DNA of 64,000 nucleotides from Armatimonadetes bacterium DC (GCA_001442985.1 LDYB01000016.1:124001-188000), one strand, 5' to 3'; counted from the stretch's first letter, positions 1 to 64,000 are shown. The notes: generated by a model not told the origin, from the sequence alone. Made by a program: numbers and translations.

Positions 1-2
1 GC

Positions 3-707
3 GCCGAGGCGCTGATCAACATGGCACTCAAGCCACCTCACGAGAGCGAAGGGGTACACTGGGAAGCCGACCCTGCAGGCTGGCGCGCGGTTGCAGTCGG
101 CAAGTCGGCGCACGGGAGCCATCCCGAGGGAGGCATTAATGCCGTCGCCCGACTGCTCAAAGCGATTCAGCCACTGAACCTGCCCGACAACGAACACTGG
201 CTGGACACCGTGCTGGAGTGGGCAGAGTCGCTGGACGGGAGCGCGCTGGGAATCGCCCACAGCGATGAGGTGTCGGGCGCGCTCACTTCCAACCTCGGCG
301 TGTTTGAGTACGATGGCAACCGCGTGCGGTGCGTGTTCAACATCCGTTATCCCGTTACATGGAATCTGGACGCGCTCAAGGAACGCCTGCAGCCTGTGCT
401 GGAGCGCACGGGGTTCACGCTGGCGGATGTGCGCCACACGCCGCCGCTCTATGTGCCCCCCGACACGCCGTTCCTGCAGACCATCCTGCGGGTCTACCGC
501 GAGGAGACGGGCGACACCGAGAGCCAGCCCCAGACGATGGGCGGCGGCACCTACGCTCGCACGATGCCGAACCTTGTGGCAATCGGCGCCGCGATGGAAG
601 GCGACGGCACGGCACACGAGGCTGACGAGCGAATCGCCATCCAGAGCCTCAAGACCCTCGTGCGGCTCTATGCGCGAATCTTTGAAGAACTGGCGAACTT
701 AGATTGA
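3..707 (+). CDS. M20-family dipeptidase (PepV-like), 5' truncated
   Basis: Zinc metallopeptidase of the M20 family, most like PepV-type dipeptidases that cleave Xaa-dipeptides in the cytoplasm. The gene runs off the left edge: an open frame continues from base 3 into the ATG at 21, so that ATG is probably internal. What is seen is the last 234 residues: the lid/dimerisation part with the substrate-contact stretch GKSAHGSHPEGGINA, and near the C-terminus MGGGTYAR followed by AHEADE, the signature that separates PepV/PepD-type dipeptidases from ArgE/DapE. The metal ligands of the N-terminal half are outside the window. Its stop lies 13 bases before xylB, so the two are probably cotranscribed. 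The family is clear; the exact substrate is not. Confidence 0.85.
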   Translation, partial: AEALINMALKPPHESEGVHWEADPAGWRAVAVGKSAHGSHPEGGINAVARLLKAIQPLNLPDNEHWLDTVLEWAESLDGSALGIAHSDEVSGALTSNLGVFEYDGNRVRCVFNIRYPVTWNLDALKERLQPVLERTGFTLADVRHTPPLYVPPDTPFLQTILRVYREETGDTESQPQTMGGGTYARTMPNLVAIGAAMEGDGTAHEADERIAIQSLKTLVRLYARIFEELANLD

Positions 708-720
708 GGAGGTTAACACG

Positions 721-2190
721 ATGCTCCTGGGCATCGACATCGGCACATCGGGCGTGAAGGCGGTGCTGATAGACACCGAAGGGCGCGTGATTGCCAGCGC
801 CTCCGAATCGTACCCCCTACTCACGCCCAAACCCCTGTGGGCGGAACAGAACCCCGAGGACTGGTGGCACGCGACCTGCAAAGCGATTCGGCAGATTTTG
901 CAGGATTCGGGCGTCGCACCGGGCGCGATACGGGGCATCGGCTTGAGCGGGCAAATGCACGGCTCGGTGTTTCTGGACGCAGACGGGCGCGTTATCCGTC
1001 CCGCTCTGCTGTGGTGCGACCAGCGCACCGCCGACGAGTGCGCATGGATCACCGAGCGCGTCGGCGAGCAGACCGTGTTGCAAACGACGCTCAACCCCGT
1101 GCTGACAGGCTTTCAGGCGGGCAAGATTATCTGGCTCCGCAGGCACGAACCCGAAAACTACGCCCGCGTGCGCCATGTGCTGCTGCCCAAGGACTACATT
1201 CGCTTCATGCTCACGGGCGAGTTCGCGACGGAGGTCTCCGACGCCTCGGGCACCGCGCTGTTCGAAGTGCCGAAGCGCGACTGGGCGTATGCGATGCTGG
1301 ACACGCTGGAGCTGCCGCGTGAGTGGTTCCCGCGCGTGTACGAGTCGCCCGAAATCACGGGGCGTGTGAACGCCGCAGCAGCGCAGGCGACGGGACTGGC
1401 AGAGGGTACGCCTGTAGTCGGGGGCGCGGGCGATCAGGCAGGGGGCGCTGTGGGCTGCGGCGTGGTGGAAGAAGGTATCGCCTCCGTCGCCGTGGGCACC
1501 AGCGGCGTGGTGTTCGCCCATCTGAATCAGCCTCGTGTGGACGCGCACTACCGCACGCACACCTTCTGCCATGCCGTGCCCGGCGCGTGGCATGTGATGG
1601 GCGTGATGCTGATGGCGGGCGGCGCGCTGCAGTGGTATCGCGATACTTTTATGCCTCAAGAATCGTTTGACACCGCGCTTGCGGAAGCGGAAGCGGTGTC
1701 GCCCAGCTCGGAGGGGTTGCTGTTTCTGCCCTATCTTTCGGGCGAGCGCACACCACACGCGGACCCGAAGGCGCGCGGGGCATTCGTCGGCGCGACGCTG
1801 GCGCACGGACGCGGGCACTTCACACGCGCCGTGCTGGAAGGCGTCGCCTACGGACTGCGCGACTCGCTGGAGATTCTGCGCGAGATGGGGCTTTCGCTCC
1901 ACCAGCTGCGGCTGACAGGCGGCGGCGCGAAAAGCCCGCTCTGGCGCCAGATTCTGGCGGATGTGTTCGGGCAACCCGTTCACACCCTGCAGGCGGAAGA
2001 GGGACCTGCGTTTGGGGTGGCGCTGCTCGCAGGCGTGGGCACAGGTGTGTGGAACAGCGTGCCCGAAGCGTGCGCCCAAACCGTGCGACTGGCAGACTCC
2101 ACCGAACCCAACCCCGCGCACCAGCCCCTGTATGAGGCAGGCTACGCGCAGTATCGGCAACTCTATCCCGCGTTGAAGCCTTTCTTCTGA
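721..2190 (+). CDS. xylB: Xylulokinase
   Basis: FGGY-family carbohydrate kinase that phosphorylates D-xylulose to xylulose 5-phosphate, feeding the pentose phosphate pathway. At 489 residues it has the usual family length. The N-terminal phosphate-1 loop reads GIDIGTSGVKAVLID. The xylulokinase-type SGQMHGSV, WCDQRTADEC and VGGAGDQAGGAVGCG motifs follow, and the C-terminal ATPase lobe has RLTGGGAKSPLWRQI. The start has a strong ribosome site (GAGGAGG, 8 bases before the ATG), which overlaps the end of the upstream peptidase gene. No xylose isomerase is in the window; a xylose-isomerase-like TIM-barrel gene lies far away at 61159. Another ketose is possible as substrate, but the xylulose-kinase motifs are good. 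Confidence 0.92.
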   Translation: MLLGIDIGTSGVKAVLIDTEGRVIASASESYPLLTPKPLWAEQNPEDWWHATCKAIRQILQDSGVAPGAIRGIGLSGQMHGSVFLDADGRVIRPALLWCDQRTADECAWITERVGEQTVLQTTLNPVLTGFQAGKIIWLRRHEPENYARVRHVLLPKDYIRFMLTGEFATEVSDASGTALFEVPKRDWAYAMLDTLELPREWFPRVYESPEITGRVNAAAAQATGLAEGTPVVGGAGDQAGGAVGCGVVEEGIASVAVGTSGVVFAHLNQPRVDAHYRTHTFCHAVPGAWHVMGVMLMAGGALQWYRDTFMPQESFDTALAEAEAVSPSSEGLLFLPYLSGERTPHADPKARGAFVGATLAHGRGHFTRAVLEGVAYGLRDSLEILREMGLSLHQLRLTGGGAKSPLWRQILADVFGQPVHTLQAEEGPAFGVALLAGVGTGVWNSVPEACAQTVRLADSTEPNPAHQPLYEAGYAQYRQLYPALKPFF

Positions 2191-2248
2191 GATCTACTGA
2201 GCCTGCTTGAGGAAATAAGCAACAAATGCTGGCAAAGTCGGTGCGCCT

Positions 2249-2533
2249 TCACGCATAAAGGCTTTCGCGCCGCAGGGCGTCCTCAGACAACGGCGGGGCA
2301 GAAGGGCGTTCCTCATCAACCCACTCTCGAATCGCCTGCTTGAGCTCACTCGGTGTGGCACGCTTCCATAGAGGCTCTTCCTTCGGGATTGCGTACTTCT
2401 CGCGGAGACGAGCGAGTAAGGCATACGCCTCCTCTGGCGACTCCACAGTCAGACGCAGTAGCTCCCTGAGCTCTTCTGGAGAAGCATGCCGGAGCACTTG
2501 CAATACGGCATAGGGTTCTGTTGCTGTAAGCAT
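2249..2533 (-). CDS. Small hypothetical helical protein
   Basis: A 94-residue protein I do not recognise. It looks mostly alpha-helical and charged (stretches such as SPEELRELLRLTVESPEEA), with no Cys cluster, signal peptide or membrane segment. The ATG at 2533 is chosen because a GG-TACAAT box lies 6 bases upstream; an in-frame ATG six codons earlier would sit upstream of that box. Isolated on the minus strand between xylB and a repeat element. It might be a small regulator or antitoxin, but nothing in the sequence proves this. Confidence 0.55.
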   Translation of the reverse strand: MLTATEPYAVLQVLRHASPEELRELLRLTVESPEEAYALLARLREKYAIPKEEPLWKRATPSELKQAIREWVDEERPSAPPLSEDALRRESLYA

Positions 2534-2539
2534 ACCGAA

Positions 2540-2545
2540 ATTGTA
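2540..2545 (-). promoter_or_regulatory. -10 box (GG-TACAAT) of the small hypothetical gene
   Basis: TACAAT preceded by GG, 6 bases from the ATG at 2533 on the minus strand. No ribosome site fits between them, so the mRNA is probably leaderless. Confidence 0.55.
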
Positions 2546-2636
2546 CCACACCTGCTTCGTGAAGCGCTTTGTGTGGCTTCATGAGGGGCTGTACAGGAAA
2601 ACGAGCAAGCCATAGAATCGGAGGGCGTTTGTGCCC

Positions 2637-2725
2637 GACGGCTGAAGCCGTTCCTATGAAACGAAGCCGACATCCGTCGGCTAAGCGCAGGCTGGCTTTG
2701 TCTATTAGGAACGGCTTCAGCCGTC
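2637..2725. repeat. Nested inverted-repeat (REP/MITE-like) element
   Basis: Two 19-base arms (2637-2655 GACGGCTGAAGCCGTTCCT and 2707-2725) are exact reverse complements separated by 51 bases. Each arm is itself nearly palindromic (ACGGCT-GA-AGCCGT). Inside the loop a third perfect hairpin (2665-2671 with 2676-2682, loop ATCC) repeats the AGCCGAC theme. There is no coding potential and no transposase, and the element occupies most of the 238-base gap between two minus-strand genes. A cruciform-forming REP or MITE-like repeat fits best; a transcript structure between the convergent xylB and rtcB regions is an alternative. Confidence 0.6.
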
Positions 2726-2771
2726 TGAACCTGTACCCTCAGATAGCCTCAGTAGCGCAGGCAAACCGCGC

Positions 2772-5624
2772 CTACCCCTTCACCACACCAATCGGGCGCA
2801 GTTTGGCGACTTTGCGCGAAATGCCCGCGTTATGCACCACCTCCACCACATTCGCCACATCTTTGTAAGCGTAAGACGCCTCTTCGCCGAGCGTGGCTTT
2901 GTTCTGAGCGCGCACGATAATACCCTGCTCTTCCATCTCTTTGGCGATATTGCGCCCGCGCGCCTCGCGCAGTGCGCCCTTGCGGCTCATCATGCGCCCC
3001 GCCCCGTGGCAGGTCGTGCCGAAGGTCTCCTCCATCGCCTTCTGCGTGCCCACCAGCACAAACGAGTAGCGCCCCATATCGCCCGGAATCAGCACAGGCT
3101 GACCCACCTCGCGATAGACTTCGGGCACTTCGGGGTGTCCGGGCGGGAAGGCGCGTGTGGCGCCCTTGCGATGCACGCAGACCTTGATGGGCTTGCCATC
3201 CACGATATGCTCCTCAATCTTGGCGATATTGTGCGCCACATCGTACACCTGTCGGATGCCCAGCGATTCGGGCGTGCTTCGGAACACCTTCGCGAACGCC
3301 TGACGCACCCAGTGCGCAATCGCCTGACGGTTGGCAAACGCGAAGTTCGCCGCACAGTGCATCGCCCGCAGGTAGGTCTGCCCCTCTTCGGAGTTCAGGG
3401 GGGCGCAAGCCAGCTGGCGGTCTGGCAAAACGATACCGTACTTACGATGCGCCTCCTCCATAATGTCCAGATGGTCCTGGCAGGTCTGATGCCCAAACCC
3501 GCGCGAGCCGGTGTGAATCATCACCGTTACCTGTCCCACCTGCGTGATGCCGAACTTCTCGGCGACAACAGGGTCGTAAATTTCGTCCACCACCTGAATT
3601 TCAAGGAAGTGGTTGCCGCCGCCGAGGGTGCCGAGCTGGTCCTTGCCGCGCTCGATGGCTTTCTCGGTGATAGTGTCGGGGTCGGGCATATCCAGCCTGC
3701 CCAGCGCCTCGGTGTGTAGCACATCATCTTCCCAGCCGTAGCCGTGTTCCACCATCCACTGGGCGCCTTTGAGCATGACCTCGCGCAGCTCTTTTTTGTT
3801 GAGTTTAATCAGCCCCTCGCCGCCGAAGCCTGCAGGCACATCGCGGAAAATCTGGTCTACCAGCTCCTTCAGGCGCGGGCGCACCTCTTTTTCGGTCAGG
3901 TCTGTGCGGAGCAGACGGACGCCACAGTTGGACACCACGAACCCGTTTGCGACAAAGTTGTGGTCGGCGTGTTCAACGGTGAGGTCGTACACAAAAGGCT
4001 CGTTGTAATCCACAGGCTCGATGCTCTGAACCGTATCCCAGACCATGCCATCCTCGCCCACCAGCGCAAACTGGACGAACTCGGCGAACGAAGGGAAGTC
4101 TTTGGGGATGCGGGACACACCGCCCACAATCTGTTGCTTGAGCCTCAGGTAGACAACTGCGGCATTCGCCAGTCGCTGGCGGGCGCTGTTGTATTCGTAG
4201 CCAATCTGGCTCCAGAGCCGAATCAGGTTCGAGTCGCTTCCCACAATCTGCAGCCGGCAGCGGAGCGAACACCGCCCTTTCCAGCTCACATACGCAATCT
4301 CCTGCGTGTTATCAAGCAGGCGCGATTGAATGCCGAACCGCAGAAGCATCTGCTTCACATCGGCAAGGAACGCCCAACCCGACTCGACGAACGGCTCGTG
4401 TTTATTGAGGCACAGCAGAGGTGCCTGGAAGGTTGCAGGGTGGTTCGGCAGCGTGCTGGGCGCTCCAAGTTCTGCCCCAAACAGCGCCGCCAGATAGAGT
4501 CGCTGAATCCACAGTGGCTGCGCCATCAGCCACTGGGGTACCCGATATGCCTGCGCTGCCTTGTTGCCCAGTGGCACCCCCAAACACGCCAGCAACGCCA
4601 CAAAGGCGGTGCTGTTCACGCGGAAAGCACTCTCTTGCGCCTCGAATTCGTAGGTGCGGTAGCGGGTTTGTATCCGGTGTCGGCGCTGGCGCGTATAGAT
4701 GCGGGAGGGCTTGAAGCCAATTCGCGCCACATCCATACGGATTCGCTCCAGATTCTCTGGGGCGCCATAGAAGAACGCCACGCCCTTGCCGTTGCCACCT
4801 GCGTAGCGCATCGTGCCATCGCCAGTCAGGTAGCCCATCAGCTTGATCAGCAACGGCAGGCGCGGGTCGTTCGCTCGAAGAGGCAGGAGATTCAGCCGCT
4901 GGAGCTGGCGCAGAATCTGGCGACATGCGTTCTCCGACTTGCCCGCTTGCTGAAGGTGCGTGCGAACAGTTTCTGCGTCCACCAGGAGCGCGTCCGAAGG
5001 CGCCTCATAGGAAACCCCCTCGAAGGGGTAAAGCGCCACGCGCGCGCCCACCTGCAAGGTGTGCAGACGCCTCATCCCCTCAGGCGTCCAGAAGGGATGC
5101 TCTGCTGTCGCCAGCACCTCAAACCCCGTGAGGGTGCGCAGCCGATACACGGGGTTGCGGGGGCGTACCTGCATCATCGCGCCCACGGGCGCCGCCTCGC
5201 GAACGCCCTGCTCAAGATGGAAGCACGCCACGCGCTGGCTCAACCACTGTGCTTGCAGGTCGCCTATACGGAACCAGTAGCCATGCTCGGTCAGCACGCG
5301 CGTGTCGGGATGGAGGCAGTTAATATCGTAGCCGACCCCACCCGGCGAAATCACCCCCTCCTCCAGGTCCATCGCCGCGACGCCCCCAATCGGGAAGCCG
5401 TAGCCCCAGTGGATGTCGGGCATCGCCAGCGACGCCTTCACAATTCCAGGCAAAAAGGCGACATTCGCCACCTGTTCGGGCGCCTGATCCTGCTTAATTT
5501 GCTCTATCATGCGCTTGCTGGCAAAGATGATGCCATCCACGCGCATGCCGGGCTTGTAGCTTTTCGGAATACGCCAGCGATATTCGTCAATCTGCTCCAG
5601 TGGTCCCTTCCAGACCTCGCTCAC
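2772..5624 (-). CDS. rtcB: RtcB tRNA-splicing RNA ligase precursor with in-frame intein
   Basis: GTP/Mn-dependent RNA ligase that joins 2',3'-cyclic phosphate or 3'-phosphate ends to 5'-OH ends, in RNA repair or tRNA splicing. The precursor is 950 residues. The exteins alone total 486, the normal RtcB length. The N-extein ends PGGVGYDIN and the C-extein resumes CGVRLLRTDL, together rebuilding the conserved DINCGVR metal-binding motif; later motifs include GTLGGGNHFLE, MIHTGSRGFGHQ and HGAGRMMSRKGA. The GTG at 5624 is chosen as start because it has a perfect GGGAGG site and a TATAAT box (5650-5655) just upstream. A frame-extending ATG at 5690 would lie upstream of that promoter. The start overlaps the end of mscS by 38 bases. 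No rtcA or archease gene is nearby. Confidence 0.95.
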   Translation of the reverse strand: MSEVWKGPLEQIDEYRWRIPKSYKPGMRVDGIIFASKRMIEQIKQDQAPEQVANVAFLPGIVKASLAMPDIHWGYGFPIGGVAAMDLEEGVISPGGVGYDINCLHPDTRVLTEHGYWFRIGDLQAQWLSQRVACFHLEQGVREAAPVGAMMQVRPRNPVYRLRTLTGFEVLATAEHPFWTPEGMRRLHTLQVGARVALYPFEGVSYEAPSDALLVDAETVRTHLQQAGKSENACRQILRQLQRLNLLPLRANDPRLPLLIKLMGYLTGDGTMRYAGGNGKGVAFFYGAPENLERIRMDVARIGFKPSRIYTRQRRHRIQTRYRTYEFEAQESAFRVNSTAFVALLACLGVPLGNKAAQAYRVPQWLMAQPLWIQRLYLAALFGAELGAPSTLPNHPATFQAPLLCLNKHEPFVESGWAFLADVKQMLLRFGIQSRLLDNTQEIAYVSWKGRCSLRCRLQIVGSDSNLIRLWSQIGYEYNSARQRLANAAVVYLRLKQQIVGGVSRIPKDFPSFAEFVQFALVGEDGMVWDTVQSIEPVDYNEPFVYDLTVEHADHNFVANGFVVSNCGVRLLRTDLTEKEVRPRLKELVDQIFRDVPAGFGGEGLIKLNKKELREVMLKGAQWMVEHGYGWEDDVLHTEALGRLDMPDPDTITEKAIERGKDQLGTLGGGNHFLEIQVVDEIYDPVVAEKFGITQVGQVTVMIHTGSRGFGHQTCQDHLDIMEEAHRKYGIVLPDRQLACAPLNSEEGQTYLRAMHCAANFAFANRQAIAHWVRQAFAKVFRSTPESLGIRQVYDVAHNIAKIEEHIVDGKPIKVCVHRKGATRAFPPGHPEVPEVYREVGQPVLIPGDMGRYSFVLVGTQKAMEETFGTTCHGAGRMMSRKGALREARGRNIAKEMEEQGIIVRAQNKATLGEEASYAYKDVANVVEVVHNAGISRKVAKLRPIGVVKG
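3927..5318 (-). mobile_element. RtcB intein with LAGLIDADG homing-endonuclease domain
   Basis: A 464-residue in-frame intein inserted just before the catalytic Cys of RtcB. Splicing block A starts at Cys1 (CLHPDTRVLTEHGYW); block B has TAEH at intein residues 71-74; blocks F/G are VYDLTVEHADHNFVANGF then VVSN, followed by Cys+1. The central region has two LAGLIDADG-type helices, LMGYLTGDGTM (acidic residue D167) and LYLAALFGAELG (E283), so the endonuclease may still be active. The penultimate residue before the terminal Asn is Ser, not the usual His. Boundaries are exact because removing 464 residues restores DINCGVR. Confidence 0.95.
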
Positions 5625-6558
5625 GGTGAATCCCTCCCGCAGACTCGGTATTATACCCACTGGCTGAAGCCGGCAACGAAGCAGAGTCAATCTGCACCTG
5701 GACCTTCCCCTCGCGCAGATAGAGGTCGCGCTTCGGATAGGGAATCTCTATCCCGTACTCTTTGAACTTGTCATAGATTGCGAAGTTGAGTTCGCTGATG
5801 AGTTTGCCCCGCTGATGCACCAGCGTGGTGGACCACACCCGCAACTCGAACTCCACTGCGCTCTCGCCGAACGCCATCAGGCGCACAGCAGGGGGCGGGT
5901 CTGCCAGCACATCGGGGTGGCTCTCGGCAACCTCGTAGAGCAGCTTTTCCACAAGGCGCAGGTCGCTACCATAGGCAACGCCAATCGGGATTTTGAACCG
6001 TACACGCGGGTCATCACGAGTCCAGTTAATCACAGGCTCCTGAATCAGCATGGAGTTTGGCACCACAATCGCGATGTTATCGTTGGTGATAATGGTAGTT
6101 GCCCGTGTGCCGATTTGCACCACCTTGCCGTCAATATTATTGACCACCACGCGATCGCCCACCTTCACAGGGCGCTCAATTAACAGGATGAGCCCGCTGA
6201 TGAAGTTGCTGGCGATGTTTTGCAGCCCGAAGCCAATCCCCACCCCCAACGCGCCTGCGAACACACTGAGTGCGGTGAGGTCAATCCCGGCGCTCTGGAT
6301 GATGGCTAACCCGCCGAAGAAGAACACGAGGTAGCGCACCAGCGTGCCAATCGCCTCGCGGGCGCCGATGTCCATCGGAGTCCGTTGAAGCGCGCGCACG
6401 ATGAGCCGCCGCGCCAGCGCCGCCAGCCAGTAGAGCAGAATCAGGCTGACCAGCACCATCAGCAACGCGCCTGCGGTAATCGCGCTGTTCCCGACGCGAA
6501 ACAAGGGTGCCTCCAGCCACTCCACAAGACCCCTCGCAAGCTCAAGAAAATGCTCCAT
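5587..6558 (-). CDS. MscS-family small-conductance mechanosensitive channel
   Basis: Inner-membrane channel that releases solutes under hypo-osmotic stress. 323 residues: three membrane segments (about 26-45, 70-90 and the pore helix around 93-115 with GALGVGIGFGLQNIASNFISG), followed by the MscS beta domain (VGDRVVVNNIDGKVVQIGTRAT) and the alpha/beta cytoplasmic domain ending near PKRDLYL. The last 30 residues are low-complexity, and their codons overlap the promoter and start of rtcB by 38 bases. The start is uncertain: this ATG or a TTG six codons upstream at 6576; neither has a clear ribosome site. Confidence 0.88.
   Translation of the reverse strand: MEHFLELARGLVEWLEAPLFRVGNSAITAGALLMVLVSLILLYWLAALARRLIVRALQRTPMDIGAREAIGTLVRYLVFFFGGLAIIQSAGIDLTALSVFAGALGVGIGFGLQNIASNFISGLILLIERPVKVGDRVVVNNIDGKVVQIGTRATTIITNDNIAIVVPNSMLIQEPVINWTRDDPRVRFKIPIGVAYGSDLRLVEKLLYEVAESHPDVLADPPPAVRLMAFGESAVEFELRVWSTTLVHQRGKLISELNFAIYDKFKEYGIEIPYPKRDLYLREGKVQVQIDSASLPASASGYNTESAGGIHRERGLEGTTGAD
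5650..5655 (-). promoter_or_regulatory. -10 box (GGG-TATAAT) of rtcB
   Basis: TATAAT preceded by GGG, 25 bases before the GTG start of rtcB. The gene also has a GGGAGG ribosome site, so this transcript has a short leader. The box lies inside the 3' codons of mscS. Confidence 0.65.
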
Positions 6559-6648
6559 AAACAGAGGAATTTGCAAGTGCGTCCGTTTTTTCCTGCTATA
6601 GGGAACTCTCGCCCCGGAAACCCCGTATTAATTGCGTGGAGGTGTATC

Positions 6649-6834
6649 ATGCAAGCCAATGTCGGCAGTCTCGACCGCGCTGTGCGCGTTCTGCTGGGCG
6701 TTGCCCTGATCGCATGGGGTCTTTACGCCCAGAACTGGTGGGGACTGCTGGGGGTTCCCCTGCTCCTGAGCGGGCTGACAGGCTACTGCTTCCTCTACAA
6801 GCTCTTCGGCTTCACCACCTGCAAAGCACGCTAA
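6649..6834 (+). CDS. DUF2892 (YgaP-like) small membrane protein
   Basis: 61-residue protein of the DUF2892 family, the small membrane module also found at the end of YgaP rhodanese. Pattern seen: GSLDRAVRVLLGVALIAWG, then WWGLLGVPLLLSGLTGYC and a final YKLFGFTTCK, giving two short membrane helices and two conserved Cys. The role of the family is not settled. The ATG at 6649 has GGAGG 7 bases upstream; a much longer in-frame extension is rejected because it overlaps the divergent mscS gene. It lies 123 bases before the ubiquitin-like operon, and no link to it is evident. Confidence 0.85.
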   Translation: MQANVGSLDRAVRVLLGVALIAWGLYAQNWWGLLGVPLLLSGLTGYCFLYKLFGFTTCKAR

Positions 6835-6957
6835 GCCCCGACTCAAGAGCCTGAGTCCAGCCGAAAACCGCTTCCTCGCAATTTTCGGGAACCTTTTGGA
6901 GCCCTTTCCCGTAATGCATGGTACACGGTACTCACACCACTATATGGAGGTACAGCA

Positions 6958-7158
6958 ATGGCAAAAGGACTCACCGAAAAGGTCAAAATCAACGATCAGG
7001 AGTTTGAGATTCGGCTCCTGCCGATTACGCCGCAGACCGACAACACGAAGACCACGCTGAACCCGGCGACGGCGACACCGCCCAAAACCGAAGAGGTGGT
7101 GCGCGAGCTGCCTTCGGTAACGCGCCTGCCCCGCTGGGAAGACGGCGCTCCAGCTTAA
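6958..7158 (+). CDS. Small protein leading the ubiquitin-like conjugation operon
   Basis: 66-residue protein I cannot assign by family. The start is well supported by GGAGG 8 bases upstream. The N-terminal part (EKVKINDQEFEIRLLPI) could form a beta-hairpin like the first two strands of a beta-grasp fold. The remainder is rich in Thr/Pro and looks disordered, and the C-terminus is GAPA, not Gly-Gly. As the first gene before E2-like, JAB-E1 and zinc-finger genes it is the positional candidate for the modifier or its precursor/adaptor, because bacterial E1/E2/JAB operons usually encode a small ubiquitin-like protein. The sequence alone does not prove a beta-grasp fold, and it is short for one. 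Confidence 0.65.
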   Translation: MAKGLTEKVKINDQEFEIRLLPITPQTDNTKTTLNPATATPPKTEEVVRELPSVTRLPRWEDGAPA

Positions 7159-7183
7159 AACACACCGGCATTGGGGGGTGCCC

Positions 7184-7218
7184 GGAGTAGGGCATGGGGC
7201 AATCCCATGCTCTACTCC
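7184..7218 (+). promoter_or_regulatory. Strong hairpin between first and second gene of the ubiquitin-like operon
   Basis: A 15-base-pair stem with one G-U pair (7184-7198 with 7204-7218, loop GCAAT), followed by only three T before the AGGAGG ribosome site of the E2-like gene. It could be a leaky terminator, an RNase-processing site or a 3' stabiliser giving the first gene more transcript than the enzymes. The stem is certain; the role is inferred. Confidence 0.6.
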
Positions 7219-7236
7219 TTTCACAGGAGGCAGAGG

Positions 7237-7704
7237 ATGAACGCCAACAAGCGTCTGGAACGGATTGCCTTCGAGCTGGCGCTCTGCGTCGCCACCTACT
7301 CGCGCACGAAAGAGGGCACTTATGATGACGAGTCGGGGGCGTGGGTGATTATCCGTGAGTTTCCCCTGCCAGAAGGCTACAACTACGAAACGACCGATGT
7401 GCTGATTCTGCTCCCGCCGAACTATCCCCAGACGCCGCCCGACTGGTTCTATGTGGACACCAATCTGCGCCTTGCGAACGGCAAAAAACCAGCGCACATC
7501 TTCTACGACGACACGCACGACCCCAACGAAGCCATCTACGGCAATCAGCCGCCAGAGATGCTTGGCTGGACCGCCTGCTGTCTGCACATTCGCGAGTGGA
7601 AGCCTGCCGCGAATCCCATCGAGGGGCACTGCCTGCTGAGCGTGTGTGAGCTGATCAAAAATGCCTTTGAACGGTGGAAGCATGCATCCAGTAGCCTATG
7701 GTGA
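7237..7704 (+). CDS. E2-like ubiquitin-conjugating protein (prokaryotic E2 family E type)
   Basis: 155-residue protein with the layout of the UBC fold: N-terminal helix (NKRLERIAFELALC), strands around residues 36-60, the E2-core proline segment LLPPNYPQTPPDWFYV (58-73), then C114-C115-x-H117 and W121 in WTACCLHIREW, and a C-terminal helix. Bacterial E2-family-E proteins (Prok-E2_E) have a conserved Cys followed by His and Trp here, so C114 or C115 is the likely thioester site. The ATG at 7237 follows a perfect AGGAGG; a longer frame from 7171 would run through the intergenic hairpin. The 3' end overlaps the JAB-E1 start by 23 bases, which implies translational coupling. Predicted role: accept an activated small modifier from the E1 and pass it to a target. 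Confidence 0.82.
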   Translation: MNANKRLERIAFELALCVATYSRTKEGTYDDESGAWVIIREFPLPEGYNYETTDVLILLPPNYPQTPPDWFYVDTNLRLANGKKPAHIFYDDTHDPNEAIYGNQPPEMLGWTACCLHIREWKPAANPIEGHCLLSVCELIKNAFERWKHASSSLW

Positions 7705-9157
7705 GGTGCGCATTCCAGAGCGCCTGTGGCATTGGCTGGAAGCGCTGCTGTTGAGCGAGCGCACGCTGGAGACCAAGTGCTTCATGCTCTGTGAAGCGCT
7801 GGAGTTGCCGGGGCGTGTGGTGTTTCTCGTGCGCGAGCTGGTGCCCCTCTCGGAGGAGGACTACGAGGTGCGCTCGCCGTCGCTGGTGGTCACGCGCCCA
7901 GAGTTTGTCCATCGCCTGCTGGAGCGGTGCTACCGCGAGAACCTCTCGCTGCTGGAGGCGCACTCGCACCCGTGGGCGGGGCACGCCCGCTTCTCTGAAA
8001 CCGACCACCGCAGCGACCGCGAGAAGTTCCGCGCCACCGAGAGCCTCTCGCCCCCCTTCCGACACGGCACGCTGGTGTTCGGCAACGATATGAGCTTCGA
8101 GGGGCACATGTGGGACTGGGTCTCCCAGCAGGTGGTGCCGATTGTGCGGATAGCGATTGTGGGTGTGCCGTATCGCCTGCAGTACGCGACGCCCTATGCC
8201 TATCGGGGCTATGACGCGGCGGTGCAGAGGGTGTACGACCGTCAGGTACGGGCGCTGGGCGCAGAGGGGCAGGCGATTCTGGCGGAGTTGACCGTCGCGC
8301 TGGTGGGCGCGGGCGGGCTGGGGTCGCAAATCGGGCAGGCGCTGGCGCATCTCGGCTTCGGGCAAATCCTCTGGATAGACCCCGACCGACTGGAGCTGAC
8401 GAATCTCAACCGTGTGGTGGGCGCGACCTATGCGCAGGCAAAGCGCGGCGTGCGCAAAGTCAAAGCACTGGCACAACGGCTGAATCGCCTCTGCCCGCCC
8501 GATGAGCCGCGGCGCGTCGTTCCCATCCCCGAAGATGTGCGCACGCCTGAGCTGGCTCCGCTCCTGCTGGGCAGCGACCTGATTATCGGCGCGGTGGACT
8601 CCGCCACTGTGCGCCAGTACCTGAACCTGCTCGCGGTGTGTGGGCTTATCCCTTATCTGGACGCGGGAGTGGGCTTGCGAGCCGAGTACGGGCGCATCCA
8701 CATGGGCGGGGGGCAGGTGCAGGTGGTCGTGCCCTCTGAAACGGCGTGCCTGACCTGCGTGGGCAATCTGGTGCAAGCCAGCGTGGAAGAGCAGCTCACG
8801 CCCGAACAGCGCGAGCGCTCCATCCGTGCAGGCTACATTCAGGGCGAGCGCATCCCCAACCCGCAGGTGGTCTTTTTGAACGGCGTCGTGGCGAACCTGC
8901 TGGTGTGGGAAGCGGTCAAGCTCTGCACGGGCTGCCAGCAGGTGCATCCGTATGTCTACTACGATTTGATTGAACAGACCACCTTTCCTGTGGATGCGCC
9001 GCGCGACCCGAATTGCTACCTCTGCGGCGATTCGCCCGACAGCCTGCTGGGCACGGGAATCAAGGGTGTGCAGGGGTTTATTGAGAAACGCACGGCGCGT
9101 CCCATCCCCACACCGCGCCAGTCCGCCAGTAAAAAGGAGGTTGCGAACGCCGAATGA
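7682..9157 (+). CDS. JAB/JAMM isopeptidase - ThiF/E1 fusion
   Basis: 491-residue two-domain protein. The N-terminal JAB/MPN domain (about 1-160) has a complete JAMM zinc motif: H94-S-H96-P, then seven residues, S105 and D108, with an upstream catalytic Glu (E52 is a candidate). The C-terminal E1/ThiF domain (about 185-430) has the ATP loop GAGGLGS (209-215), WIDPDRLELTNLNR (231-244) with the adenylate-contact Asp, Asn and Arg, and a Zn site of two CxxC pairs (C356/C359 and C445/C448); a further CxxC is at 415/418. One chain can thus adenylate a modifier and also deconjugate or mature it. The ATG at 7682 has GGTGGAAG before it; a start at 7661 is possible. It ends in an ATGA overlap with the next gene. 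Confidence 0.92.
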   Translation: MHPVAYGEVRIPERLWHWLEALLLSERTLETKCFMLCEALELPGRVVFLVRELVPLSEEDYEVRSPSLVVTRPEFVHRLLERCYRENLSLLEAHSHPWAGHARFSETDHRSDREKFRATESLSPPFRHGTLVFGNDMSFEGHMWDWVSQQVVPIVRIAIVGVPYRLQYATPYAYRGYDAAVQRVYDRQVRALGAEGQAILAELTVALVGAGGLGSQIGQALAHLGFGQILWIDPDRLELTNLNRVVGATYAQAKRGVRKVKALAQRLNRLCPPDEPRRVVPIPEDVRTPELAPLLLGSDLIIGAVDSATVRQYLNLLAVCGLIPYLDAGVGLRAEYGRIHMGGGQVQVVVPSETACLTCVGNLVQASVEEQLTPEQRERSIRAGYIQGERIPNPQVVFLNGVVANLLVWEAVKLCTGCQQVHPYVYYDLIEQTTFPVDAPRDPNCYLCGDSPDSLLGTGIKGVQGFIEKRTARPIPTPRQSASKKEVANAE

Positions 9158-9606
9158 AACCGATTCCACCAAACCGACGCTGGAATGGGGGGTCAAATGG
9201 CGCATCGCAGCCGCCTGCGAGCAACAATCCCAATCCATTCGAAGCGATTGTGATTTGCGAACTCAATCTGTCTTCGGACGAGGATTTTGACGCCTTTGAG
9301 CCATTAGAGGAAGACTTTTGCGAGGTGATAATCGCGCCCCTTGCCATCCCTGCCCGCTACAGGGCGACCTGCAGGGCATGCCTGCAGCCCATTCGGGTGG
9401 GGGACGCGATTGTACGCCATGCGCAGGCAGGCTGTTGGGTGCATCAGGCGTGCTATGATCATCCCCTGCGGTCTACGGCGCGTCCCCTGATTGTGGCGCA
9501 ATACGATGGCTACTGCCGTATCTGCCACGGGGGTATCCGAGCAGGCGAACTCATCACGCGCGTGCAGGGGCGCGGCTGGGTTCACGCCCACTGTGTAGAG
9601 GATTAG
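9154..9606 (+). CDS. Tandem CxxC-HxxC zinc-finger protein of the ubiquitin-like operon
   Basis: 150-residue protein, start overlapping the JAB-E1 stop as ATGA. The first 35 residues are Asn/Pro/Ser-rich and probably disordered; residues 36-60 are acidic. Two similar zinc modules follow: C73-x2-C76-x20-H97-x2-C100 and C121-x2-C124-x19-H144-x2-C147, each with the pattern CRxC-x-x-I-R-x-G-(E/D)-x-I and G-x-WVHxxC. Such treble-clef or LIM/RING-like halves bind zinc and often mediate protein contacts. Its place last in an E1-E2 operon makes it a candidate substrate receptor or E3-like factor. It does not have the full cross-brace pattern of a RING, so an E3 function is inference only. The stop is one base from the convergent GH57 gene. 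Confidence 0.82.
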   Translation: MKPIPPNRRWNGGSNGASQPPASNNPNPFEAIVICELNLSSDEDFDAFEPLEEDFCEVIIAPLAIPARYRATCRACLQPIRVGDAIVRHAQAGCWVHQACYDHPLRSTARPLIVAQYDGYCRICHGGIRAGELITRVQGRGWVHAHCVED

Positions 9607-9607
9607 C

Positions 9608-11296
9608 CTAAGCCCACAGATCAAGTGGCAGCTCTTCAAAAAGCGCGTCGCGCTCGCGGCTCTCTTCGTAAAGCGCCACAAGTTCAGGATCAGGCGTCCG
9701 GTTCCCAGCGAGTTGCTCTATTAGCGTGGCAATCCCCTCAAAGCGGCGCCAGTGGTCATGCACGCGCGCCTCGGCGTAATCGCGGGCGGATTGGGTGGTA
9801 ATCAGAAAAGTCCAGTCCGACGATTGCAACAGCAACAGCTCGCGTGCCAGCTGTTGCAGGTAGGGCTGGAGGGCAGGCTCCTTTCCGTGCTGGCGCACCA
9901 GAGTCAAAAACTGCACCTCCGCGCGATAGAGGCGCTCCCACACCCACGCGGTTTGCTCGTTGAGCCAGATAGCGTGATAGCCCCCCTCGCCCCACGAGCC
10001 TTCGGGCAGGAAGAGAGTTTCTTTAGGGGGATAGCGCTTCAGGTACGCGCTGGCGGTGAGCATCTCAATTTCGGGGTCATTCGCAATCCGTCGGATGACG
10101 GCATAAAGCCATTCGGGTCCCTCGTGCCACCAGTGCCCGAAAAGCTCCGTGTCGTACATGGAGACCAGCGCGCCGGGAGTCCCCGTTTGCCGATAGTAGT
10201 CGCCCAGAACCCCCTTAATCAGGTTCACGAAATGCTCCGCATGGGATTGAATGGCTTCGTAAGCGTGGTAGGGCACATAGGGCTGTTTGCTGGCGAGGTC
10301 TGCTTTGTTTTCGCTGACGCGCCAGTAGCGCAGGCGTCCCGGATAGTGCTGCTTGTGAAACTCCAGATAGCGGGCATCGCCGGGGTAGCCATGCTCGCCG
10401 CTCCAGACCTGCACGGTGGTGGCGGGGTCACGGGCGAACACCGCCAGCGTTTCGGGGGCAGGCACGCGATAGGCGCGGTAGGGGCTGCGCTCTGCCTGCT
10501 CGCCCCGATAGTGCTGGGCGAACTGTTTGTAAAGCTGCGCCAGCGCGGGAAACCGCTCCAGATAGGTTCCCAGCGGCGCGCCACCCCGTAGCATGTGGGT
10601 GTCCACAAAGAAGTAGTGAACGTCCGCATTGCTCAAAAACGCCTCCACCCCCGCGCGCTCTCTGGGCGGGATGAGCGATTTGAGCAGGGGCGGCTCCCAG
10701 CGGTAGCCAGGGCGATAAGCGCATTCGGGCAGCCAGAAGCCGTCGGGAGCGCGCCCGAAATGCCTCTGATAGGTCTGCACGCCCAACAGCACCTGCGCTT
10801 GCACACACTCGTCGTGCGCGATCAGGGGCAGGTAGCCGTGTGTCGCCGCGCTGGTGATAACCTCTATCTGTTCCGCCTCCTGAAGCGTGCGGAACCCCCC
10901 AGTAATATCGCTCCCCAGCGATTCAAAAACCGCCTCCTGATGCGCATAGAACCGTTGCCAGTAGTAAGCCAGCCCTGCCATCCAGCGTTCGCCCTGCTGG
11001 AGAAAGGCGCGGGCGTCCTGCTCGGCAAAGGCGCGTTTTTGAGCAAGGTAGCCCTTCAGCTCCGTCGCAAATGCGGGATGCGCCAGCTGTTCCAGCAGCA
11101 CAGGGGTGAAACTGATTGTGTAGCGCGCCGCAATCCCCTCCTGTTGCAACCTGTGGGTGATCTCCCACAGAGGCAGGTAGCACTCGCTGGCGCTCTCCAC
11201 CAGCCAGTCAGTTCCATGCGGCGACCTGCCATGCGACAGCACATACGGAATGTGCGTGTGAAGCACCAGCACCCAGTAGCCCAGCGGTTGCGCCAT
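9608..11296 (-). CDS. GH57 1,4-alpha-glucan branching enzyme (DUF1957 type)
   Basis: 562-residue family-57 glycoside hydrolase with the C-terminal DUF1957 region typical of GH57 glycogen-branching enzymes (Thermus/Thermococcus type and Thermotoga AmyC). It transfers alpha-1,4 segments to alpha-1,6 positions in glycogen. Visible motifs: HTHIPYV near the N-terminus, GFWLPECAY with the nucleophile E191, SGEHGYPGDARYLEFHK, and YDTELFGHWWHEGPEW with the acid/base D382. The ATG at 11296 is preceded by GG-TATACT 8 bases upstream; a longer in-frame extension would cross this promoter and enter the divergent infB gene. GH57 branching enzymes are common in thermophiles and Armatimonadota-like bacteria. 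Confidence 0.9.
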   Translation of the reverse strand: MAQPLGYWVLVLHTHIPYVLSHGRSPHGTDWLVESASECYLPLWEITHRLQQEGIAARYTISFTPVLLEQLAHPAFATELKGYLAQKRAFAEQDARAFLQQGERWMAGLAYYWQRFYAHQEAVFESLGSDITGGFRTLQEAEQIEVITSAATHGYLPLIAHDECVQAQVLLGVQTYQRHFGRAPDGFWLPECAYRPGYRWEPPLLKSLIPPRERAGVEAFLSNADVHYFFVDTHMLRGGAPLGTYLERFPALAQLYKQFAQHYRGEQAERSPYRAYRVPAPETLAVFARDPATTVQVWSGEHGYPGDARYLEFHKQHYPGRLRYWRVSENKADLASKQPYVPYHAYEAIQSHAEHFVNLIKGVLGDYYRQTGTPGALVSMYDTELFGHWWHEGPEWLYAVIRRIANDPEIEMLTASAYLKRYPPKETLFLPEGSWGEGGYHAIWLNEQTAWVWERLYRAEVQFLTLVRQHGKEPALQPYLQQLARELLLLQSSDWTFLITTQSARDYAEARVHDHWRRFEGIATLIEQLAGNRTPDPELVALYEESRERDALFEELPLDLWA

Positions 11297-11304
11297 CCCC
11301 GCGA

Positions 11305-11310
11305 AGTATA
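11305..11310 (-). promoter_or_regulatory. -10 box (GG-TATACT) of the GH57 gene
   Basis: TATACT preceded by AGG, 8 bases before the ATG at 11296; probably a leaderless mRNA. It lies 29 bases from the divergent infB -10 box. Confidence 0.55.
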
Positions 11311-11339
11311 CCTGCTCGCAGGCGACACGCACGATGGGG

Positions 11340-11345
11340 TATAAT
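11340..11345 (+). promoter_or_regulatory. -10 box (GGGG-TATAAT) of infB
   Basis: TATAAT preceded by GGGG, 30 bases before the infB ATG; divergent to the GH57 promoter. No convincing -35. Confidence 0.6.
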
Positions 11346-11375
11346 ATGCCGAACCGCAACAGGGGTTGAGAACTC

Positions 11376-13304
11376 ATGGCGAAAACGAAAATCACCGTTA
11401 AGGATTTAGCGCAGGAATTGGGGGTGCCGGTGAGCCGCATCACCGCCGTGCTGGCGGAGCTGGGCATCTCCGAAAAAGAGGCACAGAAGGGGCTGGACCC
11501 TGAAACTGCCGACACCCTCAAGGAGATGATTCAGGAGATGGCGGGCGAGCTGAAGACGCTCGTGCTGCCGCCAAATGTAACGGTGCGCGATTTAGCGCAG
11601 GCGATGGGGATTGCCGCCACCGAACTGCAAAAGCACATCATGACCCGATACCAGAAGCTGGTTGCTCCCCCTCAGAAGCTGGAACCTGAACTGGTGGAGC
11701 AGCTGGCACGCGACTTCGGCTGGAGCCTCGAGTGGGAGAAGCCTAAAGCCGAGCCTCAACCCGTTGCGGTTGCCCAGCCCGTTACAGGACCCAAGCCGCG
11801 CCCGCCTGTTGTGACCATCATGGGACATGTAGACCACGGCAAGACCACGCTGCTGGACTACATCCGTCGCACGCGAGTCGCTGAGCGCGAATATGGGGGG
11901 ATTACCCAGCACATCGGTGCGTATCAGGCGGAACATCAGGGCAAGCTGATTACTTTTATTGACACCCCCGGGCACCAGGCGTTCACCGCTATGCGCGCCC
12001 GCGGGGCACAGGTTACCGATATCGTGGTGCTGGTCGTTGCGGCGGACGATGGCGTGATGCCCCAGACCGTGGAAGCCATCCAGCACGCCAAAAACGCGGG
12101 CGTGCCCATCATCGTCGCCATCAACAAAATAGACAAACCTGAAGCGAACCCCCAGCGCGTGATGCAACAGCTCACCGAACATGGGCTGATTGCCGAAGAG
12201 TGGGGCGGCGACACGATTATGGTGCCCGTTTCCGCTAAAACGGGCGAGGGCGTGGACACCCTGCTGGAGATGATTCTGCTGGTGGCAGAGCTGGCAGAAC
12301 TCAAGGCAGACCCCGATGCCCCCTTCATGGGAACCGTGATCGAAGCCAAACTGGATAAGGGGCGCGGTCCGGTGGCGACGATTCTGGTGCAGCAGGGCAC
12401 GCTCAAGCGCGGCGATGTGCTGGTGGTCGGCAAAACCTGGGGGCGTGTGCGCGGCATGTTTGACCACAACGGCAAGCCTGTGGAACGCGCAACCCCCTCC
12501 ACCCCCGTGGAGGTGATGGGGCTGAACGAGGTGCCCGTGGCAGGCGACCGCGCCGAGCGCGTGGAGACTGAGCAGCAGGCACGCGAAATCGTGGAAGAGC
12601 GCCTCGAAGCCGAACGCACTCAGCAAACCCAGCCGATCCGCAAGGGGGTCAACCTCGCCGAACTGTTCAAAAAACTGCAGGCGGGCGAAACGCAGACGCT
12701 CAATATTATCCTCAAGGCGGATACCTACGGCTCGGTAGAAGCCATCCAGCAGGCGTTGCTGAAACTGCCCAAGCCCGAAGGCGTGGATGTTAAAATCATC
12801 AGTGCCGCGGTGGGCAACATCACCGAAGCCGATATCGATTTCGCAATTGCCGCCGAAGCGGTCGTGCTGGGATTCAACACCAAAGTCGAATCGAACGCGC
12901 AACAGAAAGCCAAAGCCCATAAGGTGGATGTGCGCACCTATCGCATCATCTACGAGCTGCTGGAAGAGGTCGAAAAAGCGCTTAAAGGTCTGCTGGAGCC
13001 TGAAACGAAGGAAGTGCATCTGGGCACGGCGGAGGTGCGCGCGGTGTTCCGCCTCTCCAAAGGCATCACGGTGGCAGGGTGCTATGTGCTGGATGGCAAG
13101 ATTGTACGCGGCGCGCCTGCGCGACTCTGGCGCAACAACACGGTCATCCACGAGAGCAGGATAGCCACCCTGCGCCACCTGAAAGAAGACCGCCGCGAAA
13201 TCGCCGCAGGCTACGAGTGCGGAATCACACTGGAAGGCTTCACCGACTATCAGGAAGGCGACCGCATCGAGTGCTACGAGATTCAGGAAGTGCCACGCGG
13301 ATAA
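11376..13304 (+). CDS. infB: Translation initiation factor IF-2
   Basis: GTPase that brings fMet-tRNA to the 30S subunit and promotes subunit joining. 642 residues, a compact IF-2 with little of the long charged linker seen in enterobacteria. Two IF2_N-like helical modules lie at about 5-40 and 68-95 ([22 protein letters not shown]). The G domain follows: G1 GHVDHGKT at 150-157, G2 [11 protein letters not shown]3 DTPGHQAF, G4 NKID, G5 SAK. Domains II-IV end with the C2 tRNA-binding domain ([19 protein letters not shown]). The usual nusA and rbfA neighbours are absent; the next gene, 6 bases later, is a DUF1611 protein. Confidence 0.97.
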
Positions 13305-13310
13305 GCCCCC

Positions 13311-14348
13311 ATGCTCACGCCGCAAAACCGACTGGCTCTGCTGATGCACGGCGGCATCAAAGGACCGTTCGGCAAAACGGGCATCGGGCTGCTGCGCTAC
13401 AGTGCGGCACCGATTGTTGCGGTGATTGATCGCGAAAGCGCGGGGGAATCGCTCGCAGCCCTCACGCGCATCCCGTGCGAAGCGCCGATTGTGGCATCCG
13501 TGCGAGAAGCGCTCGCCTACCAGCCCGATACACTGGTGATTGGCACCGCTCCCAGCGGCGGCTTGCTCCCCGAAGAGTGGCTCCCTGAACTGCAGGACGC
13601 CCTGCTTGCAGGGTTGAACCTGGTGAACGGACTGCACACCCCTCTCGCCGAACACCCTGCACTCAAGCCCTTGCTACACGGCTGCCAGTGGGTATGGGAC
13701 ATCCGCAAAGAGCCGCCCAACCTTTCGGTCGGGAGTGGTAAAGCACGCCACCTGCCATGCAAGCGTGTGCTGACCGTCGGCACCGATATGGCGGTCGGCA
13801 AAATGACGGTGAGCATCGAGATGCATCGCGCCTGCCTTGCACGCGGCATGCGCTCCCGATTTCTGGCGACGGGGCAAACGGGCATTATGATCGAAGGCTA
13901 CGGCGTGCCCCTCGACGCCGTGCGCGTGGACTACGCTTCAGGCGCGGTTGAGAAGTTCGTGCTGGAGCTGGGCGCCGACGCCGATGTGGTACATATCGAA
14001 GGGCAGGGTTCGCTTTTCAACCCCGCATCCACGGCAACCCTGCCCCTGCTACGCGGTTCCCAGCCGACGCATCTGATTCTGGTTCACCGCGCGGGACAGA
14101 CCCACATCCGCACTTTCCCCGATGTACCAATCCCCCCACTGCGCGTGGCGGTGGAACTTTACGAGGCGGTCGCGGCGGCAGGCGGTTCGTTCTACCCCTC
14201 TAAGGTGGCAGCGATTGCGCTCAACACCGCGCACCTGAGCGAAACGGAAGCGCTTGAGGCAATTCGGCAGGCAGAACGCGAAACGCAATTGCCCTGCACC
14301 GACCCCGTGCGCTTCGGCGCCGAAACGCTGGTGGATGCGATTGCCTGA
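13311..14348 (+). CDS. DUF1611 family P-loop protein (DgcN-like)
   Basis: 345-residue member of DUF1611, a family with an N-terminal Rossmann-like domain and a C-terminal P-loop ATPase domain. The P-loop-like motif is GTDMAVGKMT (157-166), followed by FLATGQTGIMIEGYGVPLDAV and DVVHIEGQGSLFNP, both strongly conserved in the family. Characterised relatives (DgcN) act with a dipeptide epimerase in D-glutamate catabolism, but no epimerase is adjacent here, so the substrate is open. It starts 6 bases after infB without a clear ribosome site and is probably read through from the infB promoter. Confidence 0.82.
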   Translation: MLTPQNRLALLMHGGIKGPFGKTGIGLLRYSAAPIVAVIDRESAGESLAALTRIPCEAPIVASVREALAYQPDTLVIGTAPSGGLLPEEWLPELQDALLAGLNLVNGLHTPLAEHPALKPLLHGCQWVWDIRKEPPNLSVGSGKARHLPCKRVLTVGTDMAVGKMTVSIEMHRACLARGMRSRFLATGQTGIMIEGYGVPLDAVRVDYASGAVEKFVLELGADADVVHIEGQGSLFNPASTATLPLLRGSQPTHLILVHRAGQTHIRTFPDVPIPPLRVAVELYEAVAAAGGSFYPSKVAAIALNTAHLSETEALEAIRQAERETQLPCTDPVRFGAETLVDAIA

Positions 14349-14413
14349 AGGATGCGCCCTCCTTCTCCTTGCCTAACTACGACAAAGATTTACACGCTCC
14401 GGGTCTCCCCCCC

Positions 14414-14443
14414 TTGATTCCTTAGCGTGGCTAAGGGTATACT
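14414..14443 (+). promoter_or_regulatory. Promoter of the ABM/heme-oxygenase-like gene
   Basis: -35 TTGATT (14414-14419), 18-base spacer, -10 GGG-TATACT (14438-14443). The start codon at 14471 has its own AGGAGG site, so this is a leadered transcript. Confidence 0.6.
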
Positions 14444-14470
14444 CTATAGAAAACAAGGAAGGAGGAGACG

Positions 14471-14839
14471 ATGCAGACACAGACACAACCGGAGCTGACG
14501 GAGCAGGCAGAGAGCCTGGGGTTCGTCGCGATTAACTACATCACCTGCCAGCCGCACTATCGGGAGCGGTTCGAAGAGCTTTTCCGCACCCGAGCGAAGG
14601 CGATTGACCGCATGCCGGGCTTCCGCGGCATGTATGTGCTACGCCCCCAGAAAGAGGGCGAGCCGTATCTGGTGATCAGCCACTGGGAGAGCGAAGCGCA
14701 CTTTCGCGCGTGGGTACAGTCGCCCGAATTTCTGGAGGGGCACCGGCGCGGGTTTGAAGACCTCCGTCAGGCGCGTGAACGGGGCGAAGAGCCGCCGATG
14801 CAGTCTGACTTCAAAACCTACGAAATTCTGACGCGCTAA
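14471..14839 (+). CDS. Antibiotic-biosynthesis-monooxygenase domain protein, IsdG/HmoA-like
   Basis: 122-residue ABM-fold protein (dimeric ferredoxin-like barrel). N22, W81 and H91 have almost the spacing of the Asn-Trp-His triad of IsdG/HmoA heme oxygenases, so heme degradation is the likely activity; other ABM proteins oxidise quinones or polyketides. Conserved features are the RMPGFRGMYVLRP strand and ISHWESEAHFRAWVQSPEF. The start is fixed by AGGAGG. It stands alone between DUF1611 and gatB, with its own promoter and a GC-rich hairpin behind it. Confidence 0.78.
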   Translation: MQTQTQPELTEQAESLGFVAINYITCQPHYRERFEELFRTRAKAIDRMPGFRGMYVLRPQKEGEPYLVISHWESEAHFRAWVQSPEFLEGHRRGFEDLRQARERGEEPPMQSDFKTYEILTR

Positions 14840-14868
14840 TCCTTCCCTTGTGTGCCCTCCCCTCACCA

Positions 14869-14893
14869 CCCCGCCCCGTTTGCTGGGGCGGGG
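14869..14893 (+). terminator. GC-rich hairpin between the ABM gene and gatB
   Basis: Perfect 9-bp stem CCCCGCCCC / GGGGCGGGG (14869-14877 with 14885-14893, loop GTTTGCT), abutting the gatB TATAAT box. No T-run follows, so it is at best an imperfect terminator for the upstream gene; it also fills the spacer region of the gatB promoter. Confidence 0.4.
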
Positions 14894-14899
14894 TATAAT
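14894..14899 (+). promoter_or_regulatory. -10 box (GGGG-TATAAT) of gatB
   Basis: TATAAT preceded by GGGG, 15 bases before the gatB ATG at 14915. The predicted leader is under 10 nt and contains no ribosome site. Confidence 0.65.
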
Positions 14900-14914
14900 T
14901 GTCTTCCGAAAGCC

Positions 14915-16360
14915 ATGCGATACATACCCAGTATCGGGATGGAGGTCCACGCACAGCTGCTCACCGAGAGCAAGATGTTCTGTGCGTGCCCCACACGCTT
15001 CGGTGATGCGCCCAACACGAATGTTTGCCCCGTGTGTCTGGGACTGCCCGGCACCCTGCCCGTGCCCAACAAAAAAGCGGTGGAGCATGTAATTCGCACC
15101 GCGCTGGCGCTGAACTGTCGTATCGCCCCGATAGCGTTGTTCTACCGCAAAAACTACTTCTATCCCGACCTGCCTAAGGGCTACCAGATTTCGCAATATG
15201 GCGAGGTGCATCCCATCGGCACGCATGGCTATCTGGAGATCGAGCTGAACGGCGAGCGCAAAAAGATTCGCATCCGGCGCGTGCATCTGGAAGAGGATAC
15301 GGGCAAGCTGTTTCACTACCTGCCCGGCGAAAGTGAGGTGGACTATAACCGCGCCGGCGTGCCTCTGATGGAGATTGTTACGGACTTCCCGCCCGATATT
15401 CATTCCCCCGAAGAGGCGCGGGAGTATCTGGTGCAACTGCGCGCGATTCTCACCTACCTGAAAGTGTGCGATGGCAAGATGGAAGAGGGGTCGCTCCGAT
15501 GTGAGCCGAACATCAGCGTCGCGCCTGAAGGATCTAACCAGCTCGGCGTCAAAACCGAATTGAAAAACCTCAACTCTTTCCGCTCGGTGGTGCGCGGGAT
15601 TGAGTTTGAGGTGCAACGCCAGATTCAGATTCTGGAGTCGGGCGGGCAGGTGGTGCAGGAAACCCGCGGCTGGAGCGAGGAAGGCGCCTACAGCTTCCCG
15701 ATGCGCACCAAAGAGTTTGAGCAGGACTACCGCTACTTCCCCGAACCCGATATTGTGCCCATCCAGATTACCGAAGAGTGGCTGGAGAGCCTGCGGAAAA
15801 CGATTCCCGAACTACCGCTGGCAAAAGCCGAGCGCTACCGGCGCGAGTATGGGCTTTCGGACTATGACGCCCGCGTGCTGACCGCCGATTACGATACGGC
15901 GACCTACTTCGAGCGGTGTGTCGCGCTGGGCGTGGAACCCAAAACCGCCTGCAACTGGATTACCGTGGAACTGCAGGCACGCCTGAACGAAACAGGGCGT
16001 GCTATCAGCGAATCGCCCCTCACCCCCAGCCATCTGGCGGACCTGGTGGAGCTGATTCAATCGGGCACGATTTCGGGGCGCATCGCGAAAGAGCTGTTTG
16101 ACGAGGTGTTCCAGACAGGGCGAATGCCCTCCGAGATTGTAAAAGAGCGCGGGCTGGTGCAAATTTCCGATGAAGACGCCCTGCGGGCTGCCGCGCGGCA
16201 GGTACTGGAAGAAAACCCCGACGCCGTTCAGAAATATCACGCTGGCAAAACCAGCGTGATTGGCTTTCTGGTGGGGCAGATGATGAAAGCCACTCAGGGG
16301 CGCGCCAACCCACAACGCGCCCAGCAACTGCTCCGTGAGGAACTGGAGAAATTCCGATGA
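14915..16360 (+). CDS. gatB: Asp-tRNA(Asn)/Glu-tRNA(Gln) amidotransferase subunit B
   Basis: Subunit B of the GatCAB complex, which amidates mischarged Glu-tRNA(Gln) and/or Asp-tRNA(Asn). 481 residues, full family length. N-terminal [23 protein letters not shown] (with Zn-binding Cys), [18 protein letters not shown], and [16 protein letters not shown] are diagnostic, and the C-terminal YqeY-like tail domain (from about 330) binds tRNA. Because asnS is also in this window, the complex more likely serves tRNA(Gln). gatA and gatC are not here. Start at ATG 14915 just after the -10 box. Its stop overlaps the next gene (ATGA). Confidence 0.96.
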
Positions 16361-16545
16361 GAATGGCATTACGCTACGGTCTCAGCCTGATTATGCTGGT
16401 GCTGGGAGTTTATGTGGTTTATCATGAATACTTTTTGTTCGGGCGACTGGAAGGGCTGGCGCTCGGCTCACTCCTGATTGTGTGGGCGTTCACCCGCGCC
16501 CTGATGTGGAAGCGACTGGAAAAACGCATGCGTAAAGGGGCGTAA
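16357..16545 (+). CDS. Small two-helix membrane protein
   Basis: 62-residue protein with two hydrophobic segments (about 7-24 and 34-47) and a basic tail ([13 protein letters not shown]). Family not recognised. Its ATG overlaps the gatB stop, and another ATG two codons later is possible. It precedes the Usp and TrkA-N genes with only a 2-base gap, so it may be a membrane partner in that set, but this rests on position only. Confidence 0.6.
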
Positions 16546-16547
16546 CG

Positions 16548-17042
16548 ATGGGGTTCAAACTGTTCGGCTGGCGACGACGCAAAGCGGAGACACAACCAGA
16601 GCAGACACCAACACACCTGCTTGTCCCCTTTGCCAACACCCCTGAAGACCGTGAGCTCTTGCGGCACGCAGTGCGCATGGCACAGGTCTTTGAGGCACAC
16701 CTGACCGTGCTATGCTTCGTGGAGGTCTCACGGGGCGTGAACCTGGAACAGTGTCCCCCAGAGAAGATGCGCCGTGGCGAGGAGTTCGCCCTGGAAGCAC
16801 GCGAGATTATCGAGGAGCTCGGCTTTGGCAACTACACCATCCAGACACGCCCCACCCACCACTGCGGGTTCGCGATTGTGGAGGCAGTACGCGAATATGG
16901 CTGCGATATGGTGTGCATCGCGGCGGAGTACCGCCGGGTGCTGGGACGCCAGCTTCTGACCGAGACTGTGGAGACCGTGCTACGCAAGGTACCTGTGCAG
17001 GTGTGTCTGTATAGCAAACTGAAGGAGGAAGAGGCGTTATGA
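16548..17042 (+). CDS. Universal stress protein (UspA family)
   Basis: 164-residue Usp-fold protein. Seen: THLLVPFANTPEDRELLRHAVRMA at the start of the fold, a central helical part and a terminal VETVLRKVPVQVCLY strand; this is the general family outline. The Gly-rich ATP motif (G2xG9xGS) is not evident, so it is likely a non-ATP-binding Usp. A basic stretch of about 18 residues precedes the fold. It overlaps the TrkA-N gene by 4 bases; Usp proteins often regulate transporters, which suits this pairing. Confidence 0.8.
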   Translation: MGFKLFGWRRRKAETQPEQTPTHLLVPFANTPEDRELLRHAVRMAQVFEAHLTVLCFVEVSRGVNLEQCPPEKMRRGEEFALEAREIIEELGFGNYTIQTRPTHHCGFAIVEAVREYGCDMVCIAAEYRRVLGRQLLTETVETVLRKVPVQVCLYSKLKEEEAL

Positions 17043-17503
17043 GAGTGGTGATTATGGGTTGTGGTCGTACAGGTTCGATTCTGGCGCTGTTGCTCAGCGA
17101 GGCGGGACATTCGGTCACGGTGATTGACCGCTCGCAGGACTCGCTGCTGCGGTTGGGCAAATCGCATCGGTGCCAGATTGTGATTGGCGACGGACTGGAC
17201 GAAGACACGCTCCGCCGCGCCGAGCTGGACAAAACCGACGCCTTTATCGCCTGCACCAACGGCGACAACACGAACCTGATGGTGGTGCAGATGGCGCGGG
17301 AGCTGTTCGGCGTGCAACGGGTGGCGGCGAAGGTGAATGACCCTGTGCGTGCGGAAGCGTATCGCCAGTACGGGATTTTCACCGTGACTTCTGGCTCCAT
17401 TCTGGCAGGCTACCTGCGCGACTGGCTGCTGGGCAACCCACCCCAGAGCGTGGAAGCCTACAACCAGCTCTATCCAGAACTTCAGGCGCTGCTGCGAGAG
17501 TGA
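17039..17503 (+). CDS. TrkA-N domain protein (potassium-channel/transport regulator, RCK-like)
   Basis: 154-residue NAD-binding RCK/TrkA-N domain: MGCGRTGSILALLLSEAGHSV (Rossmann loop GxGxxG), VIDRSQDS ending the second strand, GDGLDEDTLRRAELDKTDAFIACT, and VAAKVNDP. The TrkA-C domain and a second RCK copy are missing, so it is a single-domain regulator. No TrkH/KtrB membrane subunit is present in the window; the subunit must be encoded elsewhere or the partner is the upstream Usp/small membrane protein. Confidence 0.88.
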   Translation: MRVVIMGCGRTGSILALLLSEAGHSVTVIDRSQDSLLRLGKSHRCQIVIGDGLDEDTLRRAELDKTDAFIACTNGDNTNLMVVQMARELFGVQRVAAKVNDPVRAEAYRQYGIFTVTSGSILAGYLRDWLLGNPPQSVEAYNQLYPELQALLRE

Positions 17504-17506
17504 GCC

Positions 17507-18376
17507 ATGCGGCGCGGGGGCTACTGGCTGAGCCTTGTTTTGCTACTGACCGCATGTCAGCGGGAGCCTGAGCCTTCGCCAGAACAGTTCCAGTTCCCGG
17601 TGGGAATCTTTATTCAGGCGCGACGCAACGACTTCTGGGAAGCGTTTGAAACGGGGCTTAAAAGCCGACTGGACGCCAGCATCGTGCCCCGTATTGTTTA
17701 CTTCGATTCTGCCCAGCGCGATTCGGTTGCCTCCCAAATGGCGCAGCCCGAAGCATGGCGTGCGCTGGCGTTTTGTGCCCCGTCGGACGCCTGGGCGCAG
17801 AACACCGTCGACAGGGCAGTGCGAGAGGGGATTCCGCTGGTGCTGGTGGGGGTAGACATGCGCCAGAGCCTGCGCATGGGCGTGGTCAGCACCTACTACT
17901 ACGATGCGGGACGCAAAGCGGGCGCATGGTATGCGAAACGCCTGCCCACGGGACGGATTGTGGTGATCGCGGGGCACCCTGTGCCCGGCGCGGTCAGCGA
18001 ATTCTGGGACGGCTTCCGACACAGCTTGCTGGAAAATCGGCGCCTGCGGGCGGAACTGATCCCTCTTTCCGACAGCGCGCAGGCAAAGGTGGTGGCACAG
18101 CAACTCAAAAATAACCCGACCGTGCGGGGAGTCTTTCTGATGGGCGCAGAAGTGACGCGCTACGCGATGGAGGCAACGCCCCTGCCCAATCCGGGCATTT
18201 TTACATGGCGACAGGACGACGAGGCATGGTATCATGAGAGGCGGTGCCAGCTCCTGCTCATAGAGAATCCGCACGAGGTGGGCGTTCGCACCGCCAACCT
18301 TCTGCGTAATCTCAGCCTGGGGCGCGGAAAGGACCTGGAGATTGTCTATGTGCCCTACCGGCAGCGGGCGCGCTGA
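17507..18376 (+). CDS. Lipoprotein with periplasmic sugar-binding-protein (LacI-type) fold
   Basis: 289 residues with an N-terminal lipoprotein signal ending in the lipobox LLTAC (lipid on C17), then a periplasmic binding protein domain of the Peripla_BP_4/LacI type: VGIFIQARRNDFWEAFETGLKSRL, AFCAPSDAWAQNTVDRAVREGIPLVLVGVD, and DAGRKAGAWYAKRLPTGRIVVIAGHP. It is shorter than usual and has no ABC permease or ATPase next to it, so it may be a sensor or scaffold rather than a transporter part. It starts 3 bases after trkA-N and ends the operon that began at gatB. Confidence 0.72.
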   Translation: MRRGGYWLSLVLLLTACQREPEPSPEQFQFPVGIFIQARRNDFWEAFETGLKSRLDASIVPRIVYFDSAQRDSVASQMAQPEAWRALAFCAPSDAWAQNTVDRAVREGIPLVLVGVDMRQSLRMGVVSTYYYDAGRKAGAWYAKRLPTGRIVVIAGHPVPGAVSEFWDGFRHSLLENRRLRAELIPLSDSAQAKVVAQQLKNNPTVRGVFLMGAEVTRYAMEATPLPNPGIFTWRQDDEAWYHERRCQLLLIENPHEVGVRTANLLRNLSLGRGKDLEIVYVPYRQRAR

Positions 18377-18421
18377 AAAAACAGGAAAAACGGGGCAAAA
18401 CCCGTATTCTTACAGTGGGCA

Positions 18422-18450
18422 TTGACACCAAAACCATCGTATTGTAAAGT
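18422..18450 (+). promoter_or_regulatory. Promoter of the CBS-GGDEF gene
   Basis: Perfect -35 TTGACA (18422-18427), 17-base spacer, -10 TAAAGT (18445-18450). The ATG at 18462 lies about at the expected transcript start. This is the only clearly canonical -35 seen in the window. Confidence 0.6.
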
Positions 18451-18461
18451 AAAGGACTGGC

Positions 18462-19844
18462 ATGGAGGCTGGAGCGTTGCGGACGCAGGCGTTGACGGTG
18501 CTGGAAGGCTTGCCTTCGCTCGCCGAGAGGCGCACGGACGCGAGGTCTGCGTACTCGCAGGAGCGTGAACCCTTAATGCGAACCGTCGCCCATCTGATTA
18601 AACCGAATCGGGTGTGGTTGCATCCCGACCATACTGTCGAGACCGCCCTGATTCTGTTGCGCGGGCACCAGTTGACAGGGCTGCCTGTGTATGACGGTCA
18701 GCAAGTGGTGGGCACGGTGGAATATGCGCAGCTCCTCGGAGTATCCCCCGAGACGCCCGTGAGTGCGGTGATGTATCGGGAAATCCCGCACTACACCCCT
18801 GAGACGCCTCTGCGCACCGTTGCGGAATGGTTTCTTAACACACGGCGTACCTTCCTGCCAATTGTGCAGGAAGGCAAACCTGTCGGGAGCCTGACGGTAT
18901 TTGACCTGCTCCCCGAAATCGGGCGCAGCTACGATCCCATGACGGGCTTGCCGTGGTCGGACACCCTGCGCGAGTGGGGGATTGAGCAGCTCTCGCAGGG
19001 ACGCGAAATCACGGTCATCTTCTTTGACCTGGACAACTTCGGCGCGTTCAACAAGCGCTACGGGCATCTGGTGGGGGATGAGGTGCTGCGGCGCGTGGCG
19101 CGGATTCTGGTGGAGGAGACCAACCCCGAAACGGATATAGTGTGCCGCTGGGGCGGCGACGAGTTCGCGATTGCGACTTTGCGCCGGCGCGAGGAGGCAG
19201 GGCTGCTGGCGCACCATCTGAGCCGCCAGATTGCCAGCATCCAGATTCCCGATGTGGATATGCCCATCATGGTCTCCTACGGCTATCAGGGGGGCAAACG
19301 CACGCGCGAGCGTGAGCAGGTGCATTACGCCGCAACGGTGGACAATCTGGTGAACCTCGCCAGTCAGGAGTGCATGCTGATGAAGGGCATCACACCCGCG
19401 CGCGGCGGCGCCCAGCTCACCCTGCCGATGCAGGCGGCTGTGGAATCACGCCCACCAGAACGACGGATTCGCATTCAAACCGTCTCTTACGAGCGCGAGG
19501 GGCGCCGCGCGAAAGCACGGGTCTACCTCCAGATTGAGAATCGCGTGCTGGAAGGCGTTGCCGAGGGCGAGGCACGGCTCCATCCGCTGATCGCCGAAGC
19601 CGTATTGAACGCCCTCCGCCCCATTCTCCCCCCCAATCTGACCTTGAGCCTGATCAACGCCAGCGAAACGCAGGGCGAAAGCGGGCACGCCGTGGTGAAT
19701 GTGATTCTGCTCTGGGAAAACGGCGAGGTGCGTCAGGAGCTGGTGGGAAGTGCCCTGATGCGCGATGATGCCGCCCGTGCCGTCGCAGCGGCTGTGCTGG
19801 ATGCCCTCAACCGTCCCCTGACCCGGATTCTGGAGAGTTTATAG
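18462..19844 (+). CDS. CBS-pair / GGDEF diguanylate cyclase with extra C-terminal domain
   Basis: 460 residues. Two CBS motifs (about 45-155; VTVETALILLRGHQLTGLPVYDG-like pattern) bind nucleotides. A GGDEF domain follows (about 157-320) with an intact catalytic motif WGGDEF (230-235) and DLDNFGAFNKRYGH. No RxxD inhibitory site is visible before the motif. Residues 330-460 form a separate alpha/beta domain (GEARLHPLIAEAVLNAL ... DAARAVAAAVLDALNR) whose pattern reminds me of LeuA-type regulatory domains; that comparison is weak. Predicted role: making cyclic di-GMP in response to an adenylate-type ligand. The 3' end overlaps the convergent ankyrin gene by 38 bases. A start at 18576 is possible. 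Confidence 0.85.
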   Translation: MEAGALRTQALTVLEGLPSLAERRTDARSAYSQEREPLMRTVAHLIKPNRVWLHPDHTVETALILLRGHQLTGLPVYDGQQVVGTVEYAQLLGVSPETPVSAVMYREIPHYTPETPLRTVAEWFLNTRRTFLPIVQEGKPVGSLTVFDLLPEIGRSYDPMTGLPWSDTLREWGIEQLSQGREITVIFFDLDNFGAFNKRYGHLVGDEVLRRVARILVEETNPETDIVCRWGGDEFAIATLRRREEAGLLAHHLSRQIASIQIPDVDMPIMVSYGYQGGKRTREREQVHYAATVDNLVNLASQECMLMKGITPARGGAQLTLPMQAAVESRPPERRIRIQTVSYEREGRRAKARVYLQIENRVLEGVAEGEARLHPLIAEAVLNALRPILPPNLTLSLINASETQGESGHAVVNVILLWENGEVRQELVGSALMRDDAARAVAAAVLDALNRPLTRILESL

Positions 19845-20466
19845 CCGCCTCAATCAACCGAATCACGGTGGGATTTTTGCCGCGTCTGGCGCAATCCAGC
19901 ACCGTTTCGCCCAGCGCGCTTGTGGCGCGTGGGTTCGCCCCGTGGCGCAGCAGCAGGCGCACGGTATCCGTATGTCCGTTTTCGGCGGCGAGCATCAGCA
20001 GGGTGCGCCCATTTTTATCCCGCAGGTCGGGCGAGACGCCTGCCTGAAGCATGCGTTCCAGCACGCGCGTGCGCCCGTAAATCGCGGCATAGTGGACCGG
20101 CGAGTAGCCCGGGCTCATCTGCTGGCGGTCGCCTGACCTATCGCGTGCGTCGAGGCTTGCCCCGCGTTCGATGAGGGTGAGCGCAATCGCATCGTGTCCA
20201 CGAATCACGGCAAGGCTCAGCGCGGTCAGCCCGCCGCGCGTGCGGGCGTTCACATTCGCGCCCTGCTGTAGAAGCTGCTCCACCGCACGGATGTCGCCTG
20301 ACTCTACCGCTTCGATCAGCTGGTCGTTTTTCGCCAGCTGGTGGCTACGCAGCTCCCGAAACCATGGCGACGCCAGCACCCCCACCGTCAGCACGATTGG
20401 CAGCACGAAAAAGCCCAGAATCAGCACTTTTTGCCACTGCGTGGCGCCCTCAGGCTCGGTCTGCAT
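19807..20466 (-). CDS. Membrane-anchored ankyrin-repeat protein
   Basis: 219 residues. One N-terminal membrane segment (about 13-33) is followed by four to five ankyrin repeats from residue 45 (NDQLIEAVESGDIRAVEQLL, GANVNARTRGGLTALSLAVIRGHD, YSPVHYAAIYGRTRVLERML, GRTLLMLAAENGHTDTVRLL). Ankyrin repeats mediate protein binding; the partner is unknown. The short N-terminal tail is cytoplasmic if the usual rule applies, leaving the repeats outside, but topology is uncertain. Its last 38 bases overlap the GGDEF gene on the other strand. An intrinsic-terminator-like hairpin lies just upstream in the same direction. Confidence 0.85.
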   Translation of the reverse strand: MQTEPEGATQWQKVLILGFFVLPIVLTVGVLASPWFRELRSHQLAKNDQLIEAVESGDIRAVEQLLQQGANVNARTRGGLTALSLAVIRGHDAIALTLIERGASLDARDRSGDRQQMSPGYSPVHYAAIYGRTRVLERMLQAGVSPDLRDKNGRTLLMLAAENGHTDTVRLLLRHGANPRATSALGETVLDCARRGKNPTVIRLIEAAINSPESGSGDG

Positions 20467-20495
20467 AGCCTAATTAAACCCCAGCCAGCGCGTTA

Positions 20496-20529
20496 AAAAC
20501 GACAGAGCCGGGCGTTCTGCCCGGCTCTG
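20496..20529 (-). terminator. Minus-strand hairpin with U-tract upstream of the ankyrin gene
   Basis: 11-bp perfect stem CAGAGCCGGGC / GCCCGGCTCTG (20503-20513 with 20519-20529). Read on the minus strand it is followed by TCGTTTTTAAC, a good U-tract. It is the classic form of an intrinsic terminator, yet no minus-strand gene lies upstream of it. It could be a terminator of antisense transcripts, the end of a small RNA, or an attenuator in the ankyrin leader. Confidence 0.6.
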
Positions 20530-20641
20530 CGCTTTCGTGCTTACCCCGTGGGGCGGAAATCCCCCCTTACGAGGGCAGGCTTTGCTCCCCTACCTCTTCC
20601 AACAGCAACTTTTGTGCCAAAAGCGCGGGGCGGGCGTCGGG

Positions 20642-20647
20642 TATCCT
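20642..20647 (+). promoter_or_regulatory. -10 box (GGG-TATCCT) of rfbB-like gene
   Basis: TATCCT preceded by GGG, 6 bases before the ATG at 20654; leaderless mRNA predicted. Confidence 0.45.
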
Positions 20648-20653
20648 CAAAAT

Positions 20654-21658
20654 ATGGCAAAAATTCTGCTGGTCACGGGCGGCGCGGGCTTCATCGGCAG
20701 CCATTTTGTGCATTATATGCTTCAACATTCCGATTACACGGTGCGCGTTCTGGACGCTTTGACTTACGCCGGGCGCCGCGAAAACCTTCAGGAAGCGGAA
20801 GGCAACCCGCGCTTTGAGTTCCTCCACGGCGATGTGCGCTCGCGCGAAACGGTGGAGCAGGCGATGGAGGGGGTAAGTCTCGTGGCGCACTTCGCCGCCG
20901 AGACCCATGTGGATCGCTCCATCCTGTACCCCGACGCCTTTATCACGACCGATGTGTACGGAACCTTTGTGATGCTGGAAGTCGCACGGCAAAAGGGGGT
21001 GGAACGCTTTCTGCACATCAGCACCGACGAGGTGTATGGCGATATCGAGCAGGGCGCGTTCACGGAAGAGTCGCCCCTGCGCCCCAACAGTCCCTACGCC
21101 GCCAGCAAAGCAGGCGCCGACCTGCTCGCACGCGCCTACTACCGCACCTATGGGCTGCCCGTGATAATCGCCCGACCCAGCAACACCTTCGGACCGCGCC
21201 AGTACCCCGAAAAGCTGATCCCCTTCTTTACGGTGCGGGCGCTTCAGGACGAGCCGCTGCCGCTCTATGGCGACGGCACGCAGGTGCGCGACTGGCTCTA
21301 TGTGGAAGACCATGTGCGGGCGCTGGCGCTGCTGTTAGAGCGCGGGCAGGTGGGCGAGGCGTACAATATCGCAGGGGGCAACGAGCGCCAGAACCGCGAG
21401 GTGGCGCGGCTCATCCTGCAGATTCTGCAGAAGCCCGAAAGTCTGCTCCAGAGCGTGCCCGACCGCCCCGGACACGACCGGCGCTATGCGTTAGACACCC
21501 GAAAAATCCGGGCGCTGGGCTGGCAGCCGCAAACCCCCTTTGAAGATGCTCTGCGGGAGACCGTTCTGTGGTATGCTCACCATCCGGAATGGTGGGAACC
21601 CATCCTCAAGGAGCAGGCGGAATACCGCGCCTTCATTCAGCAGTGGTATTCGAGGTAA
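20654..21658 (+). CDS. rfbB: dTDP-glucose 4,6-dehydratase
   Basis: Short-chain dehydrogenase that converts dTDP-glucose to dTDP-4-keto-6-deoxyglucose, the first committed step towards dTDP-rhamnose and other deoxysugars of the cell surface. 334 residues: NAD loop GGAGFIGS, HFAAETHVDRSI, STDEVYGD (family Asp-Glu pair), catalytic YAASKA, and RPSNTFGPRQYPEKLIP. The ATG at 20654 is taken because the -10 box is 6 bases before it; a longer frame from 20537 lacks support. rfbA, rfbC and rfbD are not adjacent. Specificity within the NDP-sugar epimerase/dehydratase family is well supported by the DEVYG region. Confidence 0.87.
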   Translation: MAKILLVTGGAGFIGSHFVHYMLQHSDYTVRVLDALTYAGRRENLQEAEGNPRFEFLHGDVRSRETVEQAMEGVSLVAHFAAETHVDRSILYPDAFITTDVYGTFVMLEVARQKGVERFLHISTDEVYGDIEQGAFTEESPLRPNSPYAASKAGADLLARAYYRTYGLPVIIARPSNTFGPRQYPEKLIPFFTVRALQDEPLPLYGDGTQVRDWLYVEDHVRALALLLERGQVGEAYNIAGGNERQNREVARLILQILQKPESLLQSVPDRPGHDRRYALDTRKIRALGWQPQTPFEDALRETVLWYAHHPEWWEPILKEQAEYRAFIQQWYSR

Positions 21659-21667
21659 ACTTATGCT

Positions 21668-22498
21668 GTGAGACGGCAGCGTGAAGCGCAGATGTTCGCG
21701 TTCGAGGCGTCGCATTTCTACCGGCTTCCGCACCTGAGCGAGTCGGAGAACGCGCAGATCTTTGGCAAGGCGGCGCGCCATCACGGGCATAACTACCGCG
21801 TGTGGGTGGAATATGCCGCCTCTGCTGGGGCACCTGCCCAACGCGAGCAAATCGCCCAGCAGGTTCAGAACCTCATCAACACGGAGCTGGACCATCGCTG
21901 TCTCAATCTGGAACATCCCTACTTCCAGCAGCACCTGCCGACAACCGAAAATCTGGCAATCTACCTGTGGCACACCTTAAGTCAGCAGCTCAGCGTGCCG
22001 ATAGAGAAAGTGGAGGTCTTTGAGTCGGACATGCTGGCTTCCGCCTATCGTGGGGAATCACACCAGTTGCCCAGCGGGCGCGATGCGTACACGGTGGAGC
22101 TCACACGCGCCTATATTTTCTCGGCTGCCCATCGGCTCTACCAATCCAGCCTGAGCGAAGAGGAGAACCGCGCCCTGTTCGGCAAATGCGCCAACCCCTA
22201 CGGACACGGACACGACTATCGCCTCGAGATTACGGTACGCGGGCAGGTAGACCCCATCACAGGGATGGTGATTTCTCTTGCGGACCTGGACGCGCTCGTG
22301 CAGAAAGAGGTGCTGGAAGTGTTAGACCACCGGTATCTCAACGAGGAGGTGCCGCCGTTTGACCAGATTCCCCCGACCAGCGAGAATATCGTCATGTTTA
22401 TTGTGGAGCGGCTCCGCCCCCATTTTCAGGAGCGCGTGCAATTGAGCCGTGTGCGTCTGCATGAGACGCCCCGCAGCTATTTCGAGTGGAGCGCATAA
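21668..22498 (+). CDS. Tandem 6-pyruvoyl-tetrahydropterin synthase / QueD-like protein
   Basis: 276 residues made of two PTPS/QueD domains in a row. The C-terminal domain (about 143-276) looks intact: zinc ligands H155, H180, H182; nucleophile C174 in FGKCANPYGHGH; D220-H221; and E266. The N-terminal domain (about 8-130) keeps H16, H39, H41 and D75-H76, but the Cys position is Ala (FGKAARHHGH), so it should not catalyse and is probably structural or regulatory. The family makes 6-carboxy-tetrahydropterin for queuosine or pyruvoyl-tetrahydropterin. Start is GTG 21668, 9 bases after rfbB; ATG 21692 is an alternative. No other queuosine genes are adjacent. Confidence 0.88.
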   Translation: MRRQREAQMFAFEASHFYRLPHLSESENAQIFGKAARHHGHNYRVWVEYAASAGAPAQREQIAQQVQNLINTELDHRCLNLEHPYFQQHLPTTENLAIYLWHTLSQQLSVPIEKVEVFESDMLASAYRGESHQLPSGRDAYTVELTRAYIFSAAHRLYQSSLSEEENRALFGKCANPYGHGHDYRLEITVRGQVDPITGMVISLADLDALVQKEVLEVLDHRYLNEEVPPFDQIPPTSENIVMFIVERLRPHFQERVQLSRVRLHETPRSYFEWSA

Positions 22499-22510
22499 GC
22501 TTACGCGCTC
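22489..22510. repeat. Palindrome across two convergent stop codons
   Basis: 22 bases (GAGCGCATAAGCTTACGCGC plus TC) almost identical to their reverse complement. The stops of the PTPS gene (plus) and the kinase gene (minus) both lie in it, and both proteins end in Ser-Ala. A bidirectional transcript-end structure is possible, but no T-tract is present. Confidence 0.5.
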
Positions 22511-23709
22511 TGCGCCTCTATGGAAGGTGTTTCTGGAGGCGTGAGCTGATACACTTCGGTTGCGGGTAAGAAGATGGAGAAGCGCGTGCCTTTGCCGACC
22601 TCGCTCCAGACACGGATTTCGCCCTGATGCTCCTCCACAATCTGGCGCACGATGGACAGCCCCAGCCCGGTGCCGTCCTCACGGCGCGTGAAGAAAGGCT
22701 CAAAAATGTGGGGCAGGTCTTCCTCGGGGATGCCACAGCCTGTGTCTTCAACATGCACCCAGACCCCTTTGGGGTCTTCCAAGCGCTCGGTGCGCACTGT
22801 AACTGTGCCGCCTGAGGGGGTCGCCTGCTGGGCGTTCAGCAGCAGGTTGGTGAACACATGCTGCAGGCGCGAGGGGTTCGCCCAAACCTGCGGCAGGTCG
22901 GGGGCGAACTGCTTCTGGAGGGCGATTCCGTGGCGCAGGAGCATATGCTCGGTGAACACGAAGGCGTCGCGCAGTACCTGATGAATATCCACCAGCGAGC
23001 GCACATCCGCACGGGACACACGGGCGTACCGCAGCAGGCTCCCGACAATATCACGGGAGCGATGCGCGCCCTGCACCAGATTCTCCACAGCGGTCAGCAC
23101 GCGCTGGTATTCGTCTTCACTCCAGTTGAGTGGGCGATTATTCTTGAGTTTTTCCTGCAGAATCTGGGCGAACCCCACCACGGCGGTGAGGGGGTTATTG
23201 AGCTCATGGGCAACCCCTGCCGCAAGCGTGCCAATCGCCGACATCTTCTCGTTCTGCACCAGCATCTCCGATTTTTGCTTCAGCTCCTCATATGCCTGCT
23301 GAAGTTGTTCGAAGAGCTGGCGGTTGTGTCGCTTGAGGTTGCGCCGTTCAATCGCACGCGCCACCAGGGTGTTCAGCAAGCCAATATCGTCCAGCGGCTT
23401 GAGCAGGTACTCAAAAATGTTGCCTGCTTTGAATGCCTGCAGCGCGTTTTCGAGGGAACCGTGCCCTGTCAGCACAATCACTTCGGCTTCGGGCAGAAAC
23501 TCGCGCGCGGCGCTGATCACGCTCAGCCCATCCTTGCGGGGCATGTTCATATCGGTGATAATCACCGCGTACTCGTTCTGCTGGATTTTCTGGATGGCGT
23601 CCTCGCCGTCGACGGCGGTGTCGAGTTCATAGCCATCCCCCCGCAGCTGGCGCGTCAGCACATAGCGCAAATCTGGTTCATCTTCCACAATCAAAACCCG
23701 CTCAGCCAT
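22501..23709 (-). CDS. Receiver - histidine kinase hybrid
   Basis: 402 residues. N-terminal receiver domain (phospho-acceptor D53 in ITDMNMP, Thr81, Lys104), a coiled-coil linker (about 115-155), a HisKA domain with H168 in AAGVAHELNNPLTAV, and a C-terminal HATPase domain (DTGCGIPEEDLPHIFEPFF, then GTGLGLSIV). No membrane segment, so it is cytoplasmic. A receiver ahead of the kinase suggests it is one relay step that takes its signal from another kinase. The ATG at 23709 is preferred because the protein then begins directly at the receiver fold; a 31-residue extension is Pro-rich and unsupported. Confidence 0.9.
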   Translation of the reverse strand: MAERVLIVEDEPDLRYVLTRQLRGDGYELDTAVDGEDAIQKIQQNEYAVIITDMNMPRKDGLSVISAAREFLPEAEVIVLTGHGSLENALQAFKAGNIFEYLLKPLDDIGLLNTLVARAIERRNLKRHNRQLFEQLQQAYEELKQKSEMLVQNEKMSAIGTLAAGVAHELNNPLTAVVGFAQILQEKLKNNRPLNWSEDEYQRVLTAVENLVQGAHRSRDIVGSLLRYARVSRADVRSLVDIHQVLRDAFVFTEHMLLRHGIALQKQFAPDLPQVWANPSRLQHVFTNLLLNAQQATPSGGTVTVRTERLEDPKGVWVHVEDTGCGIPEEDLPHIFEPFFTRREDGTGLGLSIVRQIVEEHQGEIRVWSEVGKGTRFSIFLPATEVYQLTPPETPSIEAQSA

Positions 23710-23798
23710 AGGACTTTTTTCACCTACCGTTGAGTCTATTTTCGGCAGGGGGTCGGGTTTTGTAGAGGGTGGAAAAAATGCAGGGGTAGGGGCGTTCT

Positions 23799-24368
23799 TC
23801 AAGGGTGCGCCAGTTCAAACCGCTCCAGTTCGGTGTAGCGCGAACCCTGCGGGGTCAGTTCGCTGAGCATCAGGCTGATATGCGAGGCTTCGTAGGCGCC
23901 GAACAGGTGATTTTTTCGCGGCTCCACCTGCATCAGCAGGCGCTTCGCCAGATCGCTCTGCCCTTCCTTGATTCGGGCTAAAGTGATATGGGCATGGAAC
24001 GGCTTGCGTTCGGGCGTTTCCAGCAAGTTTTGCTGGAGGCGCTGCGCCAGTTGCGTGAGGGGTGCTGTGCCCTGCTCCACGCCTGACCACAGCACCTGCG
24101 GGCGGTTCCAGTTAGGAAACACGCCCAGCCCCTGCACTTGAATCGTGAAGGGGGCGACTTCGCTGCTCGCCTGCTGAACGGCTTCGCGGATGGCGCTCAG
24201 GCGCTCTTCGGGCTGCTCACCCAGAAAGAGCAGGGTGATGTGAAAGTTTTCGGGTGCGACCCAGCGCAGGGCGCGGTCAGGCAGGTGGCGCTTGAGCCGC
24301 GCCTGCTCCTGCGCCAGGCGATGCATCAGGTCAGGCGGTATCAGCACCGCCACAAACAGGCGCATCAT
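23799..24368 (-). CDS. thpR: RNA 2',3'-cyclic phosphodiesterase (2H family, 2'-5' RNA ligase)
   Basis: 189-residue 2H phosphoesterase that hydrolyses RNA 2',3'-cyclic phosphates and can ligate tRNA halves in vitro. The two HxT motifs are H-I-T in FHITLLFLG (about residue 43) and H-I-T in HAHITLAR (about 128), in the expected positions. The start codon overlaps the stop of cinA (ATGA), the usual thpR-cinA pairing in bacteria. A second ATG directly follows the first. It would be interesting to relate it to the RtcB ligase at 2772, since both act on 2',3'-cyclic phosphate ends. Confidence 0.9.
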   Translation of the reverse strand: MMRLFVAVLIPPDLMHRLAQEQARLKRHLPDRALRWVAPENFHITLLFLGEQPEERLSAIREAVQQASSEVAPFTIQVQGLGVFPNWNRPQVLWSGVEQGTAPLTQLAQRLQQNLLETPERKPFHAHITLARIKEGQSDLAKRLLMQVEPRKNHLFGAYEASHISLMLSELTPQGSRYTELERFELAHP

Positions 24369-25600
24369 GGGTTTCGCAAGCGTTCGTAGAGTTGCCAGAG
24401 GGCGAACTGCGTGGCGCGCCAGCGCACGGCGGCGCGGTCGCCCAGAAAAATCTGCCGGTAGACCGTCGTCTCGTGGGGGCTGCTGACGCCGATATAGACC
24501 AGCCCGACGGGCTTGTCGGGGGTGCCGCCGCCGGGTCCCGCAATCCCCGTGATGCCGATGCCCCAGTAGCTGCCGAGTCGCTGGCGCACGCCTTCCGCCA
24601 GCGCCCGCGCGGTCGGTTCGCTGACCGCGCCCACCGTCTCCAGCACTTCGGAGGGCACGCCTACCATGCTGTGCTTGACCGCATTACTGTAGGCGATAAT
24701 CCCGCCGAGAAACACTTCGGAGCTGCCGGGCACATCGGTGATGCGCTTGCCGAGCAGCCCGCCCGTGCAGGATTCGGCGACAGCGAGGCTTTCGCCCCGC
24801 TCGCGGAGGCGTTCCACCACCACCTGCTCCAGCGTGGTGTCGTCGGTCCCGTAGATAAAGCGTCCGAGCCGTTCGCGCACAGCGCGCTCCATTTGGGCAA
24901 TCAGGGTTTCGGCTTCGGCAGGCGAGTTCGCACGGGCGGTGATTCGGAAATGCACCTCGCCCAGTTTTGCCAGCGGTGCCAGCGTGGGGTTCTCGCTTCG
25001 AACCAGCTCACCCAGCGCGGCTTCGGCGTCCGATTCGCCAATCCCGCCCAGCCGCAGCACCCGCGAGCGAATCACCTGTCCCCCTGTGTGCTTCGCCAGC
25101 AGCGGAAGCACATAATCCTGTACCATCGGCTGGAACTCGTTGGGGGGTCCGGGCAGCGCGAGAATGAATTGCCCGTTTTTTTCGGCGTGCAGTCCGGGCG
25201 CTGTGCCGTTGGGGTTGGGAATGGGGCGTGCGGATGGCGGGCGCATCGCCTGACGCAGTTGCTGGGGCGTCGCCTCGCGCCCGCGCTGGGCGAACAGCTG
25301 GCGGATATGTTCCGCCAGCGCTTCATCCGTGATAAGCGGCTCGCCCAGCACCTGCGCTATCGCCTCGCGGGTGAGGTCGTCTTCGGTGGGACCCAGCCCG
25401 CCAATCGTTATCACGCCTTCCGTACGGCGAAGCGCGTCGCGCAGGGCGTCCACAAGGCGCTCCAGGTTATCCCCCACTGTAACCCGGCGATAGACGCTCA
25501 CCCCGATCTCGGCAAGGCGCGCCGACAGCCATGCCGCGTTGGTGTCTACAATCTGACCCAGCAGCAGCTCCGTGCCCACAGAGACAATCTCGACTCGCAT
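24365..25600 (-). CDS. cinA: CinA-family protein (nicotinamide-nucleotide amidase / damage-inducible)
   Basis: 411 residues with two domains. The N-terminal MoCF-biosynthesis/COG1058 domain starts MRVEIVSVGTELLLGQIVDTN and carries ITIGGLGPTEDDLTREA. The C-terminal PncC-type amidase domain (about 255-411) has SLAVAESCTGGLLGKRIT and YWGIGITGIAGPGGG. Such proteins process ADP-ribose and deamidate nicotinamide mononucleotide in pyridine-nucleotide salvage. The ATG at 25600 is chosen over one six codons upstream because family members begin at this point. Overlaps thpR. Confidence 0.93.
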   Translation of the reverse strand: MRVEIVSVGTELLLGQIVDTNAAWLSARLAEIGVSVYRRVTVGDNLERLVDALRDALRRTEGVITIGGLGPTEDDLTREAIAQVLGEPLITDEALAEHIRQLFAQRGREATPQQLRQAMRPPSARPIPNPNGTAPGLHAEKNGQFILALPGPPNEFQPMVQDYVLPLLAKHTGGQVIRSRVLRLGGIGESDAEAALGELVRSENPTLAPLAKLGEVHFRITARANSPAEAETLIAQMERAVRERLGRFIYGTDDTTLEQVVVERLRERGESLAVAESCTGGLLGKRITDVPGSSEVFLGGIIAYSNAVKHSMVGVPSEVLETVGAVSEPTARALAEGVRQRLGSYWGIGITGIAGPGGGTPDKPVGLVYIGVSSPHETTVYRQIFLGDRAAVRWRATQFALWQLYERLRNP

Positions 25601-25641
25601 GCGTTCACAGGGGGGCATCCCTTGCAGGGACGCCCACGCCC

Positions 25642-26724
25642 TTAAAAGTTTAGCATGCGCGAGACCTGAATCGGGAACTCCTCGGAGTAGGCAAAGTTGA
25701 ATCCGCCAATCCCGATGCCCGCTGTCCAGCCTGTGCGCGAAGCGTAGCCAGAACGCAACACCAGCGCACCGATTCGTTGCTCGTAGCCTGCACGAATCTC
25801 CGAGCGCCCCGCGTTATTGCCCACATCGATCAGGTCCAGCGCCCACACGCCGCCGCCAATCACCTCCATCGCGACGCCCAGATGGACGGAGCGCGTGAAG
25901 GGCTTCAATCGCACATTGTTGCCGTTGCGGTCGGTGGCATCGATGCGCAGGTCGGGCTCGATGAAGTTTTCAATTACCATCGCGTAGCTGGTGGTGCCAT
26001 CGGGCGCACGCCAGAGGAAGCCGAGATCCGCGGAGGTGGTGTTGAACTCCAGATAATCGCGCGTGCCCAGTTCGGCGGCGCGAAGAGCGTTCTGATTGTT
26101 CTGTAAGGCGTTCTGATCGGCGAAGTAGTGGGTGTAGAAGACCTTCAGGCTCCGCACGCGCGCGCCGACTGCCAGCTCGCCACCCTGAAAGTTGAAACGC
26201 GCCGCGCCTGTAATATCGGGCAGGCTGGCAACGCCCATCGCGATAATGTCGCCGCGTGCGTCGGCGGGGATAGCGTTCGGGTCGCCACTGGTACGCGCCC
26301 AGTTCTGAAGCGAGGCGTTGGGCAAGAGCCGCGCGTCGACAATCGCGCCTGCAGAAATCGCGAAGCCACTGAGAACCAGTCCAATATCGCCTGTAGCAAT
26401 CAGGCGTGTGTCCTCGCGGGCGTATTTGCGCAACAGTGCCGCTGCGGTATTGAGGTCTGCAATACTGCCCTGACGAAACTCCAGGTCGTCTATCAGGTTG
26501 CCGAGGCTCGCGCCTTTCGTGGTGAAGTCAAAACTGCCCAGCCCGAACCGCACGCCTTTGACATACGCCGCAAGCGCGGGATTCTGGTACATCTGGGCGC
26601 CGGGGTTGCGAACTATCGCCAATCCTGCACCGCCCATGCCTGTGGAAGGAGAGCCGCTGAAAGAGATGTCCGCCCACAGACTAACAGCGCTGATGCCAAT
26701 CAGAAGGGTCAATACCTTTCGCAT
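25642..26724 (-). CDS. Outer-membrane beta-barrel protein, TraF-like
   Basis: 360 residues. Signal peptide cleaved after about residue 18 (MRKVLTLLIGISAVSLWA), then the conserved opening SGSPSTGMGGAGLAIVRNPGAQMYQNPAL seen in exported barrel proteins related to the TraF/PorV/OmpP1 group. The remainder alternates hydrophobic and polar residues as in beta-strands and ends in an aromatic Phe, the outer-membrane insertion signal. The ligand is unknown. The start has GGAGG 8 bases upstream. Supports a diderm envelope. It is 54 bases downstream of the DUF58 gene, read in the opposite order on the same strand. Confidence 0.7.
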   Translation of the reverse strand: MRKVLTLLIGISAVSLWADISFSGSPSTGMGGAGLAIVRNPGAQMYQNPALAAYVKGVRFGLGSFDFTTKGASLGNLIDDLEFRQGSIADLNTAAALLRKYAREDTRLIATGDIGLVLSGFAISAGAIVDARLLPNASLQNWARTSGDPNAIPADARGDIIAMGVASLPDITGAARFNFQGGELAVGARVRSLKVFYTHYFADQNALQNNQNALRAAELGTRDYLEFNTTSADLGFLWRAPDGTTSYAMVIENFIEPDLRIDATDRNGNNVRLKPFTRSVHLGVAMEVIGGGVWALDLIDVGNNAGRSEIRAGYEQRIGALVLRSGYASRTGWTAGIGIGGFNFAYSEEFPIQVSRMLNF

Positions 26725-26778
26725 CGCAAAAACCTCCTGATTTTTTATTATGGCGTTCCAAATCGTTTTCCTGTAGAG

Positions 26779-28089
26779 TTAGATTCCGCCCCGTGTTTTC
26801 ACCTGCATGTAGTAGTTCACCAGGTCAGCAACAAGGGTTTCAGGAGCCGAATCGATGGCGTGAACCCCCATGCGTTCTAAGGTGCGAATGGCAGCGAAGC
26901 GATCGGTCAGCACCTGCGTGGAAATCGCGCGGCGGTAGAGCATCTGGGGGTTCTCAGGCAGTTGCTGGCTCCAGGCACGCAGGCGCGGGTCCGCGACGGT
27001 TACCACGACACAGAGGTGCTGTTTGCGTAGCGCACCCACTGCGTGCAACAACATCCGCGAGGAGTCGGGGTCTATCAGGTCGGTAAAAAAGACCATCAGG
27101 GAGCGTTTGCGCCAGCGTCGGGCAAGATAGGTAACGGCATAGAGGTAATCGGGTTCCACAAGGCGGGGCTGGACGGCGTGCAGGCGTTCGGTGAGGTGGG
27201 CGACCTGCGCCCGCCCTCGCTGGGGCGGTAGGAATTGATCCACCTCGTCCGCGAACACCATCGCGCCCACCTTGTCGTCCATCTGCACCGCCACATAAGC
27301 AAGCATCAGCGCCGTGTTCAACACCGTATCGAACTTGCGCATGCCCTCCACTTCGGCGAGCATGTTGCGCCCTGCATCGAGCAGCAGCAGGATGTTCTGA
27401 CTGCGTTCGGTTTGATAGTCGCGCACAATCAGCTTGCCGCGTCGGGCGGTGGCGTTCCAGTCAATCTTGCGGAACTCGTCGTCGGGGGTGTATTCGCGGA
27501 GTGATTCAAACTCCGAGCCAATCCCGCGCAGGCGGTACTGGCGGAACCCCATCTGCCGCAGCAGCCCTCGGTGGCGGAGCAGGTCATACTCGCGCATCTG
27601 GAGCAGGTTGGGGTACACGGGCACGCGCTCGCGGGCGGGCAGGCGGTAGGTCTGCGCCACCAGCCGCAGGCGCCCCTCCACCCGCAGGAAAATATCTTCA
27701 AAGCGCGCTTCACCCCGATAGCGCGGGGTGAGATGATAAGCCACTGTGGTGGGGTGGTTCGGGAGGAGTTTCACTGCGAACTCGCGGGTGTCCCATTCCA
27801 TGTCGGGGGGCGGTTCATCGCGCAGGCGGGCGTAGCGGGGCGCAGCGAGGGTATGCTCCAGCACAATCTCAACCCGGTTGCGTGCCCCCAGCGATAGCAC
27901 ATGGTCGTGCTGGCGTCGCACCTGAAACGCGCGGGGCGTGGGCAGGGTCAGCACATCCACCAGCACCAGCACGGCGACCATCCCATCCACCGCCACCGCG
28001 CCCCATAATAACGGCGGGTGGGCTACTGCCAGCAACGCCAGTAGCCCACCGAAGCCAAACAGCACCCAGCAGCGTGGGAGCAGAATCAT
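26779..28089 (-). CDS. DUF58 / von Willebrand-like domain membrane protein
   Basis: 436 residues. Two N-terminal membrane segments (about 4-50), then a beta-rich region and the DUF58 signature GIGSEFESLREYTPDDEFRKIDWNATARRGKLIVRDYQ, followed by a vWA-like fold with LLLDAGRNM in place of a full MIDAS DxSxS. In most bacteria DUF58 proteins work with a MoxR AAA+ ATPase in metal or complex assembly; no MoxR gene is adjacent here. It is the upstream member of a minus-strand pair with the barrel gene at 25642. Confidence 0.88.
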   Translation of the reverse strand: MILLPRCWVLFGFGGLLALLAVAHPPLLWGAVAVDGMVAVLVLVDVLTLPTPRAFQVRRQHDHVLSLGARNRVEIVLEHTLAAPRYARLRDEPPPDMEWDTREFAVKLLPNHPTTVAYHLTPRYRGEARFEDIFLRVEGRLRLVAQTYRLPARERVPVYPNLLQMREYDLLRHRGLLRQMGFRQYRLRGIGSEFESLREYTPDDEFRKIDWNATARRGKLIVRDYQTERSQNILLLLDAGRNMLAEVEGMRKFDTVLNTALMLAYVAVQMDDKVGAMVFADEVDQFLPPQRGRAQVAHLTERLHAVQPRLVEPDYLYAVTYLARRWRKRSLMVFFTDLIDPDSSRMLLHAVGALRKQHLCVVVTVADPRLRAWSQQLPENPQMLYRRAISTQVLTDRFAAIRTLERMGVHAIDSAPETLVADLVNYYMQVKTRGGI

Positions 28090-28114
28090 CGTTTGCTCAG
28101 CCGCTCATCCTCCC

Positions 28115-28978
28115 TTACGGGTAGAGCGGGCGATAGCACTTGCCGAGGTTATCCTCATCCACCACGCCTTCCAGCTCGTAGCGGCAGGGCACCGGCGCCG
28201 TCTGACCACACCGCCGCAGGTAGGGACCCTCCCCAAGGCACCAGGGGCGTGCAGGAAGCGCTCGCTGATAGCCCGCCAGATAGTTATACTCACAGTTGGG
28301 GCGATCCTGGCGCGTCTTCACCACTTTGGCGTGCCCGTCGGCGAAGTTGGTCATCACCAGCCCCTGATGGCGCCCCTGAACGGCGGTGTCAATCAATCCC
28401 ATGCCGATTACCGAGCCGCAGCTCCCGTTGAAAACCACCACGAGATGCGCATCAAACACGATGCTGGTCTCGGCGGGGAAGGGCAATTGCGCCAGTTTCG
28501 CGGAGGGCTTGGGGTTCGTGCGCCAGCTTGTGTTGAGCGGGTGGTCTCCCGGCATCGCGACTTCAAAGTTGAACATATAGCTCAGCTCGCGCATCTCGCT
28601 ACATTCGCCGCCGGGGGCACCGATACCCGATAGCCCGCGTGCGCCGTCGTGGAAGTTCAGTGGCTGGGAATCGGAAGGACAGCGCAAAATATCCTTGTTG
28701 CGCATGTACGGCAGCACGGCGGTCATCATGGTATATTCGCACTCCGTCCCCGCCTGATTGCGCGAGCGGTAGATCGCTATCGGGAACTGCTCGTCATAGT
28801 CCTGCAGATACATCTGGACGGCGGTAGCAAGGTTGCGTCCGTTGTTCAAACACTGGGTCTGGCGCGCTTTCTCACGCGCTTGCGCAAACACTGGGAAAAG
28901 AATCGCCGCTAAGATGGCGATAATCGCGATTACGACCAGCAGCTCAATCAGTGTAAAACCCCTGCTTCGTTGCCGCAT
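28115..28978 (-). CDS. Type IV prepilin-like protein with H-x9-DG motif (DUF1559-like)
   Basis: 287-residue pseudopilin. A short basic leader MRQRSRG is followed by the prepilin cleavage site and helix [20 protein letters not shown]. Near the C-terminus H-x9-DG is present ([12 protein letters not shown]). Such proteins occur in large numbers in Armatimonadota and Planctomycetes and are thought to be surface pseudopilins. Start chosen at ATG 28978 because GGAGG lies 9 bases upstream; the ATG three codons earlier touches the ribosome site. There are no prepilin peptidase or assembly genes nearby. Confidence 0.9.
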
Positions 28979-29060
28979 TGTTGTCATCCTCCACAGTGAG
29001 TGGTGCTTATTTTGTACGCCGGAGAGCGCACAAATCCTGCTGACAATTTTGACTGGATGG

Positions 29061-29846
29061 TCAGTCATTTCGTTCCCTTATGTCAATTCCCTGCTGTTTT
29101 AGCAGTTCCCGGAGTCGCTTGAGTTCTGCCTCTGCTCTTTCAGCGCGTCGGCGTTCGGTTTCCAGCTGTTTCTGGGCTTGCTCGGCTTCCATCTGCGCCG
29201 CCTCGGCACTGGTGGGAACAAGGGCGCCGTCGCGCGTGTAGAGCCGCAACCATGGGAATCGCCACTGCCGATATTCGCCTTCCCAGATGCCCAGCCAAGC
29301 GCCCAGCACCTCGCTCCAGAGCCAGCCATGCTCATTCGGCTGCTTCTGTTCATAGTGACCGTTGTGCAGCTCGAACCCGACCAGCTCGTGCTGGGTGGGG
29401 TCAAACCAGAAATATTCCTCCGTGCGGAACACCTGCTCGTAGAGGCGTTTCTTTTCGGTTTTGTCCTGTCGCGCCGTGCTGGGCGAGAGGAACTCGATAA
29501 TTAAATCGGGGTAGCGCCCCCCCTCCTCCCACACAATCCACGACTTGCGGAACTTCGTGCCGTCCACGCCCTTGACCACGAAAAAGTCGGGTCCTTTGTA
29601 GATGGGGCGGTTCTCTATCACGCTCTTGGCTTGCTCGGTACTATAATAAATGAAGATATTGCCGCTTGCGAAGTAGTCGGTGCGGTCGCGCCAGAGCGAC
29701 GACACCACATCAATCAGCAGATGGAGTTGAAACATATTCCACGCCTCTTCCATCGGCCACCCATCCTCGTCAGGCAGGTCGGTCGGTGGGAGTGTGAGGT
29801 CTAACTCCGGGATGTATCGGGATTGGGTTGCCGATTTGGCAAGCAT
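29061..29846 (-). CDS. Uma2-family (DUF820) nuclease-fold protein with coiled-coil tail
   Basis: 261 residues. Uma2/DUF820 proteins have a PD-(D/E)xK nuclease fold. Seen: [39 protein letters not shown] (acidic and Lys residues of the fold) and EYFWFDP. Residues about 215-261 are a charged helix with heptad-like pattern ([20 protein letters not shown]), common in cyanobacterial and Armatimonadota members. Biological function unknown. A GGG-TATCAT box lies 17 bases upstream and a G-rich stretch is before the ATG. Confidence 0.88.
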
Positions 29847-29863
29847 AAGAACCCCCTCGACTC

Positions 29864-29869
29864 ATGATA
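29864..29869 (-). promoter_or_regulatory. -10 box (GGG-TATCAT) of the Uma2 gene at 29061
   Basis: TATCAT preceded by GGG, 17 bases before the ATG at 29846. Confidence 0.45.
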
Positions 29870-29871
29870 CC

Positions 29872-30903
29872 CTAATCATAAGAAAACTCATCAAACGCGC
29901 GGTAGCTGCCCGTATGCTCTTTGACCAGCTGGCGCAGGAGGTCATTCAGCAAGGAGCTGGCGCCGAAGCGGAACCGTTCGGGGGTGAGCCAGTCGGGTCC
30001 GAGGGTTTCGTTCACCAGCACGAGATAGCGGATGGCATCTTTCGCGGTGCGGATGCCGCCTGCAGGTTTCATGCCGACGGCGCGTCCTGTAGCGTCATAG
30101 TAATCGCGAATGGCTTCCAGCATCACCAGCGTGGTGGGGAGCGTCGCCGCGGGCTGGATTTTGCCGGTGCTGGTCTTGATGAAATCGGCTCCCGCCATCA
30201 GGGCAATAAAAGAGGCTTTGCGAATGGCGTCGTAGCTGCCCAGCTCGCCCGTTTCCAGAATCACCTTGAGATGCACCCGTTCGCCGCAGGCGTCCTTGAC
30301 GCGCACAATCTCGTCGTACACGCGCCGATAGTCGCCCGACAGGAAGGCGTTGCGGTTGATGACCATATCAATCTCGTCGGCGCCTTCCCGAATCGCCCAT
30401 TTGACATCTGCCAGACGCAGGGCGAAGGGGTATTGCCCCGATGGGAAGGCTGTGCCGACCGCCGCGACTTTGATATTCGTGCCTTCCAGAGCCTGCTTCG
30501 CAACTGCAATCAGGTTCGGGTAGACACATACCGCCGCGACGCTGGGCACCTGCAACTCTTCGCGGGAGGGCATGCCTTCGCGCGGGGTGTAGGGGTTGCG
30601 TGCGCGGGCGCACAGACGGCGCACTTTTTCGGGCGTGTCGGCGCCCTCCAGCGTCGTGAGGTCGCACATCGCAATCGCGAGGCGCAGGGCATAGGCTTTG
30701 CTGGACTTTTTGATGCTCCGCTTGCTGAGCCACTCGCAACGGGCTTCCAGTTCATAAGTGTTCACGGGCAGGATCGCGTTCCACACCCTGCCGCGCGGGG
30801 GGATTAATCGTCGCACCGCACGGCGGTCGGTGGGGTCTATCGCCCCCAGGCGGGCAAGGAGGTCGCCCTCCAGACGCTTCGGACGCTCTAAGATGGCTGG
30901 CAT
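29872..30903 (-). CDS. deoC: Deoxyribose-phosphate aldolase (long form)
   Basis: Class I aldolase that splits 2-deoxyribose 5-phosphate into glyceraldehyde 3-phosphate and acetaldehyde in deoxynucleoside catabolism. 343 residues, about 90 more than E. coli DeoC, the extra part mainly at the N-terminus, as in the longer eukaryote-like/actinobacterial group. Schiff-base lysine K243 in FIKTSTGK, and the proton-relay lysine K279 in GMKPAGGIRT; EIDMVINRNAF is also conserved. The TATAAT box is 11 bases before the ATG. The 3' end lies 25 bases from the Uma2 start and overlaps its -10 box region. Confidence 0.93.
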   Translation of the reverse strand: MPAILERPKRLEGDLLARLGAIDPTDRRAVRRLIPPRGRVWNAILPVNTYELEARCEWLSKRSIKKSSKAYALRLAIAMCDLTTLEGADTPEKVRRLCARARNPYTPREGMPSREELQVPSVAAVCVYPNLIAVAKQALEGTNIKVAAVGTAFPSGQYPFALRLADVKWAIREGADEIDMVINRNAFLSGDYRRVYDEIVRVKDACGERVHLKVILETGELGSYDAIRKASFIALMAGADFIKTSTGKIQPAATLPTTLVMLEAIRDYYDATGRAVGMKPAGGIRTAKDAIRYLVLVNETLGPDWLTPERFRFGASSLLNDLLRQLVKEHTGSYRAFDEFSYD

Positions 30904-30914
30904 CGTCAGACTCT

Positions 30915-30920
30915 ATTATA
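30915..30920 (-). promoter_or_regulatory. -10 box (TATAAT) of deoC
   Basis: TATAAT 11 bases before the ATG at 30903; preceded by AGA, not GG, the one exception to the GG rule in this window. Leaderless mRNA predicted. Confidence 0.6.
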
Positions 30921-30943
30921 TCTCGATTCGCCGAATCCTGCTG

Positions 30944-32431
<1,488 letters not shown>

Positions 32432-32438
32432 GCAGGGC

Positions 32439-32444
32439 ATGATA
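32439..32444 (-). promoter_or_regulatory. -10 box (GG-TATCAT) of the S1P-lyase-like gene
   Basis: TATCAT preceded by AGG, 7 bases before the ATG at 32431; leaderless mRNA predicted. Confidence 0.5.
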
Positions 32445-32501
32445 CCTGAACCTGCATAGCCTCTCGAAAAACTACCTGTGATTCCGACAATACGCTATGG
32501 A

Positions 32502-32867
32502 ATGCGGATTCTGGTGGTGGACGACGAGCCGATGGTGCAATTCCTGCTCCAGCAATTTTTAACCGATGCGGGGTATGAGGTAGACCTCGCAAACAACGGG
32601 TGCGAGGCAGTTCAATACCTCCAGACCTGCACCTACGATCTCGTGTTGACCGATGTGCATATGCCTTACATGAACGGCGATACGCTCGTCGCCTGGATGC
32701 GCGAGAACCGCGTTCCCACACCGATTGTGGTGATGGACAGCTATCCCGAAGCGTTTCTGGAGAAGACGCCTGCTGAATGGGTGTTCGCCGTGCTTGCGAA
32801 GCCCTTTGACCTGAGCGAGGTCCGGCAGATTCTCCATCAGCTCGGGAAGGTTCCGTTAAGGAGGTAA
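32502..32867 (+). CDS. Stand-alone response-regulator receiver
   Basis: 121-residue receiver without an output domain. Acidic pocket DDE (7-9), phospho-acceptor D51 in LVLTDVHMPYMNG, and Lys in LAKPF. The conserved Thr/Ser position (VVMDSYPE) is shifted, so switch chemistry may differ. The ATG at 32502 begins the receiver fold directly (MRILVVDDEP); a GTG eight codons earlier is less likely. It opens a four-gene operon: only 3 bases separate it from the TonB receptor, and the AGGAGG site of that gene overlaps its last codons. Likely partner of the histidine kinase three genes later. Confidence 0.88.
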   Translation: MRILVVDDEPMVQFLLQQFLTDAGYEVDLANNGCEAVQYLQTCTYDLVLTDVHMPYMNGDTLVAWMRENRVPTPIVVMDSYPEAFLEKTPAEWVFAVLAKPFDLSEVRQILHQLGKVPLRR

Positions 32868-32870
32868 GAA

Positions 32871-34763
32871 ATGCGAGCTTTGTTTGTGGCAGGGTGCTTG
32901 ACGGGGATCACACTGGCAGGCACTGCGCAACGCACTTCGGAAACGGCGGAGTGGTTGTTTGCTGACCCGCAGGAGGTGGTGCAGACCGCCACCCGCACGG
33001 AGCGCACCGTCTACGAATCGTTTACCACAGTGCGCGTGCTGACACGGCGTGAGATTGAGCTTTCGGGAGCGCAGAATCTGCATGAGCTGTTGAGCCGTAT
33101 GGTGGTGGACTTTGAGGCGCAGGAAGGCTCTTTGCATAACCTCCTCAGCACGCGCGGAACCTACAGCGCCTCCGAATTCAACGAGCGCACACTCTTCCTG
33201 ATGGATGGCATGCCCCTCAACGACGCGATTCTGGGCAACTTCTCGCCGATGTCGATTGGCACCCACGATATTGAGCGCGTGGAGGTGGCGTTTGGACCTG
33301 GCTCTGCGATGTACGGACCGAACGCCTTTGCAGGGGTGGTGAACCTCATCACGCGCCGCAAGGCGGGCGAAACCGCCCCGTCGTTTTTCAGCGGGTTCGC
33401 AGAGCGGGGGGGCTACCTGACCTCGGCGCGCTGGGCGTCGCCGAACTCCCCACTGAAGGTGCAAGCCTCCTTCTGGCGCGACCCGGGCAGCAACCGTCTC
33501 CAGAACAACGACACAATCGTGCGCTCGCTCATCGCAAACTGGAGCCAGAAACGCGCCCAGCACCAGTGGAACCTGCTGTATGGCTATGTGGATATGGATC
33601 GCGGGAGCGTGGGCATGCGCTACGGCGTGTTTCCCACCCCGCATGACCGCTGGCAAAGCCGCATGCACTACTGGACGCTGGAATGGAGTTCAGGGGAGGC
33701 ACGCAAGCACATCTGGCGTTTTTACGGCTCCACAGGCGATTTAGACCTGTTGCGCACGCAGCCGCCCACCTTCGCGCTGAACACGCGCACGACACGCGCT
33801 TTTGACCAGACGATGGCGGGGTTAGAGACCTTCTGGCAGTGGGGTTCTCCAAAAGCACAGTATCTGGGTGGTGCGGACTATCGCTATACCTCTGTTCGGA
33901 GCGCCAATCATCTGGGCGGGAGCCATTCGGCGACGAATCTCGCGTTTTTCCTGCAAGGTGAATGGCAGGTTGGGCGGTGGCGTCCGATCGCAGGCGCACG
34001 CTACGACACGCACTCCATCTACGGGAGCCAGTTCAGCCCACGGCTGGGGTTCACCTATCAGTTGAACAGCCAGAACATCCTGCGCGCCTCGTGGGGGCAC
34101 GCCTTCCGCGCGCCCAGCTTTGTGGAACTCTACCTCACCAATTTCCCGCTCTGGACGCCCGTGTGGGACGGCAACAACTGGATTGCCGTGCCCTACCAGA
34201 TTGAAGGCAATCCCAACCTGAAGCCCGAGAAGATACAGGCGTTTGAACTCGGATGGAAGTACGCGGGTACGGGACTTCGCTGGGATGTGGCTTACTTCCG
34301 CCAGAGCCTCAGCGATATGGTGACGGTGTTCCTGCGCGATCCAAACCAGCCCTGGTTACGGCAGTTCAACAACCTTTACGCCTTCACGATTGAAGGCTGG
34401 AGTGCAGAGGTCGGCTGGAAGCTCGCTCCTCAAACCGACCTCACGCTTGCTTACATGCAGCTGGACTATGGCGGTCGCGTCGAACAGGACTATCGCCCTG
34501 CCCGGGACCGTGCCGTGATTCGTATTGCCCACTGGAACGAAAAGGGCTGGAGCGGACAGCTGGCTTTCGTCTATCCCGCGATGCGACTGGGGTATACAGA
34601 CGCTTATGCGTGGAACAGCTTCCTCACCCTGATTTATCGCTCCGATTCGCGCACGCGCTGGAACCTGCGCATCGACAACCTGTTTAACACGCCCACAGAG
34701 CTGGCACGCTGGGTGCCTGGCGGGGGGCGCACGATATGGCTCACACTACAACGCGACTGGTGA
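32871..34763 (+). CDS. TonB-dependent outer-membrane receptor
   Basis: 630 residues. Signal peptide (about 1-18), then a plug domain (about 45-165: VVQTATRTERTVYESFTTV, RGTYSASEFNERTLFLMDGMPLND, ERVEVAFGPGSAMYGPNAFAGVVNLIT) and a 22-strand-type barrel ending in LTLQRDW, with a terminal aromatic residue. Such receptors import vitamins, metal chelates or glycans with TonB energy. No obvious N-terminal TonB box with known specificity is seen. Its location between a receiver and a substrate-binding protein/histidine kinase suggests coupled transport and sensing of one ligand. Confidence 0.93.
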   Translation: MRALFVAGCLTGITLAGTAQRTSETAEWLFADPQEVVQTATRTERTVYESFTTVRVLTRREIELSGAQNLHELLSRMVVDFEAQEGSLHNLLSTRGTYSASEFNERTLFLMDGMPLNDAILGNFSPMSIGTHDIERVEVAFGPGSAMYGPNAFAGVVNLITRRKAGETAPSFFSGFAERGGYLTSARWASPNSPLKVQASFWRDPGSNRLQNNDTIVRSLIANWSQKRAQHQWNLLYGYVDMDRGSVGMRYGVFPTPHDRWQSRMHYWTLEWSSGEARKHIWRFYGSTGDLDLLRTQPPTFALNTRTTRAFDQTMAGLETFWQWGSPKAQYLGGADYRYTSVRSANHLGGSHSATNLAFFLQGEWQVGRWRPIAGARYDTHSIYGSQFSPRLGFTYQLNSQNILRASWGHAFRAPSFVELYLTNFPLWTPVWDGNNWIAVPYQIEGNPNLKPEKIQAFELGWKYAGTGLRWDVAYFRQSLSDMVTVFLRDPNQPWLRQFNNLYAFTIEGWSAEVGWKLAPQTDLTLAYMQLDYGGRVEQDYRPARDRAVIRIAHWNEKGWSGQLAFVYPAMRLGYTDAYAWNSFLTLIYRSDSRTRWNLRIDNLFNTPTELARWVPGGGRTIWLTLQRDW

Positions 34764-34775
34764 AGCAGGCAGGCT

Positions 34776-35750
34776 ATGCAACAAAGCATCACAGGCTGGC
34801 TATGGGGAGCGTGGCTGATTCTCTGTTGGGCATGTGCGAACGCCCAGCCCGCTCCCGTCCTGATTCTTAAGAGCCGCGAGGGCGCGCTCTACGAGCCTGT
34901 GGTGCAGAGCCTGGTAAATGAGCTGAAGCGCAAAACGCCTGACCTCAACCCGCCCATTTTCAGCCTGACGGGTAGCAAAACCGACGCCGAAATCGTGCGC
35001 AACCTGCTGGAACGCAAACCGCGCGTGATTGTGGCGATTGGAACCGACGCCGCGCTCCAGCTGAAACAACACACCCACTCGCTGCCGGAATCGCAGCGCC
35101 CCATCGTGGTGTTCACGATGGTGCTGGACCCTGTGGCGCTCGGGTTAGTACCAGGTGCGGAGCAGTCGGACTCCCACTTCGTGGGCGTGGCGCTCACCGT
35201 GCGCCCGCAGCGCCAGTTTCGCGCCTTGCTGGATGTCGCCCCACAAGCCAGACGGATCGGCGTCGTATATAACCCCAACGATGCGACCTCAACGCGCCTT
35301 ATTCAGCAAGCACGCGACGATGCCGAAAAACTCGGAATTCAACTGGTGGAAGCCTCCGCCACAAAGCCTGAAGAGGTGCCCCAGGCGCTCAATGCTCTCA
35401 AAAACCAGATTGACGCTTTCTGGTTGATTCCCGACCCCGTATGCGCCGCGCCCCAACCGTTTCAGCAGATTCAGGCGTTCGTCTCGGAGCGGAAACTGCC
35501 GCTGGTGGCGTTTTCCGACTCGTATGTACGGCGCGGCGCGCTGATGGCAGTGGGTCCTGACCTTGCAGAGCAGGGCGTGCTGGCAGCCGAGCTGGTACAG
35601 CAGATTCTCAACGGCACGCCCGCAGAAACCCTGCCCTTGCTGACCCCGCGACGCCTGCTCTCCTACTATAACACCGCTCAGGCACGGCGGATTGGAATCG
35701 CGATTCCCGATATGCTCTTGAATCTTGCCGAAAAGGTGTTCGACCAATGA
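34776..35750 (+). CDS. ABC_sub_bind (TrpX-like) periplasmic binding protein
   Basis: 324 residues with a signal peptide (cleavage near ANAQ, residue 23) and the ABC_sub_bind fold: VIVAIGTDAALQLK, PIVVFTMVLDPV, RIGVVYNPNDATSTRL, VAFSDSYVRRGALMAVGPDLAEQG, PETLPLLTPR-like end. Characterised relatives bind Trp, Tyr or Phe. There is no ABC permease or ATPase next to it; instead it overlaps a sensor kinase gene by 4 bases (ATGA), so it probably presents a ligand to the kinase. Confidence 0.87.
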   Translation: MQQSITGWLWGAWLILCWACANAQPAPVLILKSREGALYEPVVQSLVNELKRKTPDLNPPIFSLTGSKTDAEIVRNLLERKPRVIVAIGTDAALQLKQHTHSLPESQRPIVVFTMVLDPVALGLVPGAEQSDSHFVGVALTVRPQRQFRALLDVAPQARRIGVVYNPNDATSTRLIQQARDDAEKLGIQLVEASATKPEEVPQALNALKNQIDAFWLIPDPVCAAPQPFQQIQAFVSERKLPLVAFSDSYVRRGALMAVGPDLAEQGVLAAELVQQILNGTPAETLPLLTPRRLLSYYNTAQARRIGIAIPDMLLNLAEKVFDQ

Positions 35751-38251
35751 GACGGTTAGGATTGCGTACGAGGCTGATGCTGTTTTATGGGCTGATGGCG
35801 TTAGCGCCCATCCTGCTGGCGGGCTATTTGCTCTATGCCTATCTGGGCGCTCAGACCACGCAGTCGCTTGCACACCTCCAGACGCAGGCGGAGCATCAGC
35901 TCCGACGCTACCACCGCACCACCACACAAGCAGCAGAGCAGGCTTTTGAGGAGTCGCTCCGCGCCACCCAGCCCGCGCTGGAACACCAGCTCCACGAGTT
36001 CCGACAGACCGCTCAAACCCAGCAGAGTCAGGCGCTGAAACAAAGCCTCGCCCAGATCTCTGCCCAGCTTCAGCAAGACCTCCAGCAGGTTCAGACCGAG
36101 ACGGAGCGCAACACCCAGCGCACTTTTGCGCAAGCCAGCCAGCGCATCGAGGCGGTACAGAGGCAGGCGCTTGCTACACTACTCGCCGAGTCGTCCCAGG
36201 CAACTCAAAGCGCACTGAGCGAACTGATAAAAGCCCAGCTCAACTTGCTGGCGGAGAGTCTTTCGCGCCAGGTGGAGGCAATCGCCCGCGACTATATCAC
36301 CCAGCTCACCCTGATTGCTCAGCAGCCAGCCATTCAGTCAGGGCGCGAGACCGAAAGCCGCTGGATTCTGCAAAGCCTGCAGAACCGTGAGCCTGCCTAT
36401 CAGCTGCTCGCGGTTCTGAACGCTCAGGGGAAGCCCCAGCTGATTCTCAGCGACGAGGAAATCCCTGAAACGGTGTTGGCCCCACTGATTCAGCCTCTGT
36501 GGGACGCGCTCCAGCGAACCGATGACCCGATGGTGGGCGCCCCAGTGGTGGTGACAATTGGCTTGCGACCAACGCCTTGCGTACCGTTGATGGCGCCCAT
36601 CCGTCAGCGGGGAACCGAGCTGGTGGGAGCGGTGTTTGCGATCGCATCGCTGGACGAGATGCGCCAGCTGCTGCAAACTTTTCGGATTGGCAAGCGTGGG
36701 GTCGCTTCGCTGGTGGCGGCGGACGGCACGCTCCTCGCTCATCCCGACAGCCGACAGGTGGGTTCCCGATTCGCGCTCGCCTTGCCTGAGCAAGGAACCG
36801 TGCAGGAAATGGAAACCCCCGACGGGCGAACCCTCGTGACCACCGCGCGAATCGCCCAGCTGAACGCCTACCTTGTCATCACCCAGCCCACAGAAGAGGC
36901 GTTTCAGCTGGTGCAGGCGCTTCAGGAACGACTTCAGCAAAGCTACCAGGTTCAAAGTGGCGAGATACACCAGGCGCTTCAGCAGATTCGGGGTGAGCTT
37001 CAGGGGCAGCTGGCGTCTCAACAACAGCGCTCGCGTACCCAGATTCGCGCAAGCCTGAAGCAGGTACAGACACACACACAACAACAACTGACAGACACCC
37101 TGAACGCCCTCAGCCAGCACCAGCGCACCGAGTGGCTCGCCCTCCTGCAAAACAGCTTCCGACTGTTGCAGGAAAACCTCTACAAACAGATTGCCACAGT
37201 GCAGAGCCAGATGTTTGAGCAAACGCGCCAGCAGTTCGGGATAATCCGCCAGCAGATTGTGGAGAACATCACCCAGCAGATGCAAAACGCCTTCCTGATA
37301 GCCCTCTTCACGGTGGCAGTGTTTATTCTGCTGGGCGGCTTGTATCTGCATCGCACGCTGGTGCGCCCCCTGCGCGCGATTGTCAATGCCAGCCATGCGA
37401 TTGCACAGGGCAATCTGGCACAGCGCGTGCAACTCCCTTATCGCGGTTGCCCTGACCTCAATCACCTTGCCGAATCGCTGAACTTTATGATAGACTCCCT
37501 GCGGCAGGCGGAAGCGCAGCTGATTCAGTCCTCGAAGCTGGCATCGCTGGGCACGCTGGCGTCAGGGGTAGCGCATGAGCTTAACCAGCCGCTCGCAATT
37601 ATTCGCGCCATCGCGCAACAGAATCTGGAGCTTCTGCGAAAGGGCGAGCTGACCCCCCAGCAGCGCGCCCTGCTGGAAGAAGACCTGCAGATTGTAGAGC
37701 GTCAAACTGCCCGCATGAGCCAGATTATTCTGCATCTGCGCACTTTTGCCCGCAAACCGAGCGAGGCGATGGAGCCTGTGAACCTCAACGAAGTGGCGCG
37801 GAATGCACTTATTCTGCTCCGTGAGCAGTTGCGCCAGCGCGAGATTACGCTGATAGAAGAGTACGACGAGACGCTGCCGACGGTGATGGGCGAAGCGAAT
37901 GCGCTGGAGCAGATTGTGATTAACCTGCTCACCAACGCCCGCGACGCGCTGGAAGCGACCCCCAACGCGCAAATTCGGATTGCCACACGCAAGGTGGAAC
38001 GCGACGGCGCGCTCTGGGTGGAACTCTGTGTCGCCGATAATGGTCCGGGCGTGCCCGAAGCCATCCGCTCCCAGATTTTTGACCCCTTCTTCACCACTAA
38101 AGACCCCAACAAGGGCACCGGGTTGGGGTTAGCCATCTCGCTGGAAATTGCCCAGAAACACAAAGGCACGCTCCGACTGGAACCGACCGAGCGCGGAGCG
38201 TGCTTCGTGTTGCAACTGCCGGCGGCGCAAACAGAGCGCGAGGCGGCTTAG
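35747..38251 (+). CDS. Membrane sensor histidine kinase with Cache-like domain between long coiled coils
   Basis: 834 residues. One membrane helix at 9-31; a Gln-rich helical region (about 40-185) with strong coiled-coil character; a Cache-like sensor (about 190-390: EPAYQLLAVLNAQGKPQLIL, GVASLVAADGTLLAHPD, AYLVITQPTEEAF); a second Gln-rich coiled coil (about 395-510); membrane helix 2 (about 515-535); HAMP (RPLRAIVNASHAIAQGNLAQRV); HisKA with H610 in SGVAHELNQPLAIIRA; HATPase with DNGPGVPEAIRSQIFDPFF and GTGLGLAIS. Overlaps the binding-protein gene by 4 bases, and its stop overlaps the convergent acyltransferase by 4. It should phosphorylate the receiver at 32502. Confidence 0.9.
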   Translation: MRRLGLRTRLMLFYGLMALAPILLAGYLLYAYLGAQTTQSLAHLQTQAEHQLRRYHRTTTQAAEQAFEESLRATQPALEHQLHEFRQTAQTQQSQALKQSLAQISAQLQQDLQQVQTETERNTQRTFAQASQRIEAVQRQALATLLAESSQATQSALSELIKAQLNLLAESLSRQVEAIARDYITQLTLIAQQPAIQSGRETESRWILQSLQNREPAYQLLAVLNAQGKPQLILSDEEIPETVLAPLIQPLWDALQRTDDPMVGAPVVVTIGLRPTPCVPLMAPIRQRGTELVGAVFAIASLDEMRQLLQTFRIGKRGVASLVAADGTLLAHPDSRQVGSRFALALPEQGTVQEMETPDGRTLVTTARIAQLNAYLVITQPTEEAFQLVQALQERLQQSYQVQSGEIHQALQQIRGELQGQLASQQQRSRTQIRASLKQVQTHTQQQLTDTLNALSQHQRTEWLALLQNSFRLLQENLYKQIATVQSQMFEQTRQQFGIIRQQIVENITQQMQNAFLIALFTVAVFILLGGLYLHRTLVRPLRAIVNASHAIAQGNLAQRVQLPYRGCPDLNHLAESLNFMIDSLRQAEAQLIQSSKLASLGTLASGVAHELNQPLAIIRAIAQQNLELLRKGELTPQQRALLEEDLQIVERQTARMSQIILHLRTFARKPSEAMEPVNLNEVARNALILLREQLRQREITLIEEYDETLPTVMGEANALEQIVINLLTNARDALEATPNAQIRIATRKVERDGALWVELCVADNGPGVPEAIRSQIFDPFFTTKDPNKGTGLGLAISLEIAQKHKGTLRLEPTERGACFVLQLPAAQTEREAA

Positions 38252-39411
38252 AGGCTCCCCAGCACCAGCGACTCGGCGTTTGCCACCTTGTCGGCGACCT
38301 CGTTCAAAAACTCCGCCGCGCCCACGCCATTAATCAGGCGGTGATCAAAGGTCAGCACCAGATTCACATGGGGCACGCCGTCCACAGGGAAGGTGTCGCC
38401 CGCGAACAGAATCGCGACTGCGGGCGCCACCAGCACAGGAATGGCGTCTATAATCTGATACCCACCCATGTAGGTGAGCAGGAGTTGCATGCTGGCGTCC
38501 GCCTGGTCTTCGCCTGCGCGCGCCTTGCGAATCTGCGCCTGCGCGGTACGCACGAATGACACGAAATCCAGCGCGGAAGCTTCCTTCACCAGCGCGGTGA
38601 CCAGCTCGTCGCCCGGACGCGCCACCGCAATCCCCAGATTCACATGCTGGTACTCGCGCAGGGTGTCCTCGCCCACCAGCTGGGAGCGGAACTTGGGATG
38701 ATTGCGCGTGGCTTGCACCACACAGTAAGCGAACACCTGAAATTCGGAGGGCTGGACGGGCACATCGGCACGCGCCTTGAGCTGGGCGACCGTTTTCTGA
38801 ATGCTGTCCCAGCGGGCAGTGCGGCGCATGGTGGCGGGTACCACCAGCTGGCTGCTGCGCTTGAGCCGATAGATAAAAGTACGCTGCTGCTGGGGGAGCG
38901 GGTAGTCCACATAGCCCCCCGGGGCAACGGTACGGGTGCTGAGGTAATGGTCGATATCTTCGGGCATGAGCTTATTGCCGTTGAGCGGGGGGATGCGGCG
39001 CAGCTCCTCTTCGGAAATGCCCTTCTGGCGGGCGTAGGCGCGTGTGCGGGGTGGGATTATCACCTCCAGCCGCTCGCCGACCGCTGGCGTGGGCGCACTG
39101 AGGGGGACTTCCACGCTCGGCGCGGTGTGCCCTGCGCCATGCCCCGTAGCGGGCGCCGCCTCCACCACGCCCTCCACCTCCATACGCGCAATCGGCGCCC
39201 CAATCGGTAAAATGTCGCCCTCCTTCGCCAGCCATTCCACAATCACACCCGTGTAGGGGCTTTCCACTTCCACATTCGCTTTGTCGGTCTCCATCTCGTA
39301 GATATGTTCGTCCCGCTGAACACGGTCGCCCGGCTGCTTCAGAAACCGCAGGACGCGCACCTCGGTCAAACCTTCACCTAACTGTGGAACCACGACCTCA
39401 ATAATTGCCAT
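38248..39411 (-). CDS. 2-oxo-acid dehydrogenase E2 (dihydrolipoamide acyltransferase)
   Basis: 387 residues: lipoyl domain (1-78) with the lipoylated Lys K44 in METDKANVEVE, a linker, an E3/E1 subunit-binding domain (about 115-155, IPPRTRAYARQKGISEEELRRI) and a catalytic acyltransferase core. Catalytic H357 is present (DHRLINGV), but the Asp of the HxxxDG motif is Asn (N361), which may lower activity or reflect a subfamily. E1 and E3 genes are not adjacent, so the oxo acid (pyruvate, 2-oxoglutarate or branched-chain) cannot be told. Start has GAGG upstream. Confidence 0.85.
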   Translation of the reverse strand: MAIIEVVVPQLGEGLTEVRVLRFLKQPGDRVQRDEHIYEMETDKANVEVESPYTGVIVEWLAKEGDILPIGAPIARMEVEGVVEAAPATGHGAGHTAPSVEVPLSAPTPAVGERLEVIIPPRTRAYARQKGISEEELRRIPPLNGNKLMPEDIDHYLSTRTVAPGGYVDYPLPQQQRTFIYRLKRSSQLVVPATMRRTARWDSIQKTVAQLKARADVPVQPSEFQVFAYCVVQATRNHPKFRSQLVGEDTLREYQHVNLGIAVARPGDELVTALVKEASALDFVSFVRTAQAQIRKARAGEDQADASMQLLLTYMGGYQIIDAIPVLVAPAVAILFAGDTFPVDGVPHVNLVLTFDHRLINGVGAAEFLNEVADKVANAESLVLGSL

Positions 39412-39503
39412 CGTTTCCGCCCTCCGTTGCGAGGAGTATTGTACCCGTTTTTTTGCCTCTACGGTGAACCTGCGCGGCGGATGCGTACGAGAGATAAACT
39501 TAT

Positions 39504-39734
39504 CTACGGTTTCGGTGGTTGGAGAGGATAGAACTGCTCGCTCTCTATCAATTCGGCAGCAAACCGGAGGGCAGCCCGGATCTCCTCCTCACCCAATCCA
39601 TACTCCTCCATAACCTCCTCAAAACTCATGCCGCTGGCTAAAGCGCCCAGCACACGCGCCACCGGCACCCGCGTGCCTGCAATCACAGGCTTTCCATGTT
39701 GAATCGAGGGATCAATCTTGATGCGCGCTTCCAT
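39504..39734 (-). CDS. DUF433 family protein (VapB-like antitoxin type)
   Basis: 76 residues with the DUF433 pattern: IKIDPSIQHGKPVIAGTRVPV, then VLGALASGMSFEEVMEEYGLGEEEIRAALRFA, a winged/helix-turn-helix fold. Members are often antitoxins beside a DUF5615/PIN-like toxin, but no such gene is downstream here, so it is an orphan. GGGG-TATACT lies 18 bases upstream of the ATG. Confidence 0.85.
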   Translation of the reverse strand: MEARIKIDPSIQHGKPVIAGTRVPVARVLGALASGMSFEEVMEEYGLGEEEIRAALRFAAELIESEQFYPLQPPKP

Positions 39735-39752
39735 CTGTTCTCACCCACGCCA

Positions 39753-39758
39753 AGTATA
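39753..39758 (-). promoter_or_regulatory. -10 box (GGGG-TATACT) of the DUF433 gene
   Basis: TATACT preceded by GGGG, 18 bases before ATG 39734; back-to-back with the plus-strand box at 39769. Confidence 0.5.
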
Positions 39759-39768
39759 CCCCATCGGG

Positions 39769-39774
39769 TATACT
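39769..39774 (+). promoter_or_regulatory. -10 box (GGG-TATACT) of the LolA-like gene
   Basis: TATACT preceded by GGG, 18 bases before ATG 39793, with a GGAGGG ribosome site between. Confidence 0.55.
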
Positions 39775-39792
39775 TCCCCACGGAGGGAAACG

Positions 39793-40542
39793 ATGCGAAA
39801 CCTGATCATTCTAATCGCAGGGGTCTTACTGCTCGGTGCGCTACTCGCTCAGCAGGATGCGAAAGCGTTCCTCAAGCAGGTGCAGCAAAAGTATCGCAAC
39901 GCCAAAACGATGGATGTCAATGTCAATCTGACCATCGAGTTCCAGATGGGTAGCAACAGTGGACGCCAGGTGATTGACGCCCATACGATTGTGCAGTTCC
40001 CCAACCGCGTGTACGCCAAAATCAAAGGCGGCATGATGGGCGAGACCGAAATCTACTCTGACGGCAAGACGATGTATATGTATAATCCGGCGACCAAGCA
40101 GTATATGAAGCGCGAGGCGCCGCCCAGCTTGAAGGGACCAGGCGCAGGCGCGCTGGGTCCCGTAGGACTGCTGTTTATGCTCGCCGAAGAAGACCTGGAT
40201 AAAGGCGGCGCCAACCGCAAATTCGCATTCAAGGGCACACAGAACCTGCAGGGCAAGCAGGTGCGCGTAGTGGAAATCACCGAAAGCGGTAATGGCGGCA
40301 ACTCCACAGTGCGTCTGATGGTGGGCACGAAGGATATGCTCATCCATCGCGTGGAATCGGTGGAGACGCGCAAGGGTCAGCAGCAAGGGCAGACCATGAC
40401 CCAGAAAGTTACCGTCGCCATCAAGTATAACAGTTTCGACAAGCCCGTGCCTGCGAGCCGTTTCAAGTTCACCCCCCCTAAAGACGCCAAAGAGATTCAG
40501 GCGCCCACTCCTGCCTCTCCGGGCGCGTCTCAAAGGCGCTAA
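39793..40542 (+). CDS. Exported LolA/DUF2092-like protein
   Basis: 249 residues. Signal peptide (MRNLIILIAGVLLLGALLAQ) then a beta-rich domain of the outer-membrane-lipoprotein-sorting/LolA-like type: AKAFLKQVQQKYRNAKTMDV, VQFPNRVYAKIKGGMMGETEIYSDGKTMYMYNPATKQYMK pattern, and a C-terminal Pro/Ala-rich tail. It may carry or sense lipid-like molecules in the periplasm; this is inferred from the fold. The ATG at 39793 has GGAGGG 5 bases before it; a longer frame from 39718 is rejected. A good intrinsic terminator follows directly. Confidence 0.75.
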   Translation: MRNLIILIAGVLLLGALLAQQDAKAFLKQVQQKYRNAKTMDVNVNLTIEFQMGSNSGRQVIDAHTIVQFPNRVYAKIKGGMMGETEIYSDGKTMYMYNPATKQYMKREAPPSLKGPGAGALGPVGLLFMLAEEDLDKGGANRKFAFKGTQNLQGKQVRVVEITESGNGGNSTVRLMVGTKDMLIHRVESVETRKGQQQGQTMTQKVTVAIKYNSFDKPVPASRFKFTPPKDAKEIQAPTPASPGASQRR

Positions 40543-40548
40543 GATGAG

Positions 40549-40581
40549 AGGGGCGCACGCAGGTGCGCCCCTGAGCTTTTT
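40549..40581 (+). terminator. Intrinsic terminator after the LolA-like gene
   Basis: Perfect 10-bp stem AGGGGCGCAC / GTGCGCCCCT (40549-40558 with 40563-40572), loop GCAG, followed by GAGC and TTTTT. It starts 7 bases after the stop codon. Confidence 0.85.
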
Positions 40582-40637
40582 ACTGCCTCCGAAACGCTCT
40601 CTCGCCTCCAGCGTCCATCCTGCAGAGGGTGAAATGC

Positions 40638-42626
40638 ATGAGACCTGTCTGGGCGCTTCTTCTGGGGATGAGCATCGGCTGGACCCAGGCGACGCATGAG
40701 GCGAATCTTTCTGAAGACCCGCGCTTGCAGAAACCCATCACGGTATGGGTGCGCACGGAGCCCCTGCGCGATGCGCTGAAAGCCATCCAGAAGCAGGTGG
40801 GCGTCCCCCTCATTTGTCCCGACCGCCTGCAGAGCGAAAAAGTGGCTGTTTTTGTGGAGAACCGCCCCGCGCACGAGGTGCTGACAAGGCTCGCCAGAGT
40901 GCTACGCCTGCGCTGGGAGACCTACAACGACGGGTATCGAATTGAGCGTGCTTTTGAAGAGACCAAACTCGAAGAGGAGGCGCTTCGCATAGACCGTGAA
41001 GCGGGGCGCAAGGGGATGGAAGCCTACCTGCAGATGCTCCGCCGCGTGATGGCGATGACCCCCGAAGAGCGCCGTCGGCGGCAAGAAGCGCTCAAGCAAG
41101 CCCTCAAAAACACGGAGACGCCCGACCCCCTGGTGGAGGAGGAACTGCTCTTCCTTCGCAGCCTCGAAGAGGACTGGGGCAGTCGTGCCCTTATGGTACT
41201 GGCTTCCTTGCCGCCTGCCCAGAGCCAGCGACTCGCGCAAGAGGGAACCTTGCTCTACAGCACGCATCCCCCTGCGGGCGTCAATCCCCTCCCGCCTGCG
41301 CTCTGGAAACTGTATCACGGCGATAGAGAGCCTCAAAAGGTACAGGAGATGTCCTCTGTGGGCAGTCAGGTTTCAGAGGTTCACCTGAGGCGGCTCAGCC
41401 TCGGCTACCGCTTCTCGACGCTCACCAACCTGCTGCTGGTTCAGGTGGGAGAGGAGAAGCACTACGAGCCTGTTTCGGGCGACCCTGACTATATGTACGC
41501 CCACTGTGAGTATGCAACCTACACGGAAGCGCAAGCGATTCCGATAGAGGAGTCGATTCTCGAGCGCTCTGCCCTGTATCAGCAGTGGGCGGAGTGGAGC
41601 GAGCCTGCTAAAGCAATCGTGGATTGGATTAACAAGCGCAAGCCCCTCCCAAATCGCTCCGCATTCCCGCCCGGATGGCAGCTCCCCCGGTTTCACGAGC
41701 GTTTGGGGAACTTCCTATCAATAGCAGCGGTGCTGGAGATTTTTGCGTGGCGCTATGGGATTCCCGTTGTCGCCGATTCGTACCGCGTGGGGGCGCTCGT
41801 GGTTCCAGAGAAGTTTTCCGAGACTGCCCTGCTAAAGTCTGCGCTCCACCAGTGCTGGGCACGGCGGGAGGGCGAGTACCTGCTGGTGCGGCGTCAACGC
41901 TACTGGGCGTGGCGTCAGGTGGAGCCGAACGAGGCAGTGATTCGCGAGCTGGAAGCCCGGTTCCAGCGAACAGGGAAGTTGTCCATCGACGACTACGCGC
42001 GATTTGTCAGCGCCCTGAGTCAGCCTGCCTATCACTATTTTCTGGAGCAGGGGCTTGGGGGACTCCAGCTGGGGTTGGGGGTGCAGTTTCCCTGCGAGCC
42101 GTTGTATCAGTTGCCCCTTCTGAAGTTCTGGGGTACGCTCACTCCTGCTCAGCGCATGGCGGTGATGTCAAAGGGGTTCCTGCCCTTGCGCCGTATGACG
42201 GTTGCCCAGCGCAAGGCGTTTGAACACGCGCTGGAGCCGCTCTTCTCCCATCCGAATCGCTTGCTCGCCCCCCCTGCTGAATGCGGCTACTCCGCTCCTG
42301 TGCGTGGTGCCCTCTCCTACCTTTTTCACGGTTCCAGCCTCAGCAATGTCTCCTTCAGTGAGGCGGGGTTCTACCTGCTGGAGCAGGAGAACTTGCGCGT
42401 GGAAAAGCGCCTCTTACAGGGTGATTTTGTTTACGAAGTGCATATCCACAACACGGATGCGGAAAAGGTCTCCGAGAAAGGCGCTCTGCTTCAGGCTTAT
42501 GAAAGCCAGGTTCAGAGGTTCGTGTTTCAGGTGACGCCCTCGTTTTTCACCGACTATCTGTTTTTCGCGCTGGCTCCGATGGAGTCGCCTAATCGCCCGG
42601 CGGCGGGGGGAAGTCCAGCACGGTAG
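40638..42626 (+). CDS. Exported protein with secretin/TonB short N-terminal-like domain
   Basis: 662 residues, family not recognised beyond its N-terminus. Signal peptide about 1-19. Residues about 30-105 resemble the STN fold seen at the start of secretins and FecA-like receptors (VWVRTEPLRDALKAIQKQVGVPLIC, then VAVFVENRPAHEVLTRLARVLRLRW). The large remainder is helical, with a repeat of the same idea around 360-430 (FLSIAAVLEIFAWRYGIPVVADSYRVG ... LLKSALHQCW). No barrel end is seen. ATG 40638 is chosen because AGAGG lies 9 bases upstream; GTG 40629 is an alternative. The last 38 bases overlap the convergent PEGA gene. Confidence 0.7.
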   Translation: MRPVWALLLGMSIGWTQATHEANLSEDPRLQKPITVWVRTEPLRDALKAIQKQVGVPLICPDRLQSEKVAVFVENRPAHEVLTRLARVLRLRWETYNDGYRIERAFEETKLEEEALRIDREAGRKGMEAYLQMLRRVMAMTPEERRRRQEALKQALKNTETPDPLVEEELLFLRSLEEDWGSRALMVLASLPPAQSQRLAQEGTLLYSTHPPAGVNPLPPALWKLYHGDREPQKVQEMSSVGSQVSEVHLRRLSLGYRFSTLTNLLLVQVGEEKHYEPVSGDPDYMYAHCEYATYTEAQAIPIEESILERSALYQQWAEWSEPAKAIVDWINKRKPLPNRSAFPPGWQLPRFHERLGNFLSIAAVLEIFAWRYGIPVVADSYRVGALVVPEKFSETALLKSALHQCWARREGEYLLVRRQRYWAWRQVEPNEAVIRELEARFQRTGKLSIDDYARFVSALSQPAYHYFLEQGLGGLQLGLGVQFPCEPLYQLPLLKFWGTLTPAQRMAVMSKGFLPLRRMTVAQRKAFEHALEPLFSHPNRLLAPPAECGYSAPVRGALSYLFHGSSLSNVSFSEAGFYLLEQENLRVEKRLLQGDFVYEVHIHNTDAEKVSEKGALLQAYESQVQRFVFQVTPSFFTDYLFFALAPMESPNRPAAGGSPAR

Positions 42627-43161
42627 TGGGGATTTCCATGCTCAGCCCGGTGGGGGTGTCCGTGACGATGATTTTGGTGCTGCCCATGCGCACGCCCACC
42701 ACGCGCCCGGTGTTATCCACGGTCGCAATCGCAGGGTTCTGGCTCGCCCACACGAAGTTCGCGCTCACGGGCTGATTGTTCTGGTCATACATGGCGGCGC
42801 TTACCTGAACCGCCTGAGCAACCCACACTTCAATTGTGGCAGGGTTCGCCTCGATGCGGTAGCGGCGCAGGTCATAGGTGATGGAGGTCTGCTGCCCTGC
42901 TATCACTGTGAAGGTCTGGAAAAGCGCCTGCCCGTTGCCCAGACTCACCTCCACTCGAATCTCGTGCGTGCCCGGAGGCAGTTCGATTCGGCTGGGGTCG
43001 CTCACAAGGTTCCCGTTGAGGTAGACCTTTGCGTCGGCAGGCTGCCCGGAGACGCGCAGGAAGAAAGTTCCCCCAGCGCCGCCCCCACCGCCAGAGCAGG
43101 CAATCAGGCTCGCCACAAACAGCGCTCCCAACCCTATCAACCACCATGTCGGTTTCCGCAT
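42589..43161 (-). CDS. PEGA + Big-2-like lipoprotein
   Basis: 190 residues. Lipoprotein signal with lipobox SLIAC (lipid Cys 22), a Gly-rich linker, a PEGA-type domain (about 33-95: LRVSGQPADAKVYLNGNLV, LPPGTHEIRVEV) and a bacterial Ig-like Big-2 domain (about 105-185: IEVWVAQAVQVSAAMYDQNN, WASQNPAIATVDNTGRVVGV). Both modules are carbohydrate/cell-surface scaffolds. Ends PPPPGD. Its 3' end overlaps the gene at 40638 on the opposite strand. Confidence 0.83.
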   Translation of the reverse strand: MRKPTWWLIGLGALFVASLIACSGGGGGAGGTFFLRVSGQPADAKVYLNGNLVSDPSRIELPPGTHEIRVEVSLGNGQALFQTFTVIAGQQTSITYDLRRYRIEANPATIEVWVAQAVQVSAAMYDQNNQPVSANFVWASQNPAIATVDNTGRVVGVRMGSTKIIVTDTPTGLSMEIPTTVLDFPPPPGD

Positions 43162-43189
43162 CGTTTGCCTCCGAGTTATTAGACGCCCA

Positions 43190-44581
43190 TCAGAACTCCG
43201 CGTTACCGGGCGTGCGCGGGAACGGAATCACATCCCGAATGTTTTTCATGCCGGTGATATACATCAGCATGCGTTCAAACCCCAGCCCGAAGCCAGAGTG
43301 CGGTGCGCTCCCGTAGCGGCGCAGGTCTAAGTACCACCAGTAGTCTTCCTCGCGCAGTCCCATTTCCCGAATGCGCTGGAGCAGCACCTCGTAGCGCTCC
43401 TCGCGCTGGCTCCCGCCGATAATCTCACCGACGCGGGGCACCAGCACATCCATCGCGCGCACGGTCTGACCGTCGTCGTTCAGGCGCATATAGAACGCCT
43501 TAATCTGCCTGGGATAGTCTGTTACAATCACGGGCTTGCGGAACGCCTCTTCGGTCAGGTAGCGCTCATGTTCGGTTTGCAGGTCGTTGCCCCATACAGG
43601 GGGGAACTCCCAGCTGCGGTTCGCTTTCTGGAGAATCTGGATTGCCTCGGTGTAAGTGATTCGTTCGAAGGGCGCTGTGGCTACATGCTCCAGCGTCTCC
43701 AGCACTGTGTTGTCGATGCGCTGGTGGAAAAACTCTAAGTCTTCCTGACAATTCTCTAACACATAGCGGATGATGGCTTTCAGAAAATCTTCTGCGAGCT
43801 GGGCGTTATCTTCCAGTTCGTAGAACGCCATTTCGGGTTCCACCATCCAGAATTCGGCGAGGTGGCGGGGCGTGTTGCTGTTTTCAGCGCGGAAGGTGGG
43901 TCCGAAGGTGTAGACCTTGCCCAGCGCGAGGGCGAGCGCCTCGGCTTCCAGCTGACCGCTCACGGTGAGATAGGTCGGCTTGCCGAAAAAGTCCTGCGAC
44001 CAGTCAATCGCGCCGTTGGGCAATCGGGGCGGGTTTTCGATATCGAGGGTGGTAACACGGAACATCGCGCCCGCGCCCTCGCAATCGGAGGCGGTGATGA
44101 TGGGCGTGTGGATGTAGTAAAACCCGCGCTCATGGAAAAACTGGTGAATGGCGTAGGCGAGGGCGTGTCGCACACGGAACACTGCGCCGAAGGTGTTGCC
44201 CCGTGCGCGCAGGTGGGCAATCTCACGCAGGTACTCAAAGGTGTGTCCTTTTTTCTGCAGGGGATAGGTTTCAGGGTCTGCCGCGCCAAACAGGCGCAGG
44301 CGCTGGAGTTTCAGTTCCACGGGCTGCTTGGGCGCGGGCGATTCCACCAGCACGCCTGTCGCCTCGATGCAGGCGCCCGTCGTTACCTGTTTCAGCGTCT
44401 CTTCGGGCACGACGCCCGCTTCCACCACAATCTGCAAGCTTTTGAAGCGCGAGCCGTCGTTCAGCTCAATGAACGAGATGCCCTTTGAGTCGCGTCGTGA
44501 GCGTACCCAGCCGCGCACGGTCAGCACGCTCCCGACGGGCATCGTGTACGCTTCTTTGACCGAGACCCACTTCGGTTCCAT
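43190..44581 (-). CDS. asnS: Asparaginyl-tRNA synthetase
   Basis: Class IIb synthetase charging tRNA(Asn). 463 residues: N-terminal OB-fold anticodon domain ([22 protein letters not shown]), motif 2 region [24 protein letters not shown] (Asn-type), and motif 3 [22 protein letters not shown] followed by FPRTPG. Presence of AsnS means Asn-tRNA can be made directly, so GatCAB (gatB at 14915) probably works on tRNA(Gln). GG-TACAAT is 7 bases before the ATG, without a ribosome site. Confidence 0.96.
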
Positions 44582-44588
44582 CAGGCTA

Positions 44589-44594
44589 ATTGTA
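44589..44594 (-). promoter_or_regulatory. -10 box (GG-TACAAT) of asnS
   Basis: TACAAT preceded by AGG, 7 bases before the ATG at 44581; leaderless mRNA predicted. Confidence 0.6.
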
Positions 44595-44602
44595 CCTGAG
44601 GG

Positions 44603-45775
44603 TCAGGCGTCCATCAGCGCGGCGACGCCAGGCAGTGTGCGCCCTTCCAGAAACTCCAGCGAGGCGCCGCCCCCTGTAGAGATGTGGGTCATGCGCTCTG
44701 CGAAGCCCAGCTGCTCGGCGCACGCGGCGGTATCGCCCCCGCCCAGAATGGAAACCGCGCCTGAGTTTGCCAGCGCCTCCATCACCACGCGCGTGCCCTG
44801 TTCAAACGGCGGGGTTTCAAACGCGCCCAGCGGACCGTTCCACACGACGGTTTTCGCCGTGCGTACCACCTCGGCGAAGCGCTGGGCGGTCTCCGCGCCA
44901 ATATCCAGCCCCATCTTGTCGGCGGGGATAGCGCTCACGGGCACGGTCTGAGTGGCGACTCCGGGCGCGAGCGCGTCCGCCACCACCACATCGGTGGGGA
45001 GCAAAATCTTGTCGCCCGCTTCGGCGAGCGTCTGGCGTGCGAACTCGATGCTCTCGGCGTCCAGCAACGAGCGCCCGATCTCATAGCCCTGCGCTTTGAG
45101 GAAAGTGAACGCCATGCCGCCGCCAATCAGCAGGCGGTCTACCTTCGGCAGCAGGTTGCGGATGACGCCGATTTTGTCATGCACCTTCGCGCCGCCCAGA
45201 ATCGCCACGAAGGGGCGTTCCGGGTTCGCCAGCGCCTGCCCCAGATAGCGCAGCTCTTTTTCCATCAGAAAGCCGGCGACGGCGGGCAGATAGTGCGCCA
45301 CGCCTTCGGTGGAGGCGTGCGCGCGGTGAGCGGAGCCGAAGGCATCGTTCACATAGACCTCGCCCAGCCGCGCCAGCGCCTGCGCGAAAGCGGGGTCGTT
45401 CGCCTCCTCTTCAGGATGGAAGCGCAGGTTCTCCAGCAGAATCACGGAACCCTGTGGGGCGTTGCGCACCTGCGCCTCGACCTGCTCGCCCACGCAGTCG
45501 TCTAAAAACAGCACCTCGCGCCCCAGCAGCTGGCTCAGTCGCTCGGCGACGGGGCGCAGCGAGTATTGCGGGTCGCGCTTGCCTTTCGGGCGCCCGAAGT
45601 GCGACATCAGAACCACCGTCGCGCCCTGCTCCAGCAGATACTGAATGGTGGGCAACGAGGCACGAATGCGCCGATCGTCGGTAATCTGCCCGTCCTGCAT
45701 CGGCACATTGAAGTCCACGCGCACCAGCACGCGCTTGCCCTGCACCTCGATATCGCGAACCGTTTTCTTGTTCAT
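44603..45775 (-). CDS. pgk: Phosphoglycerate kinase
   Basis: Glycolytic/gluconeogenic enzyme interconverting 1,3-bisphosphoglycerate + ADP and 3-phosphoglycerate + ATP. 390 residues, complete: [44 protein letters not shown], the hinge [18 protein letters not shown] and ILGGGDTAA followed by [15 protein letters not shown]. Its ATG overlaps the thrS stop (ATGA), making a thrS-pgk operon, an unusual pairing. gap and other glycolytic genes are not in the window. Confidence 0.97.
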
Positions 45776-47526
45776 TCGGCGACCTCCTCGTTCAGGCGCC
45801 CGATGAACGCCTCCAGCGTCATCTGTCCCAGATCGCCCGAATCGCGGCTGCGCACTGCCACCAGCCCGCCCTCCTGCTCTTTATCGCCAATAATCAGCAT
45901 ATAGGGCACTTTCTGGGTCTGGTGATAGCGGATTTTGTATCCGAGTGTTTCACGCCGCCGATCCAGCTCGACGCGGAAGCCCGCCTCGCTCAGCTGCTGC
46001 GACACCTGCTGGGCGTAGTCCATATGGCGGTCGGCAATCGGGATAACCGCCACCTGCAGCGGCGCCAGCCAGAGCGGGAACGCCCCCGCATAATGCTCTA
46101 TCAGGAACCCCATCATGCGCTCGAAGGAGCCAATCGGCGCACGATGGATAATCACGGGGCGGTGCGGCTTGCCGTCCTCGCCCATGTATTCCAGGTCAAA
46201 GCGGTGCGCCATCAGGAAGTCCAGCTGCACGGTGGAGATAGTCCACTCGCGTCCGAGGCAGTCGCGCACCTCCACATCGAGTTTGGGTCCGTAGAACGCC
46301 GCCTCGCCCTCCACCGCCACATAGTCCAGTTTCAGCTCGTCCAGCGCTTCGCGGAGAGCCGCCTCGGCGGTCTGCCACATCTGGTCGTCGTCGATATACT
46401 TCTCTTTGTTGTTCGGGTCGCGCAACGAGAGCCGATACCAGAAGTCGGTCAGCTTCAGGCGCTTGTAGACCTTCTGAATCAACTCGATGTTGTGTTGCAC
46501 TTCGGCTTTGATCTGTTCGGGGCGCAGGAACACATGGGCGTCGTTGATGGTGAAGCACCGGACGCGAATCAGCCCCGACAGCTCGCCGCTCTTTTCGTAG
46601 CGGTAGACCGTGCCCAGCTCGGCGATACGCAGAGGCAGGTCGCGATAGGAGCGCGGCTCGGATTTGTAAATCAAGAAGTGGTGTGGGCAGTTCATGGGGC
46701 GTAGAATCAGCTCCTCGCCATCCTCGAACACCATCGGCGGGTACATCGAGTCTTTGTAGTAAGGATAGTGTCCGCTGGTGCGATAGAGGTTGAGGTTGGC
46801 GATTTCGGGCGTGCGTACATGCAGGTAGCCCGCTTTGAGCTCCTCTTGCAGGATAAACTCCTCCAGTACGCGGCGGATGGTGGCGCCTTTGGGCAGGAGC
46901 ATCGGCAGCCCGGAGCCGACTTCGGGCGAGATGAAGAACAGCCCCAGTTCGCGCCCCAGTTTGCGGTGGTCGCGGCGGCGCGCCTCCTCAAGGCGATGGA
47001 GGTACTCTTCCAGTTCCTCCTGCGTGAAGAAGGCGGTTCCATAGATTCGGGTGAGCATTTTATTGCGTGCGTCGCCGCGCCAGTACGCGCCCGCTAACGA
47101 AAGCAGTTTGAAATGCTGAATCTGGCGCGTGTTTTCCACATGGGGACCGCGACAGAGGTCAATAAAGTCGCCCTGCTTGTAGAAGCTGATAGGTTCCCCT
47201 TCGGGGATGGCGTCCAGCAGTTCCAGCTTGTACGGAACCTGCCCGATCTGTTCGATAATCTGGCGCGCCTCGTCGCGGGAAGTCTCGATTCGCACGATGT
47301 CCAGCCCGCGCTGGGCAATCTCGCGCATTTTCTCCTCGATGCGGGCTAAGTCTTCCTCTTTGATGGGTTCAGGGAAATCAAAGTCGTAGTAGAAGCCGTT
47401 CTCGATGGGCGGACCGATGCCGAGCTTTGTGTTGGGATAGAGTTCCAGCACGGCTTGCGCCAGCAGGTGCGCCGCCGAGTGGCGCAACCGATACAACGGA
47501 CTGTCGGGATAATCGTACTTTGCCAT
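45772..47526 (-). CDS. thrS: Threonyl-tRNA synthetase lacking the TGS domain
   Basis: Class II synthetase for tRNA(Thr). 584 residues, about 55-60 shorter than usual because the N-terminal TGS domain is missing: the protein opens at [18 protein letters not shown], the first helix of the N2 editing domain. The editing site (HSAAH near the start, later CRGPHVENT) is intact, as are the catalytic zinc and substrate residues ([35 protein letters not shown]). Start ATG 47526 lies 9 bases after GGGG-TACAAT; a frame-extending ATG at 47547 lies upstream of that box. Divergent to the cyclase gene. Confidence 0.95.
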
Positions 47527-47535
47527 CGAGGGGGA

Positions 47536-47541
47536 ATTGTA
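47536..47541 (-). promoter_or_regulatory. -10 box (GGGG-TACAAT) of thrS
   Basis: TACAAT within GGGGTACAATTCCCC, 9 bases before ATG 47526. The 17 bases ATGGGGTACAATTCCCC recur exactly at 61988-62004. Confidence 0.6.
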
Positions 47542-47557
47542 CCCCATCGTTCAGGGG

Positions 47558-47563
47558 TACAAT
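47558..47563 (+). promoter_or_regulatory. -10 box (GGGG-TACAAT) of the CHASE2 cyclase gene
   Basis: TACAAT preceded by GGGG, 9 bases before ATG 47573; divergent twin of the thrS box. Confidence 0.6.
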
Positions 47564-47572
47564 CTTCACAGC

Positions 47573-50182
47573 ATGGTGGAGCGGGTACAGGAGCTGCTGA
47601 GGCGTACATGGCAATCGCTGGGGTGCGCCGGGCGATGGGGGGTGGGACTGGCGGTGTTCTGCACGCTTGTTGTGGGACTGGCTGGAGGGACGACTGCCGC
47701 AGGCTGGACCCTGTTTGGCTTCTGGGTAGGGGGGAATGTGATTCTGAGCCTTCACGCCGTGGTGCGCAGTCTGGTGCGTCCCGCTCTGGGGGCGGTGGTG
47801 AGTAAAGAGGCGCTGGGGTGGTCGCTTGCAGGAGCGTTCTTGAGCGCGCTGTTGACCCCCGTATGGGTTTCCAGCGCCGCTGCTCGTGAGGGTTCCGTGG
47901 CAATCGGAAGCGCTCTGTTACTCCTGCTGGCGGGTCTCTCTTTTGGAACGGCGTTGATTGCGGGCGTCCTGATGGGGCTGGTTGCAGCGGGGCTGGGGGC
48001 GAGCGCGTGTGAATCGCGGGGTCGCGAGGCGGCGCGCTGGGGGGTTCTTGTGTTCTGGGGATGGCAGGGGATTGTGTTGCTGGGGGTGGCTGCGGGGGTG
48101 CCCATCCCTTTGCTGCTGACCCTCTGGTTCGGCACGCCGTGCTGGACTGTCCTGACGGTGCGCTGGGTTTGTCATAGCCCAGCGCTCCCTGCCTGGGGAA
48201 GCCACTGGCGCTCGTGGCTGTACCGCCGCCTTGTGGTTCGGCGTGGACGGCGCACGATAGACCTGCGGGGCGCGGCGCTGGGCGCCCTCGTGGGTCTGGC
48301 GACATGGGGCGTATGGCACTCTGGCATCCTTTTACCTTTTCAGGCGAACAGCTTAATCTGGCTGATGCGCTTCCGCAACGAACCATTGGTGCAGGCGCGT
48401 CGTAGCCTGACCTATCTGCAGGAGTCGTCCTCCGCCGTGCAGGACATCGTGCTACTTCAGTTTGACCAGCAGAGTTATGCCCAGATCAATCAGCGCTCTG
48501 AATGCGCTGTGCTGGCGCAGGCGATAAAACAGTTGCACGCATGGAACGCACGCATGGTGATTGTGCCGATGCCCCAGCTGAAAGCCGAAAGTTCGGACCC
48601 CTTACCTGTCCAGAAAATTGCGGAGCGCAATCGCCGCGACATGGGCGCTCTGGTGAAAGCTGTGCGTGAGGCGGGGAATGTGGTCTGGGTTGTGCCCGAC
48701 CGAAGCGCGCTTCGTGCCGAGAATGCCCCTTTAGTAGCAGCGGGCAAAGCGGTGGGGAACCTGGAGCAAGTGCGTTATGTCGCGCCTGCCTTGCCCGTGC
48801 TGGAACGCGCCGATTCGCTGGAGCCTCCGCCCCTTGCTGTTTACAAATCGTTAAACCCTCGCGCTTATGCCCGGATTCAGGGGCGCTTCGTGCCGACCGA
48901 ATTCTACGGCGACCAGCCGGGGGAGGTATTCGTGCAGGTGCCGCTGAGTTCCGTGTTGAATCAGCAGGCTGTTTACTGGACGACCCAGCGCCTCGCGGGC
49001 GCCGAGAGTGCCCGTTCAGCGGACAACCCCGTGCAGGAGCGCCTCTTCGCCCTTCAGTCCATCCCTTTACCTCGCCTGTTTGAAAACCGTGTGGTGTTGA
49101 TGCCTTTCCCGCTTCCCGAACTGTATCAAACGCCTATTGGGCGCATGGACGCGCAGGAACTTATCGCGCATCAACTTGCCTCACTCATGGATGGGCGTAC
49201 TGGACGCGCTATGGAACCGTGGGGGGCTGGGATGATTCTGATAGCGTTAGGGGTTTTCGTTGGCGCGGCGTGTCTGCGTCGAGCGCCTCTGGCCGCATGG
49301 TGGATTGGCTTGCTCACGGTGTTGGGGGTGGGTTTGTTCAGTGTGGCGTTGTTCTGGTTCGGGCGTTTGTGGTTTGACCCCCTGCTGCCGATGTTGAGTG
49401 TGATGGCAACGATTCTGCTGGTGACCCAGCTGGCATTTGTGAGCGAGAGTACCGAGCGCGAACGCTACCGCGACCTGCTCCAGCGGCTGGTCGCGCCCGA
49501 AGTGGCGGACCAGCTCATGAGCGACATTCATGTGCGGCTTACCCCGGGCGGTCAGCGCTGTCGCGTGGCGGTGTTATTCGCCGATGTCCGCAACTTTACC
49601 GCCTTTGCCGACTCGCACACCCCTGAGGAGGTTATCGAGTGGCTCAACCATGCGCTCAGCGTGCTGACGGACGCCCTGCACGCCCATCAGGGTATTCTGG
49701 ACAAGTACACGGGCGACGGGCTGATGGCGCTGTTTGCCTCCCACCTGTTGCCTGAGCCAGAACCCGATTCCGCCCTCATCTGTCGCGCCGTGCGTGCCGC
49801 CGTTGCGATGCAGCGCGGGTTGACAACAACGAACACCCCTGAAACGCCTCTGGGAGTTGGGATTGGACTTCACTTCGGCGATGCGGTACTGGGGCTTCTG
49901 GGTAGCCCTCATCAGTTCAACTATACCGCTGTGGGGCAGACGGTGGTGATTGCTTCAAGGCTTCAAACGCTGGCGTCCGCAGGGGAAGTCGTGATGAGCG
50001 AGGTGGTCTATCGCACCGCGCGTGAGGCAGGGATTGTGCCAGAACTCGTGCCCGAAACTGCCCAGCTCAAGGGCGTCGCAACGCCTCTCATGGTGTATCG
50101 ACTGCGTGTTGTCCCCACCGAGCCAGCGGGAGGAGAAGCCAGCCTCTTGCTTCCCACCCCCTCAGCCCGGTCGCCGTCATGA
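47573..50182 (+). CDS. CHASE2-domain class III adenylate/guanylate cyclase
   Basis: 869 residues. Several membrane helices in the first 240 residues, then an extracytoplasmic CHASE2-like sensor (about 255-540: SSAVQDIVLLQFDQQSYAQI), further membrane helices (about 550-615), and a C-terminal class III cyclase domain (about 655-830). Metal ligands D671 (FADVRNFT) and D715 (GDGLMALF) and the adenine-specifying Lys in LDKYTGDG are present. In VGQTVVIASRL the usual Asp is Q789 and the ribose-positioning Asn is V792, while R796 is kept. Activity or nucleotide choice may therefore be altered. Start ATG 47573 follows the -10 box; a longer frame is rejected. Confidence 0.88.
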   Translation: MVERVQELLRRTWQSLGCAGRWGVGLAVFCTLVVGLAGGTTAAGWTLFGFWVGGNVILSLHAVVRSLVRPALGAVVSKEALGWSLAGAFLSALLTPVWVSSAAAREGSVAIGSALLLLLAGLSFGTALIAGVLMGLVAAGLGASACESRGREAARWGVLVFWGWQGIVLLGVAAGVPIPLLLTLWFGTPCWTVLTVRWVCHSPALPAWGSHWRSWLYRRLVVRRGRRTIDLRGAALGALVGLATWGVWHSGILLPFQANSLIWLMRFRNEPLVQARRSLTYLQESSSAVQDIVLLQFDQQSYAQINQRSECAVLAQAIKQLHAWNARMVIVPMPQLKAESSDPLPVQKIAERNRRDMGALVKAVREAGNVVWVVPDRSALRAENAPLVAAGKAVGNLEQVRYVAPALPVLERADSLEPPPLAVYKSLNPRAYARIQGRFVPTEFYGDQPGEVFVQVPLSSVLNQQAVYWTTQRLAGAESARSADNPVQERLFALQSIPLPRLFENRVVLMPFPLPELYQTPIGRMDAQELIAHQLASLMDGRTGRAMEPWGAGMILIALGVFVGAACLRRAPLAAWWIGLLTVLGVGLFSVALFWFGRLWFDPLLPMLSVMATILLVTQLAFVSESTERERYRDLLQRLVAPEVADQLMSDIHVRLTPGGQRCRVAVLFADVRNFTAFADSHTPEEVIEWLNHALSVLTDALHAHQGILDKYTGDGLMALFASHLLPEPEPDSALICRAVRAAVAMQRGLTTTNTPETPLGVGIGLHFGDAVLGLLGSPHQFNYTAVGQTVVIASRLQTLASAGEVVMSEVVYRTAREAGIVPELVPETAQLKGVATPLMVYRLRVVPTEPAGGEASLLLPTPSARSPS

Positions 50183-50245
50183 AAAACCATCTCTAAGGCG
50201 TTGGGGGTAGGAACAACATCCCTGCTTTGCTACATGAATAGAGGG

Positions 50246-50251
50246 TATATT
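50246..50251 (+). promoter_or_regulatory. -10 box (GGG-TATATT) of the nuclease-like gene
   Basis: TATATT preceded by GGG, 23 bases before ATG 50275. Confidence 0.45.
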
Positions 50252-50274
50252 TATGGGTATTAGCACAAAGAACG

Positions 50275-51048
50275 ATGAAACCCTTGCGCTGGACAGAAGT
50301 GATTGAGGCTGTGATGGACGCCAACGGGGGCACCGCATCGCTGGAACAGCTCTACCAGCAAGCCCCTCAGTATCGCTCACCACTGCCCGCTGGCGACTGG
50401 CAAAAGACTCTGCGCGGCGTGCTGTACCGCGAAGTGCGCAAGGGACGCTATGTCAAGGTCGGGCTGGGCGTGTATGCGCGGCAGGACCACCTCCAGAAGT
50501 CCTCATATCAGCAGAGTGCCTATGCACAGGCGGTTAGCGGTGTGTCGCCTCCAGACTACTTACGCCAGGTTGGGAATGTGCATAGCGCTATTGAGGGGAT
50601 GCTAATCGAGATTGGTAACTACCTGGGCTATCTCACCTACACGCCAGACCAGAACCGCCTTTTTGACGGAAAACGGTTAGGTGATCTGTGCCGTCTGCAA
50701 AAGGTACCCGAATTTACTTATCAGGAGCTCGTAGATACAGTATCACGATGTGATGTTATCTGGTTTAGCCATAGCCATCGTCCTTTCCCCAAGTTCGTCT
50801 ACGAGGTAGAAGCCACGACGAATTTTGTTAACTCGATGCACAAGATGTATCAATTGAGGGATATTGACGCGCGTTTTGTGCTGGTTGCGCCGGAAGAGCG
50901 ACGCAACGAGTTTACACGACACCTCACGAATGAGCCGTTCGCGGAGTGTAAATCCCGATACGCCTTTCGTTCTTTTGAGCAGGTAACTGAGTTCTACTTC
51001 ATCTGCGCCCGCTATCACGAACTGCATGACGCCTTCCTCAACGGCTGA
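50275..51048 (+). CDS. Orphan winged-helix / PD-(D/E)xK nuclease-like protein
   Basis: 257 residues. N-terminal winged-helix of the HARE-HTH kind (about 3-72: WTEVIEAVMDANGGTASLEQLY ... VLYREVRKGRYVKVGLGVYARQ pattern). The C-terminal part (about 103-257) looks like a restriction-endonuclease fold: IEGMLIEIGNYLGYLTYTPDQN, DVIWFSH, then FPKFVYEVEATTNFVNSMHKM, where the E-V-E replaces the usual E-x-K, and FVLVAPEERR. Such folds occur in type II restriction enzymes and in defence-linked nucleases. No methyltransferase lies nearby. The region appears less GC-rich than its neighbours, which may mean recent acquisition. Confidence 0.7.
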   Translation: MKPLRWTEVIEAVMDANGGTASLEQLYQQAPQYRSPLPAGDWQKTLRGVLYREVRKGRYVKVGLGVYARQDHLQKSSYQQSAYAQAVSGVSPPDYLRQVGNVHSAIEGMLIEIGNYLGYLTYTPDQNRLFDGKRLGDLCRLQKVPEFTYQELVDTVSRCDVIWFSHSHRPFPKFVYEVEATTNFVNSMHKMYQLRDIDARFVLVAPEERRNEFTRHLTNEPFAECKSRYAFRSFEQVTEFYFICARYHELHDAFLNG

Positions 51049-51053
51049 GCAGG

Positions 51054-51059
51054 TATAAT
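51054..51059 (+). promoter_or_regulatory. -10 box (GG-TATAAT) of the his operon
   Basis: TATAAT preceded by AGG, 12 bases before the hisD ATG at 51072; no ribosome site. Confidence 0.65.
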
Positions 51060-51071
51060 CCTACCCATCCG

Positions 51072-52367
51072 ATGCGTGTCTATGACCTGCGAACCGAGTC
51101 GGCAGAGAGCGTGCGCCGGGCGTTGCGCCACGCGCTGACCGAACCCACACCCGAAGCCGAAGCGCAGGTACGCGCCATTCAGCAGCGTGTGCTTCAGGAA
51201 GGCGATTCCGCCCTGCTGGAACTCTCGCGCCAGTGGGATTGCCCCACCCTCCAGCAGCTCGCCGTTTCCGAGGCAGAGTTTGAACACGCCTACCGCACGA
51301 TAGACCCCGCCGTGCTGGAGGCGATTCGGACGGCAATTGCCCGCGTGCGCCGCTTTCACGAGGCACAGCGCCCTACCTCATGGTGGATTGCCGAGCCGCT
51401 GGGGGGCTGGCTGGGACAAAAAGTCGCGCCCCTGCGTCGGGTGGGCATCTACGCCCCCGGCGGACGCGCCCGCTATCCCAGCACGGTGATTATGAACGCT
51501 GTGCCCGCGCGTGTGGCAGGGGTGGAGGAGATAATCCTCTGCACGCCCGCCCAGCCTGATGGCAGCCTGCCCGCCTCGGTGCTGGTGGCGGCGGCGGAGG
51601 TAGGCATTCGCAAAGTGTTCAAGGTCGGCGGCGCGCAAGCCATCTTCGCGATGGCATATGGCACAGCTACTGTTCCCCCTGTGGAAAAGATTGTCGGACC
51701 GGGCAACCTCTATGTGGCGCTGGCAAAGCGCATGCTGTGGGGTCAGGTGGGCGTGGATTTGTGGGCGGGTCCCAGCGAGGTGGCGATTGTGGCGGACGAC
51801 ACCGCTAACCCCGAATGGATCGCCAGCGATTTGCTCACGCAGCTGGAACATGGCGCGGAGTCGGTGGGCTACTTGCTGAGCGATAGCGAGGGCGTGGTAC
51901 ATGCAACGCTTCAGGCGATTGAGCGCCAGCTGCCCCGACGCCAGCGACGCGCGATTCTGGATAAGTCGCTAACGCATTCCGTCGCTCTGATCTGTCCCAC
52001 TCTGGAAGAGGCTGTTGAGTGGGCGAACGAGATTGCCCCTGAACATCTGAGTCTGATGACTGCGAACCCTGAACGCTGGCTGGAGCGGGTGCGCTGTGCA
52101 GGATGTATCCTGCTGGGACATTACACGCCGCAGTCGGCAGGCGACTATCTGGCGGGACCGAGCCACACCCTGCCCACGGGGCGCGCCGCGCGGTTCGAAT
52201 CGCCTGTTTCGGTGGAAACTTTTCTCAAGCGCAGTAGCGTGATTGCCCTCAGCGCGACGGCGTTGCAGTCGCTGGACCCGTTTTTGCAGGCGCTGGCACG
52301 GGAGGAAGGCTTTGATGGGCACGCCGACGCCAGCGCCATTCGCTTCACCGCACAAGGAGAAAACTGA
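51072..52367 (+). CDS. hisD: Histidinol dehydrogenase
   Basis: Last step of histidine synthesis: NAD- and zinc-dependent oxidation of histidinol to histidine. 431 residues, full length. Motifs: VGIYAPGGRARYPSTVIMNA, GGAQAIFAMAYGT, KIVGPGNLYV, DLWAGPSEVAIVAD, LLTQLEHG, and the C-terminal catalytic region EIAPEHLSL and SAGDYLAGPSHTLPTG. First gene of a hisD-hisB-hisH operon with 1-base spacing to hisB. Confidence 0.97.
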   Translation: MRVYDLRTESAESVRRALRHALTEPTPEAEAQVRAIQQRVLQEGDSALLELSRQWDCPTLQQLAVSEAEFEHAYRTIDPAVLEAIRTAIARVRRFHEAQRPTSWWIAEPLGGWLGQKVAPLRRVGIYAPGGRARYPSTVIMNAVPARVAGVEEIILCTPAQPDGSLPASVLVAAAEVGIRKVFKVGGAQAIFAMAYGTATVPPVEKIVGPGNLYVALAKRMLWGQVGVDLWAGPSEVAIVADDTANPEWIASDLLTQLEHGAESVGYLLSDSEGVVHATLQAIERQLPRRQRRAILDKSLTHSVALICPTLEEAVEWANEIAPEHLSLMTANPERWLERVRCAGCILLGHYTPQSAGDYLAGPSHTLPTGRAARFESPVSVETFLKRSSVIALSATALQSLDPFLQALAREEGFDGHADASAIRFTAQGEN

Positions 52368-52368
52368 C

Positions 52369-53010
52369 ATGAGACGCAACCCTGCCCCCGGTTCCCGATT
52401 CGGAATGTACGAGCGTGAAACTGCCGAAACCCGCGTCTACGCCTCCGTAGACCTCGACGGCACGGGGAACGCTCAGGTGAACACAGGCATCGGCTTTTTT
52501 GACCACATGCTCACGCAGGTTGCCCGGCACGGCGTCATCGACATCGTGGTGAGCGCCACGGGCGACCTGCATGTGGACGAGCATCACACGGTGGAAGACA
52601 CGGGCATCTGCCTGGGCAAGGCGGTGCAGAAGGCGCTGGGCGATATGCGGGGCATCCAGCGCTACGGCTGGGCAATTGTGCCGATGGACGAGGCGCTGGC
52701 GATGGTGGCGATAGACTTCAGCGGGCGCCCCCTGCTGGAGTTCTCCGCGGAGTTCCGCCGTGAGCGCGTGGGCGACTTCAGCACCGAGCTGGTCGCCGAG
52801 TTCTTCCGCGCCTTCGCCACGCACGCCCACGCCACCCTGCACATCCGCCTGCTTCAGGCGCAAAACGACCACCACGCGATTGAAGCCATCTTCAAGGCGT
52901 TCGCCAAAGCGCTGGATATGGCGACACGCTTCCATCCGCGACAGAACGCCGTCCCCTCCACCAAAGGCTATGTGGAAGGGGCAGGGGAATCGCCCGAAAA
53001 CAACCTATGA
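52369..53010 (+). CDS. hisB: Imidazoleglycerol-phosphate dehydratase
   Basis: Sixth step of histidine synthesis, dehydrating imidazole glycerol phosphate. 213 residues, monofunctional (no histidinol phosphatase domain). The manganese-binding repeats are intact: GIGFFDHMLTQVARHG, DEHHTVEDTGICLG, FEAFATHAHATLH-like FFRAFATHAHATLHI, and NDHHAIEAIFKAFAKAL. The ATG at 52369 has AAGGAG 9 bases upstream; it follows the hisD stop by 1 base. Its stop overlaps hisH (ATGA). Confidence 0.97.
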   Translation: MRRNPAPGSRFGMYERETAETRVYASVDLDGTGNAQVNTGIGFFDHMLTQVARHGVIDIVVSATGDLHVDEHHTVEDTGICLGKAVQKALGDMRGIQRYGWAIVPMDEALAMVAIDFSGRPLLEFSAEFRRERVGDFSTELVAEFFRAFATHAHATLHIRLLQAQNDHHAIEAIFKAFAKALDMATRFHPRQNAVPSTKGYVEGAGESPENNL

Positions 53011-53639
53011 TTGCGATTGTGGACTACGGCATGGGCAACCTGCGCAGTGTGCAGAAGGCGCTGGAGTATCTCGGCGCACCGGCGCAGATTACACACGACC
53101 CTCACACCCTGCGAGCGGCGGACGCGATTGTGCTGCCAGGCGTTGGGGCATTCGGCGCGGCGATGGAACGGCTTAATGCGCAGGGGCTGACCGATGCCCT
53201 CCGCCGCGAAATGGAACGCGGGAAGCCGTTTCTCGGCATCTGCCTGGGACTGCAACTGCTTTATGAGTCCAGCGAGGAATCGCCCGGTGTTGAGGGGCTG
53301 GGGGTATTGAAAGGGCGCGTGGTGGGCTTCAAGAGCCGTCCGGACTTCCCGCTGCCTGTGCCGCATATTGGCTGGAGCGCACTCCACCTCACGCAACCCG
53401 AATCGCCCCTCTGGGAGGGCGTAAGTGAGGGGAGCTATGTCTACTTCGTGCATTCGTACTACCCGGAACCTGAAGAGACGGAAAGCGTGCTTGCCACTTG
53501 CGACTACGGGGGCGCGTTCGCCTGCGCTGTCGGGAAAGACAACTTATATGCTGTGCAGTTCCACCCCGAAAAGAGCGGCGCCGTCGGCTTGCAGATTCTG
53601 CGCAACTTTCTCGCAACGCTCGGCGTGGCTACACGCTGA
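53007..53639 (+). CDS. hisH: Imidazole glycerol phosphate synthase, glutaminase subunit
   Basis: Glutamine amidotransferase subunit supplying ammonia to HisF. 210 residues, triad type: nucleophile C79 in FLGICLGLQLL, and the His-Glu pair in VQFHPEKSG near the C-terminus. Also DYGMGNLRSVQKAL at the start and LPGVGAFGAAM. hisF and hisA do not follow; the operon ends here, and 11 bases of the 3' end overlap the convergent Fe-S carrier gene. Confidence 0.97.
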   Translation: MIAIVDYGMGNLRSVQKALEYLGAPAQITHDPHTLRAADAIVLPGVGAFGAAMERLNAQGLTDALRREMERGKPFLGICLGLQLLYESSEESPGVEGLGVLKGRVVGFKSRPDFPLPVPHIGWSALHLTQPESPLWEGVSEGSYVYFVHSYYPEPEETESVLATCDYGGAFACAVGKDNLYAVQFHPEKSGAVGLQILRNFLATLGVATR

Positions 53640-53973
53640 ACGAAGTGCCGCACCCGCACTGGCGCTTGGCTTTCGGGTTGCGGAACTGGAACCCCCCGCC
53701 AATCAGCTGCCCCGTGAAGTCAATCGTGGTGCCTTCCAGCAGGGTGGCGCTTTTGGGGTCTATCACGATTCGCACGCCGTCTACCTCGTAGACCTGATCG
53801 TTGGGGCGGGGTGATTCAACAGGGAGCATCACATACTCGTAACCCGCACACCCCCCCGCGCGCACGCCGATGCGCAGATAGGCGTCAGGCATCCCCTTCT
53901 TTTGCAGAATCTGCTTGATTCGCTGAAGGGCGCGCTCGGTAATCACAACAGGCATCGTCGGCGTGTTCTGCAT
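53629..53973 (-). CDS. A-type iron-sulfur carrier protein (IscA/ErpA/SufA)
   Basis: 114 residues. The three ligating Cys are present with family spacing: C42 (AGGCAGYEYVM) and C106-G-C108 at the C-terminus. The protein passes [4Fe-4S]/[2Fe-2S] clusters to apo-proteins. ATG 53973 is preferred because GGGTGA lies 4 bases before it and the protein length fits; an ATG four codons upstream is only 4 bases from the TATAAT box. No other isc or suf genes adjacent, so which A-type carrier it is cannot be said. Confidence 0.9.
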   Translation of the reverse strand: MQNTPTMPVVITERALQRIKQILQKKGMPDAYLRIGVRAGGCAGYEYVMLPVESPRPNDQVYEVDGVRIVIDPKSATLLEGTTIDFTGQLIGGGFQFRNPKAKRQCGCGTSFSV

Positions 53974-53989
53974 GGTTTCACCCATGCGG

Positions 53990-53995
53990 ATTATA
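53990..53995 (-). promoter_or_regulatory. -10 box (GG-TATAAT) of the A-type carrier gene
   Basis: TATAAT preceded by AGG, 16 bases before ATG 53973. It sits back to back with the plus-strand box at 54031. Confidence 0.55.
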
Positions 53996-54030
53996 CCTGA
54001 TTGGCGTCCGCTCTTCCTCAACAAGAGGGG

Positions 54031-54036
54031 TATAAT
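54031..54036 (+). promoter_or_regulatory. -10 box (GGGG-TATAAT) of the second Uma2 gene
   Basis: TATAAT preceded by GGGG, 10 bases before ATG 54047; leaderless mRNA predicted. Confidence 0.6.
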
Positions 54037-54046
54037 GCCTTGAGGC

Positions 54047-54646
54047 ATGGGCAAGCCTAAGCTACGCCGTCGCCCAAATCTTCCGTTGCGCCGCTGGATT
54101 ACGCATGAAGATTTCGTGGCGCTGGTGGAATCGGGCGTGTTCGCCCCTGAAGAGCGACTGGAACTGCTCGCAGGGGAGTTGACACGGAGGGAGCCTGTGA
54201 ATACCGCCCATGCCGTCGCCGTCCGCCTCGTGCAGATGGCTCTGGAATCGGTTCGCAAAGAGGGCTACGATGTGCGTCCCCCGCTTCCCCTTGTGTTGAG
54301 CGAGTACGATATGCCGTTTCCTGATATTGCGGTTGTGGCAGGTAGCCCGCGCGACTATCTGAGCCAGCATCCTGCCAGCGCCCTGCTGGTGGTGGAAGTG
54401 TCGGATGCCTCTTTGCAGACCGACCGCGAGGTGAAGGGCAGTCTGTATGCCAGCGCAGGCATCCCTGAATACTGGATTGTGAACCTTCGCGAGCGCGTGC
54501 TGGAGGTCTACCGTGAACCGGCGGCGGACACGCGCACGGTGTATGGCGCCGCCTATCGTCAACGCATGGTACTTCAGGCAGAGGAACAGATTTCGCCGCT
54601 CTTTGCGCCCGAAGCGACTTTGCAGGTAGCGCAACTTTTGCCGTGA
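54047..54646 (+). CDS. Uma2-family (DUF820) nuclease-fold protein
   Basis: 199 residues, the compact form of the Uma2 family. Seen: WITHEDFVALVESGVFAPEERLELLAGEL, PFPDIAVVAGSPRDYLSQHP, ALLVVEVSDASLQTDREVKGSLYASAGIPEYWIVNL with the Glu and Lys of the nuclease-type core. Function unknown; members are abundant in cyanobacteria, Chloroflexota and Armatimonadota. No coiled-coil tail, unlike the copy at 29061. Confidence 0.9.
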   Translation: MGKPKLRRRPNLPLRRWITHEDFVALVESGVFAPEERLELLAGELTRREPVNTAHAVAVRLVQMALESVRKEGYDVRPPLPLVLSEYDMPFPDIAVVAGSPRDYLSQHPASALLVVEVSDASLQTDREVKGSLYASAGIPEYWIVNLRERVLEVYREPAADTRTVYGAAYRQRMVLQAEEQISPLFAPEATLQVAQLLP

Positions 54647-54656
54647 AGGAGCCGCT

Positions 54657-56654
54657 TCAGAGTTCAATCGGCGTAACGACTTTAATGGCGAATCGGTTCT
54701 GGGTACGGCTGGCGTTGGGCAAGCCGTAGATGAAGTAGAGGTCGAACCCGCGCCGCACTCGCTGGAAGTAGGTGAGATAGAAGTTGCGAACCGTCTCCAC
54801 TTCGCCCCCGAATTCGGTTCGGCTGGAGATGTAGCGCCCTCCTATCGCGCGTTCAGGGTCAATTTCGTAGTTGAGGGTGAGAATAAACTGGTTCGCGCGG
54901 TCATGGGGCGGTTCGGGGTAATCGATAGCGAGCGTCTCGTAGCTGGCGCGCAGGCGTAAGCGTGGCGCCAGCTCAAATGATTGCTCCAGATAGCCGTAGC
55001 GACTGCGCCCCCCGTTCAAGTCGCCGAAGCGCACCGCCGCAACACCCCGACGGTAGCGGTTCAGCGCGTTCCATGTGTAGCCCACTCGCATTGTGCGGTC
55101 AATGTTCGGTGGGCGTCGGAGGTAGTCTACCCCGATCTCCAGCTCCGTATCGGGAGTGAACCCCCAATCCAGTTCCATGAAGACGCCTTCGTCCAGTACG
55201 CCACCGCCGTACAGGCGGCGTGAGAGAACGCCCACATCCAGTGTCCACTGGAAGGGGCGCTGGCTTTCGGGTTGGTCAAACCATGCGACTTGAAATCGCA
55301 CGCCTCGATAACCCGTTTCGGGCACATATGCCAGGCGCGGGCGGTAGGTCGGCTCAATATCGGTGTATTGCAGGTAGTAGCTGGGCACGCGCGGCGGGGT
55401 TTGCGTGTAGAAGGTGTATTGCTGGAACAGCCCTTCGCGGTCGCCCGACAGCCGATAGAGCGCGCCCGTGAAGCGCCACTCCCCTTCGCCCGTGATGCGC
55501 TGGGTGTCTATAATCGCGCCCAGATTCTGCTCGTCCACATCGCCCTGCAGGCGCGTGCCCACAACGCCTATAAAAGAACGTGGCGCGACCTCATAGCGCA
55601 CACGCCCGACGCCTATCTGGCGCGTGGCACCGTTGAACTGATATTCTCCCAGCAGCACGCCGTAGCGCCAGTCGCCCAGCGAGCCGAACGCCTTGCCCCC
55701 CAGCGTGAGGTCCTGCACCCGCAGGCTGTAAAACATCGCACGCGGGGGCATAAAATCGCTCCCCTCCTGAAAGAAGGGGCGCTGCTCCTCCAGTACCTTT
55801 TCGGTGTAGGAGAAGTCCACATTCGCCACATCGCCTGCGATGTTCTCAAAATCGGGTTTATAGGTCAGCACAGCGGTGAGCGCATCGCCTGCCACATAGC
55901 GAATGTCCAGCCCACCGCGCGATTGCTCGCGCTCTGTGGAGCGGTCGCCCGTAAAGTAGGGCAGCAACACAATCGGATAGCGCGGCGCGGGCAGTTCCAG
56001 CCCCTCCCAGAGCGCCTGACGACGGTCAGAGTAGTACCCACCCATGTTGGGGAAGACATACAGCTCCTTCAGACGCGCCACATGGCGCTCCAGAATAACG
56101 CCGAAGCGGGTCTGTTTCGGGGGATAGCGCAGGATTCTGAGCGGGATTCGCATCTCCGCGCTCCAGCCCCAGTCGGCGACCTGCGTGCGGGCGTCCCAGT
56201 CGCCGCGCCAGCGAATGTTTTCCGCTGTACCGATGGGGATTTCTTCCGTCTGCGTGCCGCGCGGGTTCACGATAAAACTATACGGCTCCAGCCCGCGTGC
56301 CTGCGGTTCTATCAGCACAGCCACTGTGTCGTCGTCCTCCAGATCGCCGCCGCGCTTGGTCTCCTGCGCCACAATTTGCTCCGGGTTGGGGTCTTCGCAT
56401 TCAAAGGCGACATAAATATAGTGCGAGTCGTAGCCGATGTAGGCGCGAGTTGGGAACCCTGCAGGCTGCTGGCGCAGGGGCGACCAGAACGACTCCACTT
56501 TATACGCCTCACGCCACTCGTCAGGGCTTACTACACCATCAATCACAGGAGGCTGGGTGAGCCGTTTGGCAGGAAACCGCGCTGGTTCTACTGGCTGAGC
56601 CGTTGTTAGCGCCAGCCCCAACCCCAGGTAGAAGAGTGCCAGACCAGGTCGCAT
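54657..56654 (-). CDS. CBM9-like / DUF5916 outer-membrane protein
   Basis: 665 residues. Signal peptide about 1-19 (LALFYLGLGLALTTAQ); an N-terminal carbohydrate-binding CBM9-like domain (about 35-215: PPVIDGVVSPDEWREA, RAYIGYDSHYIYVAFECEDP, WGWSAEMRIPL); then a DUF5916 outer-membrane region rich in beta-strands (about 240-665). These proteins are widespread in Bacteroidota-like and Armatimonadota genomes, function unsettled. ATG 56654 has GGAGG 5 bases before it, and the frame upstream of it has no signal. Ends in VVTPIEL. Confidence 0.82.
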   Translation of the reverse strand: MRPGLALFYLGLGLALTTAQPVEPARFPAKRLTQPPVIDGVVSPDEWREAYKVESFWSPLRQQPAGFPTRAYIGYDSHYIYVAFECEDPNPEQIVAQETKRGGDLEDDDTVAVLIEPQARGLEPYSFIVNPRGTQTEEIPIGTAENIRWRGDWDARTQVADWGWSAEMRIPLRILRYPPKQTRFGVILERHVARLKELYVFPNMGGYYSDRRQALWEGLELPAPRYPIVLLPYFTGDRSTEREQSRGGLDIRYVAGDALTAVLTYKPDFENIAGDVANVDFSYTEKVLEEQRPFFQEGSDFMPPRAMFYSLRVQDLTLGGKAFGSLGDWRYGVLLGEYQFNGATRQIGVGRVRYEVAPRSFIGVVGTRLQGDVDEQNLGAIIDTQRITGEGEWRFTGALYRLSGDREGLFQQYTFYTQTPPRVPSYYLQYTDIEPTYRPRLAYVPETGYRGVRFQVAWFDQPESQRPFQWTLDVGVLSRRLYGGGVLDEGVFMELDWGFTPDTELEIGVDYLRRPPNIDRTMRVGYTWNALNRYRRGVAAVRFGDLNGGRSRYGYLEQSFELAPRLRLRASYETLAIDYPEPPHDRANQFILTLNYEIDPERAIGGRYISSRTEFGGEVETVRNFYLTYFQRVRRGFDLYFIYGLPNASRTQNRFAIKVVTPIEL

Positions 56655-56704
56655 AAGTCCTCCCCACGCCCCATTTCTGCAGGGGAGGCGCGATTCCTGC
56701 CCGT

Positions 56705-57814
56705 TCACAACTTCCACTTGAAGATAACGGTCTCCACCAGCCGCAACGAGTAGCTCAGCACCACAATTGTGAGCGAGATATACAGCACCCACGCGGCGGT
56801 TTCGTTCGCCTGAGCCGCGGCTTTGAGGACGCCCTCACGCGCCTCGCTGGGCATCAGCGTGAACTGCGCCAGCAAGCGGTCTAACAACCCCAGCAGTTCG
56901 AACACCTGCCCGCGCAACGGCTCGCGGAAGAAGTAGGCAATCCCTACCACCAGCCCCACGGTCAGGGGCGCGACCAGCTGGTATTTCTGGCGCTGATGTT
57001 CGTTGTAAATCACGCACTCGGCACAGCGCTGGCGCAGTTCCCATTTGGTGAGCGTCGTGTTATGGGGGATATAGCGAGCGTTCGCTTCGGGGTTGTCGCT
57101 GATGCGCACATTCTGGAGCGCCATCGCAATATTTTTCTCCTCGCACATGCAGCCGACGCCCTCGCGCCAGCAGGTGCGTCGTGCATGGTAAATGGGACAT
57201 CGCTGGCGCACATAGTCGCGGCAATAGGGCAGCTGCCAGCACTTGCCGAGGAACTTCTGGGGCACCTGCTGCTTGCCGACATTGGAGCCGAGCTTGAGTG
57301 TTTGATCCAGCGACGCGCCATACTTGAGCCGACGGATGCCCTGCGCAATCCCCACGAACACGGTCAGCACCAGCCCAGGCGGGAACAGCACCCACACCAG
57401 CAGGCGCAACTGCTCCAGCGCGAAGGCGCGTAAACTCCCCGGCGTTGGCAGCGCCCCCAGCTGCCCCATCAGAAACGGCAAACCCCAGTAGAAAAAGACC
57501 GCCAGTAAAAGTAAAACGACCCCCACCAGCGCCTCTTCCAGATAGTTCCACGCGACCCCAATCACCACCAGCCCGGCTCCCAGCAGCGTAATTCTGCCTG
57601 CCAGGGAGAGGTTGCCCTGAATGCGTGCCTGATCCGCCGCCGAAAAGCTCTGGGATTGATCCAGTCCTGCCAGAAAGACCGCATACATCAGATAGGCAAA
57701 CCCCAGCAAGAACAGGATTGCCCCCACCGAAATCATCCACTGGGTGAAAGTGGTAATCCAGCGGAGCATTAGCTGGCGCTGGTATTCGCGTTGTATGGAC
57801 GGTCGCTTTGCCAT
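56705..57814 (-). CDS. Multi-span membrane protein with eight-Cys cluster
   Basis: 369 residues, family not recognised. About six membrane segments (near 24-50, 71-90, 97-118, 137-157, 280-297, 341-360). Between the fourth and fifth lies a soluble loop with Cys 192, 198, 206, 215, 222, 224, 264 and 267 (GKCWQLPYCRDYVRQRCPIY, TCWREGVGCMCEEK, RQRCAECVIY). This could hold one or two metal or Fe-S clusters on the loop side. GAGG-like ribosome site and GG-TATATT upstream. Divergent to another Cys-rich small gene 178 bases away. Confidence 0.75.
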   Translation of the reverse strand: MAKRPSIQREYQRQLMLRWITTFTQWMISVGAILFLLGFAYLMYAVFLAGLDQSQSFSAADQARIQGNLSLAGRITLLGAGLVVIGVAWNYLEEALVGVVLLLLAVFFYWGLPFLMGQLGALPTPGSLRAFALEQLRLLVWVLFPPGLVLTVFVGIAQGIRRLKYGASLDQTLKLGSNVGKQQVPQKFLGKCWQLPYCRDYVRQRCPIYHARRTCWREGVGCMCEEKNIAMALQNVRISDNPEANARYIPHNTTLTKWELRQRCAECVIYNEHQRQKYQLVAPLTVGLVVGIAYFFREPLRGQVFELLGLLDRLLAQFTLMPSEAREGVLKAAAQANETAAWVLYISLTIVVLSYSLRLVETVIFKWKL

Positions 57815-57834
57815 GCCTCCCTACCTCGTCTTCG

Positions 57835-57840
57835 AATATA
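57835..57840 (-). promoter_or_regulatory. -10 box (GG-TATATT) of the Cys-cluster membrane gene
   Basis: TATATT preceded by AGG, 20 bases before ATG 57814. Confidence 0.4.
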
Positions 57841-57991
57841 CCTGACGGAATGCGAAACGCTCTGTTTCGGCATAAACGGCTCAATTCCCGCAATTTTCTA
57901 TGGAACCGCCCCCTGCAATCTGCCTGTCTAACATCCGATAATATGAGATGATGGCAGGACGCCAGAACTGAAACCCGAGGGGCGAGACCTT

Positions 57992-58213
57992 ATGTCCAAG
58001 CGTGAGTTGAAGGTAGTTCGGCTACTGGAGCCTGAGTTATGCATGCGCTGTCGGTTTGCCGACTTTGCGGATGTGGAGCTGGCAGACGGGCAGGTGCGTC
58101 GCATGCTCTATTGCCGAAGGCTTGATTGCGACAACTGGGACTACAGCAGTGCGGAACCTGCACGGCGTATCGAGCCGTCTAAGGACGCAGAGGACTGGGA
58201 TGATGTGGCGTAA
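57992..58213 (+). CDS. Small CxxC-x20-C-x4-C protein
   Basis: 73 residues, family not recognised. Four Cys could bind one metal ion: C17-x2-C20 (ELCMRC) and C41-x4-C46 (YCRRLDC). The tail is acidic (DAEDWDDVA). A GA-rich stretch ending about 8 bases upstream of the ATG may be the ribosome site. It stands alone; its nearest neighbour is the divergent Cys-cluster membrane gene. A 188-base gap to valS follows, containing a GC-rich hairpin and otherwise nothing recognisable. Confidence 0.6.
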   Translation: MSKRELKVVRLLEPELCMRCRFADFADVELADGQVRRMLYCRRLDCDNWDYSSAEPARRIEPSKDAEDWDDVA

Positions 58214-58367
58214 GATTTGCTCGTGCGTACCTCCTGACGAGCGGGGCTTGCCGCTGGTGAGCGTCGTGCATCCCGCTGCGCTGGGGCGTGCCGACGATGC
58301 GGGGCGTCGGTGCCCCCAGCGCCTTTGAAACGCCTTTGTTCCCTCCCACGTACGCGCCCTTCACCCA

Positions 58368-58403
58368 CAGCGCCGGGGACGCCCACCCCCGGCGCTGGCT
58401 TTT
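58368..58403 (+). terminator. Intrinsic terminator between the CxxC gene and valS
   Basis: 11-bp perfect stem CAGCGCCGGGG / CCCCGGCGCTG (58368-58378 with 58387-58397), followed on the plus strand by GCTTTT. It ends at the valS stop codon; as a strong stem it may serve both convergent genes. Confidence 0.65.
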
Positions 58404-61140
58404 AAGAACTCAACTGCTCTATCCGCTGCTGAAGCCGCCGGTGGCGCTCCAGCAGTTCGCGCTCCTGCTCGCGGGCTTCCTGCACCACTTCGGGCTTGGC
58501 GCGCTCTAAAAACTGCGGATTGCGCAGACGCGCCTGCACCTGCTTAATCTCCTGCTCCACCTTCTGCAGCTCTTTTTGCAGGCGTTCCCGCTCGCGCTCG
58601 ATATCCACCAAGCCCGCAATCGGCAGGAAGACCTCCGCCCCCGTGGCAGGGTTCATCAGGGCGCGCTCGTCGGGCACACCAAACGCAATGTGCTGACACC
58701 ACGCCAGATGTGCGATTGTGGCGCGATGCGCTTCAAAGCGGCGACGGCTCTCCTCGTCCAGCGGGTTCACCCACGCTTTGGGAATGGCGACGCCCGGCGT
58801 GATTTTGACCTCCGCACGCAGGTTGCGAATGGCGCGAATCACCTCAAACACCTGCGCCACCTCCGCCTCCGCCGCCTCATCGATCCATGCGGGGTTCGCC
58901 TGCGGGAATCGGGCGCGAATCAGCGCAGGCTCTATCTCCGTCGCGCCAATCGCCTGCCACAACTCTTCGGTGATGTGGGGCATGTAGGGGTGTAGCAGGC
59001 GCAGGAGCTGGTCAAACAGGTACACCAGCATCGCCTGCGTTTGCGTCCGGCGAAGCGGCTCCTGCAGGCGCGGCTTGACCGCCTCAATATACCAGTCGCA
59101 CACCTCGCTCCAGATAAACTCATAAAGCGCGTTCGCGCCGTCGTCGAAGCAGTACGCCCCCAGCGCCTCATGAACTGCCTGAATCGTGCGCTGGAGCCGA
59201 CTCAGAATCCAGCGATCCAGCGTATCAGCAGGCTGGGGACCCATCGCCCGCAGCGCCCCCAGGTCGGCGTCTTCTAAGTTCAACAACACGAAGCGCGTGG
59301 CGTTCCAGACCTTGTTCGCGAAGTTGCGAGCGTTCACCACACGCTCTTCGTAGAATCGGATGGACTGCTGCATCCCCGCCTGCTGCAGCAGCGACCAGCG
59401 CAGGGCGTCGGTGCCGTATTTCTCAATCATCTCCAGCGGGTCAATCCCCGTGCCCAGCGATTTGGACATCCGCTTGCCCTCTTTGTTCAGCACCGTCGCG
59501 TGGATGTAAACCTCACGGAAGGGAATGTCGCCCTTGAAATACAGCCCCGTCATAATCATGCGGGCGACCCACAGGTAAAGAATCTCCTGCGCTGTGATCA
59601 GCACATCGGTGGGGTAAAAGAGGCGCAACTCCTCCGTGTCGCGGGGCCAGCCCAGCACCGTGTGGGGCCAGATAGCGGAGGAGAACCATGTGTCCAGCAC
59701 ATCGGGGTCGCGCACAAGGAGCATGCTCCCACAGCGGGGGCACTTGTCGGGCGCGGTTTTCTGCACAATCGGGTTTTCACGCTTCAGCAGCCGGTACTCG
59801 CCCTTCTCGGTGCGCTCAAAGTTTTCGGGATTGCAGTCCACGCAGTACCATGCGGGAATCTGATGCCCCCACCAGAGCTGGCGCGAGATGCACCAGTCGC
59901 GGATGTTTTCCATCCAGTTCAGGTACATCTCGGTGTAGCGTTCGGGGATGAAACGAATCTTGCCCTGCTTGACGACCTCAATCGCAGGCTTGGCGATTTC
60001 GGTCATGCGGCAGAACCACTGCTCGCTGAGCAGCGGCTCAATCACCGTGTGGCAGCGCTCGCATCGCGCCAGCGGCACGGTGTAATCTTCCACCTTCTCC
60101 AGATAGCCGCCTGCTTCCAGGTCCGCTACGATGAGCTTGCGCACCTCGTAGCGATCTTTGCCGTGATAGGCTTGCAGGTAGGGGTTGTCGTGCGCGTTGA
60201 GTTCCTCGCGCAGGCGCTCCGTGTTGATGGTGCCGTCCAGATTCATAATCAGGGGGCGCGGCAGGTTGTGGCGTTGCCCGATTTCGAAGTCGTTGGGGTC
60301 GTGCGCAGGGGTCACTTTGACCGCGCCCGTGCCGAACTCGGGGTCGGGGTAGGGGTCGGCAATCAGCGGGATTCGGCGTCCCACCAGTGGCAGGATGAGA
60401 TTCTTGCCGATGAGTTGCGTGTAGCGGGCGTCGCTGGGGTTGACCGCAACCGCCACATCGCCGAGCATCGTTTCAGGGCGTGTGGTGGCGACCACCACAT
60501 AGCCGCTGCCATCCTCAAACGGGTAGCGCAGGTGATAGAGCTTGCCCGGCTCGTCCGCCTGCTCCAGCTCGATATCCGAAAGCGCGGTCATACAACGGGG
60601 GCACCAGTTTATCACGCGCTCGCCAATATAGAGATGCCCATCCTGCCACCAGCGCACGAACACTTCCAGCACGGCGTCCACATACTCCGGGTCCAGCGTG
60701 AAGCGGGTGTAGCGCCAGTCGTAAGAGCAGCCGAGTCGGCGGAACTGCATCAGAATCGTGTTGCCGTACTGTTCGCGCCATTGCCAGACGCGCTCCAGGA
60801 ATTTTTCGCGTCCCAGCTGGTGGCGGGTCAAGCCCTCTTTACGCAGCTCGCGTTCCACCACATTCTGGGTGGCAATCCCCGCGTGATCGGTGCCGGGCAC
60901 GCACAGCACATTATAGCCCTGCATACGCTTCCAGCGGAGCAGCACATCGTGGATGGAGTTGTTGAGCGCGTGCCCCATATGCAGGCTACCCGTGATGTTG
61001 GGGGGCGGAATGGTGATGCAATAGCGGGGACGCCCATCGTCGGCGATGGTGGCGTAAAAATCGCCGCGCTCCATCCACCATGCATAGCGCTGCGGTTCCA
61101 CCTGATGGGGGTCATAGGTCTTGGGAAGCTCAGCTCTCAT
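58402..61140 (-). CDS. valS: Valyl-tRNA synthetase
   Basis: Class Ia synthetase for tRNA(Val). 912 residues with HIGH-type PPNITGSLHMGHAL, the CP1 editing domain with TTRPETMLGDVAVAVNP, zinc-type CPRCG, and KMSKS-type KRMSKSLGTGIDP. The C-terminal about 70 residues form the ValS coiled-coil arm (ERERERLQKELQKVEQEIKQ). ATG 61140 has AAAGGAGG 9 bases upstream. The gene is 18 bases downstream of the TIM-barrel gene on the same strand. Confidence 0.97.
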   Translation of the reverse strand: MRAELPKTYDPHQVEPQRYAWWMERGDFYATIADDGRPRYCITIPPPNITGSLHMGHALNNSIHDVLLRWKRMQGYNVLCVPGTDHAGIATQNVVERELRKEGLTRHQLGREKFLERVWQWREQYGNTILMQFRRLGCSYDWRYTRFTLDPEYVDAVLEVFVRWWQDGHLYIGERVINWCPRCMTALSDIELEQADEPGKLYHLRYPFEDGSGYVVVATTRPETMLGDVAVAVNPSDARYTQLIGKNLILPLVGRRIPLIADPYPDPEFGTGAVKVTPAHDPNDFEIGQRHNLPRPLIMNLDGTINTERLREELNAHDNPYLQAYHGKDRYEVRKLIVADLEAGGYLEKVEDYTVPLARCERCHTVIEPLLSEQWFCRMTEIAKPAIEVVKQGKIRFIPERYTEMYLNWMENIRDWCISRQLWWGHQIPAWYCVDCNPENFERTEKGEYRLLKRENPIVQKTAPDKCPRCGSMLLVRDPDVLDTWFSSAIWPHTVLGWPRDTEELRLFYPTDVLITAQEILYLWVARMIMTGLYFKGDIPFREVYIHATVLNKEGKRMSKSLGTGIDPLEMIEKYGTDALRWSLLQQAGMQQSIRFYEERVVNARNFANKVWNATRFVLLNLEDADLGALRAMGPQPADTLDRWILSRLQRTIQAVHEALGAYCFDDGANALYEFIWSEVCDWYIEAVKPRLQEPLRRTQTQAMLVYLFDQLLRLLHPYMPHITEELWQAIGATEIEPALIRARFPQANPAWIDEAAEAEVAQVFEVIRAIRNLRAEVKITPGVAIPKAWVNPLDEESRRRFEAHRATIAHLAWCQHIAFGVPDERALMNPATGAEVFLPIAGLVDIERERERLQKELQKVEQEIKQVQARLRNPQFLERAKPEVVQEAREQERELLERHRRLQQRIEQLSS

Positions 61141-61158
61141 GCGGGGTTGCCTCCTTTA

Positions 61159-61983
61159 TCAGCTTTTGAAGACGGCACGCAAGGCGTCTGCAATATGGCG
61201 CAATCCCAGCTCAGGGAACACGCGGTAGCCGCTCACCTCGGCGGTGATATATCCTGTGTAGCCGACCGACTCCAGCGCCGAGCGCACCGCCATCCACGGC
61301 ACATCGCCCTGAAGCGGGTTGGTGAAACCCTGAATATTGCCAATCTCGGTGCGGAAATCTTTTACATGTACGCGCTTGATGCGCGGTCCCAGAATCGTAA
61401 TCCAGTGCTGGGGGAAGCCGTAGTCTAAGATGTTGCCTGCGTCGAAGTAGCAGCCCACATAGTCGCTGCCGATTTCGTCGATGAGCTGGCGCATCTCCAG
61501 CGGGCTGAGCAGGAACTTGTTCCACACATTCTCAATCGCAATCGCGACTTTGCGGCGTTCGGCTTCGGGCGCCAGCGTTTGCAGCGCCTGTTTGGCGCGT
61601 TCATAGGCAACATCGTAGGGCACTTCCGCCGTGACGACGCCCGGCACGACAAGAATCGCCTCCACGCCCATCGCCTGCGCCAGTCGGAGCTGGTGGCGGC
61701 AGAGGTCTATCGCCTGCTCGCGCACTTTGGGGTCAGGGTGGGTAAACGGCACGCTCCAGTAGACCCCTGTGGAGAGGGAGCTGAGTTCAATCCCTACCGA
61801 GTCTGCCATCTGGCGAATCTGGCTCGCCTCCGCATCGGAGGTCTGGGGGCTGAGCGCGCCCTGCATTTCCATGTTGAACTCGATGGAGTCAAATCCCGAC
61901 TCCTTTGCGACGCGCAGGCAGGTTTGCACCTCCCAGTTACCAGGCATCGTCCAGCGATTGATGCCAATCTTGAACGCACTCAT
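61159..61983 (-). CDS. Sugar phosphate isomerase/epimerase (AP-endonuclease-2-like TIM barrel)
   Basis: 274 residues of the xylose-isomerase-like TIM-barrel family: KIGINRWTMPGNWEVQTCL, FDSIEFNME, AILVVPGVV, IAIENVWNKFLLSP, VGCYFDAGNILDYG, and RVHVKDF; the metal-binding Glu, Asp, His and Glu sites of the family are at these strands. Substrate unknown; ketose 3-epimerases and L-xylulose-5-phosphate epimerases are relatives. Start is ATG 61983, 9 bases after GGGG-TACAAT; a frame-extending ATG at 62004 lies upstream of the box. Probably cotranscribed with valS. Confidence 0.87.
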   Translation of the reverse strand: MSAFKIGINRWTMPGNWEVQTCLRVAKESGFDSIEFNMEMQGALSPQTSDAEASQIRQMADSVGIELSSLSTGVYWSVPFTHPDPKVREQAIDLCRHQLRLAQAMGVEAILVVPGVVTAEVPYDVAYERAKQALQTLAPEAERRKVAIAIENVWNKFLLSPLEMRQLIDEIGSDYVGCYFDAGNILDYGFPQHWITILGPRIKRVHVKDFRTEIGNIQGFTNPLQGDVPWMAVRSALESVGYTGYITAEVSGYRVFPELGLRHIADALRAVFKS

Positions 61984-61992
61984 GGCAGGGGA

Positions 61993-61998
61993 ATTGTA
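61993..61998 (-). promoter_or_regulatory. -10 box (GGGG-TACAAT) of the TIM-barrel gene
   Basis: TACAAT within GGGGTACAATTCCCC, 9 bases before ATG 61983; the 17-base block is identical to the thrS promoter region. Confidence 0.6.
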
Positions 61999-62022
61999 CC
62001 CCATCGGCAGGCGTGCTGAAGG

Positions 62023-62028
62023 TACACT
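62023..62028 (+). promoter_or_regulatory. -10 box (GG-TACACT) of pntB
   Basis: TACACT preceded by AGG, 7 bases before ATG 62036; leaderless mRNA predicted. Confidence 0.5.
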
Positions 62029-62035
62029 TTATGCT

Positions 62036-63433
62036 ATGGGCGAAGCGTGGATTAATCTGGCGTATCTACTGGCGGCAGTGCTATTTATTGTGGGGCTAAA
62101 GGGGCTGGCACATCCGCGCACGGCGGTGCGGGGCAATCAACTGGGCGCGCTGGGCATGCTGATTGCCGTTGTGGCGACTCTGGCGCATCGCCAGATATTG
62201 AGTTTTGAACTGATTATTGCTGGCATCGTGGTGGGCGCGCTGGTGGGAGCCGTGCTGGCGTTGAAAGTGCCCATGACGGCGATGCCGCAGATGGTGGCGC
62301 TCCTGAACGGTTTCGGGGGTGGCGCGTCGGCGCTGGTGGCGGGCGCAAGCCTGGTGGAGGCGAACCTGCCTGAAGTGCGGGCGAGCGTGCCGATGCTCCA
62401 GTTGAGCCTTGCCAGCGCGGCGTCGGGCATTATTGGCGCGGTAACCTTCTGGGGGAGTCTGGTCGCCTTCGCCAAACTGCAGGGGATTGTCGGGGATAAC
62501 CCCATTCCCATCCGCTCGTTGCACTACTTTAACGGGCTTTTACTTCTGGTTGCGATCGGGCTGGGGGTGATGCTGGCGCTGGAGCCGTCGCAAATGGGGT
62601 ATTACTGGGCGCTGGTGGCGGTGGCGTCGGTGGTGGGGCTGCTGCTGGTGTTCCCAATCGGGGGCGCGGACATGCCCGTGGTGATCGCGCTGCTGAACTC
62701 CTATTCGGGGCTGGCGGCGTCGGCGACGGGGTTCGTGCTGAACAATAACGCGCTGATTATCACGGGTTCGCTGGTGGGCGCGTCGGGGATTATTCTGACC
62801 ACGATTATGTGCCGCGCGATGAACCGCTCCCTGCGCAATGTGCTGTTCGGGGTGTGGGTGCCGGCGGAGGCGGGACCGAAGGCGGAAGAGGTGTACGGCG
62901 GGCGTGTGAAGGCGACCTCGCCTGAAGAGGTGGCGATGCTGCTGGAAGGGGCGCGCTATGTGGTGATTGTGCCCGGCTACGGGATGGCGGTCTCTCAAGC
63001 ACAGCATGCGGTGCGCGACCTGATGCAGGCGCTGGAAGCGCAGGGCACGCGCGTGGAGTTCGCGATTCACCCCGTCGCGGGGCGCATGCCAGGACATATG
63101 AATGTGTTGCTCGCCGAAGCCGATGTGCCCTACGATAAACTCAAAGAGATGGACGAAATCAATCCGCGATTTGAACAGGTGGATGTGGCGATTGTAATCG
63201 GCGCGAACGATGTGGTGAACCCCTTAGCGCGCACCGACCCCAACAGCCCGATTGCGGGCATGCCCATTCTGGATGTGGACAAGGCGAAAAGCGTGGTGGT
63301 CATCAAGCGTAGCCTCAGCCCTGGTTTCGCGGGCATTCCGAACCCCCTGTTTGCGATGGACAACACGCTGATGCTGTTTATGGACGCGCGGCAAGGTGTG
63401 CAGGAAATTCTGGCGGCGCTCAAGGCGAAGTAG
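62036..63433 (+). CDS. pntB: NAD(P) transhydrogenase beta subunit
   Basis: Membrane subunit of the proton-pumping transhydrogenase (NADH + NADP to NAD + NADPH). 465 residues: eight to nine membrane helices (2-270), then the NADP-binding domain III (about 280-465) with VPGYGMAVSQAQHAVRD, HPVAGRMPGHMNVLLAEA and VIGANDVVNPLARTDP. The pntA subunit is not adjacent: the upstream gene is divergent, and a tRNA follows. Start at ATG 62036 just after the -10 box; a much longer frame enters the divergent gene. Confidence 0.95.
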   Translation: MGEAWINLAYLLAAVLFIVGLKGLAHPRTAVRGNQLGALGMLIAVVATLAHRQILSFELIIAGIVVGALVGAVLALKVPMTAMPQMVALLNGFGGGASALVAGASLVEANLPEVRASVPMLQLSLASAASGIIGAVTFWGSLVAFAKLQGIVGDNPIPIRSLHYFNGLLLLVAIGLGVMLALEPSQMGYYWALVAVASVVGLLLVFPIGGADMPVVIALLNSYSGLAASATGFVLNNNALIITGSLVGASGIILTTIMCRAMNRSLRNVLFGVWVPAEAGPKAEEVYGGRVKATSPEEVAMLLEGARYVVIVPGYGMAVSQAQHAVRDLMQALEAQGTRVEFAIHPVAGRMPGHMNVLLAEADVPYDKLKEMDEINPRFEQVDVAIVIGANDVVNPLARTDPNSPIAGMPILDVDKAKSVVVIKRSLSPGFAGIPNPLFAMDNTLMLFMDARQGVQEILAALKAK

Positions 63434-63435
63434 GG

Positions 63436-63441
63436 TATAAT
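63436..63441 (+). promoter_or_regulatory. -10 box (GGG-TATAAT) of the tRNA-Ser gene
   Basis: TATAAT preceded by GGG, directly after the pntB stop and 10 bases before the tRNA. Confidence 0.7.
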
Positions 63442-63451
63442 TTGCCTGCGC

Positions 63452-63542
63452 GGAGGGGTGGCCGAGTGGCTGAAGGCGGCGGTCTTGAAAACCGCATCCC
63501 ACCTCGTGTGGGACGGGGGTTCGAATCCCTCCCCCTCCGCCA
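63452..63542 (+). tRNA. tRNA-Ser (anticodon UGA)
   Basis: 91 nt with encoded CCA. Acceptor stem GGAGGGG/CCCCTCC, discriminator G63539, D arm TGGCCGAGTGGCTGAAGGC, anticodon arm with loop CTTGAAA (UGA at 63486-63488), a long class II variable arm (TCCCACC/GTGTGGGA), and T arm GGGGGTTCGAATCCCTC. Decodes UCN serine codons. The long variable arm confirms Ser. Confidence 0.97.
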
Positions 63543-63633
63543 GTTGCCCCGCTAAACATTCCCCCTCTTCTGGCGTCTATACGGGCAGGATTGGGCGCGT
63601 GCCCAGCCGAAAATTGAGTGCTGGAGGGGTTCT

Positions 63634-64000
63634 ATGGAACGACCAGAAGAGGGCAAGCCGTGTCCATTATGTGAGCGTCCGAACAGCGACTTCTGGGCGG
63701 CGGAGATGTCGCGTCGCCAGTTCCTGCGGGCAGGGTTCACACTGGTGGCGGTAGGGCTGGCAGCGCCGCCGTGGCTGGCGCGAATCGCCTATGCCGACGC
63801 TCAGCGCACACTCAAGGGCGAGAAGCTCCCCAACGACCACATTCTGGTGGTGTTGCAGCTCACAGGGGGCAACGACGGGCTGAACACGGTGATTCCCTAC
63901 ACCCAGTCGCTGTATTATCAGTCGCGCCCCACGCTGGCAATCCCCGAAGACAAGGTGATCCCGCTGGAAGGGGGGATGGGCTTCCACCCTGCGCTGGAAC
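63634..64000 (+). CDS. DUF1501 family protein, Tat-exported, 3' truncated by the window
   Basis: First 122 residues of a protein that runs off the right edge. Twin-arginine signal SRRQFLRAGFTLV (26-38) with a 25-residue forerunner containing a CPLC pair, then DUF1501 (alkaline-phosphatase-superfamily) sequence: NDHILVVLQLTGGNDGLNTVIPY and YYQSRPTLAIPED. DUF1501 proteins are exported and common in Planctomycetes, Armatimonadota and Proteobacteria; function unsettled. ATG 63634 has GGAGG 7 bases upstream. Confidence 0.88.
   Translation, partial: MERPEEGKPCPLCERPNSDFWAAEMSRRQFLRAGFTLVAVGLAAPPWLARIAYADAQRTLKGEKLPNDHILVVLQLTGGNDGLNTVIPYTQSLYYQSRPTLAIPEDKVIPLEGGMGFHPALE

Follow-up and report, generated by a model that had tools for sequence, protein, structure and literature searches.

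E1–E2 cascades are normally bound to the ubiquitin fold. An operon of four genes in Armatimonadetes bacterium DC encodes an E2-like enzyme and a JAB-E1 fusion behind a small protein, G1, which is predicted from modelling to consist of one β-hairpin and an extended tail, too short for a ubiquitin fold. The locus raises the question of whether such a protein could be the modifier that these enzymes conjugate. A 64 kb stretch of the genome (here termed the window; G000:C16 in the genome survey) was analysed alongside a survey of 291 Armatimonadota genomes, and close-kin, plasmid and viral searches covered sequences beyond the phylum. Judged from sequence, the operon appears, with a probability of roughly 0.6, to encode a reversible protein-conjugation pathway that is sister to Bub (operon type 6e) and has G1 as a minimal conjugated modifier.

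Gene order and its conservation

Re-derivation from the window returned the four co-directional genes at the positions and on the strand claimed in the preliminary description, with overlaps of 23 bases between the E2 and JAB-E1 genes and of 4 bases (ATGA) between the JAB-E1 and zinc-protein genes. The motifs named in that description were all found, namely the Cys-Cys-x-His-x3-Trp site of the E2, the JAMM residues H94, H96, S105 and D108, the GAGGLGS loop and the two zinc modules. The ATG start of the E2 gene is preceded by AGGAGG. Approximately 65 bases 5′ of G1 lies a conserved GGAA(A/C)C(T)TTT-like element, a promoter-type motif that in the window reads GGAACCTTTT (6888–6897, plus strand) and that is followed by a TATAAT-like sequence in most relatives; the −10 downstream of GGAACCTTTT is weaker in the window than in those relatives. 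Elements of this type match twice in 64 kb, compared with 0.5 matches expected. These features suggest, and only suggest, a probable promoter element, for which an ECF-type promoter may be one reading.

The host belongs to an Armatimonadota family that contains Bacterium HR15 and several Fimbriimonadales MAGs. G1 and the E2 co-occur in this family in 14 of 14 genomes, and G1 lies directly 5′ of the E2 gene in all 18 copies from these genomes. The expectation that G1 co-occurs with the other genes was thus upheld by the neighbourhood survey, in which it is kept in every relative that has them. A check for E1 in 13 genomes of the family found it in the 10 that have a G1–E2 pair and not in the three that lack one, of which one is 85% complete. 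A JAB-E1 gene follows G1–E2 in 12 of the 18 pairs, and the zinc gene then follows wherever the contig continues; the remaining six pairs have no adjoining JAB-E1. Four genomes contain a second G1–E2 pair, with or without a zinc gene, and all four second copies of G1 read WxDGG. In genomes G001 and G006, the only E1 is encoded away from G1–E2. As G1–E2 pairs stand apart from E1 and all G1–E2 genomes checked have an E1, it probably acts in trans, with one E1 serving several pairs. The six cases of separation do not bear out the earlier view of the operon as a self-contained set.

Outside this family, locus L081 (genome G119, family f16) is an operon of G1, E2 and JAB-E1 genes in which the zinc gene is missing; the zinc protein is therefore not universal. 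A frameshifted G1–E2 relic with no E1 nearby (L082 in genome G121, 5347–5965; ..LPVWESG.., E2 ..WAGGCIH..) is present in another Armatimonadota family, and was left out as evidence of function. A scan of 84,980 species, which finds close kin only, returned 16 loci with close E2 relatives, all in Armatimonadota. Searches of 2.9 million viral contigs with the G1 and E2 profiles found no relatives, and G1 was not found in plasmids.

The operon's neighbours in the window are genes that we take, from open reading frames read by eye, to encode DUF2892, MscS-type channel, RtcB, GH57-type and IF-2 proteins; the identity of RtcB was confirmed. This RtcB RNA ligase gene (2772–5690, minus strand) is split by an intein that itself contains a LAGLIDADG-like domain. 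The flanks of the operon in relatives differ from those in the window. A defence role in the window's family was considered and is unsupported: the flanks are ordinary housekeeping and metabolic genes, and the PADLOC E1–E2 models match the E1 part only. L081 has a Replic_Relax gene on one side and, on the other, an Abi_2-like gene whose match falls under the cut-off; nothing else hints at mobility or defence.

A counterpart of the Bub operons

Iyer et al. (2006) described operon type 6e as comprising a multi-ubiquitin protein, an E2-fold protein without the cysteine, a JAB-E1 fusion and a C-x3-C…H-x2-C protein (PMC1779556). These are now the Bub operons, a putative immune pathway for which phage protection is yet to be demonstrated (PMC13373217). 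The order multiubiquitin, E2/UBC, ThiF and DUF6527 is annotated in Synechocystis pSYSX and in Rhizobium phaseoli. The preliminary description regarded the layout in the window as unmatched by described systems; it is instead a gene-for-gene counterpart of the 6e/Bub class, which that description had not named. Both have the same gene order, a Prok-E2_E E2, a JAB domain N-terminal to a ThiF-type E1 and a final small protein with a zinc signature, and Citrobacter BubB and BubCD are the nearest solved structures to the window E2 and JAB-E1. In contrast to Bub operons, the BubA slot holds G1 and not a β-grasp Multi_ubiq protein, the last slot holds a tandem C2HC protein and not DUF6527, and unlinked extra G1–E2 pairs occur in the window's family. 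The window E2 also has an extra N-terminal helix and an insert, and carries Cys where the aligned Bub E2s carry Ser in the [S/C]-x-H motif. Because the first and last slots hold unrelated-looking proteins, the operon is filed as a sister branch of Bub and not as a member; we regard it as a sister that has diverged from Bub and whose modifier either shed the β-grasp fold or lacked it from the start. Variant layouts were also seen elsewhere: in a Bub-type operon on a Deinococcus plasmid (L067, 3711–7605), a phosphotransferase gene separates JAB-E1 from DUF6527, and in L083 and L084 a large gene follows JAB-E1.

The layout is neither that of CBASS nor that of Bil, as had been claimed, for it has no CD-NTase, no Cap2-type fusion and no Bil-type Ubl/E1/JAB. 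BilABCD resembles it in that a single operon encodes a modifier, E1, E2 and JAB. In that system, BilA contains two Ubl domains, BilB carries a CEHH motif, BilD combines two adenylation domains with a Cys domain, and the JAB protein BilC stands alone (PMC11354881), whereas the window lacks the two-domain Ubl, the CEHH motif and the E1 Cys domain, and its JAB is fused to E1. The E1, E2 and JAB activities of CBASS Cap2/Cap3 are also those predicted here, and Cap2 acts on a non-Ubl substrate, which is a precedent for a non-ubiquitin substrate (PMC12355090). Unlike in type II CBASS, the window has no neighbouring CD-NTase, its E2 is separate from E1 and its JAB is fused to E1.

The E2-like enzyme (7237–7704, plus strand; 155 aa) was previously assigned to family E, and it indeed matches Prok-E2_E (PF14462) with E=1e-15 and 58 bits against a cut-off of 25. 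Modelling agreed with the expected UBC fold. In the AlphaFold2 model (pLDDT 79.5, pTM 0.77), the single significant Foldseek match is Citrobacter BubB (9eae_C; E=1.1e-4), which VIA-align also ranks first (Z 12.4, rmsd 2.6, 120 residues), ahead of eukaryotic E2s at around Z 8. The conserved site reads W111-T-A-C114-C115-L-H117-x3-W121, in which C115, next to C114, is the candidate nucleophile together with H117. In a wider alignment, C115 falls in the same column as a Ser in the classical 6e E2s (motif WQRWSRH) and in those of Deinococcus type (FSWH), and H117 matches the His of both motifs. The C115 column is occupied by Cys in the G1-type E2s of the family, in the Armatimonadota loci L085 and L086 and in the relic L082, and by Ser in L081, where the preceding residue is Cys. 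The simplest inference from these alignments is that the nucleophile may be either Ser or Cys. Non-cysteine chemistry is reportedly discussed in papers on Bub. Acidic E2 tails ending in DDEDPF(A) or similar occur in L021, L023, L026–L028 and L034, and are absent from the window copy.

The JAB-E1 fusion (7682–9157, plus strand; 491 aa) has an N-terminal JAMM domain and a C-terminal ThiF/E1 domain. It matches ThiF with E=5e-39, and its best match among solved chains is Citrobacter BubCD (E=7e-25), with the JAMM residues coinciding in the alignment. Its Prok-JAB score of 18.9 bits is under the Pfam cut-off of 25, with the JAMM residues all present. Across 22 aligned JAB-E1 proteins, JAMM residues E30, H94, H96, S105 and D108 are invariant, as are adenylation-site residues D233, N241, R244, K259 and D306; the ATP loop GAGGLGS occupies residues 209–215. 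The identification of a fusion with a complete JAMM therefore stands. A zinc tetrad (C356/C359/C445/C448) is present in all but one of the 22 proteins, among which there is no conserved Cys beyond it that could serve as an E1 thioester cysteine. Transfer may thus run directly from the adenylate to the E2.

In the E1 tree, the 12 rows of G1 type cluster together (100/100), and the Ser-type Bub rows lie across a 96/92 branch. The long-branched Armatimonadota proteins of L085 and L086, which have real Ubls, fall on the G1 side, with their exact placement unsure. This grouping supports a sister branch to Bub and not Bub membership. The L085 JAB-E1 (G275:C317, 2409–5594, reverse strand) carries a C-terminally fused domain of the enolase superfamily (MR_MLE_C).

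The tandem zinc protein (9154–9606, plus strand; 150 aa) occupies the DUF6527 slot and contains two C2HC modules of the form C-x2-C-x18/19-W-V-H-x2-C, at residues 73 and 121; its relative in L015 has a single module only. It has no Pfam family above cut-off, its Prok-RING_1 and PHD matches being under the cut-off, and no DUF6527 match in a search in which the Synechocystis DUF6527 protein scores 3e-22. A RING assignment was rejected, since four ligands are present within each module and the L015 relative has a single module, which leaves no RING cross-brace. A short motif is common to the JAB-E1 C-terminus (KPIPxPRG) and the N-terminus of the zinc protein (KPIPxNRRW) in many copies. This KPIPxxR pair, at 9092–9183 in the window and also in relatives L022–L035, is perhaps a common docking site.

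G1 and its C-terminal tail

G1 (6958–7158, plus strand) has 66 aa in the window and 54–70 aa across copies. Its dN/dS is 0.04–0.14 in close pairs, and it is under strong purifying selection. Invariant positions include N12, E15, P22 and P25 and are densest at L57, P58, W60, D62 and G63, the tail being the most conserved part of the protein. The window tail reads LPRWEDG followed by APA, and the family pattern is LPxWxDG plus 0–4 variable residues. The position after G63 is Ala in 12, Gly in five and Thr in one of the 18 family copies, and is followed by one to three free residues; everything beyond the Gly varies freely. The L081 copy, of 54 aa, ends in ..NLPVWEDG at its stop codon. A modifier without Gly-Gly had been proposed, which holds for the window copy and does not hold as a general feature, the conserved element being one invariant Gly (WEDG). 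The invariant Gly, the variable end and the copy that ends at Gly are best read as a C-terminal-glycine modifier trimmed by JAB: the tail would be that of a precursor cut back to the glycine, and L081 would encode a form needing no cut.

G1 has no match to Pfam or other database families, nor to UBact or Pup, and nothing better than E=0.15 among PDB sequences; the window's genome has no Multi_ubiq Ubl. The AlphaFold2 model that underlies the predicted hairpin-and-tail architecture places strands at residues 5–11 and 14–20 with the rest extended (pLDDT 72, pTM 0.25), at a low confidence and from a shallow alignment of 18 close rows. A fold may form on binding. In profile comparison, the hairpin aligns with the first hairpin (β1–β2) of Bub Ubls over 15 columns (hhalign probability 14%, pairwise E=0.002). 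With the columns of either side shuffled 300 times, the score was never reached; such shuffles keep no strand periodicity and leave generic β-strand patterns uncontrolled. In a control, the highest score for windows of the E1 alignment was 11.3, compared with 20.1 for G1 and the Ubls. This similarity is suggestive, not proof, of descent of G1 from a Ubl. In the nearest JAB-E1 branch, the Ubls terminate in ..DAPQRVKGGC (L085) and ..DAPRFRWGA (L086, there fused to the E2); that of L085 is a separate 70-aa protein ending in KGGC.

A proposed pathway and its rivals

What is observed is the gene content, the active sites and the co-conservation, and from these we infer each transfer step of the following pathway. 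The JAB half of JAB-E1 would trim the 2–4 residues after the invariant G63 to leave ...LPRWEDG, and the E1 half, which has a complete active site, would adenylate the G1 glycine with ATP. G1 would then pass to C115 of the E2, the column that is Ser in Bub E2s, with H117 assisting. The E2 would attach G1 to amino groups of targets, with the zinc protein perhaps acting as an adaptor or E3-like guide, and JAB would remove G1 again. G1 would fill the role of a Ubl by offering its first β-hairpin for docking and its C-terminal tail for chemistry. A fuller version, in which the dedicated modifier is a non-β-grasp protein of 50–65 aa made of a hairpin and a glycine tail, is probably a remnant of the Bub Ubl and is served by a cysteine E2 in an otherwise-serine family, is more tentative and somewhat less probable than its negation.

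The constant pairing of G1 with the E2 could also mean that G1 is a permanent E2 cofactor, its hairpin completing the sheet and its tail filling the active site, with the modifier being a MoaD/ThiS-like protein encoded elsewhere. G1 accompanies the E2 even at loci without E1, second-copy pairs without a linked E1 likewise fit a non-modifier partner of the E2, and the genome does encode a MoaD–MoeB–rhodanese fusion. This explanation is nevertheless unlikely, as it leaves unaccounted for the invariant Gly with its 0–4 free residues, the L081 copy that ends at Gly, the JAB in the operon and the position of G1 in the BubA slot. ThiS has 66 aa. The 54-aa G1 has approximately 44 residues ahead of its tail, fewer than ThiS, and AlphaFold2 gives G1 neither a helix nor later strands; both points make it rather improbable that G1 is a miniaturised β-grasp, or one completed by a partner on E1 or E2 (helix TPDEILERV, strand SIEQL), in an otherwise ordinary divergent Bub pathway, in favour of which stand the resemblance of the hairpin to Ubl β1–β2 and, in longer copies, what may be a short helix and strand.

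Most improbable is that G1 is a peptide substrate of the E1 half, in the manner of MccB/MccA or RiPPs, with a modified peptide as the product. E1-like enzymes do act on short peptides in the microcin C and pantocin pathways (PMC12250964), and G1 is small and, in its model, largely unstructured. However, no exporter, self-immunity or tailoring genes adjoin the operon, and G1 has no variable core region, its tail being the most conserved part. A UBC-fold E2 and a JAMM protein are also foreign to such pathways, neither JAB nor E2-like proteins being named in PMC12250964.

The same genome encodes a second candidate tagging system. At L090 3092–6366 in G000:C10, a UBact gene (PF20513 9e-24, product ending in KYRQRSGE) has a gene for a PafA/Dop-type Pup ligase on one side and two genes for the 20S proteasome on the other; the MoaD–MoeB–rhodanese fusion is encoded nearby on the opposite strand. 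UBact and Pup resemble G1 in being small, largely disordered proteins with a functional C-terminus; UBact differs in its separate locus and its own PafA-type ligase, which is unrelated in kind to E1/E2. UBact was present in 14 of 16 genomes tested, G1-less ones included, and the two systems are therefore independent.

Should G1 prove to be conjugated, these enzymes may require no more of a Ubl than the hairpin and the tail, and G1 would be the smallest E1/E2-dependent protein tag, of approximately 50 residues and from a thermophile source, attractive for structures and tools. Since close homologues switch between Ser and Cys at a single E2 column, oxyester versus thioester chemistry becomes testable by single substitutions, a question that bears on prokaryotic E2s regarded as 'inactive'. 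With UBact and the proteasome in the same cells, two unrelated tagging systems could be compared in one host.
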